From assembly GCF_036127095.1 (NCBI RefSeq), contig NZ_CP108006.1:1798001-1862000 (forward strand): DNA of 64,000 nucleotides, in the 5' to 3' direction. The stretch comes from Streptomyces sp. NBC_00335 (GTDB taxonomy: Bacteria > Actinomycetota > Actinomycetes > Streptomycetales > Streptomycetaceae). A program made the position numbers and the translations under genes. Positions within the stretch are counted from its first letter, which is position 1, and every line of letters starts with the position of its first letter. The notes beneath the pieces were generated by a model, which saw nothing but the letters and a program-made list of their open reading frames with translations, made no database searches and had not been told where the DNA came from. Positions 1-64,000 of the stretch are shown piece after piece.

Positions 1-30
1 GTCGACGGGGGTCAGCGGCTGCTCGATCAT
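1..30 (-). CDS. Possible N-terminus of a gene running off the left edge
   Basis: An ATG on the minus strand at position 30 opens a frame that stays open to the window edge and encodes MIEQPLTPVD. Only ten codons are visible and the upstream ribosome site is weak, so neither the gene nor its function can be confirmed. It would be co-directional with the reductase gene to its right. Confidence 0.25.
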   Translation of the reverse strand, partial: MIEQPLTPVD

Positions 31-195
31 CAATACGCTCGTGAACACGGACGCCCTCTCCTTCGTGGGCCGAGACCGGCCGGCCGGCCCCTGCGGAAAC
101 CATCCTGCCCCGCTGTCGCACGGGGCCTGTGCGGTTATACCTGCCCACTACTGTGCCCAGCGGAAGCTAAGCGGAACGACAAATTCCGCCTCTCT

Positions 196-969
196 TCAGA
201 TCCGACGGTAACGCGTGAAGAGAAACCCGGCCTCTTCCAGCAGGCAGGCCGGTGCGAGCCGGTGCGGAACCGTGACGGACGGCCCCCCGGAGATCCGCTG
301 GGCGTCACCCGCCGTGAGCATCGGCGAGATGGTCAGGCACAGCTCGTCCAGCGCGTCCGCGGCCACGAACTGGCCCAGCAGCCGGGGCCCGCCCTCGGTG
401 AGCTGGCGGCGCAGCCCCCGGTCCGCGAGTTCCCGTACGGCCCGGGCCGGATCCACGCCCGCCCCGTCGCCGGCCACCACCACCTGCGCCCCGGCCTTGG
501 CGGCCTCGGCGACCCGGTCGGCGGGGGCGGCGGCGCCCGTGAGCACCAGGGTGGGCTCCAGCGGGGAGGTGAAGAGCGGCAGCGAGAAGTCCAGGTCCAG
601 GCTCGCGGAGACCACGGCGATGACTGCGGCGGGCCCCTGACCGGCCGCCGTGCGGCGGGCGGCGAAGGCCTCCCGGGCCCGCGCGGGGCGGTAGCCCTCC
701 TGGCGAACCGTTTCCGCACCGACGACGATCACATCGGCCAGCGCCCGCAGGGTGCCGAAGATCCGCATGTCGGTCTCGTTGGAGATGGGCTGGGAACGAC
801 CGTCGTGCTGGGCCGCGCCGTCCAGGGTGGAGACCATGTTGGCCCGCAGCCAGTGGCCGTCCGGGCCGAGCCCGGGGTACTCGTACGCCTCGGCGAGTTC
901 GTCCAGCGACCAGGCACGGTCGGTCTGGTCCGCTGATGTCTGATCGGTCACAGGGAACAGGCGTCGCAT
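196..969 (-). CDS. RibD C-terminal-type pyrimidine reductase family protein
   Basis: This 257-residue protein is a stand-alone RibD C-terminal (dihydrofolate-reductase-like) domain. The family reduces 5-amino-6-ribosylaminouracil phosphates with NADPH in riboflavin synthesis, but many actinobacterial stand-alone copies have no proven substrate. Visible marks are the N-terminal RANMVSTLDG segment (about residues 42-51), the IVVGAETVR strand (81-89) and the nucleotide-binding TEGGPRLLGQF loop with GGP near 193-195. There is no deaminase domain and no other riboflavin gene nearby, so a riboflavin role is only inferred. The gene is divergent from zapE, with 36 bases between the two start codons, so the two promoters must overlap. 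Confidence 0.88.
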   Translation of the reverse strand: MRRLFPVTDQTSADQTDRAWSLDELAEAYEYPGLGPDGHWLRANMVSTLDGAAQHDGRSQPISNETDMRIFGTLRALADVIVVGAETVRQEGYRPARAREAFAARRTAAGQGPAAVIAVVSASLDLDFSLPLFTSPLEPTLVLTGAAAPADRVAEAAKAGAQVVVAGDGAGVDPARAVRELADRGLRRQLTEGGPRLLGQFVAADALDELCLTISPMLTAGDAQRISGGPSVTVPHRLAPACLLEEAGFLFTRYRRI

Positions 970-991
970 CGGTGCAGTGTGCCACGCCCCG

Positions 992-997
992 TAGAGT
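992..997 (+). promoter_or_regulatory. -10 box TAGAGT for a probably leaderless zapE
   Basis: TAGAGT fits the actinobacterial TANNNT -10 pattern and ends eight bases before the GTG at 1006, so transcription would begin at or next to the start codon. No convincing -35 was found. Confidence 0.45.
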
Positions 998-1005
998 TAA
1001 GAGCT

Positions 1006-2109
1006 GTGTCAACATCACTCTCGCCCTCAGCGTCAGCCTCCGGGCGGCCCCCGATAGCCGACGCGGGACCGCAGTCCCTGTGTGCCCGCGAGCCGCGGGT
1101 GCCCGCCGAACGGCTCGTGGCCGAGATGGTGCCGCCGCCGCGCTTCGACTCGGTGCGCTTCGACACCTACGACCCGGACCCGTCCCAGCCCAGCCAGTCC
1201 GAGGCCGTCACCGTCCTCGCGGACTTCGCCGCGGGCCTCGGCGGGGCGCACGCGAGCGGCGCCGGCAAGCGGCGCTGGTTCGCGAAGAAGCCGGTGGCCC
1301 CCACCGGCCCGCGCGGGGTCTACCTCGACGGCGGCTACGGCGTCGGCAAGACCCACCTGCTCGCCTCCCTCTGGCACGCCACCCCGGCCGAGCCGGCCCT
1401 CAAGGCCTTCGGCACCTTCGTGGAGCTGACCAACCTCGTCGGCGCGCTCGGCTTCCAGCAGACCGTGCAGACCCTCGGCGGGCACCGCCTGCTGTGCATC
1501 GACGAGTTCGAGCTCGACGACCCGGGTGACACCGTCCTCGTCTCCTCCCTGCTCAGCCGCCTGGTCGAGCAGGGCGTGGCGCTGGCCGCCACCTCCAACA
1601 CCCTGCCCGGCAAGCTCGGCGAGGGCCGCTTCGCCGCCGCCGACTTCCTGCGGGAGATCCAGGGGCTCTCCGCGCACTTCCGCCCGCTGCGCATCGACGG
1701 CCAGGACTACCGCCACCGCGGCCTGCCCGAAGCCCCCGCGCCGTTCTCCGACGAGCAGGTGGCGAAGGCCGCGTACGCCACCGAGGGCGCGAGCCTCGAC
1801 GATTTCCCCGGGCTGCTGGAACACCTGGCCAAGGTCCACCCCAGCCGGTACGGGGCCCTGACCGACGGCATAACGGCCGTCTGCCTCACCGACGTCGGCC
1901 CGGTCCCGGACCAGTCGACGGCGCTGCGGCTGGTGGTCCTCGCCGACCGGCTGTACGACCGGGAGGTCCCGGTCCTGGCGGCGGGCGTCCCCTTCGACAA
2001 GCTGTTCAGTGACGAGATGCTGAACGGCGGCTACCGCAAGAAGTACTTCCGGGCCATCTCGCGGCTCACCGCGCTGGCACGCGACGCGAAGCCCCTGGTG
2101 TCCCAGTAG
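1006..2109 (+). CDS. zapE: ZapE/AFG1-family ATPase
   Basis: This 367-residue P-loop ATPase belongs to the AFG1/ZapE family. In E. coli ZapE acts on the FtsZ ring, and mitochondrial AFG1 aids turnover of respiratory-complex subunits. Walker A is GGYGVGKT (about residues 109-116), Walker B is LLCIDEFELDD (DE near 166-167), and a sensor-like ATSNTLP follows. The length is usual for the family. The frame is open from a GTG at 979, but the GTG at 1006 is preferred because a TAGAGT -10 box sits eight bases before it and the protein then begins MSTSLSPS, a short disordered lead before the conserved core. It is transcribed alone; the OsmC gene follows after 61 bases and has its own ribosome site. Confidence 0.9.
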   Translation: MSTSLSPSASASGRPPIADAGPQSLCAREPRVPAERLVAEMVPPPRFDSVRFDTYDPDPSQPSQSEAVTVLADFAAGLGGAHASGAGKRRWFAKKPVAPTGPRGVYLDGGYGVGKTHLLASLWHATPAEPALKAFGTFVELTNLVGALGFQQTVQTLGGHRLLCIDEFELDDPGDTVLVSSLLSRLVEQGVALAATSNTLPGKLGEGRFAAADFLREIQGLSAHFRPLRIDGQDYRHRGLPEAPAPFSDEQVAKAAYATEGASLDDFPGLLEHLAKVHPSRYGALTDGITAVCLTDVGPVPDQSTALRLVVLADRLYDREVPVLAAGVPFDKLFSDEMLNGGYRKKYFRAISRLTALARDAKPLVSQ

Positions 2110-2170
2110 GTTTGGAGCCGTCGGCCCGTTCCACGGGCCGGCCGTTTCCACTTCTGCGAAGGGATCCACC

Positions 2171-2602
2171 ATGGCTGGCGCCACCCGCAATGCACACGCC
2201 GTCTGGGAAGGCGACCTGTTCGAGGGCAAGGGCGAGGTCACGCTCGACTCCTCCGGCCTCGGCAGCTACCCCGTCTCCTGGCCCGCACGGACCGACGCGG
2301 AGGCGAACGGGCGGACCAGCCCGGAGGAGCTCATCGCCGCCGCGCATTCGAGCTGCTTCAACATGGCCTTCTCGAACGGTCTCGCGAAGGCGGGCAACCC
2401 GCCGGCCAAGCTGACCACCTCTGCCGCCGTCACCTTCGTGCCGGGCAAGGGCATCACCGGCATCCACCTCACCGTCGAGGGCGAGGTGCCGGGCCTGGAC
2501 AACGACGCGTTCGTCGCCGCGGCCGAGGACGCCAAGCAGAACTGCCCGGTCAGCCAGGCCCTGACGGGTACGACCATCACCCTCAGCGCGAAGCTGGCCT
2601 GA
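2171..2602 (+). CDS. OsmC-type organic hydroperoxide reductase
   Basis: This 143-residue OsmC/Ohr-fold protein is expected to reduce organic hydroperoxides in the cytoplasm through two conserved cysteines. Both are present: Cys62 in HSSCFNMAFS and Cys125 in QNCPVSQAL. The length and the order of motifs match OsmC rather than Ohr. The ATG follows a GAAGGGATCC ribosome site. A strong hairpin ends the transcript just downstream. No regulator gene (OhrR or other) is adjacent. Confidence 0.92.
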   Translation: MAGATRNAHAVWEGDLFEGKGEVTLDSSGLGSYPVSWPARTDAEANGRTSPEELIAAAHSSCFNMAFSNGLAKAGNPPAKLTTSAAVTFVPGKGITGIHLTVEGEVPGLDNDAFVAAAEDAKQNCPVSQALTGTTITLSAKLA

Positions 2603-2613
2603 CACCCGGCTGC

Positions 2614-2643
2614 CCCGGCGCGGTCGGAATCGGCCGCGCCGGG
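2614..2643 (+). terminator. Hairpin terminator after the OsmC gene
   Basis: A 13-bp stem (2614-2626 with 2631-2643, one G-T wobble) closes a GAAT loop, 11 bases after the OsmC stop. There is no T-run, as is usual in Streptomyces. Confidence 0.75.
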
Positions 2644-2741
2644 CACCGGCGGCAGGGTACGGCGCGGCGGAGCCGGTCACGCCGGGCACCCGTGGTACCA
2701 CGGCTCGGTCCCATGTCATGCACCGCCGCCGGGAGTTGCCC

Positions 2742-4205
2742 ATGCCGCCCAAGCCGCCGATGTCCCTCAGCCGGCGCAGCCTCCTCGCCGCCGGCTCCAT
2801 CGCCTTCGCCGGATCGCTCGGAGCCCTCTTCGCCGGAGCCGGACCGGGGGCCGGAGCGGGAGCAGGTGCCGGAGCAGGAACGGGAGCAGGTGCCGGAGCG
2901 GGTAGCGCGGGCAAGGGTACGAGCGCGGGCGCGGGCAGGCGTACGGCCGCCCCCGCCGCCGCCCGCGGCTACGGCCCGCTCGTGACCGACCCCGCCGGGC
3001 TGCTCGACCTGCCGGCCGGGTTCACGTACCGCGTCCTCTCGCGCGCAGGCGACCCGCTGCCTTCGGGCGAGGGCACCGTCCCGGGCAACTTCGACGGCAT
3101 GGCCGCCTTCGACGCCGGGCAGGGCCGCGTCCGGCTCGTGCGCAACCACGAGAACCGCACCACCGCCGCCCTGCGGGTCCCTCCCGTCGAGGGGCTCACC
3201 TACGACCCGTACGCCCTCGGCGGCTGCACCCTCCTCGACCTGGACGCGGCCGGCCGGGTCACCTCCGAGCGGGTCGCCCTCGCGGGCACCGCCGTCAACT
3301 GCGCGGGCGGCCGTACCCCCTGGAACACCTGGCTGTCCTGCGAGGAGACCGAGGACCGGGCGGGCACCGCCGGCTACACCCGCGACCACGGCTACGTCTT
3401 CGAGGTCGACCCCGCCGACCCCCGCCGCTCCGGCGCCGTCCCGCTCACCGCGATGGGCCGCTTCGCGCACGAGGCCGTCGCCGTGGACCCGTACCTCGGT
3501 GTGGTCTACGAGACCGAGGACGCCTTCACCGAACCCTTCGGGCTCTTCTACCGGTTCCTGCCCGCCCGCCCCCTCGGCGGCCTCGGCTCCCTGCGCGCGG
3601 GCGGCGAGCTGGAGGCCCTGCGGGTCCCCGGGCTGGCGAACCTGGCGGTGGTGGACGAGCCCGGGTCCGAGTTCCCGGTGGAGTGGGTCCCCGTCCCGGA
3701 CCCGTCCGCGTCCGGGACCCCGATCCGGCTCCAGGACTTCGGCCCCGGCGGGATCACCCACGCCCAGAAGCTGGAGGGCTGCTACTGGGGCGACGGCGGC
3801 GTCCACTTCGTCTCCAGCTACTCCCGCACCCACGAGGGCTCCCCCGCCGACCACCACGGCCAGGTGTGGTTCTACGACCCGCGGCGCGCGCGGCTCCGGC
3901 TCGACGTGGTGTTCGGCCCGGCCGCCGACATCCAGCTGCCCGGCGACTCCCCGGACAACATCTGCCTGGCCCCCGACGGCGGCCTGATGGTGTGCGAGGA
4001 CGGCGGCGGCGCGCAGTACGTCCTCGGCGTGACCCCCGGCGGCGAGGTCTACCCGATGGCCCGCAACGCCGCCGACGTCGGAAAACCGGGGGCGCCGGAG
4101 TGGGGCGAGTTCGCCGGGGTCACCTTCTCCCCGGACGCCCGGACCATGTACGTGAACGCGTACACGCCCGGGACCACCTTCGCGGTGACCGGTCCCTGGC
4201 AGTGA
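2742..4205 (+). CDS. Tat-exported PhoX/DUF839-family protein
   Basis: This 487-residue protein has the DUF839 beta-propeller seen in PhoX alkaline phosphatases, which are calcium- and iron-dependent exported phosphomonoesterases. Visible family motifs are RNHENRTT, a TPWNTWLSCEETE box, GRFAHEAVAVDP, VYETEDAF and SPDNICLAPDGG. The N-terminus MSLSRRSLLAAGSIAF is a twin-arginine signal. It is followed by an odd Gly-Ala-rich linker of about 40 residues. The ATG at 2742 is chosen over one at 2718 because GGGAG lies six bases upstream. No Pho box was recognised, so phosphate control is unproven. Many DUF839 proteins are not proven phosphatases. Confidence 0.85.
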   Translation: MPPKPPMSLSRRSLLAAGSIAFAGSLGALFAGAGPGAGAGAGAGAGTGAGAGAGSAGKGTSAGAGRRTAAPAAARGYGPLVTDPAGLLDLPAGFTYRVLSRAGDPLPSGEGTVPGNFDGMAAFDAGQGRVRLVRNHENRTTAALRVPPVEGLTYDPYALGGCTLLDLDAAGRVTSERVALAGTAVNCAGGRTPWNTWLSCEETEDRAGTAGYTRDHGYVFEVDPADPRRSGAVPLTAMGRFAHEAVAVDPYLGVVYETEDAFTEPFGLFYRFLPARPLGGLGSLRAGGELEALRVPGLANLAVVDEPGSEFPVEWVPVPDPSASGTPIRLQDFGPGGITHAQKLEGCYWGDGGVHFVSSYSRTHEGSPADHHGQVWFYDPRRARLRLDVVFGPAADIQLPGDSPDNICLAPDGGLMVCEDGGGAQYVLGVTPGGEVYPMARNAADVGKPGAPEWGEFAGVTFSPDARTMYVNAYTPGTTFAVTGPWQ

Positions 4206-4213
4206 TCCGTACT

Positions 4214-4251
4214 GCCTTCCGGCCCGCCCGCACCGCCTTCCGGCCCGCCCG
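4214..4251. repeat. 17-bp direct repeat between the PhoX-like gene and ppk2
   Basis: GCCTTCCGGCCCGCCCG occurs at 4214-4230 and again at 4235-4251, a 21-bp period, in the gap before ppk2. No function is evident. Confidence 0.5.
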
Positions 4252-4330
4252 GCCTGGTCTTTCGCCACGTCGCGGTCCACTGCGTTGTGGTGGAGGATCG
4301 TATGGAGTCGACGGAGCGAGGTAGGTAGCG

Positions 4331-5647
4331 GTGGCCAAGAAGGACAAGCACAAGTCGGCGGGGCCGGCCGAGCCGACGGAGACGGCGAAGTCCGGGAAGG
4401 GCACCAAGCCCGGCAAGGGCGAGAAGGCGAAGGCCGGGGCGTCGGCCAAGCCGGCCAAGGCCGAGAAGCCCGAGAAGGCGGAGAAGGCCGAGAAGGCGGA
4501 GGCCAAGGCAAGGGCCGAGGCCGCCGGCTCCGAGAAGCCCGCCAAGGTTCCGAAGGCCCGCAAGGCCCCCAAGGCCGCCCCCGAGAAGCCCGCCGAGCCG
4601 GCCGCGCCCGCCAAGGGCGAGAAGGCTGCCAAGGCGGAGAAGCAGACCGACCCCGCTGCCGCCACCAGCGGCGGCGGGAAGCCGAAGTCCAAACCCCTCT
4701 CCCTCCGCGAGCTGCTCCGCATCTCCGCCGAGAGCTCCAAGGGCTCCAAGGGCGGCGCCCGCAAGGCCGGAGGCCACGGGCACGGACCCGGGTACGAATA
4801 CGGGTACGACGCCCCCCTGAGCCCCCTGCTCCGCGTCCCCTCCGGCGAGCGCGTCGACCTCGGGGCCTTCCATCCCGGAGCGACCCCGGCCGGTCCCACC
4901 GACAAGGCGGCCGGCGTGGCGGCCACCGCCCAGATGGGTGAACGGCTCGCCTCCCTCCAGGAGCGGCTCTACGCCGCCAGCACCGCCGGCGACCGCCGCC
5001 GCGTCCTGCTCGTGCTCCAGGGCATGGACACCAGCGGCAAGGGCGGCACCGTCAAGCACGTGATCGGCCTGTTCAACCCCTCCGGCTGCCGGATCAAGGC
5101 CTTCAAGGCACCCACGTCGGAGGAGCAGAACCACCCCTTCCTCTGGCGCATCATGAAGGCGCTCCCCCAGCCCGGCGAGATCGGCATCTTCGACCGTTCG
5201 CACTACGAGGACGTCCTCATCGCCCGCGTCCGCGACCTGGTGCCGCGCAGTCAGCTGGGCCGCCGCTACGCGCAGATCAACCGGTTCGAGAAGTCCCTCG
5301 CCGACGACGGCGTCAGCGTGGTGAAGGTCTTCCTCCACATCGGCTACGAGGAGCAGCGCAAGCGGCTCCTGGAGCGGCTCGACAACCCGGACAAGCACTG
5401 GAAGTTCAACACGGGCGACATCGAGGAACGCTCCATGTGGCCCGCGTACCAGCAGGCGTACGAACTGGCCCTGGAGCGCTGCTCCACGGACGCCGCGCCC
5501 TGGTACGTCGTCCCCTCGGACCGCAAGTGGTACCGCAACTGGGCGATCAGCAAACTGCTGCTGGAGCATCTGGAGGGCCTCGCGCCGCAGTACCCGAAGG
5601 GTGACTTCGACGTGGAGGAGTGCCGCACCCGTCTGCTTGCCACATAG
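4331..5647 (+). CDS. ppk2: Polyphosphate kinase 2 with a long lysine-rich N-terminal tail
   Basis: This PPK2-family kinase has 438 residues. PPK2 enzymes move phosphate between polyphosphate and nucleotides; class and direction cannot be read from sequence alone. The catalytic domain covers about residues 190-438, with Walker A GMDTSGKGG (231-239), a GIFDRSHYEDV lid/Walker B segment and the C-terminal SDRKWYRNWAISKLL helix. The first 130 or so residues are almost wholly Lys, Ala, Pro, Glu and Gly in KAEKPEKAEKAEKA-like runs, resembling histone H1-like tails, and are absent from typical 250-300-residue PPK2s. The GTG start follows a GAGGTAGGTAG ribosome site. The next gene begins 17 bases after the stop but has its own AT-rich promoter-like sequence. 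Confidence 0.92.
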   Translation: MAKKDKHKSAGPAEPTETAKSGKGTKPGKGEKAKAGASAKPAKAEKPEKAEKAEKAEAKARAEAAGSEKPAKVPKARKAPKAAPEKPAEPAAPAKGEKAAKAEKQTDPAAATSGGGKPKSKPLSLRELLRISAESSKGSKGGARKAGGHGHGPGYEYGYDAPLSPLLRVPSGERVDLGAFHPGATPAGPTDKAAGVAATAQMGERLASLQERLYAASTAGDRRRVLLVLQGMDTSGKGGTVKHVIGLFNPSGCRIKAFKAPTSEEQNHPFLWRIMKALPQPGEIGIFDRSHYEDVLIARVRDLVPRSQLGRRYAQINRFEKSLADDGVSVVKVFLHIGYEEQRKRLLERLDNPDKHWKFNTGDIEERSMWPAYQQAYELALERCSTDAAPWYVVPSDRKWYRNWAISKLLLEHLEGLAPQYPKGDFDVEECRTRLLAT

Positions 5648-5650
5648 TCA

Positions 5651-5656
5651 TATATT
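5651..5656 (+). promoter_or_regulatory. -10-like TATATT before the deacetylase gene
   Basis: TATATT stands out in an AT-rich 17-base gap (5648-5664) and ends eight bases before the GTG at 5665. No ribosome site is visible, which fits a leaderless transcript. Confidence 0.4.
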
Positions 5657-5664
5657 TTGCGTAT

Positions 5665-6624
5665 GTGACCATCTCAGTGCGCAGGACGGCTGCCGTCGCG
5701 GCCGTAGCAGCTCTCAGTGCCGCCCTCGCCGCGTGCGGGGGCGGCACCGGTACGTCGGACCCCGGCGGCCAGGCCCGGATGGGAGCCTCCACGGCCCCCT
5801 CCGCTCCGGCCTCCGCTCCGGCCGCCGCCTCCCCATCCGCCGCGGGGTCCTCCGCCCCGGCGGCCCCGCCGGCGAGCCCCGGAAGCAGTCCGTCGGCCGT
5901 CCCGCAGCCCGGTGCCCCGGGCAAGGCGCCGACCATGGCTCCCGGTCCGGGCGGTCTGACCCCCGTCTTCGACCGCGCGAAGCAGCAGACCGACAAGACG
6001 GTGGCGCTGACCTTCGACGCCGACATGACCTCCGATCAGGGGCCGCGCGCGGCGGACGGCGAGCGCTTCGACAACCCGCAGCTGATCTCCACGCTGCGCA
6101 CCCTGAAGGTGCCCTCGACGGTGTTCATGACGGGCCGCTGGGCCGAGGAGTACCCGGACCAGGCGAAGTCCATCGGCACCGACCCGAACTTCGAGATCGC
6201 GAACCACTCGTACAGCCACCACGCCTTCAAGTCCCCCTGCTACGGACTCCCCACCCTCGACGAGGCCGCCGCCCGCGCCGATGTCGACCGGGCCTTCGAG
6301 GCCTTCCACAAGGCGGGCGCGGTCAACACCGTCCCGTACTTCCGCTTCCCGGGCGGCTGCTACGACGACCAGGCGCTGCGCGCCATCTCCACGGCCAAGG
6401 TCACGGCCGTCCAGTGGGACGTGGTCAGCGGGGACGCGTTCGCGAAGGATCCCGACGCGGTGGCCGAACAGGTCCTGGCCGGGGTGAAGCCCGGCTCGGT
6501 CGTGGTCATGCACTGCACGCGCAGCGCCGCCCCGGTCACCGAGGAGGCGATCCGGAAGATCGTCCCCGAGCTGCGCAAGCGCGGCTACCGGTTCGTCAAG
6601 GTCTCCGACCTGATCGGAAAGTAG
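5665..6624 (+). CDS. CE4 polysaccharide deacetylase lipoprotein
   Basis: This 319-residue NodB-type deacetylase should remove acetyl groups from N-acetylated sugars in peptidoglycan or another polymer outside the membrane. The signal peptide ends in the lipobox LAAC, followed by a Ser/Pro/Ala-rich linker of about 90 residues. CE4 motifs in order: LTFDADMT (metal and base Asp, in place of the usual TFDDG), NHSYSHH (metal His pair), RFPGGCYDD, QWDVVSGDAF and VVMHCTR. The GTG at 5665 is used; a second in-frame GTG at 5677 would give a tighter signal peptide and cannot be excluded. There is no ribosome site, in line with the -10-like box just upstream. Confidence 0.88.
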   Translation: MTISVRRTAAVAAVAALSAALAACGGGTGTSDPGGQARMGASTAPSAPASAPAAASPSAAGSSAPAAPPASPGSSPSAVPQPGAPGKAPTMAPGPGGLTPVFDRAKQQTDKTVALTFDADMTSDQGPRAADGERFDNPQLISTLRTLKVPSTVFMTGRWAEEYPDQAKSIGTDPNFEIANHSYSHHAFKSPCYGLPTLDEAAARADVDRAFEAFHKAGAVNTVPYFRFPGGCYDDQALRAISTAKVTAVQWDVVSGDAFAKDPDAVAEQVLAGVKPGSVVVMHCTRSAAPVTEEAIRKIVPELRKRGYRFVKVSDLIGK

Positions 6625-6640
6625 CCCGGGCCCCGCGGTC

Positions 6641-6841
6641 TCAGCCGGAGCAGGCCGTGCGCTGCGCTTCCTGCCACTCGCACACCGGGCACAGCACCAC
6701 GCCCGGTGTCGCGACCCCGTACTCGGTGGGCTTCCCGCACTGCACGCAGTCGGCGTAGGGCGGCCCGGCCACCCGCCCGGCGGGGGCCGCGGGGGCGGGG
6801 CAGTACGAGGAGTCGGGCGCGGTCTGCTCCGTCTGGTCCAT
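6641..6841 (-). CDS. Small zinc-ribbon protein
   Basis: This 66-residue protein has two CxxC knuckles, CVQCGKPTEYG and CPVCEWQEAQ, 16 residues apart, which should bind one zinc. A Pro/Ala-rich segment precedes them. It has no signal peptide and no recognised partner, so its role is unknown. The start at 6841 (MDQTEQTAPD) is preferred to an upstream in-frame start because it removes an arginine-rich stretch. It converges on the deacetylase gene with only 16 bases between stops. Confidence 0.65.
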   Translation of the reverse strand: MDQTEQTAPDSSYCPAPAAPAGRVAGPPYADCVQCGKPTEYGVATPGVVLCPVCEWQEAQRTACSG

Positions 6842-6907
6842 GCGTACGAGCCTACCCACCCGCGCCGCGCCCGCGGCATGAGCGGTCGACGGGCAGCCGA
6901 CGGGCGG

Positions 6908-7582
6908 TCAATGGCCGGCGGCCGGCTCCGTGGCCTCGCCCGGGCGGACGATGACGAAGCCCTCGCCGCTGAGCTTCAGCTGGACCGCCTCGCCGGAACC
7001 GCCCCGGATCATCGAGCCGACGGACTGGGAGCGGTGCAGCGCCGCCTCCAGCCCGGCGCTCCAGCCGACCACCGCGTCGGTGTCCACGTGGACCGGGGCC
7101 TGCGGGGTGACCGGGATGACGATGGGGTTCCCGTCACAGACGACGGCGAGCTTTCCGGTGCCGGTGAAGAGGCTGTTGAAGAGGCCTCCCCCGGCCATGC
7201 CTGCGCCCTTGAGCATCTTGATCTCGTAGCCGAGGGACGGGTCGAAGCACAGGACGTTGCGGCCGTTGACGGTGAGCGCGTCGCCGGGCTCGAACTCGAT
7301 GACGAAGCAGTGGCCCGCCCGGCGCGCGAACCAGACCTCGCCCTGCCCGCGCACGGACATCAGCGGGAGCCCCTCGCCCGTGACGGCGCGCCTGAGCATG
7401 CGGCCGACGCCCTCCCCCTTGCGCTCGAACCGCAGGTCGCCCCGGAAGGCGACCATGGAGCCCTGCCGGGCGAGCACCTCACCGTCGACGGCGTACTTCA
7501 CGGACTTGGCGTTCTGCAGGGTCATCCCGGGTACGGCGGACGTCTCGGCCAGGTTCCCGGACGCGAAAAGGTCGCTCTTCAT
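6908..7582 (-). CDS. AIM24 family protein
   Basis: This 224-residue AIM24/TRAP-like beta-prism protein is named after a mitochondrial protein needed for inner-membrane shape. The bacterial role is unknown. Family marks are the repeated beta-strands around GSMVAFRGDLRF, a GQGEVWFA segment and the GTGKLAVVCDG strand, with a glycine-rich GAGMAGGGLFNSLFTGTG loop near the middle. No signal peptide or membrane span is seen, so it is probably cytosolic. The ATG at 7582 follows a GAGGATCGACGGC ribosome site. The divergent PTH2-domain gene starts 72 bases away. Confidence 0.82.
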   Translation of the reverse strand: MKSDLFASGNLAETSAVPGMTLQNAKSVKYAVDGEVLARQGSMVAFRGDLRFERKGEGVGRMLRRAVTGEGLPLMSVRGQGEVWFARRAGHCFVIEFEPGDALTVNGRNVLCFDPSLGYEIKMLKGAGMAGGGLFNSLFTGTGKLAVVCDGNPIVIPVTPQAPVHVDTDAVVGWSAGLEAALHRSQSVGSMIRGGSGEAVQLKLSGEGFVIVRPGEATEPAAGH

Positions 7583-7653
7583 GCCGTCGATCCTCGCCCG
7601 CACCGGGCCCCTCGGGCATCAGCCCGGAGGTGGAGGCTGGCATCCTTGGCCGG

Positions 7654-8412
7654 ATGAGCACCGAGGACACGCGCCACAGCACCCTTGTACCCGCAGTACC
7701 CGCAGTCGGGTCCGACAGCCCCTTCCGGCAGGAGCGGATCGCCCGCGACGACGCACCGCAGTACGTCCTCCCGCTGGTGGTGCGGATCGAGAAGACGGAG
7801 CCGCCGGCCCGGACCGACGCGCTGGAGACGGCCGCCCGCGCGGTGCTCGTCCTGCTCACCGACGAGCGGTCGGCCGGCGAGGGCGAGTGGGCGGCCCTGG
7901 TCCGGGACTGGCAGGACGCGCGGATCCGCAAGGTGGTGCGCCGGGCGCGCGGGGCGGAGTGGCGCAAGGCCGCGACCCTGCCGGGCCTCACGGTGCACGG
8001 CGCGGACTCGGAGGTACGGGTCTTCCCGCCGGTGCCGCTCGACGGCTGGCCCAAGGAGCTGGCCAAGCTCCAGGTGTCGGGCACCGACCTGGACGACCCG
8101 GAACCGGTAGCCCCGGCGGAGGCCGGCCTGCCGGTCCTCTGGCTCAACCCGGACCTGGACATGTCGGCCGGCAAGGCCATGGCCCAGGCCGGACACGCGG
8201 CGCAGCTGGCGTGGTGGGAGCTGACCGGCCCGGAGCGGGCCGCGTGGCGGGAGTCCGGCTTCCGGCTGGCCGTACGGACGGCCGCGCCCGAGCGGTGGGC
8301 GGAACTGTCGGGGAGCGGTCTGCCGGTGGTGCGGGACGCGGGGTTCACGGAGATCGCGCCCGGCTCGTGCACGGTGGTCGCGGACCATCCGGCGCTGCGG
8401 GCGCGGCTTTGA
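7654..8412 (+). CDS. Peptidyl-tRNA hydrolase 2 (PTH2) domain protein
   Basis: This 252-residue protein has a PTH2-like domain in its C-terminal half, where LNPDLDMSAGKAMAQAGHAA resembles the PTH2 signature (Lys-Xaa-Ala-Xaa-Gln-Xaa-Xaa-His). PTH2 enzymes in archaea and eukaryotes free tRNA from stalled peptides. Bacteria normally use the unrelated Pth1, so this actinobacterial form may act on another substrate. The N-terminal 140 residues are conserved-looking but unassigned. The ATG at 7654 lacks a clear ribosome site; a GTG at 7630 is the alternative. The gene converges on the phosphodiester glycosidase gene. Confidence 0.75.
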   Translation: MSTEDTRHSTLVPAVPAVGSDSPFRQERIARDDAPQYVLPLVVRIEKTEPPARTDALETAARAVLVLLTDERSAGEGEWAALVRDWQDARIRKVVRRARGAEWRKAATLPGLTVHGADSEVRVFPPVPLDGWPKELAKLQVSGTDLDDPEPVAPAEAGLPVLWLNPDLDMSAGKAMAQAGHAAQLAWWELTGPERAAWRESGFRLAVRTAAPERWAELSGSGLPVVRDAGFTEIAPGSCTVVADHPALRARL

Positions 8413-8452
8413 ACCGGAGAGCGTCCTCGATGTCACCGGGGTCACCTCTCCG

Positions 8453-8466
8453 ACGGGTTCGCCCGT
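8453..8466. terminator. Short TTCG hairpin between convergent genes
   Basis: ACGGG and CCCGT flank a stable TTCG tetraloop between the PTH2 gene and the convergent glycosidase gene. The stem is only five base pairs, so termination is tentative. Confidence 0.35.
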
Positions 8467-8470
8467 GCCT

Positions 8471-9904
8471 CTACGCGAGCGGGTAGCCGCCGACGCCGGC
8501 GAAGACGGTGTCGGCAACGGGGCGTTCTTGTTCGTTGCCGTCGGAGGGGTGGTTGACGACGGTGTTCTGCCACACGAGCGTGGTGGAGCCACCGCCGTCC
8601 ATGTTGAGGGCGTCGACGGCTCCGAGGTCCTTGAGGAGGGTGGCCAGTTCCAGGCGGGTGGCTCCCTTGCTGACCGTGGCGTCGTCGCCGTCCACGGTCA
8701 CCAGCATGATGCGGCCGGTCGCGTCGGAGGCGACCGCGGTACGCGGGTTCGGGTCGGGTGAGCCGGCGGCGGGCTGCTTGTAGTCGATCTTGCCGTTCTT
8801 CAGGAGGAGGTCGCCGCCGGGCGTGACGTACATCGAGGGATCGAGTGTGAGGGTGTCGGCGATCCGGGTGTCGAAGACGGTCTCGGGGAATTCCAGTTCG
8901 GCGCCGACCGGAGCGTTGTCGCGGAGCCAGGTGGTGCCGTCACCGGTTCCCTGCAGGATCCGCCCGCCGGAGGGGACGTTGCGTCCGCCCCTGTTGCCGA
9001 TCTTGCAGGTACTGCCCTTGGCCGGTGCCGGCTCGTAGCATTCGGTGACCTTGTTGCCGGAGTCGAGCAGTACCTCGATGCCCTCGTCCGTACTGATCAC
9101 GCCCCCGACACTCGGGTTGTCGGGGTCGTTGGAACTGGCCAGGAAGGCCGTGGTCGGCGTCGCACCCGCGTACTCGGGGGTGAAGGAGACGATCTCGGAG
9201 AGATCCCGGCAGACCCCGTCCTTGTCGAAGGTCTCCTCCTTGTCGATGGGATCGGGGCCCTCGCAGTGCGCGTTGCGCCCGGGGACGCGGTTGATGCCGT
9301 CCAGCTGCCGCTGCTTGAGGGGGCCGTTCTTCGGCTGGACCTTCAGCGTGGTACTGAGCTCGGCGATGCGCGCTCTGCCGTGCTGCAGCACCAGAGCGGA
9401 GCCGACCGGTTTGCTGCCCTTGCCCTTGGCGGCTTCGCTGAGCAGCTTGCCGCCGCGGACCACGATGCCGCTGGGGTCTCCGTCGTGGGTGCCGTTGGCG
9501 GGGTTCGTCACGTTGCCGTCGAAGAAGGCGCCGTTGATGCCCACGCGTGGCCGGCGCACGGTGGTGGTGGACACGTCCTTCAGCATCGAGGAGCTGGTCT
9601 GGGAGGTGGCCAGAGCGGTGCCGAACGTGCCCTTCAGGGTGAGGGGAGCCAGGTCCGGGTCGATGACCACCACGTTGACGTTCCACGGGCCGCCGGTGCG
9701 AGCCGAGTAGGTGGTCCGAGTGATGCCCGGGGCGCTGACGTCCGTGCTCGTGGGAACCAGCTTGGCCAGTTCCAGACCGGTCGGGCCGGCGGTCGCACCG
9801 TACACGGCGGCCGGTGCGCCCAGGACCGCTGAGGCCGTCAGGAGGAGAACTGCGGCGCCGGTCGTGGCGGTGCGCTTGATGATGGGCCTCTTGATGGTCA
9901 GCAC
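8471..9904 (-). CDS. Exported phosphodiester glycosidase (NAGPA-like)
   Basis: This 477-residue protein has an N-terminal signal peptide (basic IIKRTATTG, then a hydrophobic stretch) and a phosphodiester-glycosidase domain of the NAGPA/uncovering-enzyme family. Members cleave sugar-phosphodiester bonds; in bacteria the substrates are probably phosphate-containing cell-wall or capsular polymers. Visible marks are VGINGAFFDG, DGDPSGIVVRGG, QLDGINRVPGR and the near-C-terminal ALNMDGGGSTTLVW box. The GTG at 9904 overlaps the stop of the upstream inhibitor gene in GTGCTGA, so the two are translationally coupled. A second, lipoprotein NAGPA-like gene lies at 43868-45127. Confidence 0.88.
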   Translation of the reverse strand: MLTIKRPIIKRTATTGAAVLLLTASAVLGAPAAVYGATAGPTGLELAKLVPTSTDVSAPGITRTTYSARTGGPWNVNVVVIDPDLAPLTLKGTFGTALATSQTSSSMLKDVSTTTVRRPRVGINGAFFDGNVTNPANGTHDGDPSGIVVRGGKLLSEAAKGKGSKPVGSALVLQHGRARIAELSTTLKVQPKNGPLKQRQLDGINRVPGRNAHCEGPDPIDKEETFDKDGVCRDLSEIVSFTPEYAGATPTTAFLASSNDPDNPSVGGVISTDEGIEVLLDSGNKVTECYEPAPAKGSTCKIGNRGGRNVPSGGRILQGTGDGTTWLRDNAPVGAELEFPETVFDTRIADTLTLDPSMYVTPGGDLLLKNGKIDYKQPAAGSPDPNPRTAVASDATGRIMLVTVDGDDATVSKGATRLELATLLKDLGAVDALNMDGGGSTTLVWQNTVVNHPSDGNEQERPVADTVFAGVGGYPLA

Positions 9905-10671
9905 TGATCCGTCCCGGTGACGAGCTTGTGGGAAGAGAGGTGGGCGTCGAACGGATCGGGGATTACGGTGCTGTCGCCCTTGAGCACCACGAACTTCCCG
10001 TATGCCGTCCCGGTGAACACGCCGGAGTGGTTCGGGTCGGCGTAGAAGCACGTGTGCGAACCGGTGTGGTTGGCGACCGATGCCACCCGGTCGTTCCAGG
10101 TGGCGTTGTACTGCGCCATGTCGCTGCGAGTGGCGGTCATCTGACCGCGACCGCCCGGCTCGGCGAACAGGCAGAGGTTACCGCTCTGGCACCGCTCGAA
10201 GCCGGTGAAACAGCCGGCTTGGGATTTGGCCAGCTTGTGGGAGCTGACCTTGCCGTTCAGCGTGCCGGGGGAAGTGGCGAGGTTGCTCTTGGAATCGGGA
10301 GGCAGCGCCTGCACGGTGCCGCCGTAGGAGGGGTCCTCGTACACGCACGCCCAGTACGGCGAGTTGTTGTGGACCGAAGAGATCTGGTCGTTCCACTCCG
10401 CCAGGGACACCTGCGGGCTGTCCGGGCCGTACGTCTGGGCCGTGCCGTTGCCATCGCTGTCGGAGTACACGCACATACGGCCCGTCTCACAGGTCGGCCA
10501 GTCGGGCGCCGGAGGGCCGTCGGGGAGATCTTCGACGGCATGGGGCATGGTGCCGGCGTCCGCGGCGGTGACCACAGCGGGCGTGGCGGAGGCCAGGGCC
10601 GGTATGACGAAGGAGGTGAGTCCCAGGACGGCGGCCACGGTGATGAGCGGCTTCAGGGCGCGTCGTATCAC
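9898..10671 (-). CDS. Secreted two-domain I36/beta-gamma-crystallin-like protein
   Basis: This 257-residue secreted protein has a signal peptide (MIRRALKPLITVAAVLGL) and two tandem crystallin-like domains. Each begins with a cysteine-bracketed strand (CETGRMCVYSD; CQSGNLCLFAE), has a central tryptophan loop (EWNDQISSV; TWNDRVASV), a second aromatic strand (WACVYEDPSYGG; HTCFYADPNHSG) and ends in SSHKL. This is the layout of peptidase inhibitor family I36 (Streptomyces metalloproteinase inhibitor, SMPI), here duplicated. Inhibition is inferred; calcium binding or wall binding are alternatives. GTG start after AAAAGGAATCC. It is translated just before the glycosidase with overlapping codons and sits downstream of two protease-like genes. 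Confidence 0.8.
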   Translation of the reverse strand: MIRRALKPLITVAAVLGLTSFVIPALASATPAVVTAADAGTMPHAVEDLPDGPPAPDWPTCETGRMCVYSDSDGNGTAQTYGPDSPQVSLAEWNDQISSVHNNSPYWACVYEDPSYGGTVQALPPDSKSNLATSPGTLNGKVSSHKLAKSQAGCFTGFERCQSGNLCLFAEPGGRGQMTATRSDMAQYNATWNDRVASVANHTGSHTCFYADPNHSGVFTGTAYGKFVVLKGDSTVIPDPFDAHLSSHKLVTGTDQC

Positions 10672-10726
10672 GCGGATTCCTTTTGAGTTGATCGGATCGG
10701 GGTGGCTGGGGTGGTCGCGCCGTGGG

Positions 10727-12364
10727 TCAGCCGTTCCAGTTGGCGGTGACGGTGACGGTGTCCGGGGCGGCAGGAAGGCCCTGCAGGGGCACCGTGGAGG
10801 TGCCGGCCCAGGTGCGGTCGGTGTGCCGGGTGGTGTGCAGGACCTTGCCGGCGGTCGTGGTGACGGCGACCTGGACCTCTCCGCCCACGGTGGCCGCGGC
10901 GACGGACTTGGCGGTCACGACACCCAAGATGCCGTTCAGCTCACCCCAGGTGCTCCACGTCGCGTTGAAGTTGCGGATGGCGTGGTACTGGCGGGTGCCG
11001 TTGTCGGTGGCGATGACGAAGTGGGTCTCGTCTCCGGCGCCGGCCATGCTGATCGAGGTGACGGGGCCGGTGGGACCGACGGCCTGGGCCACGTTGCCCC
11101 AGCCGAGCCAGTTCCCGTTGGTCTGGCGGATGGTGTGGTAGGGCTTGCCGCCGCTGACGAGTCCGACCTGGAGTTCGCCGCGGACACTGGCGGTCGCGGC
11201 GGCCGTCACGTTGGAGACGGAACCGCTGGAGATGTCGCGGAAGGGGGTCCACTGGCCCGCGGCGTTGCGGACGGTGTGGAAGGCAATGCCGTTGGCGACG
11301 GCCACGACATGGAGGTCGAGGCCGGTGGAGACGGCGGAGACCTGGGTGAGGTTGCCGAGGGCGTTGGCGACGGAGAAGACGTCCCCGAAGGCGGCCCAGC
11401 TGCCGTCCGCCTTGCGCACCGTGTGGAAGAGACCGCCGGCGTTGCTGATGGCGAGGACGTGCGTGTCGCCGTTGATCCCGGCGGCGGTGGCGCTGCGGAT
11501 GCCGCCGAGGCTGCCGGCCTTGGCCTGCACGTCGGTGAACCCGGTCCAGGACTCGTCGGGCAGGCGGACGCCCAGATAGAGGCTGCTGCCGGACTGTATG
11601 AGGGTCTTGGCCTGCCAGCCGGGGGTCTTGGCACGGTTCTCGTCGATCCACTGGCCGAGGTCGTCGACGCGGGCGGAGATGGCGCCGGTCCGGGTTTCGG
11701 TGGGATTGTCGGCCAGACAACCGCCTTGCCAGGAACGGCTGTTGACTGCGACGAGTTCGCCCGCCGCGTTCAGGAGCGGGCCGCCGGCGTCGCCCTTGCA
11801 GATGGCGTCGGTGCCCTTGCCGGTGATGGACAGGGTCGTGGTGTCGGCGGCGTTGAGGGTGAACGTGCCGGTGTGGAGCTTGCCGGGCACCCAATCGGCC
11901 TTCGTCCGCCCGAACCCGGCCGCTGTCAGCTCGGCGGCGACGGCGGGGGCGGCGGCGGCCCGCTTGACGCCCTGGAAACCGCCGGCGGGTGCGGCAAGGC
12001 GGGCGAGGACGATGTCGCGGTCACTGCGAGGCGCCAGCTCGGCCACCTCGACGGCCGTGCCGTCGGCGAGCGTGACGGTGGTCTTGAGGGCGGGCGGGCC
12101 GGCCGGGATCGTCGCACCGGGGGTGGAGGCGAAGCAGCTCGCGGCGGTCAGCACCCACGAGGCGTCGACCAGTGTGCCGGTGCAGGCACGACTGTTGGGC
12201 TTCTCGCCCAGACTCAGCTTGACGCTGTAGGCGTGCTGGCCGTACGGGGCTTCGGGACCGGTGATGGCCTGGACGGCACCGGCGAAGACCAGACACGCGG
12301 CAACAGCCGTGGCGGTTGCGAGCAGGCCGGTCATCCGCGCGGAACGCGGACGGTGGATGGACAT
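10727..12364 (-). CDS. Secreted trypsin-fold pseudoprotease with lectin-like propeller (copy 1)
   Basis: This 545-residue exported protein has a signal peptide (about residues 1-33), a chymotrypsin-fold S1 domain (35-265) and six repeats of 45-50 residues (about 280-545). The S1 fold is clear (CTGTLVDASWVLTAASC, DRDIVLARL, CKGDAGGPLL), but the catalytic His is Ser76 and the nucleophile Ser is Ala193; only Asp117 remains. It should therefore lack protease activity. The C-terminal repeats share HTVRxxxGxWxxFxDV and look like PLL/tectonin-type sugar-binding propeller blades. The ATG at 12364 follows GGAGAGTTCAC. It is a tandem paralogue of the gene at 12608-14242, aligning residue for residue through the S1 domain. 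A binding or decoy role is inferred. Confidence 0.85.
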   Translation of the reverse strand: MSIHRPRSARMTGLLATATAVAACLVFAGAVQAITGPEAPYGQHAYSVKLSLGEKPNSRACTGTLVDASWVLTAASCFASTPGATIPAGPPALKTTVTLADGTAVEVAELAPRSDRDIVLARLAAPAGGFQGVKRAAAAPAVAAELTAAGFGRTKADWVPGKLHTGTFTLNAADTTTLSITGKGTDAICKGDAGGPLLNAAGELVAVNSRSWQGGCLADNPTETRTGAISARVDDLGQWIDENRAKTPGWQAKTLIQSGSSLYLGVRLPDESWTGFTDVQAKAGSLGGIRSATAAGINGDTHVLAISNAGGLFHTVRKADGSWAAFGDVFSVANALGNLTQVSAVSTGLDLHVVAVANGIAFHTVRNAAGQWTPFRDISSGSVSNVTAAATASVRGELQVGLVSGGKPYHTIRQTNGNWLGWGNVAQAVGPTGPVTSISMAGAGDETHFVIATDNGTRQYHAIRNFNATWSTWGELNGILGVVTAKSVAAATVGGEVQVAVTTTAGKVLHTTRHTDRTWAGTSTVPLQGLPAAPDTVTVTANWNG

Positions 12365-12520
12365 GTGAACTCTCCATGAGCAACGGACGGAACCATGCGC
12401 AGGCGCAGGGTTTGGCAGTGCCCGCTGCCCGGTGTCGGCCGGGTGAAGGCTTGAGCGTCGGCCGGTGACGCGGAGGAAGCCGCCAGGGACGGGGCCGAGG
12501 TTCTTCCGCGTGGTGAGGCG

Positions 12521-12549
12521 GCGCCCCGGCACGCACGGTGCCGGGGCGC
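12521..12549 (-). terminator. Hairpin terminator after pseudoprotease copy 2
   Basis: A perfect 12-bp stem (12521-12532 with 12538-12549) closes a five-base loop, 59 bases past the stop of the upstream pseudoprotease gene. It separates the two paralogues into different transcripts. Confidence 0.7.
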
Positions 12550-12607
12550 AGGTTTCCGCGGTGGGGCGGGCACGCGGTCCGCGACCGCGTGGGCGACTGC
12601 GCGGGGG

Positions 12608-14242
12608 TCAGCCGGTGTAAGTGGCGGTGATGGCCAGTGCGCCCGGCGCCGCGGGCATGCCCTCGAGGGGTGCCGTCACCAGCGCGTCCCAGGTGCGGTT
12701 GGTGTGGCGGGTGGTGTGGAGGAGCTTGCCGTCGGTGGTGGTGACGGCGACCTGGACCTCACCGTTGACGGTTGCGGCGGACACGGACTTGGCGGTCACC
12801 GCGCCCAGGACGCCCTGGAGATCGCCCCAGGTGGCCCAGGTTCCGTTGAAGTTGCGGATGGTGTGGTACTGGCGGGTGCCGTTGTCGGTGGCGATGACGA
12901 AGTGGGTCTCGTCCCCGGCGCCGGCCATGCTGATCGAGGTGACGGGGCCGGTGGGACCGACGGCCTGGGTGACGTTGCCCCAGCCGAGCCAGTTCCCGTT
13001 GGTCTGGCGGATGTTGTGGTAGGGCTTGCCACCGCTGATGAGACCGACCTGGAGCTCACCGCGGACGCTCGCGGTCGCCGCCGCGGTCACGTTGGTGAGG
13101 GAACCGTTGATCTGGAAGAAGGGAGTCCAGTTGCCCGCGCCGTTGCGGACGGTGTGGAAGGCCTTGCCGTCGGCGACGGCGACGACGTGGAGGTCGTGGC
13201 CGATGGAGACGGTGGAGACCTGGGTGAGGTTGCCGAGGGCGTTGGCGACGGAGAACACGTTCCCGAAGGAGCCCCAGGTGCCGTCCGCCTTGCGCACCGT
13301 GTGGAAGAGACCGCCGGCGTTGCTGATGGCCAGTACGTGCGTGTCACCGTTGATGCCGGCGGCGGCGGAGCTGCGGATCCCGCCCAGGTTGCTCGCCTTG
13401 TTCTGGACGTCGGTGTATCCGGTCCAGGAGCCGTCGGACAGCCGGGCGGCCTGGTAGAGGCTGGTGCCGGACTGCACGAGGGCCTTGGTCTGCCAGCCCG
13501 GCGTCGTGGCCCGGACCCCGTCGATCCACTCGCGCAACCCGTCGGTACGGGCCGCGATGGCGCCGGTACGGGTTTCGGTGGGGTCGGTGGCCAGGCAACC
13601 ACCCTGCCAGGAACGGCTGTTGATGCCGACGAGTTCGCCGGCCGCGTTCAGCAGCGGGCCGCCGGTGTCGCCCTTGCAGACGGCGTCAGTGCCCTTCCCC
13701 GTGATGGTCAGGGTCGTGGCGTCGGAGGCGTTCAGGGTGAAGGCACCGGTGTGGGCCTTGCCCGGCGCCCACTCGGTACTGGTCCGTCCGACGCCCACGG
13801 CGGTCAGATCGGCGCCCGCTGCCGGGGCGACATTCGCCTGCTTGAGCCCCGCGGGGCCGGCGGCGGGGGTGGTGAGGCGGGCCAGGACGACGTCCCGGTC
13901 GGCGCGCGGGGCCAGCTCGGCGACCTCGACGCGCTTGCCGTCGCCGAGGGTCACGGTGGCCTTCAGCGCGGGCGCACCGGCCGGCACCGTGGTACCGGGC
14001 GTCGCGGCGAAGCAGCTCGCGGCGGTCAGCACCCACGAGGCGTCGATGAGTGAGCCGGTGCATCCGCGGCCGGTCGCCTCATCGCCGATGTTCAGCTTGA
14101 CGACGGAGGTGTGCTGGCCGGCCGCCGCCTCCGGGCCGGAGACGGCTTGAGCGGAGCCGGCGGGAACGAGGCCCGCGGCGACCGCGGTCGTGGTGACGAG
14201 CAGACCCGAAATGCGTGCGGTGCGCGGACGGAGTGCAGACAT
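12608..14242 (-). CDS. Secreted trypsin-fold pseudoprotease with lectin-like propeller (copy 2)
   Basis: This 544-residue paralogue of the gene at 10727-12364 has the same layout: signal peptide, S1 domain and six tectonin-like repeats. The His position is Ser76 (WVLTAASC) and the Ser position is Thr193 (CKGDTGGPLL); Asp117 is kept (DRDVVLARL). A threonine nucleophile without the histidine is unlikely to give normal proteolysis. The two copies differ throughout but many propeller stretches are identical, such as GGKPYHxIRQTNGNWLGWGN, pointing to a fairly recent duplication or gene conversion. The ATG at 14242 follows a GAAGGAAAAGC ribosome site. The gene ends at its own strong hairpin. Confidence 0.85.
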   Translation of the reverse strand: MSALRPRTARISGLLVTTTAVAAGLVPAGSAQAVSGPEAAAGQHTSVVKLNIGDEATGRGCTGSLIDASWVLTAASCFAATPGTTVPAGAPALKATVTLGDGKRVEVAELAPRADRDVVLARLTTPAAGPAGLKQANVAPAAGADLTAVGVGRTSTEWAPGKAHTGAFTLNASDATTLTITGKGTDAVCKGDTGGPLLNAAGELVGINSRSWQGGCLATDPTETRTGAIAARTDGLREWIDGVRATTPGWQTKALVQSGTSLYQAARLSDGSWTGYTDVQNKASNLGGIRSSAAAGINGDTHVLAISNAGGLFHTVRKADGTWGSFGNVFSVANALGNLTQVSTVSIGHDLHVVAVADGKAFHTVRNGAGNWTPFFQINGSLTNVTAAATASVRGELQVGLISGGKPYHNIRQTNGNWLGWGNVTQAVGPTGPVTSISMAGAGDETHFVIATDNGTRQYHTIRNFNGTWATWGDLQGVLGAVTAKSVSAATVNGEVQVAVTTTDGKLLHTTRHTNRTWDALVTAPLEGMPAAPGALAITATYTG

Positions 14243-14453
14243 GTGCTTTTCCTTCAGGAACAGGATTCGGTGAGCGAATGCGCCAGAGTTCGGTCGTACG
14301 TGTGCGGGACCGGTGGTCGGCCGGTGACACGGAGCACGACGGGGATCGAGAGAGCCCCGCAGTCGCCTGCTTCGCCGAAGACTTGTGGTGGACGGCTGGG
14401 ATGCAGGCACAAGCCGTGCCGAGGGTGCGATTTCCTCCTGCGAGGCGGATCGG

Positions 14454-14957
14454 CTACTTGGTGATCCGGATCTCGACCAGGACGTGCTCCCGGCCGTCCA
14501 CGGACTCGCCGACGCCTTCCCAGGTCTTGGCGGGGATGTTGTATTCGACGCGGTCGTCCTCGGCGGTCATCGCCAGGTGGGTGTTGCCGGAATCGTCGGT
14601 CCGCACCCCGTGCACCGACGGGATCTCCAAGGTCAGGAAGCCCTCATCGGCGGTGACCTTGAAGCACACGTCCCCCCGGTCCCGGGCGAGGAACTTGAGG
14701 AGGTTCTCCTCGCTCCGGCAGTCGGCGAGCACGATGTGGCCGTCTCCCCGCTTGAGGACGATTCCCTGCTCGGCCAGGATCTTCGCGGCGTTCGGGTAGT
14801 TGTAGTCCTCGATGGCATATCCGGGCCCCGTCTCGGCGACGGGGCTGGTGGTGGTGGCGACGCCGGAGGGCTGGCCCCCGGCCACCACGGCCCACGCCAG
14901 AGCACCGGCCACGGTCGCGGTTCCCAGAATGCGCGTCCATGCCTTGCGTGAATTCAT
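14454..14957 (-). CDS. Small exported protein of unknown function
   Basis: This 167-residue protein begins with a signal peptide (MNSRKAWTRILGTATVAGALAWAVVAGG) followed by a Thr/Ser-rich stretch. The mature part, about 120 residues, has two cysteines (in VLADCRSEEN and DVCFKVTAD), which could form a disulfide. It ends in a predicted beta-strand, HVLVEIRITK. I do not recognise a family. The ATG at 14957 follows TAGGACTGTG. It lies 128 bases past the lipoprotein gene in the same direction and 211 bases before pseudoprotease copy 2, so it may belong to the same exported-protein programme. Confidence 0.75.
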   Translation of the reverse strand: MNSRKAWTRILGTATVAGALAWAVVAGGQPSGVATTTSPVAETGPGYAIEDYNYPNAAKILAEQGIVLKRGDGHIVLADCRSEENLLKFLARDRGDVCFKVTADEGFLTLEIPSVHGVRTDDSGNTHLAMTAEDDRVEYNIPAKTWEGVGESVDGREHVLVEIRITK

Positions 14958-15085
14958 CACAGTCCTAGAAGTAGAGATCAGTCGGGGCGAAGAGAGGTTC
15001 TCCGCGCCCCCTTGTATGCAAATCCGGTGGTGCAGGCGGGTGTTCGCCGACGGACTCGATTCCGAAAGGCGGCGGCGCCCTGCCT

Positions 15086-15484
15086 CTACGGCGCCGTCTG
15101 TCTGGCGAGTTTCAGGGAAGGCGGTCCGTCGGGATCCGGACGGAACTCCAGCGAGTTCCGTCCGCTCGGGTAGATCTGAATGCCGGCGCTGAGGCCGAGC
15201 CCGCCGTTCTCCACCGACAGATAGACGAAGTCGCTGGACGCCCGCTCGCCGAGCCACTCCCATCGGCCGCCGAAGTCGGCGGGGTCGGAGAATCCGTCCG
15301 TCACCACGCCGGTCGCGGAGAACTTCCCGTCGGACTCGAGCCGCAGCTCGGCGCCCGTCTCGTCGTTGCGGTACACGCCGGGCAGCTCGTCGGGGTCGAC
15401 GGAGCCCATGCATCCCGAAAGGAGCGCCACGGAGGCGGCCAGGACGGCGACGAGCCGCCCTGCGCTCGTCCTACGGGGCGTCAC
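15086..15484 (-). CDS. Small lipoprotein coupled to the ALF-repeat protein
   Basis: This 132-residue lipoprotein has a basic N-terminus, a hydrophobic segment and the lipobox LLSGC near residue 25. The mature part (DELPGVYRNDETGAELRLES) resembles small beta-barrel lipoproteins that read as a stand-alone lipocalin-like sheet, but no family is certain. Its GTG start overlaps the ALF gene stop in GTGA, so it is translated by coupling right after the ALF protein. This supports a joint function at the cell surface, for example anchoring or neutralising the partner; that is inference. Confidence 0.75.
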   Translation of the reverse strand: MTPRRTSAGRLVAVLAASVALLSGCMGSVDPDELPGVYRNDETGAELRLESDGKFSATGVVTDGFSDPADFGGRWEWLGERASSDFVYLSVENGGLGLSAGIQIYPSGRNSLEFRPDPDGPPSLKLARQTAP

Positions 15485-18400
15485 GGACCCAGCGTGACGT
15501 CGAACTCGATGACCTGGGTCTTGGGCGACAGCGGACCGGTGTCGCCGACGATCTTGTCGACGAGCGAACCGACGGAGTTGCTCCACCAGTCCGTGTAGCC
15601 GATGACCGGGGGGTGCGTCGCGGACTCGATGTCCGACTCGTTGTAAGCGGTGTACCGCCACACCACGGAGCCGTCCGCGTTCTTGCGGATGGGAGTCATC
15701 CGGACCTGGTGCGAACCCATGAACGTGTACGCGAGGTTTCCGGTGAGGCCGGCCGTGGAGAGCGTCCCGTAGTCCTGGAGATACTTCCACGCACCGTCGA
15801 ACCCGCCGAGCGTGTAGTCGTTCATGAGTGTGTGGCCGAGCTCGTACTCCCCCGTACGCGTACGGTTGGCGAAGAAGGCGAGCGTCTCCTGTGTGTTCTT
15901 GTGCTCACGGTAGAGGCGGGTGAACTCGTCGTTCGGGCCGAAGCACTGCGAGCTCGGGCCCTTTCCGGTGAGCCAGCTCCAGCCCAACTCCCACGGGTTG
16001 GAGCTGTTGCCGGACTCGATGGGGCTGCCGAACGGCGTCAGGCAGCTCTCGGCGCCCTCCGGAAGGCCGGTGGCGCCCGGCTTGATCGGGGTCTTCGAGT
16101 TGTCCAGCGCCTTCTGGATCGCTTCGCGCACCGCGGCCTCGATGACGAGGTGCTTGGCCTGCAACGCCGCCTGCGCGGCTGCGGCGGCGCTCTGACCTGC
16201 CGCAAGTGATGCCTGGCGGGCGGCCACAGCCGAGGTCGCGGCATCCGCGGCGTAGGAAGCGGCCTCGGTGGCGGACCGCACGGCGCGGGTCGCCGCGCTC
16301 CGGGCCACGCTGCTCGCCTTCCGCGCCGCGGCGGCTGCCTGACGGGCGGTTTCGGCGGAGCGCGCGGCAGCGGCTGCGGACCCCTCGGCGGCCTCGGCGT
16401 TCTTGCGCGCCTCCTCGGCGGACAGCTTGGCCGCCGCGGCGTACCCCTTGGCGAGGTCGGCCCACTCGGTCGCCTTCGCGGCGGCGTCGCGTGCGAGGGC
16501 TGCCGCCTCGGAAGCCCGTGCCGCGTTCTCCTGAGCCTCCTGGGCCACCTTGGCGGCGCCCGCGATCATCGCCCGGACCGCGCTGATGTGCGTGGCGTGG
16601 TCGTGGTCGATCCGTGCGAACTCGTGCTGCGTGGTGCCGATGAACTGGCGCAGCATGTGCGTGTCGCCTTCGAGCGCGATCCTGGCGGCCGCCTTGACGT
16701 AAGGGCCCCCGTTCGCCAGCAGGGTGGTGGCCTTCACCCGGTCGTCCTCACGGACGGCCTTGGTGCGCTCGACGTGCAGGAACACGTGCAGGGCCGGGGC
16801 CGTGCCCTTCTCCAGCGCGGCCACGGCCGCGCGTCGCACCGCGGGGCCGGTGTTGTCGTCGGCCAGGAGCGTCGTCACCTCGACCCGGTTGTCCTCCTTG
16901 GCCGCCTCCACCGCCCCGCTCTCCAGGAACGTCCTGAGCTTCGCGGCGTCCTCGGTCTTGAGCACGTCCACGGCAGCCAGTGCCACGTTCTTCGTCGAAA
17001 TCGCCGCCATGGCCGCGACGTTCTCGACGTTGTCCTGCTGCAGAGCGATGAGACGGTCGGCGTCGATCCAGTGGACGACGTCCTCGTCCGAGCCGGCCAG
17101 CGCGAACTGCGCTGCCTCCCGGGTCCACGTGCCCGACCGGTCGATGAGCTGGATCGCCGCCTTGCGCCCGGCTGCCACGGCCTCCGCGGGCTTGCCGCCC
17201 CTCAGCGCGGACTCCGCGGAGCCGATGAGCGCGAGCAGCTCCGCGGACAGACGCGCTTCCTGCGTCCGCTCCCGGTTGTACCGTTCGAGGCGGTCCGTCT
17301 CCGCGGCCGCCTCCAGCTTCGCCCGCTCGATCGCCTCGGTGGTCTCCTCGGCCAGCCTGGCGGTTTCGGCCTGACGAGCCGTCTGCTCCACTTCACGTGC
17401 CTTGTCGACCGCCGCGGCAGCAGTGTTCGCGGCCTCGACCGCCGCGTTGGCGGCTGCCGTCGACCGGTTGGCGTAGTCGACCGACTGGCCGGCGTGGTTC
17501 GCCGCTTCCATGGCCGCCGCGGCCGCCTTCTCGGCGTGGTCGGCTGCGCTGTTGGCCGCGTCGCGTGCCAAGCGGGCACAAGCGGCGGCCTGTCCGGCCA
17601 AGGTCCGCGACTGGCCCGCGGCCTGCGTCGCCCTGGCCGCGGCGGCCTCTGCCACGGCGGCTTCCCGCTGCGCAGTGGCAGCCTCGGACTGTGCGGCGCC
17701 GGAGGCCACGGCCGCGTCGGCCGATGCCCGGGCGGCGGCGGCGGCGTTGACCGCCGATCCGGCGGCGGCCGCGCCCGCGGCGTCGGCCGCTTGGGCGGCC
17801 TGGGCCGCGAGGTCGGCCTTCTGAGCCACCGTGCGGACGAACTTGACCATCGACGTCGCTGCCTGGGCAGCGGCTCGGGCCGCGTCCGCCATCGATGCGT
17901 CCTTGGAAGCCCCGATCGCGGCATGGTAGGCCCGGGCCGCGGCGCGTCCTGCCGCTGCGGCCGCTGCTGCGGCGGCCTGTGCGGCCGCCACCGAACGCTG
18001 CGCGGCGGCCTGCGCGGTCCGCGAGGCCGACACCGCGGTCGCCGCGGCAGCGGCCGCTCCCCTGGCCGCCTGCGCGGCCTTGTTCGCGGCCCTGGCGGAA
18101 AGCTGGACGTCGTGTTCGGCGGCCTCGGCCTCGGCCTTCGCCTCCAGCGCCGCCTTCTTCGCGCTCTCGGCGGCCTTGACCGCCTGCTGGGACAGCTCGA
18201 CGGCCTCGTCGGTCTTGCGGCCGGCGCGCTGGCCCTCCGCCTCCACGACCTTGACCAGCTGCTGGATCGTCGCCGTTTCCTCGTCACGGGCCCGGGCGAT
18301 GTACTGGCCCGTCTCGAGGAACCACCGGATCGCTCTCGGCGTCCCGTCGTCCAGTGCCCGCTTCGCGTACTCCCGCACTTGCGGTGACGCCGTCACGAGG

Positions 18401-19008
18401 ATGGACGTCACCTGCACACGCTCGTCCTCTTCCTGCGCGGTGAACTGGCCACCGCTGAGGAAGGCGCGCAACGCGAAGTCCGACCCGGCCTCCAGCGCAG
18501 CGGAGCCCTCACGCTTCACGGCACGGGCACCGCGCGCCATGACCGCGGTCACGGCCACCCTGAGATCCTCGCGCACCGCGGTCTGGAAGCCGCTCGTGAG
18601 GTAGGTCTCGATCGCGGCCGTTCCGCCGGACAGCGCCACCCCGATGCTTTCGCGGGTCGCCCTGCCCGCCATGACCAGGGACTGCGTGAGCGTGAACCTG
18701 TTGTCCTCGGCACGGGCCGCGGCCAGCTTCTCGTCGAGGAACACCCGCACGTCCGCGGCACTCCCCACCAGGGCGGCGGCCGCAGCGGTACGGACGGCGC
18801 GGCCGCCTGTCCTGTAGGCCCAGACCACCATGCCGCGTTCGGTATCCGGCAGACCGGATCCCTTGGGCAGTGAGGCGGATCCGGTCGCGCCGGCCGCGTA
18901 CGCGGGCCTGCTGAGCACCGTGCAGTTCGGCAGCGCGCAACCGGCTGCCACTCCGGCGAAAGCGGCGAGTATCTGACGTCTGCTGAACTGTCGTGAACGT
19001 GGTGCCAT
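15481..19008 (-). CDS. Large Tat-exported ALF-repeat and coiled-coil protein
   Basis: This 1175-residue protein starts with a twin-arginine signal (FSRRQILAAFAGVAAG). Layout: short ALF-type helical repeats with AxxFL...EDxRVxV patterns (about 60-250), a very alanine-rich coiled-coil of some 330 residues, a second ALF-repeat block (about 640-830), a second Ala-rich coil (to about 990) and a non-repetitive C-terminal domain of about 180 residues with two cysteines and a GWSWLTGKG stretch. ALF-repeat proteins are large actinobacterial exported proteins of unknown role; some carry variable C-terminal domains. The ATG at 19008 follows AAGGGAGTCGTG. Composition is skewed (alanine about one third) but codon use is native. 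The coupled lipoprotein follows. Confidence 0.85.
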   Translation of the reverse strand: MAPRSRQFSRRQILAAFAGVAAGCALPNCTVLSRPAYAAGATGSASLPKGSGLPDTERGMVVWAYRTGGRAVRTAAAAALVGSAADVRVFLDEKLAAARAEDNRFTLTQSLVMAGRATRESIGVALSGGTAAIETYLTSGFQTAVREDLRVAVTAVMARGARAVKREGSAALEAGSDFALRAFLSGGQFTAQEEDERVQVTSILVTASPQVREYAKRALDDGTPRAIRWFLETGQYIARARDEETATIQQLVKVVEAEGQRAGRKTDEAVELSQQAVKAAESAKKAALEAKAEAEAAEHDVQLSARAANKAAQAARGAAAAAATAVSASRTAQAAAQRSVAAAQAAAAAAAAAGRAAARAYHAAIGASKDASMADAARAAAQAATSMVKFVRTVAQKADLAAQAAQAADAAGAAAAGSAVNAAAAARASADAAVASGAAQSEAATAQREAAVAEAAAARATQAAGQSRTLAGQAAACARLARDAANSAADHAEKAAAAAMEAANHAGQSVDYANRSTAAANAAVEAANTAAAAVDKAREVEQTARQAETARLAEETTEAIERAKLEAAAETDRLERYNRERTQEARLSAELLALIGSAESALRGGKPAEAVAAGRKAAIQLIDRSGTWTREAAQFALAGSDEDVVHWIDADRLIALQQDNVENVAAMAAISTKNVALAAVDVLKTEDAAKLRTFLESGAVEAAKEDNRVEVTTLLADDNTGPAVRRAAVAALEKGTAPALHVFLHVERTKAVREDDRVKATTLLANGGPYVKAAARIALEGDTHMLRQFIGTTQHEFARIDHDHATHISAVRAMIAGAAKVAQEAQENAARASEAAALARDAAAKATEWADLAKGYAAAAKLSAEEARKNAEAAEGSAAAAARSAETARQAAAAARKASSVARSAATRAVRSATEAASYAADAATSAVAARQASLAAGQSAAAAAQAALQAKHLVIEAAVREAIQKALDNSKTPIKPGATGLPEGAESCLTPFGSPIESGNSSNPWELGWSWLTGKGPSSQCFGPNDEFTRLYREHKNTQETLAFFANRTRTGEYELGHTLMNDYTLGGFDGAWKYLQDYGTLSTAGLTGNLAYTFMGSHQVRMTPIRKNADGSVVWRYTAYNESDIESATHPPVIGYTDWWSNSVGSLVDKIVGDTGPLSPKTQVIEFDVTLGP

Positions 19009-19862
19009 CACGACTCCCTTCTTCTGCGCTGAGCCCGACCAGGAGGTGCTCCCGACCTGACGGACTGCCGCGGTCGGTGGTCCGCAACCGCTGTGCAGCG
19101 TCGGACTCTGGTCCTGTCCCGTGGAGCGTGTTCGCCGGTGATGCCGGCTGGTTCGCGTTCCACTCCCTGGTGGCGATCACCACTGTCGGCGCACCGAGAA
19201 GGCGGGGGAAGGGGGTTCGGGTGGACGGAAGCGTCCCTGACCCGATCCGGCCCGGGTGGGCTTCCACCGGCGCTCCGCGGCACCGCGGCCGGCGCGTTCC
19301 TACGAGGTCTCAGCCGGTCAGGGGTCGTGGGCGAGGACGGACCCGGGCGGACCGGCTCCCGGAACGCACCTCGCGGGTGGAGCCGAACCGGGCCATGGCC
19401 GGGAAGCGTCGCCGGCCGGCGGAAGAGGGGGCCGGGACCGGAAAACGGCCCATGGACTGGACGCTTGCGGCCCAGGCCTCTTCAGGCCAGCGCCCTCGGC
19501 TTTCGCGGACGCCGGGAAGCGGAAACAGTGGGCTGTGTGACGACAACGCGCAGGGGGGGGGCTCGCGGGACCGCTGTCCCGGAAGCCCCTGACCACACTT
19601 TGCCTCACCCTGGTGAGCGGGCCGGTGCGGGTGACACGGCATCACCGGCCGCGCACCCCGCGAACCGCTTTCAGCCACAACCCATTTCGGGATCACCATG
19701 CCTGCTCATCACACAGCGACCGGCACGCCCCGCTCGCCGGCCGGCCGGAGCGACCGCTCCGGCCGGTTACGTCAAGGCGGCGCCCCGCGCGGGCAGGGGC
19801 GTCGGGACGGTCGAGGAGCTCTCGCACCCCGCCCGGACGCGAGGGCTCCCGGCGAGGCGGAC
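19009..19862. other. 850-bp gap with no convincing gene
   Basis: Between the ALF gene start and the LuxR gene stop I find only shadow frames with low-quality, Pro/Arg/Gly-rich products and poor codon bias. The left end must hold the ALF promoter. A run of nine G residues lies at 19553-19561. The right end holds nothing clearly recognisable as a LuxR terminator. Confidence 0.5.
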
Positions 19863-20858
19863 TCAGCCCTGTTGAGCGGGCAGCCATCCGTGCTGGACCG
19901 CCCGGACGCCTGCCTCGAACCGGCTGCGCGCGCCCAGCCGCTCCATGAGATCGTTCGCGATCCGCCGGGCCGTACGCGCGGACACACCCAGCCGCTTGGC
20001 GATCGTCTCGTCCGTGTGCCCCTCGGAGAGCAGGGAGATGATGGTGCTCTCCTGCGCACTCAGGCCGTGTACATCCCGGACAGGTGCCTCACCCAGCGGC
20101 TGCGCCGCAGCCCACACGCTCTCGTACAGCGCGCACAGCGCGGTCAGCGTTCCCTGCCCGGTCAGTACGACGGCGCCGCCCGCGGTGTCCTCGCTGCTCA
20201 CCGGTATCACGGCGGTCGACCGGTCCACGATGATCAGCCGGGTGGGCAGGGAAGCCACGGTGCGGACCTGTCCGCCCAACGAGGCGGTCCAGCGTGCGTA
20301 CTCCACGGTCGGCCGGTGGAGGCGGACACTGTCCAGGTACACCACCCTGGTGCGCACCCCGCGCCCCAGCAGCTCGGCGTCCAGTGGACGTGACGCGGCG
20401 ATGTTCCCCTCGGTCTGCGGCCCTCCGGGTGCGAACGTCATGACTTCATGGCGGACGTCACGGGTCAGACGCGTGAGGCAGTCCCTGATCTGGTCCAGGC
20501 CGATCAACTGCTCGACTCCCGGGCTGACGGTGGTCGGCCTCAGGTCGGCGTACTGGGCGATCAACTGCGCGGCGACCGCGCGCGAGGCCTCCAGCCGCTG
20601 CTGCTGGGCGGCGATCTCGGCCTGCTGGCGGGCCATCAGGACTTCCATCCCGAGGTCCGGCGAGACCGCGCGCAGCCCCCCGTTCTCGGCCGAAGGGCGG
20701 ACCAGCGCGAGCTTGCTGAGGACGTCGAGTCCGTCGCGCACCCGCTGTTCCGTCGTGCCGATGCGGACGGCCAGGGCCGCGACCCCGCCCCCCGGGTCGG
20801 CCAGCATGGCTCGATAGACGGCCTCCGCCATCGCGTCGAGCCCCAGCGTAGACAGCAT
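19863..20858 (-). CDS. LuxR-type regulator with TrmB-like N-terminus
   Basis: This 331-residue regulator has a winged-helix-like N-terminal segment (MLSTLGLDAMAEAVYRAM, resembling TrmB), a short coiled-coil (RQQAEIAAQQQRLEA), a middle sensing region of about 150 residues and a C-terminal LuxR helix-turn-helix (LSAQESTIISLLSEGHTDET then RLGVSARTARRIANDLMERL). It has no receiver or ATPase domain. Such regulators often sit beside small-peptide genes in Streptomyces, as here. The ATG at 20858 follows a G-rich ribosome site; an in-frame TTG at 20873 is rejected. It is divergent from the 96-residue gene, with 81 bases of AT-richer shared promoter DNA between them. Confidence 0.85.
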   Translation of the reverse strand: MLSTLGLDAMAEAVYRAMLADPGGGVAALAVRIGTTEQRVRDGLDVLSKLALVRPSAENGGLRAVSPDLGMEVLMARQQAEIAAQQQRLEASRAVAAQLIAQYADLRPTTVSPGVEQLIGLDQIRDCLTRLTRDVRHEVMTFAPGGPQTEGNIAASRPLDAELLGRGVRTRVVYLDSVRLHRPTVEYARWTASLGGQVRTVASLPTRLIIVDRSTAVIPVSSEDTAGGAVVLTGQGTLTALCALYESVWAAAQPLGEAPVRDVHGLSAQESTIISLLSEGHTDETIAKRLGVSARTARRIANDLMERLGARSRFEAGVRAVQHGWLPAQQG

Positions 20859-20939
20859 GAGATTCCCCCCCAAGACATGCCCATCTCGAGCACAAAAGGA
20901 TCATCATATGCCCGCGGTGGGGTGGCAGAAAGAGAAGCC

Positions 20940-21230
20940 ATGTACCTCGTACACGCACACTTGAGGCGGCCGGCCCAGGGCGGCGAGCTGCCATCCGATC
21001 TGCGCGCCCTCGTCTACGAGTCCGCCCGTCCCGAGGATGGCGTCGAGCACGTCAGCGTGCACGCAGACGAGTCCTCGGCACCGGTGCTGGGCCTCTTCCT
21101 CACGGCCGGCTCACTGGCCCAGGCGGAGGAACACGCGGCAGCCGTTTGCACCCGGCTGCTGCGGACGCACCCTGAACTGTCCGGCTGGATTCTCGGGCGT
21201 GCCGAGGCCCCGCTCCTCGTCATCGACTGA
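20940..21230 (+). CDS. Conserved-looking 96-residue protein beside the LuxR gene
   Basis: This 96-residue protein (MYLVHAHLRRPAQGGELP...) looks like a small ferredoxin-like alpha/beta fold: two strands rich in His, a helix of AQAEEHAAAVCTRLLRTHP and a final strand GWILGRAEAPLLVID. It has no signal peptide. I have a recollection of similar small proteins next to this LuxR type in Streptomyces, but no function is known to me. The ribosome site (AGAGAAG) is modest. It is divergent from the regulator and upstream of the secreted peptide gene. Confidence 0.7.
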   Translation: MYLVHAHLRRPAQGGELPSDLRALVYESARPEDGVEHVSVHADESSAPVLGLFLTAGSLAQAEEHAAAVCTRLLRTHPELSGWILGRAEAPLLVID

Positions 21231-21433
21231 CCCTACGGCCGGTGGACACAACCGGCCGCTGCCGTTTCCGTCCACTCGCCGGCCCTTCCACCTGCCCTGA
21301 CCTGCGGCGAAAGTGGTTCTTGCCCGGCCGGACACGATCCGGAAGGCAGTCGGATCGGAAAGCGCCACCGCGGGACGCGACCGGTTCAGGACACCCGTCC
21401 GCCTTACCGTCAACGCTCAGGAACCGAAATCTC

Positions 21434-21577
21434 ATGATGCGCATTCGTACCGCCCAGGCCGCCGCGGTCTTCACGCTCACCCTCGTCACCGCGCTGTTCG
21501 CCACCGGCACCGCCACCGCCGCGCCTGCCCAGTCCGCCCCCAGCACCACGGCGCAGGACAACATGGGCTGGCAGTAG
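21434..21577 (+). CDS. Small secreted peptide, possible signal peptide or pheromone precursor
   Basis: This 47-residue product has a basic start (MMRIRTAQ), a hydrophobic core and an Ala-x-Ala cleavage site (ATAA), leaving a mature peptide of about 17 residues ending in DNMGWQ. It has no cysteine. AGGAACC lies 11-14 bases upstream of the two adjacent ATGs. Position next to a LuxR-type regulator and a small conserved protein suggests a peptide-signalling module, but this is inference. It is too short for most gene finders. Confidence 0.6.
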   Translation: MMRIRTAQAAAVFTLTLVTALFATGTATAAPAQSAPSTTAQDNMGWQ

Positions 21578-21634
21578 GAGCGGCGGTCCGGGCCGGGAAC
21601 CTCAAATGTTGCTCTGAACGTCCCTCTTGGCGGG

Positions 21635-21663
21635 TTGACCCGGCTCCGTCGGGGCCATGACAT
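21635..21663 (+). promoter_or_regulatory. Candidate promoter for the DUF692 operon
   Basis: TTGACC (21635-21640) and TGACAT (21658-21663) are separated by 17 bases, placing a start site about 28 bases before the ATG at 21698. The -10 is imperfect. Confidence 0.4.
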
Positions 21664-21697
21664 CGGCACACGGACCGATGAGAGGGGGCGAGGGGAC

Positions 21698-23167
21698 ATG
21701 AAGCCCATGGCACACCTGGGGGTGGGCATCGGCTGGCGGCCGGAGATCGCGGGGGCGGTGGAAAGCCTCCCGGGCTTGGACTGGGTCGAGGTCGTGGCGG
21801 AGAACATCTGTCCCGGCCACCTGCCCGAGTCCCTGGAGCGGCTGCTCGCACGCGGGGTCCGCGTCGTGCCGCACGGGGTCTCGCTGGGCATCGGCGGCGC
21901 CGACCGGCCCGACCCGGCGAAGCTGGCCGCGCTCGGGGAGCGGGCGGTGGCGCTGGGGGCGCCGCTGGTCACCGAGCACATCGCCTTCGTACGGACCTCC
22001 TCGGTGGCGCCGGGGCCGGTGCTCGAAGCCGGGCACCTGCTGCCCGTGGCGCGGACCCGGGACGCGCTGGACGTGCTCTGCGAGAACGTACGGATCGCTC
22101 AGGACGCGCTGCCGGTGCCGCTCGCGCTGGAGAACATCGCGGCGCTGGTGTCGTGGCCCGGGGAGGAGCTCACCGAGGCGCAGTTCCTGACCGAGCTGGT
22201 GGAGCGGACCGGGGTGCGGCTGCTGATCGACGTGGCCAACCTGCACACCAACCGGGTCAACCGGGGGGAGGACCCGGTCGCCGTGCTGGACGGGATCCCG
22301 CTGGAGGCGCTGGCGTACGTGCACGTCGCCGGGGGCGTGGAGCGGGGTGGGGTGTGGCACGACACGCACGCGCATCCCGTGCCGGCCGCGGTGCTGGAGG
22401 TGTTGGCGGAGCTCCGGTCCCGCGTGGATCCGCCCGGGGTGCTGCTGGAGCGGGACGACGACTTTCCGTCTGACGCGGAGCTGGCCGGTGAGCTGGCCGC
22501 GATCCGGGGCGTGCTGGGCGGCCCTGCGGGGGCTGTCCCCTACCCGCCCTTCGACCGTTCCCCGGGCTCCGCCCGGACCCGCGCCTCAAACGCCGGCGAG
22601 GCTGAATCGGGGGCCACCCCCGTCCGCGCCTCGGACGCCGGCGGGGCTGAATCGGGGGCCACCCCCGTCCGCGCCTCGGACGCCGGCGGGGCTGAATCGG
22701 GGGCCGCCCCCGTCCGCGCCTCAAACGCTGGCGAGGCTGGATCGGGGAGCGGGCTCGACGCCGCTCGGACGCGGGTCGGGATCGGGCAGGCCGCGCTGTT
22801 GTCGGCGTTGGTGGCCGGGACTCCCGTGCCCGAGGGGTTTGACCGGCAGCGGGTGCGCGTGCAGGCGCGGGCGCTCGCGGCCAAGCGGGCCGGGGTCGTG
22901 GCGAAGCTGGCGCCCGAGCTGCCCGGGATCCTGGGCGGGGAGGACGCGTACCGGGAGGCCTTCCTCGGCTATGCCCGGCAGCGGCCCATGACGGCCGGGT
23001 ACCGGCGCGACGCGCTGGACTTCGCCGAGCACCTGCTGGTCCGGGACCTGCCCGCGGACCCCGCCGCCCGGCGCCGGCTCACGCTCTGGTGGCGGGACCG
23101 GGCCGGGGCCCGGCCACCGGGCCGGGCCGTGCGCTGGGCCCGCGCCCTGGTGGGGAGGGCGGCGTGA
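21698..23167 (+). CDS. DUF692 multinuclear-iron enzyme fused to a C-terminal partner domain
   Basis: This 489-residue protein has a DUF692 TIM-barrel (about residues 4-280) and a separate C-terminal helical domain (about 365-489). DUF692 enzymes such as MbnB and TglH use two or three iron ions to modify peptide cysteines. Probable ligand motifs are all present: [60 protein letters not shown] and LLERDDDFP. Between the domains is a low-complexity linker made of 15-residue repeats. I recall the C-terminal domain as the SCO6045-like type; it may replace the separate partner (like MbnC) that DUF692 enzymes need. ATG after GAGGGGAC. It is coupled by GTGA to the next gene. Confidence 0.88.
22583..22747 (+). 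repeat. 45-bp tandem repeat inside the DUF692 gene
   Basis: Three full 45-bp units (22583-22627, 22628-22672, 22673-22717) and a partial fourth (to 22747) encode repeats of the type [15 protein letters not shown] in the interdomain linker. Each unit begins with GCCTCAAACGCCGGCGAGG or a close variant, which I recognise as the core of a dispersed palindromic repeat common between Streptomyces genes. Its unit length is a multiple of three, so the frame is kept. Confidence 0.85.
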
Positions 23168-24231
23168 ACTTCTTCGACTTCCTCGCCGTGGCCGTCTGGA
23201 TCGGCGTCATCGCCTCCAGCGTCGTGCTCGTGCGCGGCCTGCGGCAGTCGCGGCCGCCCGCCCTCGGCCCCGCCCCGCGTCTGCACGACCTGTCCGAGGC
23301 CGCCTTCATGGCCGGTGGACCGGGCGCGGTGGTGGACGCCGCGCTCGTCTCGCTGCTCTGCGACGGCCGGATGCTGGTCGGCGGGCCCGGCATCGTCCAG
23401 GTACGGCCCGGGGTGCGGGGCGGCGACCCCGCCCAGCGGGCCGTGCTCCAGGCCTGCCAGGGCGCCCCGTCCGGGTGGCTGTACCAGATCCGCTACGCCG
23501 CCATGCGGGACCCGTCCGTGCAGGAGACCGGCGACGCGCTGGCCGACCGCGGGCTGATCGCCACCCCCGGCGGCCGGCACCGCTGGCTGCGCCACGGGGT
23601 GATCCAGGCCGTGGTGTGCGGGGTGCTGCTGGTCCTCTCGCTGCCGCTGTCCTTCGTCGCCTTCGTGCTCCAGGAGGGGGCCGGGTCGGTCCGGGTGCCG
23701 TTCATCGCCGAGGTGCTGCCCGTGCTGCTGGGCGGCATCATCGCCGGCACCGTCGGCGCCTCCCGCGCCCGGCAGCGGATCACCCCGGCGGGGGCCGCGG
23801 CGCTGCGCGCCATCCGCGCCCACTACGGGGCCGACCAGAGCCCGTACGTCCAGACCTCGCTGTTCGGGCTGCGGGGGCTGCGGGATCCGTACCTGCGCGA
23901 GCAGTTGGTGCCGGCGGCCCGCGGGACCCGGCTGGCGGCGGCCCAGTCCCGCGGGCGTTCCGCAGGCTCCGACTCCTCCTGGGGCTCCGGGGCCGAGATG
24001 ATCCCGGTCGTCTGGTGCGCGGGTTCCGACGGCGGCGGATCCGGCGGGTCCGGCGGGTCGGGCTGCGGCTCCTCGGGGTCGGTCTGCGGGTCCTCCGGGA
24101 GCAGCTGCGGGGGCGGCGGGTCCAGCGGTTCGAGCTGTTCCAGCAGCTCGGGCGGATCGAGTTGCTCCAGCAGCTCCAGTGGATCGAGTTGTAGCAGTTC
24201 GTCCAGTTCCAGCTGTGGCAGTAGTTCCTGA
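23164..24231 (+). CDS. TIGR04222-type membrane protein with Cys/Ser/Gly-rich tail
   Basis: This 355-residue protein has an N-terminal membrane span ([20 protein letters not shown]), a cytosolic-looking middle domain with [20 protein letters not shown] (the TIGR04222-type start), two further spans (about 145-195) and a tail from about residue 278 made of Ser, Gly and Cys. Eight cysteines lie in the tail: one in VVWC, then seven separated by 6, 6, 9, 8, 8 and 7 residues. The GTG overlaps the DUF692 stop (GTGA), so the pair is translated together. DUF692 partners are usually cysteine-containing peptides, so the tail is a plausible substrate. That is inference; metal binding is an alternative. 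Confidence 0.82.
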
Positions 24232-24303
24232 CCGTCCATCACGGACCCGTCACGAGCTGCTCACACCTCGGCAGAGCCCTGTACCGGCCGGTTCCACATC
24301 TTG

Positions 24304-24309
24304 TAGAAC
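24304..24309 (+). promoter_or_regulatory. -10-like TAGAAC before the second TIGR04222 gene
   Basis: TAGAAC ends six bases before the ATG at 24316, and no ribosome site is visible. This would give a leaderless transcript. Confidence 0.35.
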
Positions 24310-24315
24310 TCGGAC

Positions 24316-25107
24316 ATGTTCTGGGTCCTGTTCCTCCTCCTTGCCTGGGCAGGGCTGCTGATCGCGTGCACCCGCCTGCTGAAGGCCGCCGCCGAACTGG
24401 CGGAGCCCCCGCCGGGCAGTGCCGTGCGCCACGACCACCACTCCGACGAGCTGAACCTGTACGAGGCCGCCTACCTGGCCGGTGGCCCGGAGCGGGTGGC
24501 CGAGCTGACGCTGCTGTCGATGCAACGCCAGCGGCGGCTGCTGCTCGCGCACACCGGCTGGGCGACGGTGGTCGACCCGGTGGGCCGCGATCCGCACGAG
24601 TGCTCGGTGCTCGGCGCGTTCGGGCCCGACGGGCAGGAACCGGTGACCTCCGTACGGGCCTTCGCGGCGCGGGATCCGGCCGTACGAGCCCTCGCGGACC
24701 GGCTCTCCGAAGCCGGGCTCGCGCTGCGCGACGGGGCCCAGCAGGAGGTACAGGCAGGGATCCGGGCGGTCCGGCAGGCCACCTTGCTGGTCCTCGGCAT
24801 GCTGGTGGCCGCCCTGTGCGTACCCGAACCGGGGACCACGACCACGATGATCCTGTGCTGGTTCGCGCTGCCGCTGATCCTCGCCCTGGGCTGCCTGGCC
24901 ATAGCCCGCGTCGAGGGGCACGCGCAGTCCGGATGGGCCTCCCCGGCCGGCCGGCGGCTCCTCGTGGAGCTGGGCCGGGAGCGCGGTGTGCGGGGCTCGC
25001 TCACCGCGGTGGCGCTGCGGGGGCCGCGCGCGGTCCCCGATCCCGAGCTGCGGGCGGCGCTGACGTACGGCAAGCGGGGGCGGATCCCGCGGCAACGGGG
25101 GCATTGA
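24316..25107 (+). CDS. TIGR04222-type membrane protein without the cysteine tail
   Basis: This 263-residue paralogue of the upstream membrane protein has one N-terminal span (MFWVLFLLLAWAGLLIACTR), the matching LNLYEAAYLAGGPERVAELT motif and two later spans (about 155-200). It ends in a basic stretch without the Cys/Ser/Gly tail. The pair may form a membrane complex in which only one member carries the modified tail. It lies 84 bases after the first copy and may have its own leaderless promoter. The function is unknown. Confidence 0.78.
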   Translation: MFWVLFLLLAWAGLLIACTRLLKAAAELAEPPPGSAVRHDHHSDELNLYEAAYLAGGPERVAELTLLSMQRQRRLLLAHTGWATVVDPVGRDPHECSVLGAFGPDGQEPVTSVRAFAARDPAVRALADRLSEAGLALRDGAQQEVQAGIRAVRQATLLVLGMLVAALCVPEPGTTTTMILCWFALPLILALGCLAIARVEGHAQSGWASPAGRRLLVELGRERGVRGSLTAVALRGPRAVPDPELRAALTYGKRGRIPRQRGH

Positions 25108-25188
25108 GCGCGACACCGGCCGCCGGTCCTGTACAGGGGGCCGCCCGCCGGATCTCATCGGAAGGTCCGTTGAGATGAGAGGCCCGCC

Positions 25189-26994
25189 ATGCGCATGCCC
25201 CGGGTGCCCGCCACGGTCGCGCTGGCCGCCCTGGCGCTGGCCGCTTCCTTGCCGATGACCTCCGGCGCCGAGGCCGCCGCCGGGACCGCTCCCCCGGGCC
25301 CTGTGCGGGTGGCCGCGGGCCCGGCCTCTTCGGGCCCCTCGCCTGCGGGCCCCTTGCCCCCGGGCCCCGCCGCCACCGCCCGGTTGGCCGCGGAGGCCGC
25401 CGGGGCCGACCTCGTGGCCCGGCGGGCCGCTGCCGTCGCCGCGCTCGCGGGGCTCCCGGGCCCGGCCGGGGTGTCGCCGCCGGAACGTCAGCACGCCCGC
25501 GACGGGCTGGAGTTCGGGCCGTGCCCCGTCTCCGAGGGACTCGGGCCCGACGTGCGGTGCGGCACGCTCCGCGTCCCGGTCGACTACGCCCGGCCCTTCG
25601 GGGCGCAGACCGCGATCCTCGTCAGCCGGGTCGCCGCGACCGGCGCGGGCGGGGCCCGGCGGCAGGGTGCGCTCGTGTACAACCCCGGCGGGCCGGGCGG
25701 CAACGGGCTGTTCTTCCCGCTCGTCGCCGGCCTGCCCGAGTGGCGCCGCGTCGGGGCCGCCTACGACCTCGTCGGCTACGCCCCGCGCGGGGTGGGCCGC
25801 TCGGGGCGCCCGCTGTCCTGCCAGGACCCCGAGCGGTACGACCGGGCCCCGGCGGAGGCGGCCGGCGCGCGGCCGGACGCCGCCGCGAAGGAGACCCGGA
25901 TCGCCGCCGCGCGGGCCTACGCCCGCGGCTGCGGTGAGCGGGCCGGGGCGGCCCTGGGCTCGTACACGACCCTGAACAACGTCCGCGACCTGCACGTGCT
26001 GCGTGCCGCGCTCGGCGAGGGCCGGCTGACCTTCATGGGGGCCTCGTACGGCACGTACCTCGGTGCGGTCTACGCCACCCTCTACCCCGGCCACGTCCGC
26101 CGGATGGTCTTCGACTCGGCGGTCGACCCCGACCCGGACAAGGTCTGGTACCGCAACAACCTCGCCCAGGCCCCCGGCTTCGAGCGGCGCTGGGCCGACT
26201 TCCGCGCCTGGGCGGCCCGCCACCACGCCGTGTACGGGCTCGGCTCCACCGCCGAGGCGGTGCAGGCGAGTTACGACCGGGTGCGGGCGGCGGTGGCCCG
26301 CGAGCCGGCGGGCGGGGTGGTCGGCACCGGACAGCTGCACTCCGCGTACTTGCGGGCCGCGTACTACGACGAGGTCTGGCCGGGCCGTGCGGCGGCCCTT
26401 GCGGCGTTCCTGCGCGGCGACCCGCGCCCGCTCCTCTCGCTCGCCGCCCCGGACCCGTCCGCGGCCGTCGAGGGCGAGAACGCGACGGCCGTCTACACGG
26501 CGACCCTGTGCAACGACGCCCCGTGGCCCGCCGACTGGGAGAGCTGGGACCGCGACAACACCGAACTGGCCCGCACGGCCCCCTTCGAGACCTGGGCCAA
26601 CGCCTTCCTGAACCTGCCCTGCGCCTTCTGGCCGGTGCGCGAACGGCAGCGCCCGGTGGACGTCGGGCCGCGGCCGGGCGCCCCGCTACCCGGGATGCTG
26701 ATCGTTGCGGCCGAGCGCGACGGTGCCACCCCGTACGGGGGCGCCCTGGAGCTCCAGCGGCGGCTCGGGCCGCGGGCCGGGCTGGTGACGGAGACGGGGG
26801 CCGGCACCCACGGGGTGGTCGGCGGACGCAATGACTGCGTGGACGCCCACGTGGAGCGGTACTTGCTGACGGGTGACACGGCAGGGTCACGTGTCACATG
26901 TGCGCCGCATCCGGAGCCCGCACCGGTGTCGCTGGACGACCGGGCAGCGACCGCCCAGGGGCACCCCAGGGCACTGCTGCCGCCAGTCGTCTGA
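25189..26994 (+). CDS. Secreted S33 tripeptidyl-aminopeptidase-like hydrolase
   Basis: This 601-residue protein is an alpha/beta-hydrolase of the Streptomyces Tap/SlpD-SlpE (S33) group, which trims peptides outside the cell. A signal peptide (about residues 1-29) is followed by a long Pro/Ala-rich propeptide-like stretch. Catalytic marks are the oxyanion YNPGGPGGNG, the nucleophile in FMGASYGTYLG, the acid region AAERDGATPYGGA and the histidine in GAGTHGVVGG. A cap region with several Cys lies between. The ATG follows GAGAGGCCCGCC. The gene ends at a convergent terminator shared with hemQ. Confidence 0.88.
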   Translation: MRMPRVPATVALAALALAASLPMTSGAEAAAGTAPPGPVRVAAGPASSGPSPAGPLPPGPAATARLAAEAAGADLVARRAAAVAALAGLPGPAGVSPPERQHARDGLEFGPCPVSEGLGPDVRCGTLRVPVDYARPFGAQTAILVSRVAATGAGGARRQGALVYNPGGPGGNGLFFPLVAGLPEWRRVGAAYDLVGYAPRGVGRSGRPLSCQDPERYDRAPAEAAGARPDAAAKETRIAAARAYARGCGERAGAALGSYTTLNNVRDLHVLRAALGEGRLTFMGASYGTYLGAVYATLYPGHVRRMVFDSAVDPDPDKVWYRNNLAQAPGFERRWADFRAWAARHHAVYGLGSTAEAVQASYDRVRAAVAREPAGGVVGTGQLHSAYLRAAYYDEVWPGRAAALAAFLRGDPRPLLSLAAPDPSAAVEGENATAVYTATLCNDAPWPADWESWDRDNTELARTAPFETWANAFLNLPCAFWPVRERQRPVDVGPRPGAPLPGMLIVAAERDGATPYGGALELQRRLGPRAGLVTETGAGTHGVVGGRNDCVDAHVERYLLTGDTAGSRVTCAPHPEPAPVSLDDRAATAQGHPRALLPPVV

Positions 26995-27050
26995 ACTTCC
27001 GGGCGGGATCTCCGGCTGCGTCGATTCGGGGGCAGGGCCTCCCGATCCCC

Positions 27051-27075
27051 GGAGGACGCCGGTCAGCGGTCCTCC
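27051..27075. terminator. Bidirectional hairpin between the hydrolase and hemQ
   Basis: GGAGGAC (27051-27057) pairs with GTCCTCC (27069-27075), leaving an 11-base loop, between convergent genes. Confidence 0.5.
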
Positions 27076-27099
27076 GGTCCTTCCCCCCAGGGGAGGTCT

Positions 27100-27813
27100 C
27101 TAGGCGAGTCCGGCCACCAGATCGGCGACGGACTTGCGGCGCCCGGTGTAGAAGGGCACCTCTTCGCGGACGTGCATGCGGGCCTCGGAGGCGCGCAGGT
27201 GACGCATGAGGTCGACGATGCGGTACAGCTCGTCGGCCTCGAAGGCCAGCAGCCACTCGTAGTCGCCGAGCGAGAAGGAGGCGACGGTGTTGGCGCGCAC
27301 GTCGGGGTAGCCGCGGGCCATCATGCCGTGGTCCTTGAGCATGCGGCGGCGGTCCTCGTCGGGCAGCAGGTACCAGTCGTAGCTGCGCACGAAGGGGTAG
27401 ACGCTGACGTAGTCGCGCGGCGTCTCGTCGGCCAGGAAGGCCGGGATGTGGGACTTGTTGAACTCGGCCGGGCGGTGCAGGGCCATGTTCGACCAGACCG
27501 GCTCCAGCGCGCGGCCCAGCTTGGTGCGGCGGAACAGGTTGTAGGCGGTCTGCAGCTCGTCGGAGGTCTCCGCGTGCCACCAGATCATGATGTCCGCGTC
27601 GGCGCGCAGGCCGGAGACGTCATAGGTGCCGCGGACGGTGATGTCCTTGGCGGCCAGCTGGTCGAACAGCTCCTGGACCTCGTCGGCGAAGCCGGCGCGG
27701 TTCTCGGGGAGCACGTCCTTCAGCTTGAAGACGGACCACAGGGTGTAGCGGATGACCTCGTTGAGGTCCTTCGCCTTCTTCCCCGCGTTGGGAATCTTCT
27801 CTGGTGCAGTCAT
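27100..27813 (-). CDS. hemQ: Coproheme decarboxylase (haem synthase HemQ/ChdC)
   Basis: This 237-residue chlorite-dismutase-family enzyme makes haem b from coproheme by two peroxide-driven decarboxylations, the last step of the Gram-positive (coproporphyrin-dependent) haem route. The catalytic tyrosine should be Tyr139 in [13 protein letters not shown] and the proximal haem histidine lies in [12 protein letters not shown] (about residue 162). The C-terminal [17 protein letters not shown] segment is typical. The ATG start is four bases past the hemG stop, so the two form an operon with hemG first. Confidence 0.95.
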
Positions 27814-27817
27814 GTGT

Positions 27818-29317
27818 CTATTGTCCCGTGTGCTGATCAGTGGTCGGTGCCAGGGGTACCCCAGCGGCGCCCAACGTGGCGATCACCACGTCGGCGGCCT
27901 TGCCCGCGCTCGCGATGCAGGCCGGGATGCCGACCCCGTCGTACAGCGCTCCGCACACCGCGAGGCCCGGCAGGGCCGCGACGGCGGTACGGATCCGGGC
28001 CACCTTGCCGAGGTGGCCGACGGGGTACTGGGGCAGGCCGCCGTCCCAGCGGGTGACGGTGGTGGCCACCGGGCGGACGGTGGGCGCGAGGCCCACGGCC
28101 TGACCGAGGTCGGCGAGGGAGACCTCGACCAGTTCCTCGTCGGAGCGCTTCAGGTCGCCCTCGTCGCCGTGGCGGCCGACGGAGGTGCGCAGCAGGAAGA
28201 GGTCGGGATCGGTCCCGGCCCAGGCCCACTTGTTGCTGGAGAAGGTCGAGGCCTTGATCGTCCGGCCGTCGACGGGCGGTACGAGGAATCCGCTCGCGCC
28301 GCCGTCGGCGATCCCGGCCGGCAGGTCGGAGCGGCGCAGGGCCATCGTGACCAGGGCCATGGAGGCGTACTCGACCCCGCGCAGCTCGGTGGCGGCGGTG
28401 GGCGCGATCCGGTCGAGCAGCCGGGCGGCGGGCCCGGCCTGGACGGCCACGACCACCCCGTCGGCCTCGATGACCTCGGCGCCGCCCGGGGCGTCGGCGA
28501 CCACCCGCCAGCCGGTGGCGGTACGGGTCAGCTCGCGCGCGGGGGTGTCGAGGAGGATGCGGGCTCCGGCCGCCCGGCAGGCCTCGGCGACGGCGAGCGG
28601 GAGCCTGCCGATGCCGCCGTCGATGCCGGAGAAGACGGGTCCGGTCTGCCCCGCGCGGGCCGCCCGGGCCTGCAGTTCCCGTACACCCTCGCCGAGGGAG
28701 GCGTGGCTGCGGGCGACGTCGAAGAGCTGGGGGACGGCGGCCCGCATCGAGATGCGGTAGGCGTTGCCGGCGTAGACCCCGCCGAGGAGGGGTTCCACGA
28801 GCCGGTCGACGACCTCGTGGCCCAGCCGGGCGGCGACGTACTCGCCGAGCGCCACGTCCTCGCCGATCTCCTGCGGTTCCAGGGCGTCTTCGGCTCCGGC
28901 GCGGGCCAGGCCCTCGGCGGACAGCACCCCGGAGGCGGCGAGCGGGCCCAGGTCGCCTGGTACGCCCATGACGTGACCGCCCGGCAGGGGGCGCAGCACG
29001 CCGCGGGTCCAGAGGCGGGCGGTGGCGGTGGCGGGTGGCTGCAGGGCATCGCCGAGGCCCACGGCGCGGGCCAGTTCGAGTGCTTCGGGGCGGCGGGCGA
29101 GTACGGATTCGGCGCCGAGGTCCACGCGCAGGCCCGCCAGTTCGCCCGAGCGCAGCTTGCCGCCGAGGCGCGGGCCGGCTTCCAGGAGGGTGACGCGAAG
29201 GCCCTCGGCGAGCAGCCGGTGGGCCGCCGCGAGGCCCGCGATCCCGCCGCCGATGACGACGACGTGCCCGGCGGGGGCCGGCCGGTCCGTACGCGTGTCC
29301 GCTTCGTGCATGGACAC
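27818..29317 (-). CDS. hemG: Coproporphyrinogen III oxidase (CgoX/HemY type)
   Basis: This 499-residue FAD enzyme oxidises coproporphyrinogen III to coproporphyrin III, the step before iron insertion. The dinucleotide-binding motif [20 protein letters not shown] is at residues 19-38. Family marks are [26 protein letters not shown] and a C-terminal FAD segment, [20 protein letters not shown]. It is soluble, as in other Gram-positive CgoX proteins, and may also be named hemY or cgoX. The start is a GTG; an ATG two codons later is possible. It is followed directly by hemQ. The opposite-strand DUF4349 gene starts 170 bases away, so this gap holds the operon promoter. Confidence 0.93.
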
Positions 29318-29486
29318 ATCGTCTCAGACCGCTCATGGGGCGATCGCCGAGGCCTGACCGTGACCGCTTCGGGATCACCTCGGGACCGTACGTACGAAAC
29401 CCGGGACGAGGCCCCGTACGTCAGAACGTCGAGGCACGGACGGACCCGCATCCAGCGATTCCGACGATGACCAGGGGGACCCAACG

Positions 29487-30530
29487 ATGCACACCCAGCA
29501 CAGACGTTACGGGCGGTACGGACGGCGTTCGGCGACGGCTCTGGCGGCGCTCTCCCTGACCGGGGCGCTCGTCCTCACGGGCTGCGGCGCCGACGGCACC
29601 GCCTCGGACAAGGCGGCGGTCGCGGCGGATTCGAAGGGGCAGGAGGCCGCCGGGCAGGGTGGGGCGGCCGCTCCTGCCCCGGCGGCATCGGGCGCACCGG
29701 CTCCGGCCGCCGACAAGAACCAGCCGCAGGCTCCCGCCGCCCGCACGCAGATCATCCGGACGGCGACGCTGGGCGTGGAGACGGCGGACGTCCAGAAGGC
29801 GACGGCGGGCGCCCGGACGGCGGCGGAGAACGCGGGCGGGTACGTGGGCAACGAGACCACCGCCCGCGAACCCGGCGGGTCGATGACCTCGACGGTGACC
29901 CTGCGGGTGCCGGGCGAGCGCTTCGACGCGGTCCTGGCCGCGATGGAGGGCAGCGGAAAGCTGCTCGCCCGCAAGGTCGAGGCGCAGGACGTGACGCAGA
30001 AGGTCGCGGACGTCGACAGCCGGGTCAAGTCCCAGCAGGCGAGCGTGGTGCGGGTGCGCGAGATGATGGAGAAGGCCTCGGGGCTGACCGAGGTGGTCAC
30101 GCTGGAGTCCGAACTCAGCAAGCGCCAGGCCGATCTGGAGTCGCTGCTCGCCCAGCAGACGGCGCTGAAGGACCAGACCTCGCTCGGCACGATCACGCTG
30201 ACGTTCTCGGAGCCGGGGAAGCAGCCCGTCAAGGAGAAGGAGAAGCCGGATCCGGGCTTCTCCGACGCTCTGGCCGGCGGCTGGAAGGTCTTCGCCGCCG
30301 CGGTCCTGTACCTGCTGATGGCGCTCGCCGCGGCCTCGCCGTTCCTGCTCAGCGGCGCGTTCCTGCTGCTCGCGTTCCGGCAGTACCGCAAGTGGCGGCC
30401 GGCGCAGGAGAAGCCCGGCGCCGCGCGGCGCCTTCCCGCGCAGAGCGGGCCGAAGTGGCCGGGACACACGGCCGCCACTCCGGCGGAGCCCGCGCGCCCG
30501 GACGCGACGCCGCCGCAGGTCCAGGACTGA
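29487..30530 (+). CDS. DUF4349 lipoprotein with a C-terminal membrane span
   Basis: This 347-residue protein has a lipobox (LVLTGC near residue 33), a Pro/Ala-rich spacer, a DUF4349 domain (about 85-250) and a C-terminal membrane span (FAAAVLYLLMALAAASPFLL). The DUF4349 domain contains a long coiled-coil (DSRVKSQQASVVRVREMMEK to LESLLAQQTALKDQ) between two beta-halves, as in the family. The cytosolic tail is basic. The function is unknown; membrane or envelope stress sensing is a guess. ATG after CAGGGGGACCC. It is transcribed away from the haem operon. Confidence 0.85.
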   Translation: MHTQHRRYGRYGRRSATALAALSLTGALVLTGCGADGTASDKAAVAADSKGQEAAGQGGAAAPAPAASGAPAPAADKNQPQAPAARTQIIRTATLGVETADVQKATAGARTAAENAGGYVGNETTAREPGGSMTSTVTLRVPGERFDAVLAAMEGSGKLLARKVEAQDVTQKVADVDSRVKSQQASVVRVREMMEKASGLTEVVTLESELSKRQADLESLLAQQTALKDQTSLGTITLTFSEPGKQPVKEKEKPDPGFSDALAGGWKVFAAAVLYLLMALAAASPFLLSGAFLLLAFRQYRKWRPAQEKPGAARRLPAQSGPKWPGHTAATPAEPARPDATPPQVQD

Positions 30531-30595
30531 TCACCCGTGCGCCCGTAGCGTGGGGCCCGCAGGCAACAGGCGGCGGGGAAGGACGGTACGGGCAC

Positions 30596-31984
30596 ATGGG
30601 GAACGGCACGGAACGGCTGGTGGTGGTCGGCGGTGACGCGGCGGGGATGTCCGCCGCGTCACAGGCCCGGCGGCTCAAGGGCCCGGCGGAGCTGGAGATC
30701 ACCGCCTTCGAGCGCGGGCACTTCACCTCGTACTCCGCGTGCGGGATCCCGTACTGGATCGGCGGCCTGGTCGAAGGCCGGGACGAGCTGATCGCCCGGA
30801 CGCCCGAGGAGCACCGCGCGCGGGACATCGACCTGCGGACGCGGACGGAGGTCGTGGAGCTGGACCTCGCGGGAGCGCGGGTGCGCGCCCGGGATCTGGA
30901 ATCGGGTGCCGAGTACTGGACGGGGTACGACAAGCTCGTCCTCGCCACCGGCGCCCGCCCGGTCCGCCCCCGGCTGCCCGGCATCGGCGCGCACGGGGTG
31001 CACGGGGTGCAGACGCTGGACGACGGGCAGCGGCTGATGGCGGATCTGGAACGGACGGCGGGCCGCCGGGCGGTGGTCGTGGGCGCCGGCTACATCGGCG
31101 TGGAGATGGCGGAGGCGCTGCTCGGGCGGGGCTTCGAGGTCACCGTGCTGCACCGGGGCGAGCAGCCGATGTCCACGCTGGACCCGGACATGGGCGGGCT
31201 GGTGCACAGCGCGATGAACGCCATGGGCATCCGTACGGTCGCCCGCGCCGAGGTGACGGAGATCCTCACCGACGAGGAGGGCCGGGCCCGCGCGGTGGCC
31301 ACGTCGGCCGGGGAGGAGTACCCGGCGGACGTGGTCGTCATGGGCATCGGCGTCGAGCCGCGCACGGCCCTGGCCCGCGCGGCGGGCCTGCCGCTGGGCG
31401 AGTCGGGCGGTCTGCTGACCGACCTCTCGATGCGGGTCCGCGGCCACGAGAACATCTGGTCGGGCGGTGACTGCGTGGAGGTCCTGGACCTGGTGGCGGG
31501 CCGCATGCGGCACATCCCGCTGGGCACGCACGCGAACAAGCACGGCCAGGTCATCGGCTCGGGCGTGGGCGGCGGCTACGCGACCTTCCCGGGCGTGGTC
31601 GGCACGGCCGTGAGCAAGGTCTGCGACCTGGAGATCGCCCGTACGGGCCTGCGCGAGCGGGACGCCCTGTCCGTCGGCCTCCGCTTCGTCACGGCGACGA
31701 TCAGCTCGACGAACACGGCGGGCTACTACCCGGAGGCGGCGGAGATGACGGTGAAGATGCTGGCGGAACGCCGCACGGGCCGCCTCCTGGGCTGCCAGAT
31801 CGTCGGCGGCGCGGGCTCCGCGAAGCGGGTGGACATCGCCGCGGTGGCCCTGACGGCCGGTATGACGGTGGACCAGATCGTCTCCCTGGACCTGGGCTAC
31901 GCCCCGCCCTTCTCCCCGGTCTGGGACCCGGTGCTGGTCGCCGCCCGCAAGGCGGTGTCCGCGGTGCGGGCGGCGGGGGTCTAG
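30596..31984 (+). CDS. FAD-dependent pyridine nucleotide-disulfide oxidoreductase (CoA-disulfide reductase-like)
   Basis: This 462-residue flavoenzyme resembles NADH oxidases and CoA-disulfide reductases. It has an FAD-binding start (VVVGGDAAGMSAASQARR), the single redox cysteine in YSACGIPYWIGG (about residue 44), an NAD-binding GAGYIGVEMAEALLGRG motif and a C-terminal dimerisation domain (GYAPPFSPVWDPV). Reduction of a low-molecular-weight disulfide or persulfide using NAD(P)H is expected; Streptomyces uses mycothiol, so the true substrate is open. The ATG at 30596 has a weakly placed GGGGAAGGA upstream. Its TAG overlaps the convergent NADAR gene stop in CTAG. Confidence 0.88.
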   Translation: MGNGTERLVVVGGDAAGMSAASQARRLKGPAELEITAFERGHFTSYSACGIPYWIGGLVEGRDELIARTPEEHRARDIDLRTRTEVVELDLAGARVRARDLESGAEYWTGYDKLVLATGARPVRPRLPGIGAHGVHGVQTLDDGQRLMADLERTAGRRAVVVGAGYIGVEMAEALLGRGFEVTVLHRGEQPMSTLDPDMGGLVHSAMNAMGIRTVARAEVTEILTDEEGRARAVATSAGEEYPADVVVMGIGVEPRTALARAAGLPLGESGGLLTDLSMRVRGHENIWSGGDCVEVLDLVAGRMRHIPLGTHANKHGQVIGSGVGGGYATFPGVVGTAVSKVCDLEIARTGLRERDALSVGLRFVTATISSTNTAGYYPEAAEMTVKMLAERRTGRLLGCQIVGGAGSAKRVDIAAVALTAGMTVDQIVSLDLGYAPPFSPVWDPVLVAARKAVSAVRAAGV

Positions 31985-33123
31985 TCGGTCCGGTCCTCGG
32001 CGGCGGCCGCGCCCGCGGCGGCGAGTTCGGAGCGGATCAGCTCCAGCAGGCGGCCCGTCCAGTTCCGGCCGCCGCGGGGGCCCTCGTCGCGCCAGAAGGG
32101 GGCGTCGGAGAAGCCGGTGTAGCGGATCGATCCCTCCCCCGTGGCGACCAGCAGTTCCGCGAGCCGCGGGTGCTGCCCGAACTTGGCCCGCAGCAGCGCC
32201 GCCATGACGGCGACCCTCCGGGCGGCCCAGTCCGTGCGCCCGGCGGCCGCTCCGCCCAGTTCCCGCGCCTCGCGGGCGTTCGCCGCGGCGCGGATCCGGT
32301 CGTGGTCGGCCCGGTCGGCGGCGAAGAGGGCCCAGTAGCCGTGCACCACGGTGGGGTAGGTCTCCCCTTCGTACGTGAAGGGGGCGTCGTAGTCGTTGCG
32401 CAGCGCGAAGGCTCCGAGCTCGGCCGGCCACCCCCGGGGGTACACGGTCTCGTGGAGGACGACCGGGGGCTGCGGGTCACCGACCGGCGCGTCCGCGTGA
32501 CGGACAGCCTGCTCCCGCTCGGCGCGCTCGTCCCCGTCGGCGAAGTAGTCCAGGGCGTCCCGGTGCATCTCCGGCGTGGCCGCCGGACCGTCCCCGTCCA
32601 CGGGCTCGCCGAGATCGGTCACCAGGATCCGCAGCGGCCGGTCCTGCCGGTCCATGTCGCCCAGGACGTAGACCCGCAGGTGGGCCGGGACGGCCAGGTA
32701 CGCGTCGCGGAGCAGGGACCGGTTGGCCTCCGTGGTGTCCCGCTGGTAGCCGCTGATGGCCTCGTGGAGCAGGTCCACGGTGGTGGGCCGGCCCGCCAGC
32801 CGGGAGATCTCGTCGGCCACTTCCCCGAGGAAGCTCTCGTCGGTCAGCGGCTCGGGGTAACGGGCGAGCCACTTCGAAGGCGGCGGGGTCCACTCCCGGC
32901 CGTCCGGCCGGGAAAGTGCCAGCTTCCCCGATGCCAGCAGTCCCGCGAGCCCGGCGAGGTCGGTCGCCTCGTAGCCCCCGCGGCTGATCCTGCCGTCCGC
33001 GTAGACGAACAGGTCCTCGGGGTAGTAGTCGTCCTGCCAGTCGTGCTTGCGCCACACGAGGCGCCAGGCCCCGTCGATGGTTTCTCCGTCGGATATGCGA
33101 AACGTCGGCCCGTGCCATGTCAT
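31981..33123 (-). CDS. NADAR (YbiA-like) domain protein
   Basis: This 380-residue protein has an unassigned N-terminal half (MTWHGPTFRISDGETIDGAW, two or more small domains) and a C-terminal NADAR domain (about 240-370). The domain motifs are the FALRNDYDAPFTYEG start, PTVVHGYWALFAADR, KFGQHPRLAELLVATGEGSI and DAPFWRDE. YbiA-type enzymes cleave N-glycosidic bonds of riboflavin intermediates, and other NADAR proteins remove ADP-ribose from nucleic acid. The ribosome site is weak. It is separate from its neighbours. ADP-ribose handling is the likeliest role, but no toxin partner gene is next to it. Confidence 0.78.
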   Translation of the reverse strand: MTWHGPTFRISDGETIDGAWRLVWRKHDWQDDYYPEDLFVYADGRISRGGYEATDLAGLAGLLASGKLALSRPDGREWTPPPSKWLARYPEPLTDESFLGEVADEISRLAGRPTTVDLLHEAISGYQRDTTEANRSLLRDAYLAVPAHLRVYVLGDMDRQDRPLRILVTDLGEPVDGDGPAATPEMHRDALDYFADGDERAEREQAVRHADAPVGDPQPPVVLHETVYPRGWPAELGAFALRNDYDAPFTYEGETYPTVVHGYWALFAADRADHDRIRAAANAREARELGGAAAGRTDWAARRVAVMAALLRAKFGQHPRLAELLVATGEGSIRYTGFSDAPFWRDEGPRGGRNWTGRLLELIRSELAAAGAAAAEDRTD

Positions 33124-33158
33124 GCACGGCACGGTACCGACGTCGGTCAGGCTCGGGC

Positions 33159-34223
33159 CTAGACGGCCGTCTGGGTGTGGACGTAGTCCACCAGGCGGGT
33201 CAGGGCGTCCGGGTTCGTCGTCGGGAGGACGCCGTGGCCCAGGTTGAAGATGTGGCCCTCCAGGTCCGCCGCGGCGTCCAGCACCTCGCGGGTCTTGGTC
33301 TCCACCGCCTCGGTGGTGGAGAAGAGGACCGCCGGGTCCAGGTTGCCCTGGAGCGCCTTGCCGGGGCCGACCCGCTTGACGGCCTCGTTCAGGGAGACCC
33401 GGTAGTCGACGCCCATGACGTCCGCGCCGGCCTCGCCCATGAGGCCGAGCAGCTCGCCCGTGCCCACGCCGAAGTGGATGCGCGGGACCCCGTACGAGGC
33501 GACGGACTCCAGGACCTTCGCGGAGGCGGGCATCACCGAGCGGCGGTAGTCCGCCGGGGCGAGCGCGCCGACCCAGGAGTCGAAGAGCTGGATCGCGGAG
33601 GCGCCGGCCTCGATCTGGACCTTCAGGAAGGCGGAGGTGATCTCGGCGAGGCGGTCCAGCAGGTCGGCCCACAGCTCCGGGTCCCCGTACATGAGGGCCT
33701 TGGTGTGCTCGTGGTTCTTGGAGGGGCCGCCCTCGACCAGGTAGCTCGCGAGGGTGAAAGGCGCGCCCGCGAAACCGATCAACGGCGTGGAGCCCAGTTC
33801 ACTCGTGAGCATGCCGATCGCCTCGGTGACGTACGAGACGTCCTCCGGGGTGAGGTCGCGCAGCTGTGCGAGGTCCTCGCGGCGGCGGATCGGCTGGGCC
33901 ACGACCGGGCCGACGCCCGGCTTGATGTCCAGGTCGATGCCGATGGCCTTCAGCGGGACCACGATGTCGGAGAAGAAGATGGCCGCGTCCACGTTGTGGC
34001 GCCGGACCGGCTGCAGGGTGATCTCGGTGACCAGGTCGGGCCGCATGCAGGATTCCAGCATCTGCGTGCCCTCGCGCACCTTGCGGTACTCGGGGAGCGA
34101 GCGCCCCGCCTGCCGCATGAACCACACGGGGGTGTGCGGCACCGGCTCGCGCCGGCACGCCTTCAGGAAGGCGGAATCGTACGTCTGGCTCGGCGTGCCC
34201 GTGGGGCGGGTGTTGGCGCTCAC
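33159..34223 (-). CDS. hemE: Uroporphyrinogen decarboxylase
   Basis: This 354-residue enzyme removes four carboxyl groups from uroporphyrinogen III to give coproporphyrinogen III in haem synthesis. Signatures are PVWFMRQAGRSLPEYR (residues 32-47), the FFSDIVVPLKAIG strand, LIGFAGAPFTLASYLVEGG and FNLGHGVLPTT. The length is usual. It starts with GTG 92 bases from the divergent DUF3000 gene. The intervening DNA holds the promoter for both. It feeds the hemG-hemQ pair that lies 4 kb to the left. The gene arrangement is common in Streptomyces, as far as I recall. Confidence 0.95.
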   Translation of the reverse strand: MSANTRPTGTPSQTYDSAFLKACRREPVPHTPVWFMRQAGRSLPEYRKVREGTQMLESCMRPDLVTEITLQPVRRHNVDAAIFFSDIVVPLKAIGIDLDIKPGVGPVVAQPIRRREDLAQLRDLTPEDVSYVTEAIGMLTSELGSTPLIGFAGAPFTLASYLVEGGPSKNHEHTKALMYGDPELWADLLDRLAEITSAFLKVQIEAGASAIQLFDSWVGALAPADYRRSVMPASAKVLESVASYGVPRIHFGVGTGELLGLMGEAGADVMGVDYRVSLNEAVKRVGPGKALQGNLDPAVLFSTTEAVETKTREVLDAAADLEGHIFNLGHGVLPTTNPDALTRLVDYVHTQTAV

Positions 34224-34301
34224 GACTCAAATCTTCGCACGTATGAAGAAGTGCCCGGCCCGGCGCGGGTGTGGCTGCGCCGTACGGGCGCTCGTTCCGC
34301 C

Positions 34302-34307
34302 TAGTCT
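34302..34307 (+). promoter_or_regulatory. -10 box TAGTCT for a probably leaderless DUF3000 gene
   Basis: TAGTCT ends seven bases before the ATG at 34315, and no ribosome site is present. No clear -35 was seen. Confidence 0.45.
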
Positions 34308-34314
34308 TCCCCGC

Positions 34315-34977
34315 ATGGCTGCGGCTCAGGGACGATTTTCAGATGGCGCTGACGGTACGGACAGCGCGAAAGACAGCTCCGTCCCACTCCCGTTCCGGCG
34401 GGCGGTCGACGGCTTGAAGAAGGCGAGGCTGCGGCAGGGGATCGAGATCGATCCCACCAAACCGCCACAGAGGCTGGCACCCCACGCGTACGCGCTGGAA
34501 GCGGCGGTCGTGGACGGTGACGAGGACCTGGCAGACGGCCGGCTCATCCTCTTGCACGACCCGGCCGGGCACGACGCCTGGCAGGGCACCTTCCGGCTGG
34601 TGACGCTCGTACGGGCGGAACTGGAGCCGGAGATGGCCGTGGACCCGCTCCTCCCCGAGGTGTGCTGGTCCTGGCTGACGGGGGCGCTGGACGCGCGCGG
34701 GCTGACGTACGGGGAGGCGAGCGGGACCGTGACCATGGCCGCCTCGCACTACTTCGGCGGGCTCGGAGAGCGGCGGCCGGCGACGCAGATCGAGATCAGG
34801 GCCTCGTGGACGCCGCGCGAGGGGGTGGGCGGGGTGCCGGACACCGCCGCACATTTGTCGGCCTGGTGCGAACTGCTGTGTCAGATCGCGGGGCTGCCGC
34901 CGGTCGGACCGACCGAGACGGTGACCGGCGTGGTCTCACTGCCCCAGCGGCGCGGCCCCCATCACCCTCAGGGGTAA
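34315..34977 (+). CDS. DUF3000 family protein
   Basis: This 220-residue actinobacterial protein has no known function. It shows the family core, PLPFRRAVDGLKKARLRQGI, LAPHAYALEAAVV and a SWLTGALDARGLTYGEASGTV segment. It lacks a signal peptide or membrane span. It is divergent from hemE, a pairing I recall as common in Streptomyces; this suggests, but does not prove, a haem-related role. The start follows a TAGTCT -10 box directly, so the message may be leaderless. Confidence 0.85.
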   Translation: MAAAQGRFSDGADGTDSAKDSSVPLPFRRAVDGLKKARLRQGIEIDPTKPPQRLAPHAYALEAAVVDGDEDLADGRLILLHDPAGHDAWQGTFRLVTLVRAELEPEMAVDPLLPEVCWSWLTGALDARGLTYGEASGTVTMAASHYFGGLGERRPATQIEIRASWTPREGVGGVPDTAAHLSAWCELLCQIAGLPPVGPTETVTGVVSLPQRRGPHHPQG

Positions 34978-35287
34978 TTCCGCGAGGCAGGGGGCGGCGC
35001 CGACCCGTGTCGCCCCGCACCCACCCGCACCGACCTGCACCGATCCGTGTCGACCCGCGCCCCGGCCGCGGGGCCGGATGTCGTTAGAGGGCGCCCGTTG
35101 CGGGCTTCTGATCACCCTATGATCGATCGTGCGTCCGAATTGCCCGAATTGTTACTCACCAAATCGTGATCATTCCCTAAAGCCGGGCGGGTGACGTGCC
35201 GAAGGAGTCATAGACCATCCGCACGGTTCGCACCGGCTTCCTTCCCCGAGCCGGCCGTCCCGCCACTCCCCCCCCCAGGAGGCCTAG
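34978..35287. other. Intergenic region with a promoter for the response regulator gene
   Basis: This 310-bp stretch has no gene. Its right half (about 35090-35180) is AT-richer than its surroundings and holds a TATGAT -10-like hexamer at 35118-35123; several TTG-containing sites lie around it but none is ideally spaced as a -35. The 5' leader would be about 160 bases. Confidence 0.5.
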
Positions 35288-35950
35288 GTGTCCGTTCTTC
35301 TCGAGCAGCCCGCAAGCCTGGTCGCCTACCGCCCGAACAAGCCGACGGCCATGGTCGTCGTGGCCGACCCGCGCGTACGCTCCACCGTGACCCGCCATTT
35401 GTGGGCCCTCGGAGTACGCGACGTGATCGAGGCTTCGTCCATCGCGGAGGCCCGTCCACGCATCGGCAGCCCGCGCGACATCTGCGTGGCCGACGTGCAC
35501 CTGCCCGACGGTTCCGGTCTCACCCTGCTCTCCGAGACCCGCGCCGCCGGTTGGCCGAACGGCCTGGCCCTGTCCGCCGCCGACGACATCGGCGCCGTGC
35601 GCAACGCCCTCGCGGGCGGAGTGAAGGGCTACGTCGTCACCGGCACCCGGACCAACATCGGGCTCCCGTCCCGGCCCGGCGCCGCCCCCATCGGCGCCGC
35701 CGCGGCCCGTATGCACCGCCGCCCCCCGGGTGCCCCGAGCCACCCGGGCGGCTACCGAGAGCTCTCCGGCCGCGAGGTCGAGGTCCTGCGCCTCGTCGCG
35801 GAGGGCCAGTCCAACAAGGCCATCGGCGTTTCGATGGGCCTGTCCGCCCTGACCGTCAAGTCCCACCTCGCACGGATCGCCCGCAAGCTGGGCACCGGCG
35901 ACCGGGCCGGGATGGTCGCCGTCGCCCTGCGGACCGGGATCATCCACTGA
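35288..35950 (+). CDS. Orphan LuxR-family response regulator
   Basis: This 220-residue response regulator has a receiver (about 20-120) and a C-terminal LuxR helix-turn-helix (about 155-220). The phosphoacceptor is Asp69 in CVADVHLPDGSG; the later Ser (LALSAADD) and Lys (GVKGYVVTG) are present, while the usual acidic pair near the start is reduced to ADP. The DNA-binding part is YRELSGREVEVLRLVAEGQS then LSALTVKSHLARIARKLG. A Pro-rich linker joins the two. No sensor kinase gene lies nearby, so it is an orphan. The GTG start follows an ideal AGGAGGCC site. A strong palindromic terminator lies downstream. Confidence 0.9.
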   Translation: MSVLLEQPASLVAYRPNKPTAMVVVADPRVRSTVTRHLWALGVRDVIEASSIAEARPRIGSPRDICVADVHLPDGSGLTLLSETRAAGWPNGLALSAADDIGAVRNALAGGVKGYVVTGTRTNIGLPSRPGAAPIGAAAARMHRRPPGAPSHPGGYRELSGREVEVLRLVAEGQSNKAIGVSMGLSALTVKSHLARIARKLGTGDRAGMVAVALRTGIIH

Positions 35951-36022
35951 CCCGGCCGATATCCCCCGAAGTCCCCCGGGAGAACTCCCGGAGAACCTGG
36001 GGAAACGTCCGTACTCCCCCCT

Positions 36023-36058
36023 CGCGCCCGTCGCCGGAACGTTCCGGCGACGGGCGCG
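36023..36058. terminator. 36-bp perfect palindrome terminating the response regulator gene
   Basis: Positions 36023-36040 and 36041-36058 are exact inverted copies, giving a stem of about 16 bp with an AACGTT tip, 73 bases past the stop. It lies just before the rnd promoter, so it may also insulate that gene. Confidence 0.75.
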
Positions 36059-36071
36059 GCGCATCCACGGA

Positions 36072-36077
36072 TACCCT
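36072..36077 (+). promoter_or_regulatory. -10 box TACCCT for a probably leaderless rnd
   Basis: TACCCT ends six bases before the GTG at 36084. No ribosome site is visible upstream of the start. Confidence 0.45.
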
Positions 36078-36083
36078 TGACCG

Positions 36084-37394
36084 GTGACCGACGCCCAAGA
36101 AACCGCAGCAGGCCTGCGCACCACCACCGGGGGCGGCCCCCCGGACGACGAGGTTTCGTCCGACGGGCTGCCGATTCCCTTGCTAGAACCCCGTGAGGGC
36201 ATCCCTCCGGTGGTCGCCGACGCCGCCGCGCTCGCCGAGGTGGTCGCGGCCTTCGCCGCGGGCACCGGCCCCGTCGCCGTGGACGCCGAGCGCGCCTCCG
36301 GCTACCGCTACGGCCAGCGCGCCTACCTCGTCCAGCTGCGCCGCGAGGGTGCGGGCTCCGCGCTCATCGACCCGGTGGGCTGCCCCGACCTCTCCTCCCT
36401 CGGCGAGGCCCTGTCCGGCACCGAGTGGATCCTGCACGCCGCCACCCAGGACCTGCCGTGCCTGCGCGAAATAGGCATGGCACCCACCTCCCTCTTCGAC
36501 ACCGAGCTGGCCGGCCGCCTCGCCGGCTTCCCGCGGGTCGGACTCGGCGCGATGGTCGAGGGGGTCCTCGGCTACGTGCTGGAGAAGGGCCACTCCGCCG
36601 TCGACTGGTCGACCCGCCCGCTCCCCGAGCCGTGGCTGCGCTACGCCGCGCTCGACGTGGAGCTGCTCGTGGACCTGAGGGACGCGCTGGAGAAGGAGCT
36701 GGACCGGCAGGGCAAGCTGGAATGGGCCCACCAGGAGTTCGACGCCATCTGCGCCGCCCCGCCCGCGCCGCCGCGCAAGGACCCGTGGCGCCGCACCTCC
36801 GGCATGCACAAGGTGCGCCGGCGCCGGCAGATGGCCGTCGTCCGGGAGCTGTGGGAGTCCCGGGACCGCATCGCGCAGCGACGTGACGTGTCACCGGGCA
36901 AGGTGCTGGGTGACGCCGCGATCGTCGAGGCCGCGCTCGCGCTGCCGCTGAACGTGCAGGCCCTCTCCGCCCTGCCCGGCTACGGCCAGCGCATGGGCCG
37001 GCGCCAGCTGGACCAGTGGATGGCCGCCGTGGACCGGGCGAAGGCCCTGCCCGAGGCCGAGCTGCCGCAGCCGGGGGCGACCCCGGCGGGTCCGCCGCCG
37101 CCGCGTTCCTGGGCGGACAAGGACCCGGCGGCCGCGGCGCGGCTGGCCGCGGCCCGGACGGCCGTGTCGGCGCTGGCGGAGGGGCTGAACCTGCCGCAGG
37201 AGAACCTGATCACCCCCGACACGGTCCGCCGGCTGTGCTGGGAGCCGCCCGAGCGCCTGGAGGCGGACGCGGTGGCCGAGGCCCTGGCCGGCTACGGCGC
37301 CCGCCCGTGGCAGATCGAACAGGTGACGGCGGCGCTGACGACCGCACTGGCGACGACGCCGCCGCCCGAGCCGGAGCCGGAGCCGGCCGACTGA
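36084..37394 (+). CDS. rnd: Ribonuclease D-type 3'-5' exonuclease
   Basis: This 436-residue DEDD exonuclease trims 3' ends of stable RNA such as tRNA precursors. The exonuclease motifs are VAVDAERASG (Exo I), LHAATQDLPCL (Exo II) and YAALDVELLVDLRDAL (Exo III). The HRDC domain follows at about 250-330 (RRRRQMAVVRELWESRDRIA and ALSALPGYGQRMGRRQLDQW). A C-terminal extension of about 100 residues ends in a Pro/Glu tail. The GTG start lies six bases from a TACCCT box. A perfect 16-bp hairpin ends the transcript. Confidence 0.92.
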   Translation: MTDAQETAAGLRTTTGGGPPDDEVSSDGLPIPLLEPREGIPPVVADAAALAEVVAAFAAGTGPVAVDAERASGYRYGQRAYLVQLRREGAGSALIDPVGCPDLSSLGEALSGTEWILHAATQDLPCLREIGMAPTSLFDTELAGRLAGFPRVGLGAMVEGVLGYVLEKGHSAVDWSTRPLPEPWLRYAALDVELLVDLRDALEKELDRQGKLEWAHQEFDAICAAPPAPPRKDPWRRTSGMHKVRRRRQMAVVRELWESRDRIAQRRDVSPGKVLGDAAIVEAALALPLNVQALSALPGYGQRMGRRQLDQWMAAVDRAKALPEAELPQPGATPAGPPPPRSWADKDPAAAARLAAARTAVSALAEGLNLPQENLITPDTVRRLCWEPPERLEADAVAEALAGYGARPWQIEQVTAALTTALATTPPPEPEPEPAD

Positions 37395-37436
37395 GGCGTC
37401 GCGCCGTGGCCCGAGTCGGCCGCCCGTGATCGCGTG

Positions 37437-37471
37437 CAAGAGCCCCCCGTCCTGTGGACGGGGGGCTCTTG
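37437..37471. terminator. 16-bp perfect hairpin after rnd
   Basis: Stem 37437-37452 pairs with 37456-37471 around a TGT loop, 43 bases past the rnd stop. It is very stable and separates rnd from the next gene. Confidence 0.85.
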
Positions 37472-37510
37472 TGCGTCCAGGTCCCTTCGGAGAGTCCGGT
37501 CCGCACATCT

Positions 37511-37553
37511 TTTGAACACGCTCAAAGTCTTGTAGTTTTTGAACGTGATCAAA
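37511..37553 (+). promoter_or_regulatory. Tandem TTTGA-N6-TCAAA operators on a -10 box
   Basis: Two copies of TTTGA-N6-TCAAA lie at 37511-37526 and 37538-37553, centres 27 bp apart, flanking a TAGTTT -10 box (37533-37538). The second copy covers the start codon. TetR-type repressors often bind TTTGAAC-like inverted repeats. A repressor here would block transcription start directly. Confidence 0.6.
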
Positions 37554-38297
37554 CACGGGTGGGGATACGAGGAGTGGGTGGCCGAGTTCGAGGCCGAGCG
37601 CGAGCGGCGGGCCGAGAGGGGCGATCCGGACTGGAGCCGGGTCCCGACGCTCCCCGCGGAGCTCACCGGAAGCCTGCAGCGGTTCCAGCTGGGAGAGGGC
37701 GGGGACGGCGCCGAGCTGGTCGCCAAGGCCGAGCGGGCGGGCGATCCGGTGTACGCGCGGGCCGTACGGCTCTTCGTGGCGGAGGAGCAGAACCACGCGC
37801 GGATGCTGGCCCGGCTCCTGGAGGCCGAGGGCGGGGGGACCCTGGCCGGTCACTGGAGCGATGCCGCCTTCGTCGGGCTGCGCAGGCTGCTCGGGCTGAA
37901 GGTGGAGCTGCTGGTGCTGATGGTCGCGGAGGCGGTCGCCCTGCGGTACTACGAGGCGGTGCGCGACGGAGCCGCCGACCCGCTGACCTCGGAGGTGGCG
38001 GGCCGGATCCACGCCGACGAGGTGCGCCACGTCCCCTTCCACTGCCTGCGCCTGCGCGAGGCCCTGGCGCCCCTGCCCGCCCCCGCCCGCCGGGCGGCGG
38101 CCCTGGCCTGGCGGGTCCTGCTCACCGGCGCGGCCGCCTTGGTCGCGGTGGACCACGGCCCGGCGCTGCGCACCCTGGGCGTCAGCCGCCGCGTCTTCGT
38201 GGCGGACACCGTCCGCTCCTCCTCCCCCATGGCCGCCGCCATGAGCGCGGACCGGCCCACCGCGCCGCGGCCCGGCCGGCGGGTCCTGCTCGGGTAG
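37545..38297 (+). CDS. Ferritin-like superfamily protein
   Basis: This 250-residue helical protein resembles ferritin-like/diiron proteins. Helix motifs with possible iron ligands are VRLFVAEEQNHARMLARLL (Glu and the ExxH-like EEQNH) and GRIHADEVRHVPFHCLRLR (ADEVRH), a pattern typical of a four-helix diiron bundle. Its middle is hydrophobic. GTG at 37545 is chosen; a TTG two codons earlier is less likely. TAGTTT ends six bases before the GTG, so the message is probably leaderless. The overlapping operator pair implies tight repression by a regulator encoded elsewhere. The role could be lipid or fatty-acid oxidation or iron handling. Confidence 0.75.
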   Translation: MIKHGWGYEEWVAEFEAERERRAERGDPDWSRVPTLPAELTGSLQRFQLGEGGDGAELVAKAERAGDPVYARAVRLFVAEEQNHARMLARLLEAEGGGTLAGHWSDAAFVGLRRLLGLKVELLVLMVAEAVALRYYEAVRDGAADPLTSEVAGRIHADEVRHVPFHCLRLREALAPLPAPARRAAALAWRVLLTGAAALVAVDHGPALRTLGVSRRVFVADTVRSSSPMAAAMSADRPTAPRPGRRVLLG

Positions 38298-38423
38298 CGC
38301 CGGGGCCGCGATGACCGGTGCGGCGGCCCTGAGGGGCGGCCCGGCGGTCCCGAGGAGCGGGGCGGCGGAGTGTGACCTTCGCCGCTCCTCCCGTGGGGGC
38401 TGTGCATGCCGGTTACCGGCAAG

Positions 38424-38429
38424 TAGCAT
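38424..38429 (+). promoter_or_regulatory. -10-like TAGCAT for the fadAB operon
   Basis: TAGCAT lies about 75 bases before the fadA start, which has its own strong ribosome site. No good -35 was found. Confidence 0.35.
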
Positions 38430-38505
38430 GGAGAGGTGAGCGGGCGCTCAGTAATGGGCACGCCCCCGCGCAGCAGTGCACACCCGCACCTGGAGGAGAG
38501 CCAAC

Positions 38506-39732
38506 GTGCCTCGTACCGTCAGGGACGTCGTCTTCGTCGACGGCGTCCGCACCCCGTTCGGCAAGGCGGGCCCGAAGGGCATCTACAACGAGACCCGCGC
38601 CGACGATCTCGTCGTCAAGGCGATCCGGGAGCTGCTGCGCCGCAACCCGGACCTGGACCCCGCGAAGATCGACGAGGTCGCCATCGCCGCGACCACGCAG
38701 ATCGGCGACCAGGGCCTGACGCTGGGCCGTACGGCCGGCATTCTCGCGGGCCTCCCGCAGTCCGTCCCGGGCTACTCGATCGACCGCATGTGCGCCGGCG
38801 CGCTCACCGCCGTGACCGCCGTCGCGGGCGGCGTGGCCTTCGGTGCGTACGACGTCGCCCTCGCCGGCGGTGTCGAGCACATGGGCCGCCACCCCATGGG
38901 CGAGGGCGTGGACCCGAACCCGCGCTTCGTATCCGAGAAGCTGGTCGACGAGTCCGCCCTGTTCATGGGCATGACCGCCGAGAACCTGCACGACCGGTAC
39001 CCGACGATCACCAAGCTCCGCGCCGACGAGTACGCCGTGCGCTCGCAGGAGAAGGCCGCCAAGGCGTACGCCGACGGCAAGATCCAGCAGGACCTGGTGC
39101 CGATCTCGGTGCGCAACAACAACGAGGCGGCCGGTGAGACGGGCTGGGGCCTGGTCACCGCCGACGAGCCGATGCGTCCGGGGACCACCCTGGAGAACCT
39201 GGCGGGCCTCAAGACCCCGTTCCGGGTCCACGGCAACGTCACCGCGGGCAACGCCGCCGGTCTCAACGACGGTGCCACGGCCGCGATCATCGCGTCCGAG
39301 GACTTCGCCCGCGAGAACAACCTCCCGGTCAAGATGCGCCTGGTCTCGTACTCCTTCGCGGGTGTCGAGCCGGAGGTCATGGGCTACGGCCCGATCCCGG
39401 CCACCGAGAAGGCGCTGGCCCAGGCCGGTCTGACGATCGACGACATCGGCCTCTTCGAGGTCAACGAGGCCTTCGCGGTCCAGGTCCTCGCGTTCCTGGA
39501 GCACTACGGCATCGCCGACGACGACGCCCGCGTCAACCAGTACGGCGGCGCCATCGCCTTCGGTCACCCGCTCGCCTCCTCGGGCGTGCGCCTGATGACC
39601 CAGCTGGCCCGCCAGTTCGAGGAGCAGCCGGAGGTCCGCTACGGCCTGACCACCATGTGCGTCGGCTTCGGCATGGGCGCCACGGTCGTCTGGGAGAACC
39701 CGAACTTCACCGCCGAGGGAGACAGCAAGTGA
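38506..39732 (+). CDS. fadA: Acetyl-CoA acyltransferase (thiolase)
   Basis: This 408-residue thiolase cleaves 3-ketoacyl-CoA in the last step of fatty-acid beta-oxidation. Catalytic residues are the nucleophile Cys in DRMCAGALTAVTAV, the His in IAFGHPLASSGVR and the second Cys in LTTMCVGFGMG; the NEAFAVQVLAF motif is also present. The GTG start follows GGAGGAGAGCC. It overlaps fadB in GTGA, so both subunits are made from one message. An upstream ATG-like extension in the frame is rejected, having no ribosome site. Confidence 0.95.
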   Translation: MPRTVRDVVFVDGVRTPFGKAGPKGIYNETRADDLVVKAIRELLRRNPDLDPAKIDEVAIAATTQIGDQGLTLGRTAGILAGLPQSVPGYSIDRMCAGALTAVTAVAGGVAFGAYDVALAGGVEHMGRHPMGEGVDPNPRFVSEKLVDESALFMGMTAENLHDRYPTITKLRADEYAVRSQEKAAKAYADGKIQQDLVPISVRNNNEAAGETGWGLVTADEPMRPGTTLENLAGLKTPFRVHGNVTAGNAAGLNDGATAAIIASEDFARENNLPVKMRLVSYSFAGVEPEVMGYGPIPATEKALAQAGLTIDDIGLFEVNEAFAVQVLAFLEHYGIADDDARVNQYGGAIAFGHPLASSGVRLMTQLARQFEEQPEVRYGLTTMCVGFGMGATVVWENPNFTAEGDSK

Positions 39733-41861
39733 GCACCACCACCACTGAGCTCCTGAAGGGCGCGGCCGAGCTGTTCCCGGACGAGGTCGTCACGCGCGCG
39801 CTCGTACGCCACCTGGACCTGCCCTTCGGCGCCGGGCGCTTCGCGCTCGTCACGCTGGACAACGGCCTGGACCACACCAAGCCGACCACCTTCGGCCCGC
39901 AGTCCCTCGCCAACCTGAACGCGGCGATCGACCAGGTCGAGCAGGAGGCCCTCGCGGGCTCCATCGTCGGTGCGGGCCTGACCGGCAAGCCGTTCATCTT
40001 CGCGGTCGGCGCCGACCTCAAGGGCGTCGAGCTGCTGAAGAAGCACGACGAGGCGCTCGCCATCGGCAAGGGCGGCCACGACGTCTTCAAGCGCCTCGCG
40101 GCGCTGGCCGTCCCCACCTTCGCGTACTACAACGGCGCGGCGATGGGCGGCGGTGTCGAGGTCGGTCTGCACTGCACCTACCGCACCGTCTCCAAGGCCA
40201 TCCCGGCCTTCTCCCTGCCCGAGGTCTTCCTCGGCCTGGTTCCCGGCTGGGGCGGCTGCGCCCTGCTGCCGAACCTGATCGGCGCGGACCGCGCGGTCTC
40301 GGTCATCATCGAGAACTCGCTGAACCAGAACCGCCAGCTCAAGGGCAAGCAGGTCTTCGAACTCGGCATCGCGGACGCGCTGTTCGAGGGCGCGGACTTC
40401 CTGGAGCAGTCGCTCCTGTGGACCGCCCGTGTGCTGAAGGGCGAGACCGAGGTTGTCCGCGACGAGATCGACCGCGGCGAGGCCTGGGACGCGGCGGTCG
40501 CCCGCGGCCGCTTCATCGCCGACTCCAAGGTGCACGGCGCGGCCCCGGCCGCCTACCGCGCGCTGGAGATCATCGAGGCTGCCAAGGACGGCGACCTGCA
40601 GAAGGGCTTCGACGCCGAGGACACGGCCCTGGCCGACCTCATCATGGGCGGCGAACTGCGCTCCGGCATCTACGCCTTCAACCTGGTCCAGAAGCGCGCC
40701 AAGCGCCCGGCCGGCGCCCCGGACAAGAACCTGGCCCGCCAGGTCACCAAGGTCGGCGTCGTCGGCGCGGGCCTGATGGCCTCGCAGCTGGCGCTGCTGT
40801 TCCTGCGCCGCCTGGAGGTGCCGGTGGTCCTCACCGACATCGACCAGGAGCGCGTGGACAAGGGTGTGGGCTACGTCCGCGCCGAGATCCAGAAGCTGCT
40901 GGGCAAGGGCCGCATCAACCAGGACAAGGCCAACCGCCTGACCGCCCTGGTGACCGGCGTCCTGGACAAGGCCGAGGGCTTCGCGGACGCGGACTTCATC
41001 ATCGAGGCCGTGTTCGAGGAGATGTCCGTCAAGCAGAAGGTGTTCGCGGAGGTCGAGGCGGTCGCCCCGGCGCACGCGATCCTCGCCACCAACACCTCCT
41101 CGCTGTCGGTCTCGGAGATGGCCTCCAAGCTCCAGCACCCGGAGCGCGTGGTCGGCTTCCACTTCTTCAACCCGGTCGCGATCCTCCCGCTGCTGGAGAT
41201 CGTCCGCGGCGAGCAGACCGACGACGCCTCGCTGGCCACGGCCTTCGGTGTCGCGCGCAAGCTGAAGAAGACCGCGGTCCTCACCAAGGACGCCCCGGCG
41301 TTCGTCGTGAACCGCATCCTGACCCGCTTCATGGGCGAGATCCAGAACGTCATCGACGAGGGCACCCCGGTGGTCACCGCCGAGAAGGCCATCGAGCCGC
41401 TCGGCCTGCCGATGTCCCCGCTGGTGCTGCTGGAGCTCGTGGGCCCGGCGATCGGTCTGCACGTGTCCGAGACCCTGAACCGCGCCTTCCCGGAGCGCTT
41501 CACCGTCTCGCCGAACCTGGCTGCCGTCGTCAAGGCCGGCAAGCGCGGGTTCTACACGTACGACTCCGGTAGGCCGGAGCTGGACCCCGAGGTCGCCGCC
41601 CTCCTCGTACAGGGCGATGTCGTCCTGACCGAGGAGCAGGTCCGCGACCGCGTCCTGGACGCGGTGGCGCAGGAGATCGGCCTGATGCTGGAGGAGGGTG
41701 TCGTGGCCGAGGCCCAGGACATCGACCTCTGCCTCATCACGGGCGCGGGCTGGCCCTTCCACCTGGGCGGCATCACTCCGTACCTGGACCGCGAGGGCGT
41801 CTCCGAGCGGGTGAACGGCAAGAAGTTCCTGGCCCCGGGCCTGGCGAGCGTTCCCGTCTAA
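39729..41861 (+). CDS. fadB: Bifunctional enoyl-CoA hydratase/3-hydroxyacyl-CoA dehydrogenase
   Basis: This 710-residue FadB-type subunit hydrates enoyl-CoA and oxidises 3-hydroxyacyl-CoA. The N-terminal crotonase domain (about 10-300) has the CoA-binding FIFAVGADLKGVE and the GAAMGGGVEVGLHCTYR loop. The dehydrogenase domain (about 340-620) has GVVGAGLMASQLALL for NAD, HFFNPVAILPLLEIV and NRILTRFMGE. A C-terminal HAD repeat completes it. It overlaps fadA by four bases and forms with it the trifunctional complex. A hairpin ends the operon 20 bases past the stop. Confidence 0.95.
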   Translation: MSTTTTELLKGAAELFPDEVVTRALVRHLDLPFGAGRFALVTLDNGLDHTKPTTFGPQSLANLNAAIDQVEQEALAGSIVGAGLTGKPFIFAVGADLKGVELLKKHDEALAIGKGGHDVFKRLAALAVPTFAYYNGAAMGGGVEVGLHCTYRTVSKAIPAFSLPEVFLGLVPGWGGCALLPNLIGADRAVSVIIENSLNQNRQLKGKQVFELGIADALFEGADFLEQSLLWTARVLKGETEVVRDEIDRGEAWDAAVARGRFIADSKVHGAAPAAYRALEIIEAAKDGDLQKGFDAEDTALADLIMGGELRSGIYAFNLVQKRAKRPAGAPDKNLARQVTKVGVVGAGLMASQLALLFLRRLEVPVVLTDIDQERVDKGVGYVRAEIQKLLGKGRINQDKANRLTALVTGVLDKAEGFADADFIIEAVFEEMSVKQKVFAEVEAVAPAHAILATNTSSLSVSEMASKLQHPERVVGFHFFNPVAILPLLEIVRGEQTDDASLATAFGVARKLKKTAVLTKDAPAFVVNRILTRFMGEIQNVIDEGTPVVTAEKAIEPLGLPMSPLVLLELVGPAIGLHVSETLNRAFPERFTVSPNLAAVVKAGKRGFYTYDSGRPELDPEVAALLVQGDVVLTEEQVRDRVLDAVAQEIGLMLEEGVVAEAQDIDLCLITGAGWPFHLGGITPYLDREGVSERVNGKKFLAPGLASVPV

Positions 41862-41881
41862 CCCCTGCGACACCGGTTCGA

Positions 41882-41921
41882 CTGCTCCCGTACCAGGCCC
41901 TCGGGCCGGGTGCGGGAGCAG
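41882..41921 (+). terminator. fadAB operon terminator
   Basis: CTGCTCCCG and CGGGAGCAG form the base of a stem extended by four more pairs (one wobble), with a GC-rich loop, followed by TTT. Confidence 0.75.
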
Positions 41922-42101
41922 TTTCGTCCGGGCTCCTGCCGCGGCCGCGGTGACCGTGACCGTGGCCGTGACCAAAAGCGTCTCGAACGTCACAGACGGG
42001 CCTGGAGTTCCGGGGTCGACCTCGGGATGGGCCTCTCGGTAGACTTCCGGGGCTTCCGGCAGGCGGCGACGGATATCAACAGGGGCAGGAAAGCACACTT
42101 C

Positions 42102-43784
42102 ATGAACTCAGAACTTCCTCCGCTCGTGCCGAATGCGGCGGCCATCGACCGGCGCGCGATCGTATCGGGAACCGACACGACCGGCCTGGTGCCCGTGGAG
42201 TACAAGTTCCGCCCCGCCGAGGGCGACGCCCGCCACCTCATCGTCGTCTTCTCCGGTTTCGCCGCGCCCCAGGGCTACCATTTCGCCGGAAAGTCGCTGA
42301 ACGGTCTGCGTGCGAACGTTCTGTGGATCCGTGACCACTTCGACGAGCACTACAGCTATTACATGTGCCGGAACATGTCCTTCGACATCGAGTTCTCGGT
42401 GCTCTCGCTCATCGACCGCACCCTGGCCGGCCTGAATCTGACCCGGAACGACGTCAGTCTCCTCGGAGTCTCCAAGGGCGGCAGCGCGGCGCTGTACTAC
42501 GGGCTGAAGTACGGGTTCCGCAACATCGTCTCCGTGGTTCCGCAGTTCCTCATCGGCGACTACGTGCGCGACCGGGCGGACACCGGCCGGTACATGCTGG
42601 GCGCCGACATGCCCCAGATGAACGTGGACGCGCTCAACGGCGCCATTCCCGAACTGCTGAAGACCTACGGCGCCCAGGGCCACAACGTCTATCTCTTCAC
42701 CTCTGAAGCGGACGAGCAGTATCCGATCGAGATCGCACCGCATCTGAACCTTTTCTGGAACTGCCAGAATTTCAATGTGGTCCGGACGAAGTCCGAGATG
42801 GTCCGCGCGCACGGCGAGGTCTCGGGATACAACATGCCGCTGGTGAGCGGCCTGCTGGCCGCCCTCACCGACGGCGCCGAACCCCGGCTGGGATTCCTGG
42901 AGAACGGCTCCGTTCCCGATCCGGCGGCGCGCCGGCACACCCTGATGCAGCGGCGTCAGTCGGACACCCTGCTGGCCGTGGTGAACAAGCAGGACATCCG
43001 CGCGAACTACCTCCAGATCAGCGGCCACGCGTTCATCCCCGGCGAATCGGCCTACGGCGAGGTCCAGACCTTCAAGCACCTGGTCGTCGAAGGCGGCGGA
43101 AAGACCTGGGAATTCCCGCTCTCCGTGACCCCCGCCAAGCACACCTACAGCCTGTACTTCGACCAGTACGCCTGTGATTACGTCAACGGCGGCTTCGAAC
43201 CCGAGCACCCCAACGGCATAGCCATGACCGGCATACCCGGCGGCAGGTTCGACCTGTCGATACGGGTGACCAGCCCGTCCGAGGGCATCGACCGGCGGAC
43301 CCCGCTGGTCGCCCGGCGCCCCTTCGACCTGCGCCGGCCCTTCGGCTCGATCGAGATCTGCCTGACCGGCGACGAGAAGAGCGTCAAGCTCGTACGGCGC
43401 CCGATCATCGGGCACGTATCGCAGGAGACCGCCTTCTCGCTGGAGAAGACCTGGCAGAAGGGCCGCGTCCTGCACGTCGAGGGCGTGTTCTTCATCCACG
43501 GCCTGGACGCCTCCCAGCACGGCCATGCCACCTACTACATGGTGCTGCGCAGCCCCAAGGCCACCTACTCGTTCCGCCTCGGCATCTCCGGCAAGGCCGC
43601 GGTGATCCGGCCCCACATGCGGCGCGGCGATTTCAACAGCTACGACTTCGGCTACTTCGCCACCTCGGGCTACAAGGGCATCGACCTGAAGACCGCGGCG
43701 GCCGGCGAGTACGAGGTCTTCATCTCGATGAGCCGCGGCGGGGCCATGTTCTCCGCCCCCGCGGGCACGGTCCGCCTCGACTGA
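42102..43784 (+). CDS. Asp2-like alpha/beta-hydrolase-fold protein
   Basis: This 560-residue protein has an N-terminal hydrolase fold (about 40-270) with the nucleophile Ser124 in LLGVSKGGSAALYYGLKYG, an FSGFA oxyanion region and a likely catalytic His in RAHGEVSGYNMP. It resembles the acetyltransferase/hydrolase domain of Asp2 from accessory Sec systems, which modifies exported surface glycoproteins. The C-terminal 270 residues are beta-rich and unassigned. No signal peptide is seen. AGGAAAG lies nine bases before the ATG. It converges on the phosphopolymer operon, with a very long terminator hairpin between, so it likely acts on that surface polymer. Confidence 0.7.
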   Translation: MNSELPPLVPNAAAIDRRAIVSGTDTTGLVPVEYKFRPAEGDARHLIVVFSGFAAPQGYHFAGKSLNGLRANVLWIRDHFDEHYSYYMCRNMSFDIEFSVLSLIDRTLAGLNLTRNDVSLLGVSKGGSAALYYGLKYGFRNIVSVVPQFLIGDYVRDRADTGRYMLGADMPQMNVDALNGAIPELLKTYGAQGHNVYLFTSEADEQYPIEIAPHLNLFWNCQNFNVVRTKSEMVRAHGEVSGYNMPLVSGLLAALTDGAEPRLGFLENGSVPDPAARRHTLMQRRQSDTLLAVVNKQDIRANYLQISGHAFIPGESAYGEVQTFKHLVVEGGGKTWEFPLSVTPAKHTYSLYFDQYACDYVNGGFEPEHPNGIAMTGIPGGRFDLSIRVTSPSEGIDRRTPLVARRPFDLRRPFGSIEICLTGDEKSVKLVRRPIIGHVSQETAFSLEKTWQKGRVLHVEGVFFIHGLDASQHGHATYYMVLRSPKATYSFRLGISGKAAVIRPHMRRGDFNSYDFGYFATSGYKGIDLKTAAAGEYEVFISMSRGGAMFSAPAGTVRLD

Positions 43785-43812
43785 CCGGTCCGGTCCTCGC
43801 ACGAGGCGGACG

Positions 43813-43868
43813 GACGCACGGCGGAAGGGGGGACGAGCGCAGGCTCGTCCCCCCTTCCGCCGTGCGTC
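43813..43868. terminator. 26-bp perfect hairpin between convergent genes
   Basis: Stem 43813-43838 pairs perfectly with 43843-43868 around a four-base loop. The right arm reaches the last base of the NAGPA gene stop codon, so termination in that direction begins inside the gene end. Confidence 0.9.
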
Positions 43869-45127
43869 TATTCCTCGAAGATCCCGATCCCGTTGGAGAC
43901 CGGCCGCTCGGTGACGTCGTCCTTCGCGCCGCCCCGGGGGCGGTTGCGGAGTTCGCCGTTCACGATCATGGTGGTGGATCCGCCACCGTCCAGGTTGACC
44001 GCGTCGACAGCGCCCAGCGAGAGCATGAACCGGGCCGCTTCGGCGAGGGTGGCACCGGCGCTCACTCCCACCTCCCGGCCGTCGATGGTGACGAGCAGCA
44101 GGGTGCCGTCCGCCTTCACCCCCGCGAGGGTGCGCGGGTTGGGCTTGCCCCCCGCCGCGTCGGAGGCGACGGTGACCTCGCCGTTCCTGAGCAGCCGGTG
44201 ACTGCCGCCGACGGCCGTGTCGACCGGCTCGCCGATGGGCAGGCCCGCCCCGTCCGTCATCTCCTGCGCCACGTCGATGTGGCTGCCCTTGAGCACGTGG
44301 CCCTGCAGCCACCCGGCGGCGGGGCCGATGCCGTACAGGGTGCTGCCGCCCGCCGGGATCCGGCCGCCCGCCGGAACCCGCACCTCACGGACCGTGCCGT
44401 CCGCGGTCAGCACGGCCTCCGCGCTGCGCGGCGGGCCGGGCGGGGTCCGGGTCGACCACTGCTCGGTGAACTGGACGATCTCGTCACCATCGGTGCACAG
44501 CCCCGTGTACGGGTCGGACATGGGCTCCTCGGTGGTGGCGATCCGGTCGCCGCCGACGCCGCCGCAGCCGAGCACCCGGCCGGGCACCCGGTTGACTCCG
44601 TCCAGTTCGCGCTCCGCGGTGTCCTCGGCGCGCAGCCGGCCGATGGTCTGCGTCTCCTCCACGCGCGCCACCAGCCGCCCCTGCTCGTAGCCGAGCAGCA
44701 GCGCGGCCCGGCCGTTGCTCGCCTCGCTGAGGATCTTCCCGTTCTCGGCGTAGAGGCCCAGGGGGTCTCCGTCGTAGCCGGCGAACTGGCGTCCCGTGTC
44801 GATGTCGAAGAACGAGCCGTTGACGGCCGCACGGGCCCCGGAGCCCTTCGCCATGTCCCGTACGGTCGTGGTCCCGGCGAGCTCCTTGCTGTGGATGCCG
44901 GCCACCCGGGCCTTGGCGTCGGGGCTGACGCTCAGCACCTTGACGGCGGAGGAGCCCCTGCGGCCGAACTCCTGGGAGGTCTCGCTGTACTCCACGCCTT
45001 GGGGCAGGTGGAGGTCGACGACGGCGCTCGGCGAGGGCGCCGGGCGGGCGTCGTCGGGTGCGGCGGTGCAGGAGGTGGCCGCCACGGCCAGGCAGAGCAG
45101 GGCGGCGACGGTGGTGCGTCTAGCCAT
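43868..45127 (-). CDS. Phosphodiester glycosidase lipoprotein (NAGPA-like)
   Basis: This 419-residue lipoprotein has a lipobox (AATSC, about residue 20) and a phosphodiester-glycosidase domain like that of the gene at 8471-9904. Motifs are ARAAVNGSFFDI, DGDPLGLYAENGKILSEA, ELDGVNRVPGR and DAVNLDGGGSTTMIVNG. Family enzymes remove sugar-phosphate caps. Its place as last gene of the phosphopolymer operon suggests trimming or editing of that polymer at the membrane face. Its ATG overlaps the upstream gene stop (ATGGCTAG), so it is coupled. It ends inside a terminator hairpin. Confidence 0.87.
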   Translation of the reverse strand: MARRTTVAALLCLAVAATSCTAAPDDARPAPSPSAVVDLHLPQGVEYSETSQEFGRRGSSAVKVLSVSPDAKARVAGIHSKELAGTTTVRDMAKGSGARAAVNGSFFDIDTGRQFAGYDGDPLGLYAENGKILSEASNGRAALLLGYEQGRLVARVEETQTIGRLRAEDTAERELDGVNRVPGRVLGCGGVGGDRIATTEEPMSDPYTGLCTDGDEIVQFTEQWSTRTPPGPPRSAEAVLTADGTVREVRVPAGGRIPAGGSTLYGIGPAAGWLQGHVLKGSHIDVAQEMTDGAGLPIGEPVDTAVGGSHRLLRNGEVTVASDAAGGKPNPRTLAGVKADGTLLLVTIDGREVGVSAGATLAEAARFMLSLGAVDAVNLDGGGSTTMIVNGELRNRPRGGAKDDVTERPVSNGIGIFEE

Positions 45128-45836
45128 GCCGGACCGGCAATGCTCCGGGCAGGGCGAGGTCGCCGACGTACACGGTGACGTCCGACCAGACCGTGTTGCC
45201 CCCGGCGTCCTCGTAGCGGCAGGAGAACCGGTCGTACCCGAGGTACGAGGGGTGGGGCTGGTAGGTGACCGCCCCGTCCGGGGTGCAGCTGATCATCCCG
45301 CCGCGGGCCAGGGAGACCCCGGTCAGCCGCAGCCCGGGGGCCGGGCTCTCGGCGGGCAGCACGGCCCGCGTTCCGGGGTGCAGCTTCAGGACGCGTCCGG
45401 GCAGGGCGTAGCGGCGGACGTAGAAGCACTGGTCGTGGACGACCGCGCAGGCGACGAGCTTGTCCCCCTGGGCCGGCATGATGCCCACGATGACCTTCGG
45501 GATCAGGACCGATCCGTCGGCGGTGTCCTTGCCGATCTTCACGGTTCCGACGGCGGTGCGCGGCTCGTCGCCCGTGGCGAAGGTGGTGAAGCGCCCGTTG
45601 GTCAGGTGGCGCAGCCCGTCCAGCTTCTCGAAGGTCGCGACGTCGCCGAACATCTCGTCGAGCAGATAACCGTAGGTGCGGAACGAGCCGCCGGTCGCCG
45701 TGATGCTCATCGCGACCTGGAACTCCTGTCCCGGGGCGACCGGGAGCGCGGGGTCCACCTCGGACACCAGGTCGAGCACGCCGGTGCGGCCCTCGTGGGA
45801 GACCCACGCCCGGACGAGCGGATACCAGTCGGTCAT
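45120..45836 (-). CDS. Ig/cadherin-like domain protein of the phosphopolymer operon
   Basis: This 238-residue protein has no signal peptide. Its last 50 residues, GAVTYQPHPSYLGYDRFSC then VWSDVTVYVGD, resemble a cadherin-like or Big-type beta-sandwich repeat found in surface proteins. The first 180 residues are a beta-rich region with several short motifs (LDEMFGDVATFEKLDGLRHL) that I do not recognise. The ATG overlaps the previous stop in ATGA. How it reaches the surface, if it does, is unclear. Perhaps it works inside, as a partner of the SGNH hydrolase. Confidence 0.7.
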   Translation of the reverse strand: MTDWYPLVRAWVSHEGRTGVLDLVSEVDPALPVAPGQEFQVAMSITATGGSFRTYGYLLDEMFGDVATFEKLDGLRHLTNGRFTTFATGDEPRTAVGTVKIGKDTADGSVLIPKVIVGIMPAQGDKLVACAVVHDQCFYVRRYALPGRVLKLHPGTRAVLPAESPAPGLRLTGVSLARGGMISCTPDGAVTYQPHPSYLGYDRFSCRYEDAGGNTVWSDVTVYVGDLALPGALPVRHG

Positions 45837-46600
45837 CGTCGTACCTCCGCGACCCGTTCCTTGGTCTGCTGGTCGAAGACTTCGTCGGGCAGGAACTCGA
45901 CGGCGCGCTCCGGATCGAACTGGGACTGAAGATTGCGGAAGTACGGGGGCGGCAGCAGCTCGTGGGCCTGCATCTCCCCCGCGATGAAGCGGGAGCACTC
46001 CACCGCGCCGTGGGCGCGCAGGTGGGTGTTGTCCCCGACACCGTCCGGGTAGTTGGGATGCTCGCCCGGATCCAGGTAGAGGAAGATCTGCTTGGTTCCC
46101 TCGGGGCCGGCGTGCCGCCACCAGGCGACACTCCATTCGTTCAGGTCGATCAGCGGCACCGTGAGCTGGGCCGCGACCTCCCGCATGGCCGCCGGGTACA
46201 GGGTCAGCGGGCGGCGCATGTTGGCGAACTTGTCGAAGACGCGGCGCTCGTGGCTGGTGACGAGGACCGGGTGGATGCCCCGGTCGCGCGCCGCGTGGAC
46301 GTACTCGCGCAGGAAGGCCTGGTACTCCTTGAACGGCTCGGTGAAGCGGCCGTCACCGGGCTTCATGTCGATGAGTCCGAAGGAGATGAGCATCAGGTCG
46401 CCGGGAGCCGCGTTCTCCAGGATCCAGGCGAGTCGCCCGCGCTCCAGGAAACTGCGGGTGCTCGAACCGGCGCGCGCGCAGTTGATCACCTCGGCGCCCT
46501 GCACGAACAGCTGCAGGGTCTGGCCCCATCCCACCATCGGGGCCATGCTGGCCTGCCGGCTCGTGACGCTGGAGTCGCCGGCGAGGAAGATTCTCGTCAT
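45833..46600 (-). CDS. SGNH/GDSL-family hydrolase
   Basis: This 255-residue SGNH hydrolase resembles rhamnogalacturonan acetylesterases. Block I is FLAGDSSVTSRQ (nucleophile Ser), later comes ISFGLIDMKPGDG (block III-like with Asp in place of the usual Asn) and the DNTHLRAHGA segment (Asp-Xaa-Xaa-His). It has no signal peptide. An acetyl-ester cleaving or adding role on the polymer is inferred. The ATG at 46600 is chosen over a GTG at 46612, whose AGGAA is too close. It lies 18 bases after the polymerase gene. Confidence 0.82.
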   Translation of the reverse strand: MTRIFLAGDSSVTSRQASMAPMVGWGQTLQLFVQGAEVINCARAGSSTRSFLERGRLAWILENAAPGDLMLISFGLIDMKPGDGRFTEPFKEYQAFLREYVHAARDRGIHPVLVTSHERRVFDKFANMRRPLTLYPAAMREVAAQLTVPLIDLNEWSVAWWRHAGPEGTKQIFLYLDPGEHPNYPDGVGDNTHLRAHGAVECSRFIAGEMQAHELLPPPYFRNLQSQFDPERAVEFLPDEVFDQQTKERVAEVRR

Positions 46601-46618
46601 GCTTTCGTGCACTTCCTA

Positions 46619-49600
46619 TCAGAACTCGCCGAAGCCCCGTGCTCCGAGATAGAGCTGAGCCCGCTGGTCGCCGACGGCATTCGCGTCCATCGTCTCGATG
46701 ACCTGGTAGGCGCGCTCGCAGTTGGAGGTGTCGCGCAGGACGAAGAACTCCTCGGCGCGCCGGCGGTACTGGGGTTCCACCTCGAAGTTCCGCTCGATGG
46801 TGGCGATGATCTCGTGCACCGCCTGGTCGACGGTGCCGCAGGCCGGGCCGAAGCCGTCCCGCGCGAGGTCGAAGTAGCCGCGCTTGTAGTGCTTGGTGTA
46901 GAAGGACTCGTCGTCGAAGTTCGTGTAGACGATGGGCTTGCCCATGTAAGCCACGTCGAAGAACACCGACGAATAGTCCGTCACCAGCATCGAGCACTCG
47001 CGCATGGCGAGCTGCACGTCGCGGCCCGTGGTCGACACGCTGATCGACGGGTGGTCGATCTTGAAGTGGTGGAGGTAGGGCCGGATCTCGTAGTGCGGCA
47101 TGAATTCCAGCTCGACGCCGTAGTACTGGGCGGCGCTCAGCAGCCGCTCGTTGCGCAGCAGCGCGGAGAAGAACCGGTAGTACTCGGACGCCGCGAACGG
47201 GATCTCGGGCTTGGCCGCCTTGTTGTACGAGGGCGCGACGATGTCGCGGCGCCAGGTCGGCATGACCAGGATCCGCCGCGGGCCGCGCACCGGCTCCAGG
47301 GCGTCGAACCGGGGCAGGCCGGTCGCCGCCACGCGCGCGTAGCCGTAGCCGCAGTGCTCGGCGTAGTACGAGCGCTCGCTGCGTCCCGTGGTGAGCACCA
47401 TGTCGACGTTGGTGGCCTGGCCGTGGATCGAGGCGACGACGTCGTTGTAGACGACGCCGTGCTGGAGGAACACCCGCTTGTAGCGCAGCAGGTCGCCGTA
47501 GCCGCGCAGGAAGGCGCGCTTGAGGAGACCGGGGAAGCCGAGGTAGGCCTCCAGGTCGTACGCGTTGATCAGGCGTTCCGCGTGGAGCAGGTAGGCGCGG
47601 TGCTTCCACGACATCCGGTCGATGACCTGGCCGTACTTGGCCACCTTGTCCCAGTCGGGGGAATCGCCGTTGATCGAGTAGTAGACCTTGGTCTTGGGGC
47701 GGTTCTGCCGGATCCACTTGAACAGGTGGTAGCTGTTGTCCTGGGCGGTGTCCTCGCGTTCACCGATGATCCAGATGCCCCGGTTGTGCAGGTAGGGGTA
47801 CGTCAGCCAGTACATGAGGCGGGTGCGCCAGCCGGGCCGTCCGGGCAGCGAGTTGCGCAGCTCCCACTTGAAGCGGCGCAGCTTGTCCTTGGACCGGGCC
47901 GCGAAGCCGCGTACCCAGCGGACGGTGACCTGCTCGTCGTCGTCGATGGACAGGACGAAGCGCTGCCGGCCCTCGGTGTGGACGCCCTTGAAGCGGTGCA
48001 GCATCTGGCGGGCCGCCAGCGGGACGTCGTGGTGGCGGTCCCGGTCGATGACCCGGATCACCATGCTCAGCTCGGTGTTGGCCAGCTTGTCGAGGGTGCC
48101 CGGGCGGGCGGTGGCGCGCCAGCCGGAGAACCAGTCCTGGTTCTTGCGGGTGCGCCAGCGGTCGCGGCGGTAGTTCTGCTCCAGGGGGAGCGTCACCTCG
48201 CGCTGCCCGTCGGAGAGCACGAGCTGGATCCGGTTGGTGTACCGGGCGTTGATGTCCACGCCGGAGAGGACGAGGAGCCCCTCGAAGTGGATCTCGCCGT
48301 CGGTCCAGTCGAAGGTCTCCAGGACGGCGCTGGCCCGCGGAACGCGCAGCAGCGTGGTGCGCACCGGGTCGGACACGAGTCTTCGGTAGACGCCCTCTTC
48401 GTCGAGGAAGAGCGTGGGAAGGTACTCCGGCGCTCCCAGCGGGTCCGCGAAGAGGTCGAGGTTGCCCGTGACGATCGCGTGGTGCTGGACCTTGGACTGC
48501 GGGTGGACGGCGTACTGGAGGATCACGTCGTCGGGGATCTGGCTGTAGACCGAACCCAGCAGGGGCAGGACCGAGGCGAGCTCGGGCCTGCTCATGATGC
48601 GGTGCATGTTGCGCACGTAGGGCTGGAGGGTACGGACGACGAAGCGCTGGGCCAGGACGACGGTCCGCGGCGGGGCGCCCTGGACCGAGGCCAGGACGTG
48701 CGCGGCCAGCCGGACCCGGTCCACCGTCTTGACGGGGTCGTTCCAGGGCGAGTCGAAGAGCGAGTTCTGGTTCTCCTCGTCCCGCTCGAAGAAGCGGGCG
48801 TTCTGCGCGATCGCCACGCTCCGCGCGTACAGCACGGCCGGGACGGTGAACCAGTCGTCCTCCAGGCCAGGGCCCGGGCCTCCGCGGAAGCCGTGCTCCC
48901 GGATGTAGGAGGTCTTGAACAGCTTCCCGCCCAGCAGCGTGGAGAAGACGAGGTACGGCGCGTCGGACAGGCGGCGGACCGAGGTCTTGGAGGTGAAGTA
49001 CCGCTGCCACGGCTCGTCGTCGCTGCGCCAGGGGCCGGGGAAGTTGTCCGCCTGGCCGGCGACGACGTCGGCGCCCTTGACCCGGCGGCCGGCCGAGAGC
49101 AGCCGGCCGATGGAGTCCTCGCCGAGGATGTCCCGGGCGCGCGAGAACATCACGTAGGGGGCGACGGCGTACTGCAGGCCGTGGTCGAAGGCCGCGCTGG
49201 CGCCGAGGCTGTGCTGGGTGACGACGCCCGCGTTGGGGTAGTAGGCGGCGAAGGCCGCGAGCTGCCGTGCGGTGCTGTCGTTCGACCCGTCGTCGACGAA
49301 CACCACCTGGGTGCGGGCGAAGCTGCGCTGGGCCACGAGCGAGGAGAGGAACTCGCGCAGGTGGTACTCGTCGTTGTGGCAGTGGACCACGAGCGTGGCG
49401 GCGTAGCTCTCGGGCAGTTCCACGGGCCCGGTGGGGGCGACGTCCTGCCACCACAGCCACGGGGTGCCCCGGTCCGAGGTCTTGACCCGCTGTTCCCCGG
49501 TCTCCGGGCGCAGGCCCAGGTTGCCGCTGACGGTCTCGTAGACCTCGAAGACGCCCGCGTCGCAGGAGTGCCGCATGCTGCTGACGTCGACGCCGCTGAT

Positions 49601-51058
49601 GTTCAGCGCCGTGGAAGCGCGCTCGCCGGCGTGCCGGAGCTGGACGAAGAAGTTCCAGTTGCCGACGCGCTCGGTCTTGTCCAGGGTGGACTTGAGGTCG
49701 ATGGTGGTGTGGTACCGGATCCAGTCCTTGTCGATCTCCACACCGGAGACGGGGAAGTGGTGGTCGGCCTTGGTGCTGCGGCGGCGCAGCACGGCGATGA
49801 TCTCGACCTTGTCGTCGGCGGCGAACCGGCTGAACTGGTTGCGGATCGCGCCGGAGATGTGCAGCTCGCCGTCGACCATCTCGATCGACGCGGCCTTGTT
49901 GTACATGCGGGAGTCGGCGAGCTTGTGCCCGGTCAGCTCCAGCTCGGTGACTTCGAGGAAGCGCTCGGCATTGGGGTAGCCGAGCAGCGACCCGGACCAG
50001 AACACCCTGCCGTCGCGCTCCACGATGTCGGAGCTGATGACGCTGCGGCGCTTCATGTAGTCGGAGGCCGACACGGCGATGTCGACGCGTCCGTGCATGA
50101 GGCCGAAGGCGCGGATGCGCTCCATCGGGCCGCACAGTTCGAAGGTGCCGGGGTCGAGGCTGTGCAGGTACGGGGCCACGGCCGCGAGGAACCCGCTGTG
50201 GAAGGCGTGGTCGCCGGTGCGCAGCTCGGGCGTGTAGAGCCGCAGGTCGTGCGAGAGGAACTTGGAACCCTTGCGGGCCAGCAGGTCCGGGCGGCCGACG
50301 CTGCGCAGGAAGCTGTCGGTGTACTGGTGCACCAGGACGCGGTCGCTGATGCTGCGCAGCTCGTGGCGGCGGTTGGTGATCGACGGCTGGTCGGACTCCC
50401 GCTCCCACATCCACCGGTAGACGGGGGTGGCGAGGATGGTGAAGGAGCGCGCGTAGAAGTTCGCGACCGTGGAGAAGTAGGTGTCCTCGAAGTAGACGCC
50501 CTCGGGGAAGCGGATGCCGTGGTTGTCGAGGAAGTCCCTGCGGTACAGCTTTCCGGCGGCGATCGGGTCGTCGATCAGCTCGGGCATGCCGCCCAGGCCC
50601 GCGACCGTCTGGTCGGCGGGGTAGAGCTGGGGCTGCCAGACGGTGAGCTCGTCCGTGGCGTGGTTGATGCGCACGACACGGCCGGCGGTGATCTCGGAGC
50701 CCGTGACGAGCGCCGAGGACAGGAGCGTCTCGGCCGCCTTGAGCGGCAGCTCGTCGTCCGCGTCGAGGAACATCACGAACTGGCCGGAGGCCGCCTCGAT
50801 GCCGTTGTTGCGGGGTGCGCCGCAGCCGCCGCTGTTCTGCGGCCGCTCGATGACCCGCACGCGCCCGTCCTGGGCGGCGAACTGGTGGGCGAGGGCCAGG
50901 GTGCCGTCGGTGGAGCGGTCGTCGACGACGAGGACCTCGATGCCGCGGTGCGTCTGCCCCAGGGCCGACTGGAGGGCCCGCGCCAGCGTGGCGCTGGCGT
51001 TGAAGGCCGGTATGACGATGGTGACGCCGTAGTGCGATATGTCGACCGGGAAGCTCAT
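46619..51058 (-). CDS. Giant glycosyltransferase/TagF-like glycerophosphotransferase
   Basis: This 1479-residue protein combines three likely catalytic parts: an N-terminal GT2 transferase (VTIVIPAFNASATLARALQS, VLVVDDRST, FVMFLDADDEL; about 10-240), a second GT2-like domain (LVVHCHNDEYHLREFLSSL, VVFVDDGSNDST; about 555-800) whose DxD-like position reads MFSRARDILG, and a C-terminal CDP-glycerol glycerophosphotransferase domain (about 1090-1460) with LQHGVVYNDVV, MPTWRRDIV and LVTDYSSVFFDVAYMGKPIV. Such enzymes make teichoic-acid-like polymers of sugar and polyol phosphate. It overlaps the CDP-alcohol gene (ATGA). It is very long for TagF. The second GT2 may be inactive. Confidence 0.9.
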   Translation of the reverse strand: MSFPVDISHYGVTIVIPAFNASATLARALQSALGQTHRGIEVLVVDDRSTDGTLALAHQFAAQDGRVRVIERPQNSGGCGAPRNNGIEAASGQFVMFLDADDELPLKAAETLLSSALVTGSEITAGRVVRINHATDELTVWQPQLYPADQTVAGLGGMPELIDDPIAAGKLYRRDFLDNHGIRFPEGVYFEDTYFSTVANFYARSFTILATPVYRWMWERESDQPSITNRRHELRSISDRVLVHQYTDSFLRSVGRPDLLARKGSKFLSHDLRLYTPELRTGDHAFHSGFLAAVAPYLHSLDPGTFELCGPMERIRAFGLMHGRVDIAVSASDYMKRRSVISSDIVERDGRVFWSGSLLGYPNAERFLEVTELELTGHKLADSRMYNKAASIEMVDGELHISGAIRNQFSRFAADDKVEIIAVLRRRSTKADHHFPVSGVEIDKDWIRYHTTIDLKSTLDKTERVGNWNFFVQLRHAGERASTALNISGVDVSSMRHSCDAGVFEVYETVSGNLGLRPETGEQRVKTSDRGTPWLWWQDVAPTGPVELPESYAATLVVHCHNDEYHLREFLSSLVAQRSFARTQVVFVDDGSNDSTARQLAAFAAYYPNAGVVTQHSLGASAAFDHGLQYAVAPYVMFSRARDILGEDSIGRLLSAGRRVKGADVVAGQADNFPGPWRSDDEPWQRYFTSKTSVRRLSDAPYLVFSTLLGGKLFKTSYIREHGFRGGPGPGLEDDWFTVPAVLYARSVAIAQNARFFERDEENQNSLFDSPWNDPVKTVDRVRLAAHVLASVQGAPPRTVVLAQRFVVRTLQPYVRNMHRIMSRPELASVLPLLGSVYSQIPDDVILQYAVHPQSKVQHHAIVTGNLDLFADPLGAPEYLPTLFLDEEGVYRRLVSDPVRTTLLRVPRASAVLETFDWTDGEIHFEGLLVLSGVDINARYTNRIQLVLSDGQREVTLPLEQNYRRDRWRTRKNQDWFSGWRATARPGTLDKLANTELSMVIRVIDRDRHHDVPLAARQMLHRFKGVHTEGRQRFVLSIDDDEQVTVRWVRGFAARSKDKLRRFKWELRNSLPGRPGWRTRLMYWLTYPYLHNRGIWIIGEREDTAQDNSYHLFKWIRQNRPKTKVYYSINGDSPDWDKVAKYGQVIDRMSWKHRAYLLHAERLINAYDLEAYLGFPGLLKRAFLRGYGDLLRYKRVFLQHGVVYNDVVASIHGQATNVDMVLTTGRSERSYYAEHCGYGYARVAATGLPRFDALEPVRGPRRILVMPTWRRDIVAPSYNKAAKPEIPFAASEYYRFFSALLRNERLLSAAQYYGVELEFMPHYEIRPYLHHFKIDHPSISVSTTGRDVQLAMRECSMLVTDYSSVFFDVAYMGKPIVYTNFDDESFYTKHYKRGYFDLARDGFGPACGTVDQAVHEIIATIERNFEVEPQYRRRAEEFFVLRDTSNCERAYQVIETMDANAVGDQRAQLYLGARGFGEF

Positions 51059-52236
51059 CGAGAGTAGTGCTCCGGTTCGACGTAGCCCGGCCGCAGGGCC
51101 TGGGCCGGAATCTTGGAGAGCTGCATGGTGTCCGTCACGGCGCCCGTGTACTCGTTCGGGTAGGGCGCGGGGTACGGCACGAAGCCCGGGTCCTCGTACG
51201 GCTCGGGGGCGGGGAACCGCTGGGCGGCCTCCACGACCTCCTGCAGCTCCTCATCGCCGCGGCGGCGGTGACGGCCGGCGTGCAGGTGCGGGGCTATGGA
51301 GCCGGCGCGCGAGGGGATGTTGCCCGGGTCGAGGCGTTCCATCGTGCGCGTGAAGTCGCGGGTGGAGAGCCAGAACTTGAACATGATGACGAGCTCGAAG
51401 CCGCCCATCAGCACGGCCGACGCGGCCGTGGTCCACAGGATGTGGCCGATGACGGGGCCGATGATGAAGATGAACATCTGGAACTCGATGCCGCTGATGA
51501 GGTGCGGCCGGATGCGGCTCTGCACCAGGGCGTGGCGGAACCGGGCGTACCAGGGGAACCGCGTGCGGAACTGCTCGTGGAGGTCGATGACCTCGGACTG
51601 CTCCGCCTGCGCGCTCTGGGCCTTGAGCTCGTCCGCCTGTCCCAGGGGGTTCTCGCGCAGCAGGTCCTCGATGAAGACGACCTTGCGCTCCTCCTCCTCG
51701 ACCCCCTGCTCCGCCTGGCGGGCGAGGGTGACGGCTTCGATCTTGCCGCGCATGGACATGCGCATCTTGTAGATCTGGAGGGCGTCGACGTAGCGGAGCA
51801 TGTCGAGGAAGATCACGACCAGGGCCGCGAGCAGGTAGACCTCTTCGTCGTGCTGCAGGAACTGCCCGCCCATCAGGGCGAGCGCGCAGAACAGGACGCG
51901 GATGCGGTCGAAGACGTAGTCGAGCCAGCCGCCGAAGACGGTGCCGTTGCCCTTGAGGCGGGCGAGCTTGCCGTCGATGCAGTCGAGGATGAAGCTGAGG
52001 TGGTAGAGCGCCGCGCCTATGCACAGCGACATCCAGTCGGCCTGGAGGAAGAAGAAGGCCGAGCCGAGGCCCACGAAGAGAGCGGCCCACGTCACCCGGT
52101 TCGGCGTGACGAAGTTCCACCGCGCCAGGACGACGAGCATGCGCGTCGCTATCGGGTCGACCAGAAGGACCGTCCACCAGGCGTCCCGCTTTTTGCAGGT
52201 GAGCTTCTGGACGGCCTTCAGAGACAGCTTGGACAT
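51055..52236 (-). CDS. CDP-alcohol phosphatidyltransferase-family enzyme
   Basis: This 393-residue membrane protein carries the full CDP-alcohol motif: Asp85, Asp88, Gly89, Ala92, Arg93, Gly102, Asp106 and Asp110 in DCIDGKLARLKG...GGWLDYVFD. The family moves a phosphoalcohol from CDP-alcohol to an acceptor. Several hydrophobic spans surround it, and a Glu-rich insertion (ARQAEQGVEEEERK) plus a proline-rich cytosolic C-terminus make it longer than most. It is the first gene of the operon; GAGGGG stands before its ATG. Its product may supply a lipid-linked or phosphoalcohol-linked substrate for the polymerase. Confidence 0.88.
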   Translation of the reverse strand: MSKLSLKAVQKLTCKKRDAWWTVLLVDPIATRMLVVLARWNFVTPNRVTWAALFVGLGSAFFFLQADWMSLCIGAALYHLSFILDCIDGKLARLKGNGTVFGGWLDYVFDRIRVLFCALALMGGQFLQHDEEVYLLAALVVIFLDMLRYVDALQIYKMRMSMRGKIEAVTLARQAEQGVEEEERKVVFIEDLLRENPLGQADELKAQSAQAEQSEVIDLHEQFRTRFPWYARFRHALVQSRIRPHLISGIEFQMFIFIIGPVIGHILWTTAASAVLMGGFELVIMFKFWLSTRDFTRTMERLDPGNIPSRAGSIAPHLHAGRHRRRGDEELQEVVEAAQRFPAPEPYEDPGFVPYPAPYPNEYTGAVTDTMQLSKIPAQALRPGYVEPEHYSR

Positions 52237-52455
52237 AACCCCTCAGTCGTCGACACAGTGAACCGGGCGTGCAGGCGGGACCTTCACCCTGTGATCACTC
52301 GTGACGGCAAGTGGCCGCCACTGTGACGCCAACCGTCCACTTATGGTTCAGGTAAAGGGCGTTCTTTGACCTTACCAACACGTCGATGACGCGAGCTAGC
52401 GCGCAAGTCGACAGCTACCGTCGTCAAACCCACATATGAATTGACGAAACGGCCG
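52237..52455 (-). promoter_or_regulatory. AT-richer promoter region of the phosphopolymer operon
   Basis: This 219-bp gap is distinctly less GC-rich (notably 52330-52460) than its surroundings, with several TTGAC-like and TA-rich hexamers on the minus strand. Exact -10 and -35 boxes cannot be assigned with confidence. It must hold the promoter of the CDP-alcohol gene. Confidence 0.5.
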
Positions 52456-54057
52456 CTATAGGACACTCCACGGAGTGAACTCCAGGCCATCAGATCCCAG
52501 TTGCTGCCGGGCCACCCGCAGCCTTCCGTCCATCCCCACCGTGACGATCACCACACGGCCCCGGGCGTCGAAGGCGGCCGCGGGCGGGACGATCGAGCGC
52601 TCGCCCGATTCGGACCACCACACTCCCGTATCCGGGCGCCCGTCCGGGTGGGCGCCGATCGACGGCACTCCCCCGTGGCCCCCGCGCACGAGCACGGTGC
52701 AGCCCCAGCCCTGGATGTCGGCGCCCGCCACCCCGGTGACCGGGCCGTCCCCGTCGGGCCCGCCGAGGCCGATCGGCGCGTGCGCACCCGGCCACCAGAC
52801 GCAGACCTCGTTCGTCATCGAGTAGCGGAACCGCACCAGCCCGGACTCCGGAGCCGCCGAAAGGCTGCCGGGGCGCAGGCTCACCGGGATCCGGCTGTCC
52901 TCCTGCCACGCCGAGGCCGGGTCCCCGAGGTACCAGTGCACGGCGGCGTCCGCGTCGCGCGCCCGGGCCACCAGGTGCACACCGCCGTCCGGCGCCGCGA
53001 AGGCGGTCATCTCGTCGGCCACCTTCTGCCCGCGCAGGGCGTCCCAGCGGCTCAGCGCGCCCTTCGGCGACTGCTTGCGCACGCTGACACCGTGTCCGAA
53101 GTTGCGGACGAAGACGTGCATGAAGCCGTCGCCGGAGAAGGCGGCGGCCGGGAAGCCGACCGAGCGGGCCACCTGCCAGTTCGGGGCGTGGGGGTTGCCC
53201 AGCGGGACCCAGGGCCCGAGGGGCCGGCCGGTCTGGTACTGGGCGGCGCACACCACCTCGATGTCAGCGCCGCCCTCCTTGCGCTTGGTCCGGCTCAGGC
53301 CGATCAGGTACGCGTAGCCGTCGGGCCCCTGCAGCACGTTCAGCCCGGGCATGAGCTCCGGTCCCCCGAGCAGCTCGGGTCCGCTCCACGGCTCGGCCTC
53401 GGTGCGGCCCTCGGTCCACCGCACGACACCGGCGGCCGTGGGCAGGTAGGCGGACAGCCGGCCGTCCTTGCCGCTGACCAGCCATTTGGCGGGCATCGGA
53501 TACCGGGCGGCGCTCTCGGGAGGCAGTGCGGCGTCCGATCCGGCCCGGCGGCAGTCGACGAAGACGGGGGTGCCGACGTCCAGCTGGTAGCGGCGGGCGG
53601 CCCTGAGCGCGCTGCGCGCGGCCCGGCCTCGCGCGGCCGGCTCGTTGACGATGGGGAGCTTGCGCTCGGTGTCGAAGGAATCGTGCGCGGGATCCGGGTC
53701 GAGGGTCCGTACCCGTACGGGACCGGTCTCGTGGAGGACATCGAGGATCTGCCCTGTGATGTTCCCCGCTCCGGCGTCGAGCACGAAGGGCTCTCCGGAG
53801 AACCTGCAGCCGCGCCGGGCAGCCCCGGCCATGGCCGATTCCAGCGCCCGGTACTCGGTCGCGCTGCCGTCCGCGAGGCAGACGACCTCGATCACCGCAC
53901 CGTCCGGCTCGGAGGCGATCAGAGGGATCGCCTCCCCGGGCGTGGCAACGACGATCACCACCGGAGCGGCCTGGACCGCCGCACCTCGGGGGGCCGCCGA
54001 CGTCTGCTCACGGGAGGTGTCACCGCGTCTCGCACGACGTCCGGTTGATCGGACCAT
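52456..54057 (-). CDS. PIG-L-like pseudoenzyme fused to a beta-propeller
   Basis: This 533-residue protein has an N-terminal domain (about 35-170) that resembles the Rossmann-like PIG-L deacetylase fold (VVIVVATPGEAIPLIA, VIEVVCLADGSATEYRALES), but the zinc-binding AHPDDE is replaced by ATPGEA and the later His pair by DPDPAHDSF. It probably does not bind zinc. The rest is a beta-propeller with KDGRLSAYLP, GPDGYAYLIGL, GDGFMHVFVRNFG and GVWW blades. The N-terminus is basic with a weak hydrophobic segment. ATG after AAGGGGGAGC. It is divergent from the LCP gene by 165 bases. A role in recognising surface sugars is inferred. Confidence 0.65.
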   Translation of the reverse strand: MVRSTGRRARRGDTSREQTSAAPRGAAVQAAPVVIVVATPGEAIPLIASEPDGAVIEVVCLADGSATEYRALESAMAGAARRGCRFSGEPFVLDAGAGNITGQILDVLHETGPVRVRTLDPDPAHDSFDTERKLPIVNEPAARGRAARSALRAARRYQLDVGTPVFVDCRRAGSDAALPPESAARYPMPAKWLVSGKDGRLSAYLPTAAGVVRWTEGRTEAEPWSGPELLGGPELMPGLNVLQGPDGYAYLIGLSRTKRKEGGADIEVVCAAQYQTGRPLGPWVPLGNPHAPNWQVARSVGFPAAAFSGDGFMHVFVRNFGHGVSVRKQSPKGALSRWDALRGQKVADEMTAFAAPDGGVHLVARARDADAAVHWYLGDPASAWQEDSRIPVSLRPGSLSAAPESGLVRFRYSMTNEVCVWWPGAHAPIGLGGPDGDGPVTGVAGADIQGWGCTVLVRGGHGGVPSIGAHPDGRPDTGVWWSESGERSIVPPAAAFDARGRVVIVTVGMDGRLRVARQQLGSDGLEFTPWSVL

Positions 54058-54153
54058 TGCTCTGCTCCCCCTTCCTCTCACGGACTGCGCACATCTGTCC
54101 CACACCGGCCACGAAGACGATAGGCGCTCTCCCGTTCGAGTTGGAAATCTGCC

Positions 54154-54159
54154 TATAGT
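54154..54159 (+). promoter_or_regulatory. -10-like TATAGT of the LCP gene
   Basis: TATAGT, in the AT-richest part of the divergent gap, lies 63 bases before the LCP start. TTGGAA upstream is too close to serve as a -35. Confidence 0.4.
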
Positions 54160-54222
54160 GCAGCGGCATCCGGCCCACCGCGCCGTCCGTCAGCCGACCG
54201 AGGCCCTGAGGATTCGAGCAGT

Positions 54223-55299
54223 ATGACCCAACAGACCGCCACACCCAGTCACCGGAGCACCGGGCGGCGAGGAGTGCGTCCGCCCAGGTCACGCGGACGC
54301 CGCGCGATGAAGATCGTCCTGGTGGTGGTGGTCCTGCTCCTGCTCGGGGCCGCCGGCACGGGCTGGTGGGCATACAACCACCTCAACGGAAACATCGACA
54401 GCGTCGACCTGAACCAGCAGATCGGCGCCGACAACCGGCCGGCGAAGGTTCCGGACAGCGGGCAGAACATCCTGGTGCTCGGCTCGGACTCGCGCGACGG
54501 CGCCAACGGTGAGCTCGACAAGGGCGACGTCAGCGGCTCCCGCTCGGACACCAACATGCTGGTGCACATACCCGAGGGCCGTAAGAAGGCCACCGCGATC
54601 AGCATCCCCCGTGACACCCTCGTGACCCGGCCGGACTGCAAGGACAAGAACGGCAAGACGATCGCCGGCGCGAACCGCGTCATGATCAACGGCGTCATCG
54701 GCACCGCCGGCCCGGCCTGCGTCGTCAAGACCATCGAGAAGATGTCCGGCGTCCGCATCGACCACCTGGTGAAGGTGGAGTTCGCCGGCTTCAAGGAGCT
54801 CGTGGACGCCCTCGGCGGCGTGGACGTCACCCTCGACAAGCCCATCAAGGGCGGTCTGAACCTCGACGCGGGCACGCACCGCCTCAACGGCACGGACTCG
54901 CTCAAGTTCGTTCGCACCCGCCACGGTTACGGCGACGGCAGCGACCTCGGACGCATCGATCTGCAGCAGAAGTTCATGATCGCGATGCTGTCCGAGATCA
55001 AGAAGCAGGACGTCCTCAGCAGCCCCGCCCGGCTCTACAAGCTCGCCGACGCCGGCACCAAGGCGCTGACCACCGACGCCGAACTCGACTCCCTCAAGGG
55101 TCTGTCGGACTTCGCCCAGAGCATGAAGGGCGTGGACCCGGAGACCATGGAGACGATCATGCTCCCGGTCGCCTACGACAAGATCGACATCAACCGCGTC
55201 GTCGCCGTGGAGCCGCAGTCCGGCCAGCTGTGGGAGGCCCTGCGCAACGACCAGCCGATCCCGGCCTCGGCGAAGAAGTCCCCCGCCACCGGCGGCTGA
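54223..55299 (+). CDS. LytR-CpsA-Psr (LCP) family ligase
   Basis: This 358-residue membrane-anchored LCP protein attaches phosphate-linked polymers (teichoic-acid-like) to peptidoglycan. A basic N-terminus is followed by one membrane span (IVLVVVVLLLLGAAGTGWWAY). The LCP domain (about 85-270) has NILVLGSDSRDG, RSDTNMLVHI, AISIPRDTLV, INGVIG, DHLVKVEFAGFKELVDALGG and FVRTRHGYGDGSDLGR, including the Arg and Asp residues that bind the pyrophosphate-lipid. Next to a polymerase operon, it is the expected attachment enzyme. The ribosome site is poor. Confidence 0.93.
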   Translation: MTQQTATPSHRSTGRRGVRPPRSRGRRAMKIVLVVVVLLLLGAAGTGWWAYNHLNGNIDSVDLNQQIGADNRPAKVPDSGQNILVLGSDSRDGANGELDKGDVSGSRSDTNMLVHIPEGRKKATAISIPRDTLVTRPDCKDKNGKTIAGANRVMINGVIGTAGPACVVKTIEKMSGVRIDHLVKVEFAGFKELVDALGGVDVTLDKPIKGGLNLDAGTHRLNGTDSLKFVRTRHGYGDGSDLGRIDLQQKFMIAMLSEIKKQDVLSSPARLYKLADAGTKALTTDAELDSLKGLSDFAQSMKGVDPETMETIMLPVAYDKIDINRVVAVEPQSGQLWEALRNDQPIPASAKKSPATGG

Positions 55300-55321
55300 C
55301 CCGCCCCGCCTCCGTCGCGTG

Positions 55322-55346
55322 GCGCCGGCCCCCCGCGGGCCGGCGC
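55322..55346. terminator. Hairpin between the LCP and GNAT genes
   Basis: A perfect 10-bp stem (55322-55331 with 55337-55346) closes a five-base loop between convergent genes; the right arm touches the GNAT stop codon. Confidence 0.7.
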
Positions 55347-55861
55347 TACGCGCCGTTCGCGCCCAGCTCCGCACGCCAGTCGCCGCTCGTGTGCCACTGC
55401 CCCGGCGGGTACTCGAACCGCACCTCACCGAGGAGCACGAACCCCGCCGCGCGGCACACCGCGCTGGACGCCGCGTGGTCGACGGCCGGGAAGGCGTGCA
55501 GGTGGCGGCGGGTGCCGTGGACGCCCGCGTGGGCGATGACCGCCCGGGCCGCGCGGGCCGCGAGGCCCCGGCCCTGGAACTCGGGGAGGATGCCCCAGCC
55601 GGCCTCATAGACCTCCTCCCCCTGCCAGTGGCGCTCCCAGAAGCCGACGCTGCCCACGCTCTCGCCGTCGGCGACGACCCGGAACATCCGCCCGGCCCCC
55701 GGCTCCCGCGCGCTCAGCGCCAGGTAGCGCCGGTGCCGGTCGCGGAGCTTGGCCTCCGTCTCCGGGCCGCCCAAGTGCTCCGTCATGGCCGCCTCGTTCT
55801 TGCGCAGCAGCAGCCAGAAGTCGTCTTCCGCCCAGGGTTCCAGTCCTACGGTGATCTCCAT
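55346..55861 (-). CDS. GNAT-family N-acetyltransferase
   Basis: This 171-residue acetyltransferase of the GNAT fold, in the RimJ/RimL-like group, should transfer an acetyl group from acetyl-CoA to an amine. The acetyl-CoA loop is ILPEFQGRGLAARAARAVI, and the strand SVGFWERHWQ precedes it. The C-terminus contains NxxS-like AVDHAASSAVCRAAGF. The substrate is unknown. The ATG at 55861 is chosen; the frame is open further but upstream codons overlap the permease gene. It lies 20 bases past the permease stop, so it may be co-transcribed. Confidence 0.85.
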   Translation of the reverse strand: MEITVGLEPWAEDDFWLLLRKNEAAMTEHLGGPETEAKLRDRHRRYLALSAREPGAGRMFRVVADGESVGSVGFWERHWQGEEVYEAGWGILPEFQGRGLAARAARAVIAHAGVHGTRRHLHAFPAVDHAASSAVCRAAGFVLLGEVRFEYPPGQWHTSGDWRAELGANGA

Positions 55862-55881
55862 GCCCCCACCGTAGAACGCGC

Positions 55882-57396
55882 TCAGCGGCCCTCGCGCGCC
55901 GCGTTCGGTGTCATGCCCTCGCCCCGGCCCAGCCGGCTGTGCTTCTTCCCGTAGAGGTAGTAGACGGCGATGCCGATCACCATCCAGATCCCGAAGCGCA
56001 GCCAGGTCTCGGCCGGCAGGTTCAGCATCAGCCAGACCGACGCGGCGATCGACAGGATCGGCACGAGCGGCACCCACGGGGTGCGGAAGGCCCGGTGCAG
56101 GTCGGGCCGGGTGCGGCGCAGGACCATCACGCCGAGCGCGACGACGACGAAGGCGAAGAGGGTGCCGATGTTCACCAGGGTCGCCAGCTCGTTGATGCTG
56201 GTGAATCCGGCGACGATCGCGATGATCACGCCGAGCAGGATCGTCGGCCTGTAGGGCGTACGGAACTTCGGGTGCGTCCGCGAGAAGAACCGCGGCAGCA
56301 GTCCGTCGCGGCTCATCGCGAAGAACACCCGGGTCTGGCCGAGCAGCAGGATCATGCAGACCGTGGTCAGGCCCACGGCGGCGCCGAAGCTGATGATGCC
56401 TCCGTAGACCGGATGGCCGGCGGATTTGAAGGCGTCGGCCAGCGGGGCGCTGACGGAGAGCTCCTTGTAGTTCTGCATGCCGGTCACCACGATCGAGACC
56501 GCCACGTAGAGCACGGTGCAGATGATCAGCGAGCCGAGGATGCCGCGCGGCATGTCCCGCTGCGGCAGCTTGGTCTCCTCGGCGGCGGTGGCCACCACGT
56601 CGAAGCCGATGAAGGCGAAGAAGACCACGGAGGCGGCGGTGAAGATGCCCATGATGCCGAAGTTGGTGGGCTCGTAGCCGAAGATGAGCTGGACGAGCGG
56701 GGCGTCCAGTCCGGAGCCGCCCTTCTGGGCTTCGGCCGGCGGGATGAACGGCGTGTAGTTGGACTTCGTGATGAAGAACGCGCCCGCGATGATCACGATG
56801 AGCACCACCGTGACCTTGATCGCGACGACCACCGCGGTGATCCGCGCGGACAGCTTCACCCCGACGACCAGGATCGCGGTGAGGACCAGGACCAGGACGA
56901 AGGCGAGCAGGTCGAAGCTGCCGCCCGGAACGTCGGGCCCCTGCAGCGCGGCGGGCAGGTGGACGCCGGCGTTGTCCATGAGCGAGCGGACGTACCCCGA
57001 CCAGCCGACGGCCACGACCGCGGTGCCGAGCGCGAACTCCAGCACGAGGTCCCAGCCGATGATCCAGGCGGGCAGCTCGCCGATCGAGGCGTACGAGAAG
57101 GTGTACGCGGATCCGGCCACCGGGACGGTGGAGGCGAACTCGGCGTAGCACAGGGCGGCCAGCGCGCACACGATGCCGGCGGCGACGAACGCGAGGGCCG
57201 TGGAAGGTCCGGCGGTCTCCTTCGCGACCTTGCCCGTCAGGACGAAGATGCCGGTGCCGATGATCACGCCGACGCCGAAGACGGTCAGGTCCCAGGAGGA
57301 GAGCGACTTCTTGAGCGCGTGTTCCGGCTCTTCCGTGTCGAGGATCGACTGTTCGACCGATTTCGTACGGAAGGGACTCTTCAGGTTCCTACTCAC
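55882..57396 (-). CDS. APC-family amino-acid permease
   Basis: This 504-residue protein with about 12 membrane spans belongs to the cationic amino-acid transporter (CAT/APC) group. The first span has the substrate-binding VFGVGVIIGTGIFVLTG, and the second and third LAFVAAGIVCALAALCYAEFA and AGSAYTFSYASIGE. Uptake of an amino acid by proton coupling or exchange is expected. GTG start after GGAGGTGCG. The leader upstream contains the dxs terminator, so it has its own promoter or read-through. The GNAT gene follows. Confidence 0.9.
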   Translation of the reverse strand: MSRNLKSPFRTKSVEQSILDTEEPEHALKKSLSSWDLTVFGVGVIIGTGIFVLTGKVAKETAGPSTALAFVAAGIVCALAALCYAEFASTVPVAGSAYTFSYASIGELPAWIIGWDLVLEFALGTAVVAVGWSGYVRSLMDNAGVHLPAALQGPDVPGGSFDLLAFVLVLVLTAILVVGVKLSARITAVVVAIKVTVVLIVIIAGAFFITKSNYTPFIPPAEAQKGGSGLDAPLVQLIFGYEPTNFGIMGIFTAASVVFFAFIGFDVVATAAEETKLPQRDMPRGILGSLIICTVLYVAVSIVVTGMQNYKELSVSAPLADAFKSAGHPVYGGIISFGAAVGLTTVCMILLLGQTRVFFAMSRDGLLPRFFSRTHPKFRTPYRPTILLGVIIAIVAGFTSINELATLVNIGTLFAFVVVALGVMVLRRTRPDLHRAFRTPWVPLVPILSIAASVWLMLNLPAETWLRFGIWMVIGIAVYYLYGKKHSRLGRGEGMTPNAAREGR

Positions 57397-57433
57397 CGAC
57401 GCACCTCCGCTGGGCAGACCGCATCGAAACGAA

Positions 57434-57478
57434 ACGGGCCGGAAGGCCCACCCTTCAAGGGTGAACCTCCCGGCCCGT
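57434..57478 (-). terminator. dxs terminator hairpin
   Basis: ACGGGCCGG (57434-57442) pairs with CCGGCCCGT (57470-57478), with an inner CACCCTT/AAGGGTG stem, 65 bases past the dxs stop. An attenuator role for the permease leader is possible. Confidence 0.55.
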
Positions 57479-57542
57479 GGCGTGCAACCGCAGATGATCA
57501 GTCGCGGCGGTCGCAGGGGTCGGCCGAGAGCCGTCCCGCCGC

Positions 57543-59459
57543 TCAGTCGACGGCGGCGGCCGGCTCGCTCTCGTAGCGCCCGTCCAGCTTGGCCACCAGG
57601 CCCGTGACCTGCCGCGCGATGTCCGGGGCGGTCAGACCGATCTCGGCCATGACCTCCTTGCGCGTGGCGTGGTCCAGGAAGCGCTGCGGAATGCCGAAGT
57701 CACGCAGCGGTACGTCGACCCCCGCGTCCCGCAGTGCCTGCGCCACGGCGGAGCCGACACCGCCGGTACGGCTGTTGTCCTCCACGGTGACGACCACGCG
57801 GTGGCGGTCGGCGAGCGGGGCCAGAGCCTCGTCCACCGGCTTGACCCAGCGGGGGTCGACCACGGTCGTGGAGATCCCCTGCTTGTCGAGGAGGTCGGCG
57901 ATCTCCAGGCACATCGGGGCGAGCGCGCCGACCGAGACGAGCAGTACGTCCGGCCGGGTGACCTCGTCGGCCGGACGGCGCAGCACGTCCATGCCGCCGA
58001 TCTTGCCGATGGCCGGCACGGCGGGGCCGACGACGCCCTTGGAGAAGCGCACGACGGTCGGCGCGTCCTTCACCAGGACGGCCTCGTTCAGCTGCGCGCG
58101 CAGCTGCTCGGCGTCGCGCGGGGCCGCCAGGCGCAGGCCCGGGACCACCTGGAGGATGGACATGTCCCACATGCCGTTGTGGGAGGCGCCGTCGGTGCCG
58201 GTGACACCGGCACGGTCCAGGACGAAGGTGACCCCGCACTTGTGCAGGGCCACGTCCATCAGGACCTGGTCGAAGGCGCGGTTGAGGAAGGTCGCGTACA
58301 CCGCGAAGACCGGGTGGGCGCCGCCGGAGGCCAGGCCCGCCGCCGAGGTGGCGCCGTGCTGCTCGGCGATGCCGACGTCGAAGATCCGGTCCGGGTAGGC
58401 GTCGGCGAACTTCTTCAGGCCGACGGGCTGGAGCATGGCCGCGGTGATGGCGACGATGTCCTTGCGCTCCCGGCCCAGCTTGACCATCTCGTCGGCGAAG
58501 ACGGAGGTCCAGCTGGCGGCGTCGGTGGAGACCGGCAGGCCGGTGTCCGGGTGGATCACGCCGACCGCGTGGAAGCGGTCGGCCTCGTCCTGGACGGCCG
58601 GCTCGTAGCCCCGGCCCTTCTGGGTGAGGCAGTGCACGATGACCGGTCCGCTGAAGCGCTTGGCGCGCTGCAGGGCCGATTCCAGGGCCTCGATGTCGTG
58701 CCCGTCGATGGGCCCGATGTACTTCAGGCCCAGGTCCTCGAACATGCCCTGCGGGGCGATGAAGTCCTTGAGGCCCTTCTTGGCGCCGTGCAGGGTCTCG
58801 TAGAGGGGCTTCCCGACGACCGGGGTGCGCTCCAGGAGGTCCTTGCCGCGGGCCAGGAAGCGCTCGTAGCCGTCCGTGGTGCGCAGGGTGGCCAGGTGGT
58901 TCGCGAGGCCGCCGATGGTGGGGCCGTACGAGCGCTCGTTGTCGTTGACGACGATCACCAGGGGGCGGTCCTTGGCGGCGGCGATGTTGTTCAGCGCCTC
59001 CCAGGCCATGCCGCCGGTGAGGGCTCCGTCGCCGATGACCGCGGCGACGTGGTGGTCCTCCTTGCCGAGCACCTCGTTGGCCTTCGCGAAGCCGTCGGCC
59101 CAGCCCAGCACGGTGGACGCGTGCGAGTTCTCGATCACGTCGTGGTCGGACTCGGCGCGCGAGGGGTAGCCCGACAGGCCGCCCTTGGTGCGCAGGCCGC
59201 CGAAGTCCTGGCGGCCGGTGAGCAGCTTGTGCACGTAGGCCTGGTGGCCGGTGTCGAAGAGGACCTTGTCCTTGGGCGAGTCGAAGACCCTGTGCAGAGC
59301 GATCGTCAGCTCGACGACACCGAGGTTGGGGCCGAGGTGCCCGCCGGTCTTGGAGACGGCGTCGACGAGGAAGGTCCTGATCTCTGCGGCGAGCCTGTCG
59401 AGCTCCTCCTGGCTGAGCCGGTCCAGATCGCGCGGTCCCTTGATGCGGGTCAGCAGCAC
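57543..59459 (-). CDS. dxs: 1-deoxy-D-xylulose-5-phosphate synthase
   Basis: This 638-residue thiamine-diphosphate enzyme joins pyruvate and glyceraldehyde 3-phosphate, the first step of the non-mevalonate isoprenoid route. Motifs: [33 protein letters not shown], the thiamine-binding [36 protein letters not shown]-like transition region and [15 protein letters not shown]. Length matches the family. The GTG at 59459 is chosen because of the ideal AGGAGG site; an in-frame start at 59510 adds 17 non-family residues. TAGACT 35 bases upstream is the likely -10. Confidence 0.95.
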
Positions 59460-59493
59460 CCGTGCCTCCTTGCAGTCGCTTGCTGGTCTGCCG

Positions 59494-59499
59494 AGTCTA
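59494..59499 (-). promoter_or_regulatory. -10 box TAGACT of dxs
   Basis: On the minus strand TAGACT reads from 59499 to 59494, giving a start near 59487 and a leader of about 28 bases with an AGGAGG site. No ideal -35 is present. Confidence 0.5.
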
Positions 59500-59635
59500 A
59501 TCTTCGCCACTTGGGCGTTAGTGAAGCGCGGTCCCGGTCAGGTCACACCTTTGTCATACCTGTACACATCAGCACGGAGTCACACCCGCCAAATGGGGGT
59601 ATACCCGCACATCTGTACGTACACGCTCACGCGCA

Positions 59636-59670
59636 GGTGCCCGGTGCCACATGAAGTGGCACCGGGCACT
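59636..59670 (-). terminator. Terminator of the sugar ABC operon
   Basis: A 15-bp stem (59636-59650 with 59656-59670; one wobble) closes an ATGAA-type loop, about 40 bases past the permease stop. Confidence 0.85.
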
Positions 59671-59711
59671 GTGACGGTTCTTACCGCCGCATCACGCTCC
59701 GCGCACGCCGG

Positions 59712-60983
59712 TCAGGCGCGCCCGGCCGTCTTCTGCGTCTTGCGGGTGATCGAGTCGATCACCACGGTGGCGAGGAGGACCGCGCCCGTGATCATGTACT
59801 GGATCGGCGTCGCGATGCCCTCCAGGGCCAGACCGTACTGGATGGAGGTGATGACCATGACGCCGAGGAGGGCGTTCCAGGTCCGGCCGCGTCCGCCGAA
59901 GAGGCTGGTGCCGCCGATGACGGCCGCCGCGATCACGTTCATCAGCAGGTCGCCGGCGCCGGCGCTCTGGTTCGCCGCCGCGATCTTGGAGGCCCAGAAG
60001 AGGCCGCCGATGGCCGCGAAGGTGCCGGCGATCGCGAAGACCGTGATCCGGACCCGGTTGACGTTGATGCCGGCGCGCCGGGAGGCCTCGACGCTGCCGC
60101 CGAGGGCGAAGACCTGGCGGCCAAAGGTGGTGCGCCGCAGGAGGAAGTCCGTGCCGACCAGGGCCAGCAGGAAGAGCACGATCGCCAGCGGCAGGCCCTT
60201 GTACTGGTTGAACACCATGGCCGGACCGAAGGTGAACACCGCGAGGAGCCCGGTGCGCAGCAGGATCTCGCCGAGCGGGCGGGAGGGGACCCCCGCGGCC
60301 GCGCGGCGCCGGTTGTCGGAGAACGTGGCGAGGAAGTACCCCGCCACGGCGAGGGCGGCGAGCCCGTAGCCGACGGCCACGTCCGAGAAGAAGTACGTGG
60401 TCAGCTGCCCGACCACGCCCTCGGAGTCGAGGTTGATCGTGCCGTTGCTGCCGAGGATCTGCAGCATGGCGCCGGACCAGAAGAGCAGGCCCGAAAGGGT
60501 GACCGCGAAGGCCGGGGCGCCGATCTTGGCGAAGAAGAAGCCGTGGAGGGAGCCGATCAGGGCGCCTCCGGCGATCGCCGCGAGGATGGCCAGCCATTCG
60601 TTGACGCCGTTGGTGACCGAGAGGACGGCCACGATCGCGCCCGAGACACCGCTGACCGAGCCGACCGAGAGGTCGATCTCACCGAGCAGCAGGACGAAGA
60701 TGATGCCGACCGCCATCATGCCGGTGGCCGTCATCGTGATCGCGATGTTGGTGAGGTTCTCGGCGCCGAGGAAGTTCGAGTTCAGGCCCTGGAAGATGCT
60801 CCAGATGATGATCAGGCCGAGGACGACGGGCACGGAGCCCAGGTCGCCGGCCTTGAGCTTGCGGCCGAACTCGTTCACGTACCCGGCGAAGCCCTGCTCG
60901 CGGACGAGCAGGCGGGGGTCCACGGCCGGAATGGCGTCGTGGGCGGCAGCCGGGTTGACGGGGTCTATGTGCTGGGTGCTCAC
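59712..60983 (-). CDS. xylH: Sugar ABC transporter permease (XylH-like)
   Basis: This 423-residue membrane protein is the permease of a ribose/xylose-type importer (BPD_transp_2 family), with about 10 spans. Marks are MAVGIIFVLLLGEIDLSVGS, GALIGSLHGFFFAKIGAPAF, RRTTFGRQVFALGGS (the ATPase-contact EAA-like loop) and AAAVIGGTSLFGGRGR. The long cytosolic N-terminus and spacer after span 6 fit XylH. It overlaps the ATPase gene in GTGA. A strong hairpin ends the operon. Xylose as substrate is inferred from similarity and the neighbouring ROK gene. Confidence 0.9.
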   Translation of the reverse strand: MSTQHIDPVNPAAAHDAIPAVDPRLLVREQGFAGYVNEFGRKLKAGDLGSVPVVLGLIIIWSIFQGLNSNFLGAENLTNIAITMTATGMMAVGIIFVLLLGEIDLSVGSVSGVSGAIVAVLSVTNGVNEWLAILAAIAGGALIGSLHGFFFAKIGAPAFAVTLSGLLFWSGAMLQILGSNGTINLDSEGVVGQLTTYFFSDVAVGYGLAALAVAGYFLATFSDNRRRAAAGVPSRPLGEILLRTGLLAVFTFGPAMVFNQYKGLPLAIVLFLLALVGTDFLLRRTTFGRQVFALGGSVEASRRAGINVNRVRITVFAIAGTFAAIGGLFWASKIAAANQSAGAGDLLMNVIAAAVIGGTSLFGGRGRTWNALLGVMVITSIQYGLALEGIATPIQYMITGAVLLATVVIDSITRKTQKTAGRA

Positions 60984-61759
60984 TTGCGGGCCTCCCCTGT
61001 GCGGGCCGCCCGGCGGGTCACGGCGTTGTCCGTGGCCCCGGTGATGGCGGAGATGATCTCTTCCTGCGACGTGTCCTTCACGGAGAAGACGCCGTTGTTG
61101 CGGCCCAGCCGCAGGACGGCCACCTTGTCGGCCACGGCCTTCACATCGGCCATGTTGTGGCTGATGAGGATGACGGCGTGACCGCGCTCGCGCAGCCGCT
61201 CGACCAGGTCGAGCACCTGTGCGGTCTGCTCGACGCCGAGGGCGGCGGTGGGCTCGTCGAGGATCACGAGCTGGGGCTCGCCCAGCATGGAACGGGCGAT
61301 CGCCACGGTCTGGCGCTGGCCGCCGGAGAGCGAGGCGATGGGGATGCGGACACTGGGGATCCGGATGGACAGGGTGGTCAGGAGCTCGCGTGCGCGCCGC
61401 TCCATCTCCACCTCGTCGAGGATGCCGCGCCGCTTGAGCTCGCGTCCCAGGAAGAGGTTGCCGACGACGTCGATGTTGTCGCACAGCGCGAGGTCCTGGT
61501 AGACCGTCGCGATGCCCAGGTTCTGGGCGTCGTGGGGCTTGGTGATCGAGACCGGACGGCCCTCCCACTCGATGACTCCGTCATCGATGGGGTGCACGCC
61601 GGCGATCGTCTTGACCAGCGTGGACTTACCGGCGCCGTTGTCGCCGACGAGGGCGACCACCTCGCCGGAGTGGATCTCGAGTTCTACGTCGGTGAGGGCC
61701 TGAACGGCGCCGAACCGCTTCGAGACCCCGCGCAACGCCAGTACGGGCGCAGCGGACAC
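60980..61759 (-). CDS. xylG: Sugar ABC transporter ATPase (XylG-like)
   Basis: This 259-residue ATPase drives the importer. Walker A is GDNGAGKST, the signature is SLSGGQRQTVAIARSML, Walker B is LVILDEPTAALG and the H-loop is LISHNMADV. It has one ATPase domain, unlike two-domain XylG or RbsA of enteric bacteria, so it must work as a dimer. The GTG at 61759 is preferred to the ATG at 61768, since AAGGAG abuts that ATG but is nine bases from the GTG. It overlaps xylH. Confidence 0.92.
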   Translation of the reverse strand: MSAAPVLALRGVSKRFGAVQALTDVELEIHSGEVVALVGDNGAGKSTLVKTIAGVHPIDDGVIEWEGRPVSITKPHDAQNLGIATVYQDLALCDNIDVVGNLFLGRELKRRGILDEVEMERRARELLTTLSIRIPSVRIPIASLSGGQRQTVAIARSMLGEPQLVILDEPTAALGVEQTAQVLDLVERLRERGHAVILISHNMADVKAVADKVAVLRLGRNNGVFSVKDTSQEEIISAITGATDNAVTRRAARTGEARK

Positions 61760-61825
61760 ATGAACCATCTCCTTGCCGCCTGACCGGCGGGGATGTCGTG
61801 CAAAAGAGCAGGACCACGGGGGGAT

Positions 61826-61909
61826 TTGAGAGAAAGCGAAGGTGCTTGAGAGAAACGTTTCTGTCCGGCGCCCCGCCGGTGGCGGGATGGAGGCGGGAGC
61901 GCCGGACAG
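61826..61909 (-). promoter_or_regulatory. Attenuator-like hairpin and repeats between xylF and xylG
   Basis: An 11-bp stem (61861-61871 with 61899-61909) continued by six inner pairs lies after xylF. It would reduce read-through into xylG and raise binding-protein amounts. Beside it TTGAGAGAAA occurs twice, exactly 20 bp apart (61826-61835, 61846-61855), the second running into the palindrome AGAAACGTTTCT (61851-61862). Confidence 0.6.
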
Positions 61910-61945
61910 GTATGGGGGCCGCTCGGCGGACCGAGCGGCGGGGGC

Positions 61946-63061
61946 CTACTTCAGGCCGATGGCGGCGCAGGCGGCCGCGTACTTGTCGGTGCAGATCTCG
62001 TCGGCCGTGTAGACGTTGTCACGGATGACGGTGTCCTTGACGTTCGCCTTGGTCAGCGAGACGACCGGGATCAGCAGGGACGGGACGCCCTTGGTGGTGG
62101 GGCTGTCGACCTTCGCGGTGGCGGTGGTCGCGATCGGCTCGCCCTTGGCGAGGGCCACGGCCATCTTCGCGGCGGCCTCGGCCTCGGGGGCGTACGGCTT
62201 GTAGACGCTCATGAACTGCTCGCCCGCCACGATCCGCTGCACACCGGCGAGTTCGGCGTCCTGGCCCGTGACCGGGGGCAGGGGGGACACGCCGGCCGCC
62301 TTGAGGGCGGTGATGATGCCGCCGGCCATGCCGTCATTGGCGGAGTAGACGCCGATGACCTTGTCCTTGCCGAGCGCCGAGAGCGCGGCCGCCATGTTGG
62401 TGTTGGCGTTCTCCGGCTTCCACTCGACGGTGTCGTACTCCTTGCCGACGTTCACCTTGCCGTCGAGGACGGAGTGCGCGCCCTTCTTGAACAGCGCGGC
62501 GTTCGGGTCGGTGACGGAGCCGTTCATCATGACGATCTGGCCGGCCTTGGCCTTGTCGCCCAGGGCCTCCAGGAGCGCCTTGCCCTGGACCTTGCCGACC
62601 TCTTCGTTGTCGAAGGAGGTGTAGGCGTCGATCGGGCCCTCGGCGAGGCGGTCGTAGGCCACGACCGGGATGCCGGCCTCCTTGGCCTTCTTGACCGAGC
62701 CGGCGATGGCCTTGGAGTCCACCGCGTCGATGATCAGGACGTTCACCTTGTTGGTGATCATCGTGTCGACCTGCGAGTTCTGCGTGGTCGCGTCCTGCTT
62801 GGCGTTGGCGTAGACGACCTCGCCCTTGCCCGCGGTGAGCTCCTTGACGGCCTTCTCGATGAGCGGCTTGTCGAACTTCTCGTAACGCGCGGTCTGGTTC
62901 TCCGGGAGGAGCAGACCGACCTTGATCGCGCCGCCCTTGACCGCTCCGGAGGCGTTGTCCTTCTTGTCCCCGGACTCCTTCGCGCTGCCGCAAGCGGCGA
63001 GCGAGACGGCCATGGTGCCGGCGGCAACGGCGACGGCGACTCTGCGCATACGCGTGTTCAT
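61946..63061 (-). CDS. xylF: Sugar-binding lipoprotein of an ABC importer (XylF-like)
   Basis: This 371-residue lipoprotein binds the sugar outside the cell and delivers it to XylGH. The lipobox is SLAACGS (about residue 23). The periplasmic-binding fold of the ribose/xylose type shows IKVGLLLPENQTARYEKFDKP (with the xylose-binding-type RY segment), VLIIDAVDSKAIAGSV, VVAYDRLAEG and SANDGMAGGIITALKAAG. The GGGAGG site is eight bases before the ATG. First gene of the operon. The neighbouring ROK gene resembles the regulator of this system in Streptomyces. Confidence 0.92.
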   Translation of the reverse strand: MNTRMRRVAVAVAAGTMAVSLAACGSAKESGDKKDNASGAVKGGAIKVGLLLPENQTARYEKFDKPLIEKAVKELTAGKGEVVYANAKQDATTQNSQVDTMITNKVNVLIIDAVDSKAIAGSVKKAKEAGIPVVAYDRLAEGPIDAYTSFDNEEVGKVQGKALLEALGDKAKAGQIVMMNGSVTDPNAALFKKGAHSVLDGKVNVGKEYDTVEWKPENANTNMAAALSALGKDKVIGVYSANDGMAGGIITALKAAGVSPLPPVTGQDAELAGVQRIVAGEQFMSVYKPYAPEAEAAAKMAVALAKGEPIATTATAKVDSPTTKGVPSLLIPVVSLTKANVKDTVIRDNVYTADEICTDKYAAACAAIGLK

Positions 63062-63179
63062 TACTTGAACCTCCCTGACGAGGCCGCAGCACTGCGGCCG
63101 AGGTGGATGTGAGTCAACCCCGGCCGCAAGTTTGTCGTCAAGGAGTGAATGCTTAACGAGATGACAACGACGCCATTCG
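63062..63179 (-). promoter_or_regulatory. xylF promoter region with operator-like sequences
   Basis: The 118-bp gap between the ROK gene and xylF is AT-richer and contains GTGAATGCTTAAC (63145-63157), TTGACG-like hexamers on the minus strand and a loose AACGA/TCGTT inverted repeat. A ROK-family operator is expected here, but the exact site cannot be fixed by eye. Confidence 0.45.
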
Positions 63180-64000
63180 TTATCTAACTGAAGACAAGAC
63201 GGCGGGAGCTCGCACTCCACTTCCATTTTCCGCCAAAAGTGTCGAATCGCCCATCTCACTCAGTACGAGGGCCAGCGCGCCCAGCACCTCGGCCCGCCCG
63301 CCCAGGGACCCCGTGAGCACCGACAATTGCCGGGCGGCACTGGGGATCGCGTACCTCCCCACGGATTCACGGATGGGGGCCAGGACCAGTTCACCGGCGT
63401 CCGCGAGGGAGCCTCCCAGGACCACCCGGCTCGGGTTCAGGAGATTGCACAGACTGGCCACGCCGCTGCCGATGTGGCGGCCCACGTCGGTGATGACGCG
63501 ACGGCAGCCGGGGTCCCCGTCCCGGGCGAGTTCCACCACCCGTTCCATCGTCAACTCCGGTCCGTGGCTGCTCTGCAGGAGCGGCAGCACGTACCGGGCC
63601 GCGGCGAAGGTCTCCAGGCAGCCGCGGTTGCCGCAGCGGCAGACGGGACCCGATTCGTCGAGCGTGATGTGCCCGATCTCGCCGGCCGTGCCGCCGGGTC
63701 CGCGGTAGATCTGGCCGTTGATGACCAGCCCCGCGCCGACGCCGCTGGCGACCTTGATGTAGGCCAGGTCCTTTACTCCCCGCCCGCTCCCCCAAACGAG
63801 TTCGCCGAGCGCCCCGAGGTTCGCGTCGTTGTCCACGTACACCGGTACGCCCAGGCGCTGCGAGAGCTCGCGGCGCGGGTTGATCCCGGCCCAGCCCGGC
63901 AGGATCGCGGTGGAGCCGAGGGTGCCGGACTCCAGGTCGATGGGGCCCGGTACGCCGAGCCCGACGCCGATGACCTTGTCGCGGCCGATCCCGATGCCCT
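63180..64000 (-). CDS. ROK-family regulator, N-terminus beyond the window
   Basis: The 273 visible residues cover the sugar-kinase-like ROK domain. Marks are VIGVGLGVPGPID, YVDNDANLGALGELVWGSGRG (catalytic-type Asp), the zinc motif HITLDESGPVCRCGNRGCLE and the C-terminal GSLADAGELVLAPIRESVG. The N-terminal helix-turn-helix, if present, lies outside the window, so a pure kinase cannot be strictly excluded, but position beside xylFGH and similarity to Rok7B7 make it a repressor. The gene continues past 64000. The likely Streptomyces name is rok7B7, from memory only. Confidence 0.82.
   Translation of the reverse strand, partial: GIGIGRDKVIGVGLGVPGPIDLESGTLGSTAILPGWAGINPRRELSQRLGVPVYVDNDANLGALGELVWGSGRGVKDLAYIKVASGVGAGLVINGQIYRGPGGTAGEIGHITLDESGPVCRCGNRGCLETFAAARYVLPLLQSSHGPELTMERVVELARDGDPGCRRVITDVGRHIGSGVASLCNLLNPSRVVLGGSLADAGELVLAPIRESVGRYAIPSAARQLSVLTGSLGGRAEVLGALALVLSEMGDSTLLAENGSGVRAPAVLSSVR

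Follow-up and report, generated by a model that had tools for sequence, protein, structure and literature searches.

The MNIO (multinuclear non-haem iron oxidase, DUF692) enzyme encoded in the window, the whole 64,000-nucleotide stretch of Streptomyces DNA analysed here, is fused to its own PME-type 2 partner domain and, judging from the sequence comparisons, probably oxidises cysteines in the tail of a neighbouring, cytoplasm-facing TIGR04222 membrane protein, which may perhaps serve as a metal buffer. MNIOs are under active study in RiPP chemistry, and TIGR04222 tails have already been proposed as their substrates by Antoine et al. 2025 (PMC12452194), so the original prediction was out of date in calling the pairing unexplained. 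New beyond the available portions of that paper are the fused partner, the counts that tie the tail to the presence of an MNIO, the predicted cytoplasmic topology and a one-helix anchor for the Cys tail. Within the accessible parts of the literature searched, which also covered MNIO fusions and membrane anchoring, PMC12452194 was the single paper to treat the pairing, and no report of modification of a TIGR04222 tail was found; the matches for TIGR04222 include a 2016 Pseudonocardia genome paper, and three other articles (PMC12257519, PMC12668002 and PMC13174530) treat other systems. The features of the locus are as follows.

21698-23167, forward strand: 489-aa MNIO (DUF692, MbnB/TglH/ChrH family) with a fused partner domain
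21719-22513, forward strand: catalytic TIM-barrel, residues 8-272
22523-22732, forward strand: low-complexity linker with a dispersed genomic repeat
22742-23161, forward strand: C-terminal helical partner domain (PME-type 2, DUF2063-like), encoded as a separate downstream gene beside unfused MNIOs
23164-24231, forward strand: Cys-tailed TIGR04222 membrane protein of 355 aa, a putative MNIO substrate, three predicted transmembrane (TM) helices, N-out/C-in
24013-24228, forward strand: Ser/Gly/Cys tail of 72 residues (38 Ser, 22 Gly, 8 Cys), predicted to be cytoplasmic
24316-25107, forward strand: second TIGR04222 protein, a tail-less paralogue (TIGR04222, 136 bits)

The catalytic barrel matches PF05114 over residues 8-272 (E 2.9e-75; 253.4 bits against a curated cut-off of 25 in a Pfam scan). 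Nine residues that we take to be metal ligands (H59, E93, H94, E145, D178, H209, D222, H224 and E251) are invariant across 36 aligned sequences and conserved in 61/61 MNIOs of the order set plus the window, and alignment with TglH gives identical residues at E145, D178, H209, D222 and H224. The intact DUF692 enzyme with its ligand motifs, as first described from the letters, is thus borne out. Scores with NCBIfam models were 169.5 bits for BufB, 131 for HvfB, 109 for ApyH, 41 for ChrH and 32 for MbnB, the first of these falling below the cut-off of 310 set for the bufferin maturase model (NF050167). The 9.0-Mb genome (G000) contains one PF05114 match and four TIGR04222 matches; of the 293 genomes sampled from the window's order, 265 contain PF05114, and every listed protein relative that bears an organism name comes from Streptomyces. 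A 47-aa frame (21434-21577) closely precedes the MNIO gene; its N-terminus resembles a signal sequence and its C-terminus carries NMGWQ, and a motif scan upstream of other MNIOs found no frame like it.

In the predicted model of the MNIO, the barrel is followed by a disordered linker (residues 276-337, pLDDT below 50) and a confident helical domain (residues 349-488). A fold search gave barrel matches in all rows shown, the barrel having the same fold as TglH and MbnB. Linker length ranges from 22 to 219 aa among 52 fused MNIOs. Positions 22585-22739 of the window, in the linker, encode a dispersed genomic repeat, CTCAAACGCCGGCGAGGCTG, found at 130 places in the genome with at most one mismatch, two of them in the MNIO linker, and at none for the reversed control. 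A mobile-looking repeat has been captured in frame by the coding linker.

A profile grown from the last 120 residues of the MNIO was run against the window stretch and 140 loci (L036-L175). The domain accompanies 102 of 107 MNIO frames, fused in 52 and as a separate frame in 50; 49 of the 50 separate frames are found no more than 721 bases downstream of the MNIO on its strand, with a median of 105 bases between the MNIO stop and the domain start. No partner was detectable for 5/107; contig ends truncate two of these (L126 and L080), leaving 3/105 evaluable frames (L071, L105 and L109). In a biased sample of named MNIO loci, the best 80 of at least 574 relatives of an alignment of 12 MNIOs from TIGR04222 loci, 79 have the domain, 77 as a separate frame. 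One of the 50 and two of the 77 separate partners fall outside the distance rule, probably owing to an over-extended domain start. Fused and separate forms of the partner thus belong to a single family, in agreement with the suggestion of the original prediction that the fused domain is the partner.

In Saccharothrix sp. NRRL B-16314 the same profile recovered a separate partner that measures 115 aa when read from the first ATG of its frame and equals PME-type 2 model A of PMC12452194 in strain and length, the two attributes by which it was matched. The kinship with DUF2063 (PF09836) is faint in sequence. Four of 36 partner-domain members match it at E up to 10 (best 9.4e-5), the window's own domain matched none of the families, and the family was not found in the window's genome; a comparison by hhalign gave a weak tie (probability 7.5, E 0.0047). 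PF26136.1 is precomputed in the protein database for the entire MNIO protein and is absent from the local Pfam scan output for it. A profile search of PDB sequences with the partner domain matched neither NGO1945 (3dee) nor TglI (8hi7). The domain adjoins an MNIO, is helical and is DUF2063-like without the DUF2063 signature, which places it in PME-type 2.

The overlap of the MNIO gene with the membrane-protein gene was read correctly at the outset: the TIGR04222 protein starts at a GTG inside the MNIO stop (GTGA, 23164-23167). Its product scores 118.3 bits against TIGR04222 (cut-off 43), and its predicted model has a pLDDT of 81. The regular spacing of cysteines noted in the tail extends to its relatives. 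Among the best 120 of 462 homologues found, 119 share a W-C-A pattern at the start of the tail, and the remaining one has W-C-A with a different residue before it. Within these 119 tails, 117 contain 6 to 11 Cys, 106 contain at most one charged residue, and 665 of 733 Cys-Cys spacings, the first spacing of each tail omitted, measure 6-9 residues. Both Ser codon families are used in the window tail (AGY 17, TCN 21), which argues against DNA slippage. Taken together, these regularities indicate that the composition and Cys spacing are not due to chance and that the tail is under selection. The tail-less paralogue at 24316-25107, absent from the original prediction, offers an internal contrast. 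The TIGR04222 proteins of three MNIO-less genomes in the order (G044, G169 and G199) are all tail-less, so the TIGR04222 body may have an MNIO-independent role. In locus L141, a TIGR04222 frame at about 4288-5298 has its Ser/Gly/Cys tail in a different reading frame, a frame-shift or sequencing error.

The distribution of the tail was compared with that of the enzyme. In a class-level sample of 325 genomes, TIGR04222 exceeded its cut-off in 84 and PF05114 exceeded its own in 77. Outside the window's order, loci were fetched for all TIGR04222 places over the cut-off, one below it (G546) and two from the phylum sample, three further places below it (G561, G624 and G755) being left unfetched. A tail counted as a Cys tail when its final 40 residues held two or more Cys and Ser+Gly made up 50% or more of them, and a genome was scored as lacking an MNIO when it had no PF05114 match at E 1e-8. 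Among 73 profile-recognised TIGR04222 frames from outside the order, a Cys tail was present in 37/50 with an MNIO in the genome versus 1/23 without (Fisher 1.3e-8, which overstates the association because related frames are not independent). The single positive frame without a genomic MNIO (L084) has two Cys and no regular array, and is doubtful. The share was 32/37 where an MNIO lies no more than about 5 kb away and 5/13 where it lies elsewhere in the genome. Failures of the rule include L066, by composition (two frames, with 3 and 4 Cys), L103, which is partial, and one L065 frame that has a Cys-tailed sister; L070 stands out as a clear exception, its TIGR04222 protein being linked to an MNIO and having no Cys in the tail. 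The profile missed L068 and L076, which were excluded from the count; both are TIGR04222 proteins by NCBIfam, lie beside an MNIO and are Cys-tailed.

Starting from the enzymes instead, a Cys-tail TIGR04222 protein was found in 75 of the 80 loci of the biased named sample, the other five lying at contig ends. The tail gene is downstream of the MNIO in 28/29 cases in the order set plus the window and upstream in 32/32 others, so that the linkage outlasts a change of gene order. The expectation that tails always carry Cys fails for TIGR04222 overall; what stands is that Cys tails are largely limited to genomes with an MNIO. The role of the tail as MNIO substrate, raised in the original prediction, gains support as likely from these counts and from the one-helix Cys tails described below. 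It is very improbable that the tail instead acts unmodified, as a metal- or redox-active segment (disulphide, zinc or acyl anchor) linked to the MNIO by operon hitch-hiking. Low-complexity Ser/Gly/Cys tails could, on general reasoning, work in this way, but regular Cys are missing from MNIO-less genomes even where a GS-rich tail is present (L090, L094, L095 and L096), whereas some tails far from an MNIO keep their Cys where the genome has one.

The Cys tail also occurs on another anchor. Eleven MNIO loci (L105-L115), fetched for the absence of an adjoining TIGR04222 match, were searched for other Cys tails, and in seven a small Cys-tail protein is encoded 3' of the MNIO on the same strand:

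L106, 4642-4953, strand of the MNIO: one-helix Cys-tail frame
L108, 5813-6169, strand of the MNIO: one-helix Cys-tail frame
L109, 4211-4480, strand of the MNIO: one-helix Cys-tail frame
L110, 2603-2899, strand of the MNIO: one-helix Cys-tail frame
L111, 5816-6079, strand of the MNIO: one-helix Cys-tail frame
L114, 4723-4971, strand of the MNIO: one-helix Cys-tail frame
L115, 6131-6400, strand of the MNIO: one-helix Cys-tail frame

These proteins, 83-119 aa from the chosen start, consist of a few residues, one TM helix, an Arg-rich stretch and a Gly-rich tail with at least three Cys. The frame starts within 12 bases of the MNIO stop in 5/7 loci, and in 6/7 a gap of 95-199 bases separates its end from the partner domain that follows. 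None of the seven matches TIGR04222 in NCBIfam, and one database homologue was found, in Pseudofrankia. Among the remaining loci, the Cys tail in L107 belongs to a longer frame with no NCBIfam match, and no Cys tail was found near the MNIO in L105, L112 and L113. What the MNIO keeps beside it is a membrane anchor with a Cys tail, not the TIGR04222 body. The one-helix proteins may correspond to 'adjamnio-V', small proteins encoded right after MNIOs that the available text of Antoine et al. 2025 (PMC12452194) leaves unexplained.

The reverse dependence is looser. The order set plus the window comprises 61 MNIO loci, of which 16 have no TIGR04222 and 16 have a TIGR04222 without a Cys tail, proportions that are not representative because loci were partly picked for missing TIGR04222. 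In 32 genomes of the window's genus an MNIO is present whose locus has no Cys-tailed TIGR04222; 13 of them lack a TIGR04222 match anywhere (E 1e-3). A tree of 64 MNIOs, with bootstrap not converged, shows eight changes of the Cys-tail label, at least seven of them forced by well-supported branches. The Cys-tail protein has thus been lost repeatedly in Streptomyces relatives that keep an intact MNIO. Given these MNIO-only relatives and the near-confinement of Cys tails to MNIO genomes, the tail seems to depend on the enzyme and not the enzyme on the tail. Retention of the MNIO without TIGR04222 points to a second substrate, and very likely the Streptomyces MNIO has at least one further target.

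The same retention and forced label changes favour a stronger proposal, that the MNIO has a different main substrate and the Cys-tail protein is an unmodified, linked metal-binding or accessory protein, such as an iron donor. We regard this as unlikely, though deserving some weight: the linkage of MNIO and Cys tail is nearly complete in the named sample, the tail recurs on another anchor in seven loci, and 12 loci of the order that lack TIGR04222 revealed neither a conserved small precursor close to the MNIO nor, among frames of at least 60 aa, any other Cys tail in its vicinity. Unlinked TIGR04222-like proteins occur in the window's genus (L192 and L196-L202), several with Gly/Cys tails (e.g., L192, L198 and L200-L202), and are possible trans substrates of the MNIO. 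Further downstream, a Pfam scan identified a TAP-like alpha/beta hydrolase gene (25189-26994); a frame cluster of its size and place recurs in 43/61 loci of the order set plus the window, also where TIGR04222 is missing, and perhaps represents plain synteny. An unsystematic look at the neighbours noticed no metal genes beside the MNIO-TIGR04222 pair.

The orientation of the tail was assessed by a positive-inside charge vote on 228 of 325 rows aligned to the window protein, the 97 covering at most 200 columns being dropped. The vote placed the tail inside in 155 of 157 aligned Cys-tail rows. In these 157 rows, K+R per 10 residues amounted to 2.3 after TM1, 1.9 before TM2 and 2.2 after TM3, against 0.4 in the TM2-TM3 hairpin loop; in a separate run on 44 three-helix Cys-tail frames, the eight residues before TM1 contained 0.16 K+R. 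TIGR04222 rows without a Cys tail (n=71) voted 57 in and 8 out, with 6 ties, and cruder runs locating the helices sequence by sequence were less clear (tail inside in 68/81 and 32/55). The Cys tail of TIGR04222 proteins therefore probably faces the cytoplasm, as the distribution of charges suggests, which suits a cytoplasmic MNIO.

The available text of Antoine et al. 2025 (PMC12452194) places the tail in the periplasm from predicted topology, and the original prediction had likewise called it membrane-displayed. A tail that is modified inside the cell and then exported to the outer face would accord with that published topology and with bufferins, which act in the periplasm (PMC12452194). We consider it a poor fit and quite improbable, since it conflicts with the near-unanimous inside vote and with the arginines that directly follow the helix in all seven one-helix Cys-tail proteins; a displayed tail is accordingly not supported.

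In the mechanism that we favour, the tail would hang from the third TM helix into the cytoplasm, the compartment of the MNIO, so modification would be possible on the inserted protein. The partner domain, on its flexible linker, would most likely present the tail to the barrel, which would oxidise Cys within the Ser/Gly tail of the neighbouring TIGR04222 protein. A thiooxazole-like product may be expected, since the closest curated relative is the bufferin maturase. Copper is bound by the Cys-derived thiooxazoles of bufferins (PMC12452194), and a thiooxazole peptide fused to MBP is reported to have held up to four copper atoms; the eight-Cys tail could by extension be a tethered metal buffer, with soft-metal (copper) buffering at the inner membrane face as its conceivable use. 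A more specific version, which we put forward tentatively and hold somewhat less probable than its negation, combines in-place modification on the cytoplasmic face with an eight-Cys tail that becomes a membrane-tethered multi-site chelator, the tail being a portable module on different anchors (TIGR04222 or one-helix). If so, the MNIO product would undergo neither cleavage nor export.

A tail on the cytoplasmic side, if that is its place, calls for a change to the published periplasmic, bufferin-like picture (PMC12452194) and would widen MNIO modification beyond peptides to include resident membrane proteins. The clusters of that paper, in its available portions, share with the present locus the two families, the Ser/Gly Cys-rich tails and the substrate proposal. 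Our results are also compatible with its reports that more than a quarter of TIGR04222 proteins lack C-proximal Cys and that one third of TIGR04222 genomes lack an MNIO. They differ on topology, predicted to be cytoplasmic here and periplasmic there, and on the partner: many TIGR04222-MNIO clusters appear partner-less there, with a split partner recognised in at least 10%, whereas a partner accompanies nearly all MNIOs in both samples here, about half of them fused in the first. No mention of an MNIO fused to its partner was found in the available text of Antoine et al. 2025 (PMC12452194), and the fusion, a single-protein enzyme that lends itself more readily to testing, bears on which partner serves TIGR04222 clusters.

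BufB with its PME-type 1 (DUF2063-RRE) partner is the closest curated enzyme model, likewise combining an MNIO, a helical partner and a Cys-rich substrate. The present system differs from it in scoring below the cut-off, in a partner that is fused and without a clear DUF2063 signature, and in a proposed substrate that is an integral membrane protein. TglH-TglI and MbnB-MbnC, for which cysteine is the known target, share the barrel fold and the two-component logic; they work as separate subunits on small peptide substrates, whereas here the partner is part of the enzyme itself.
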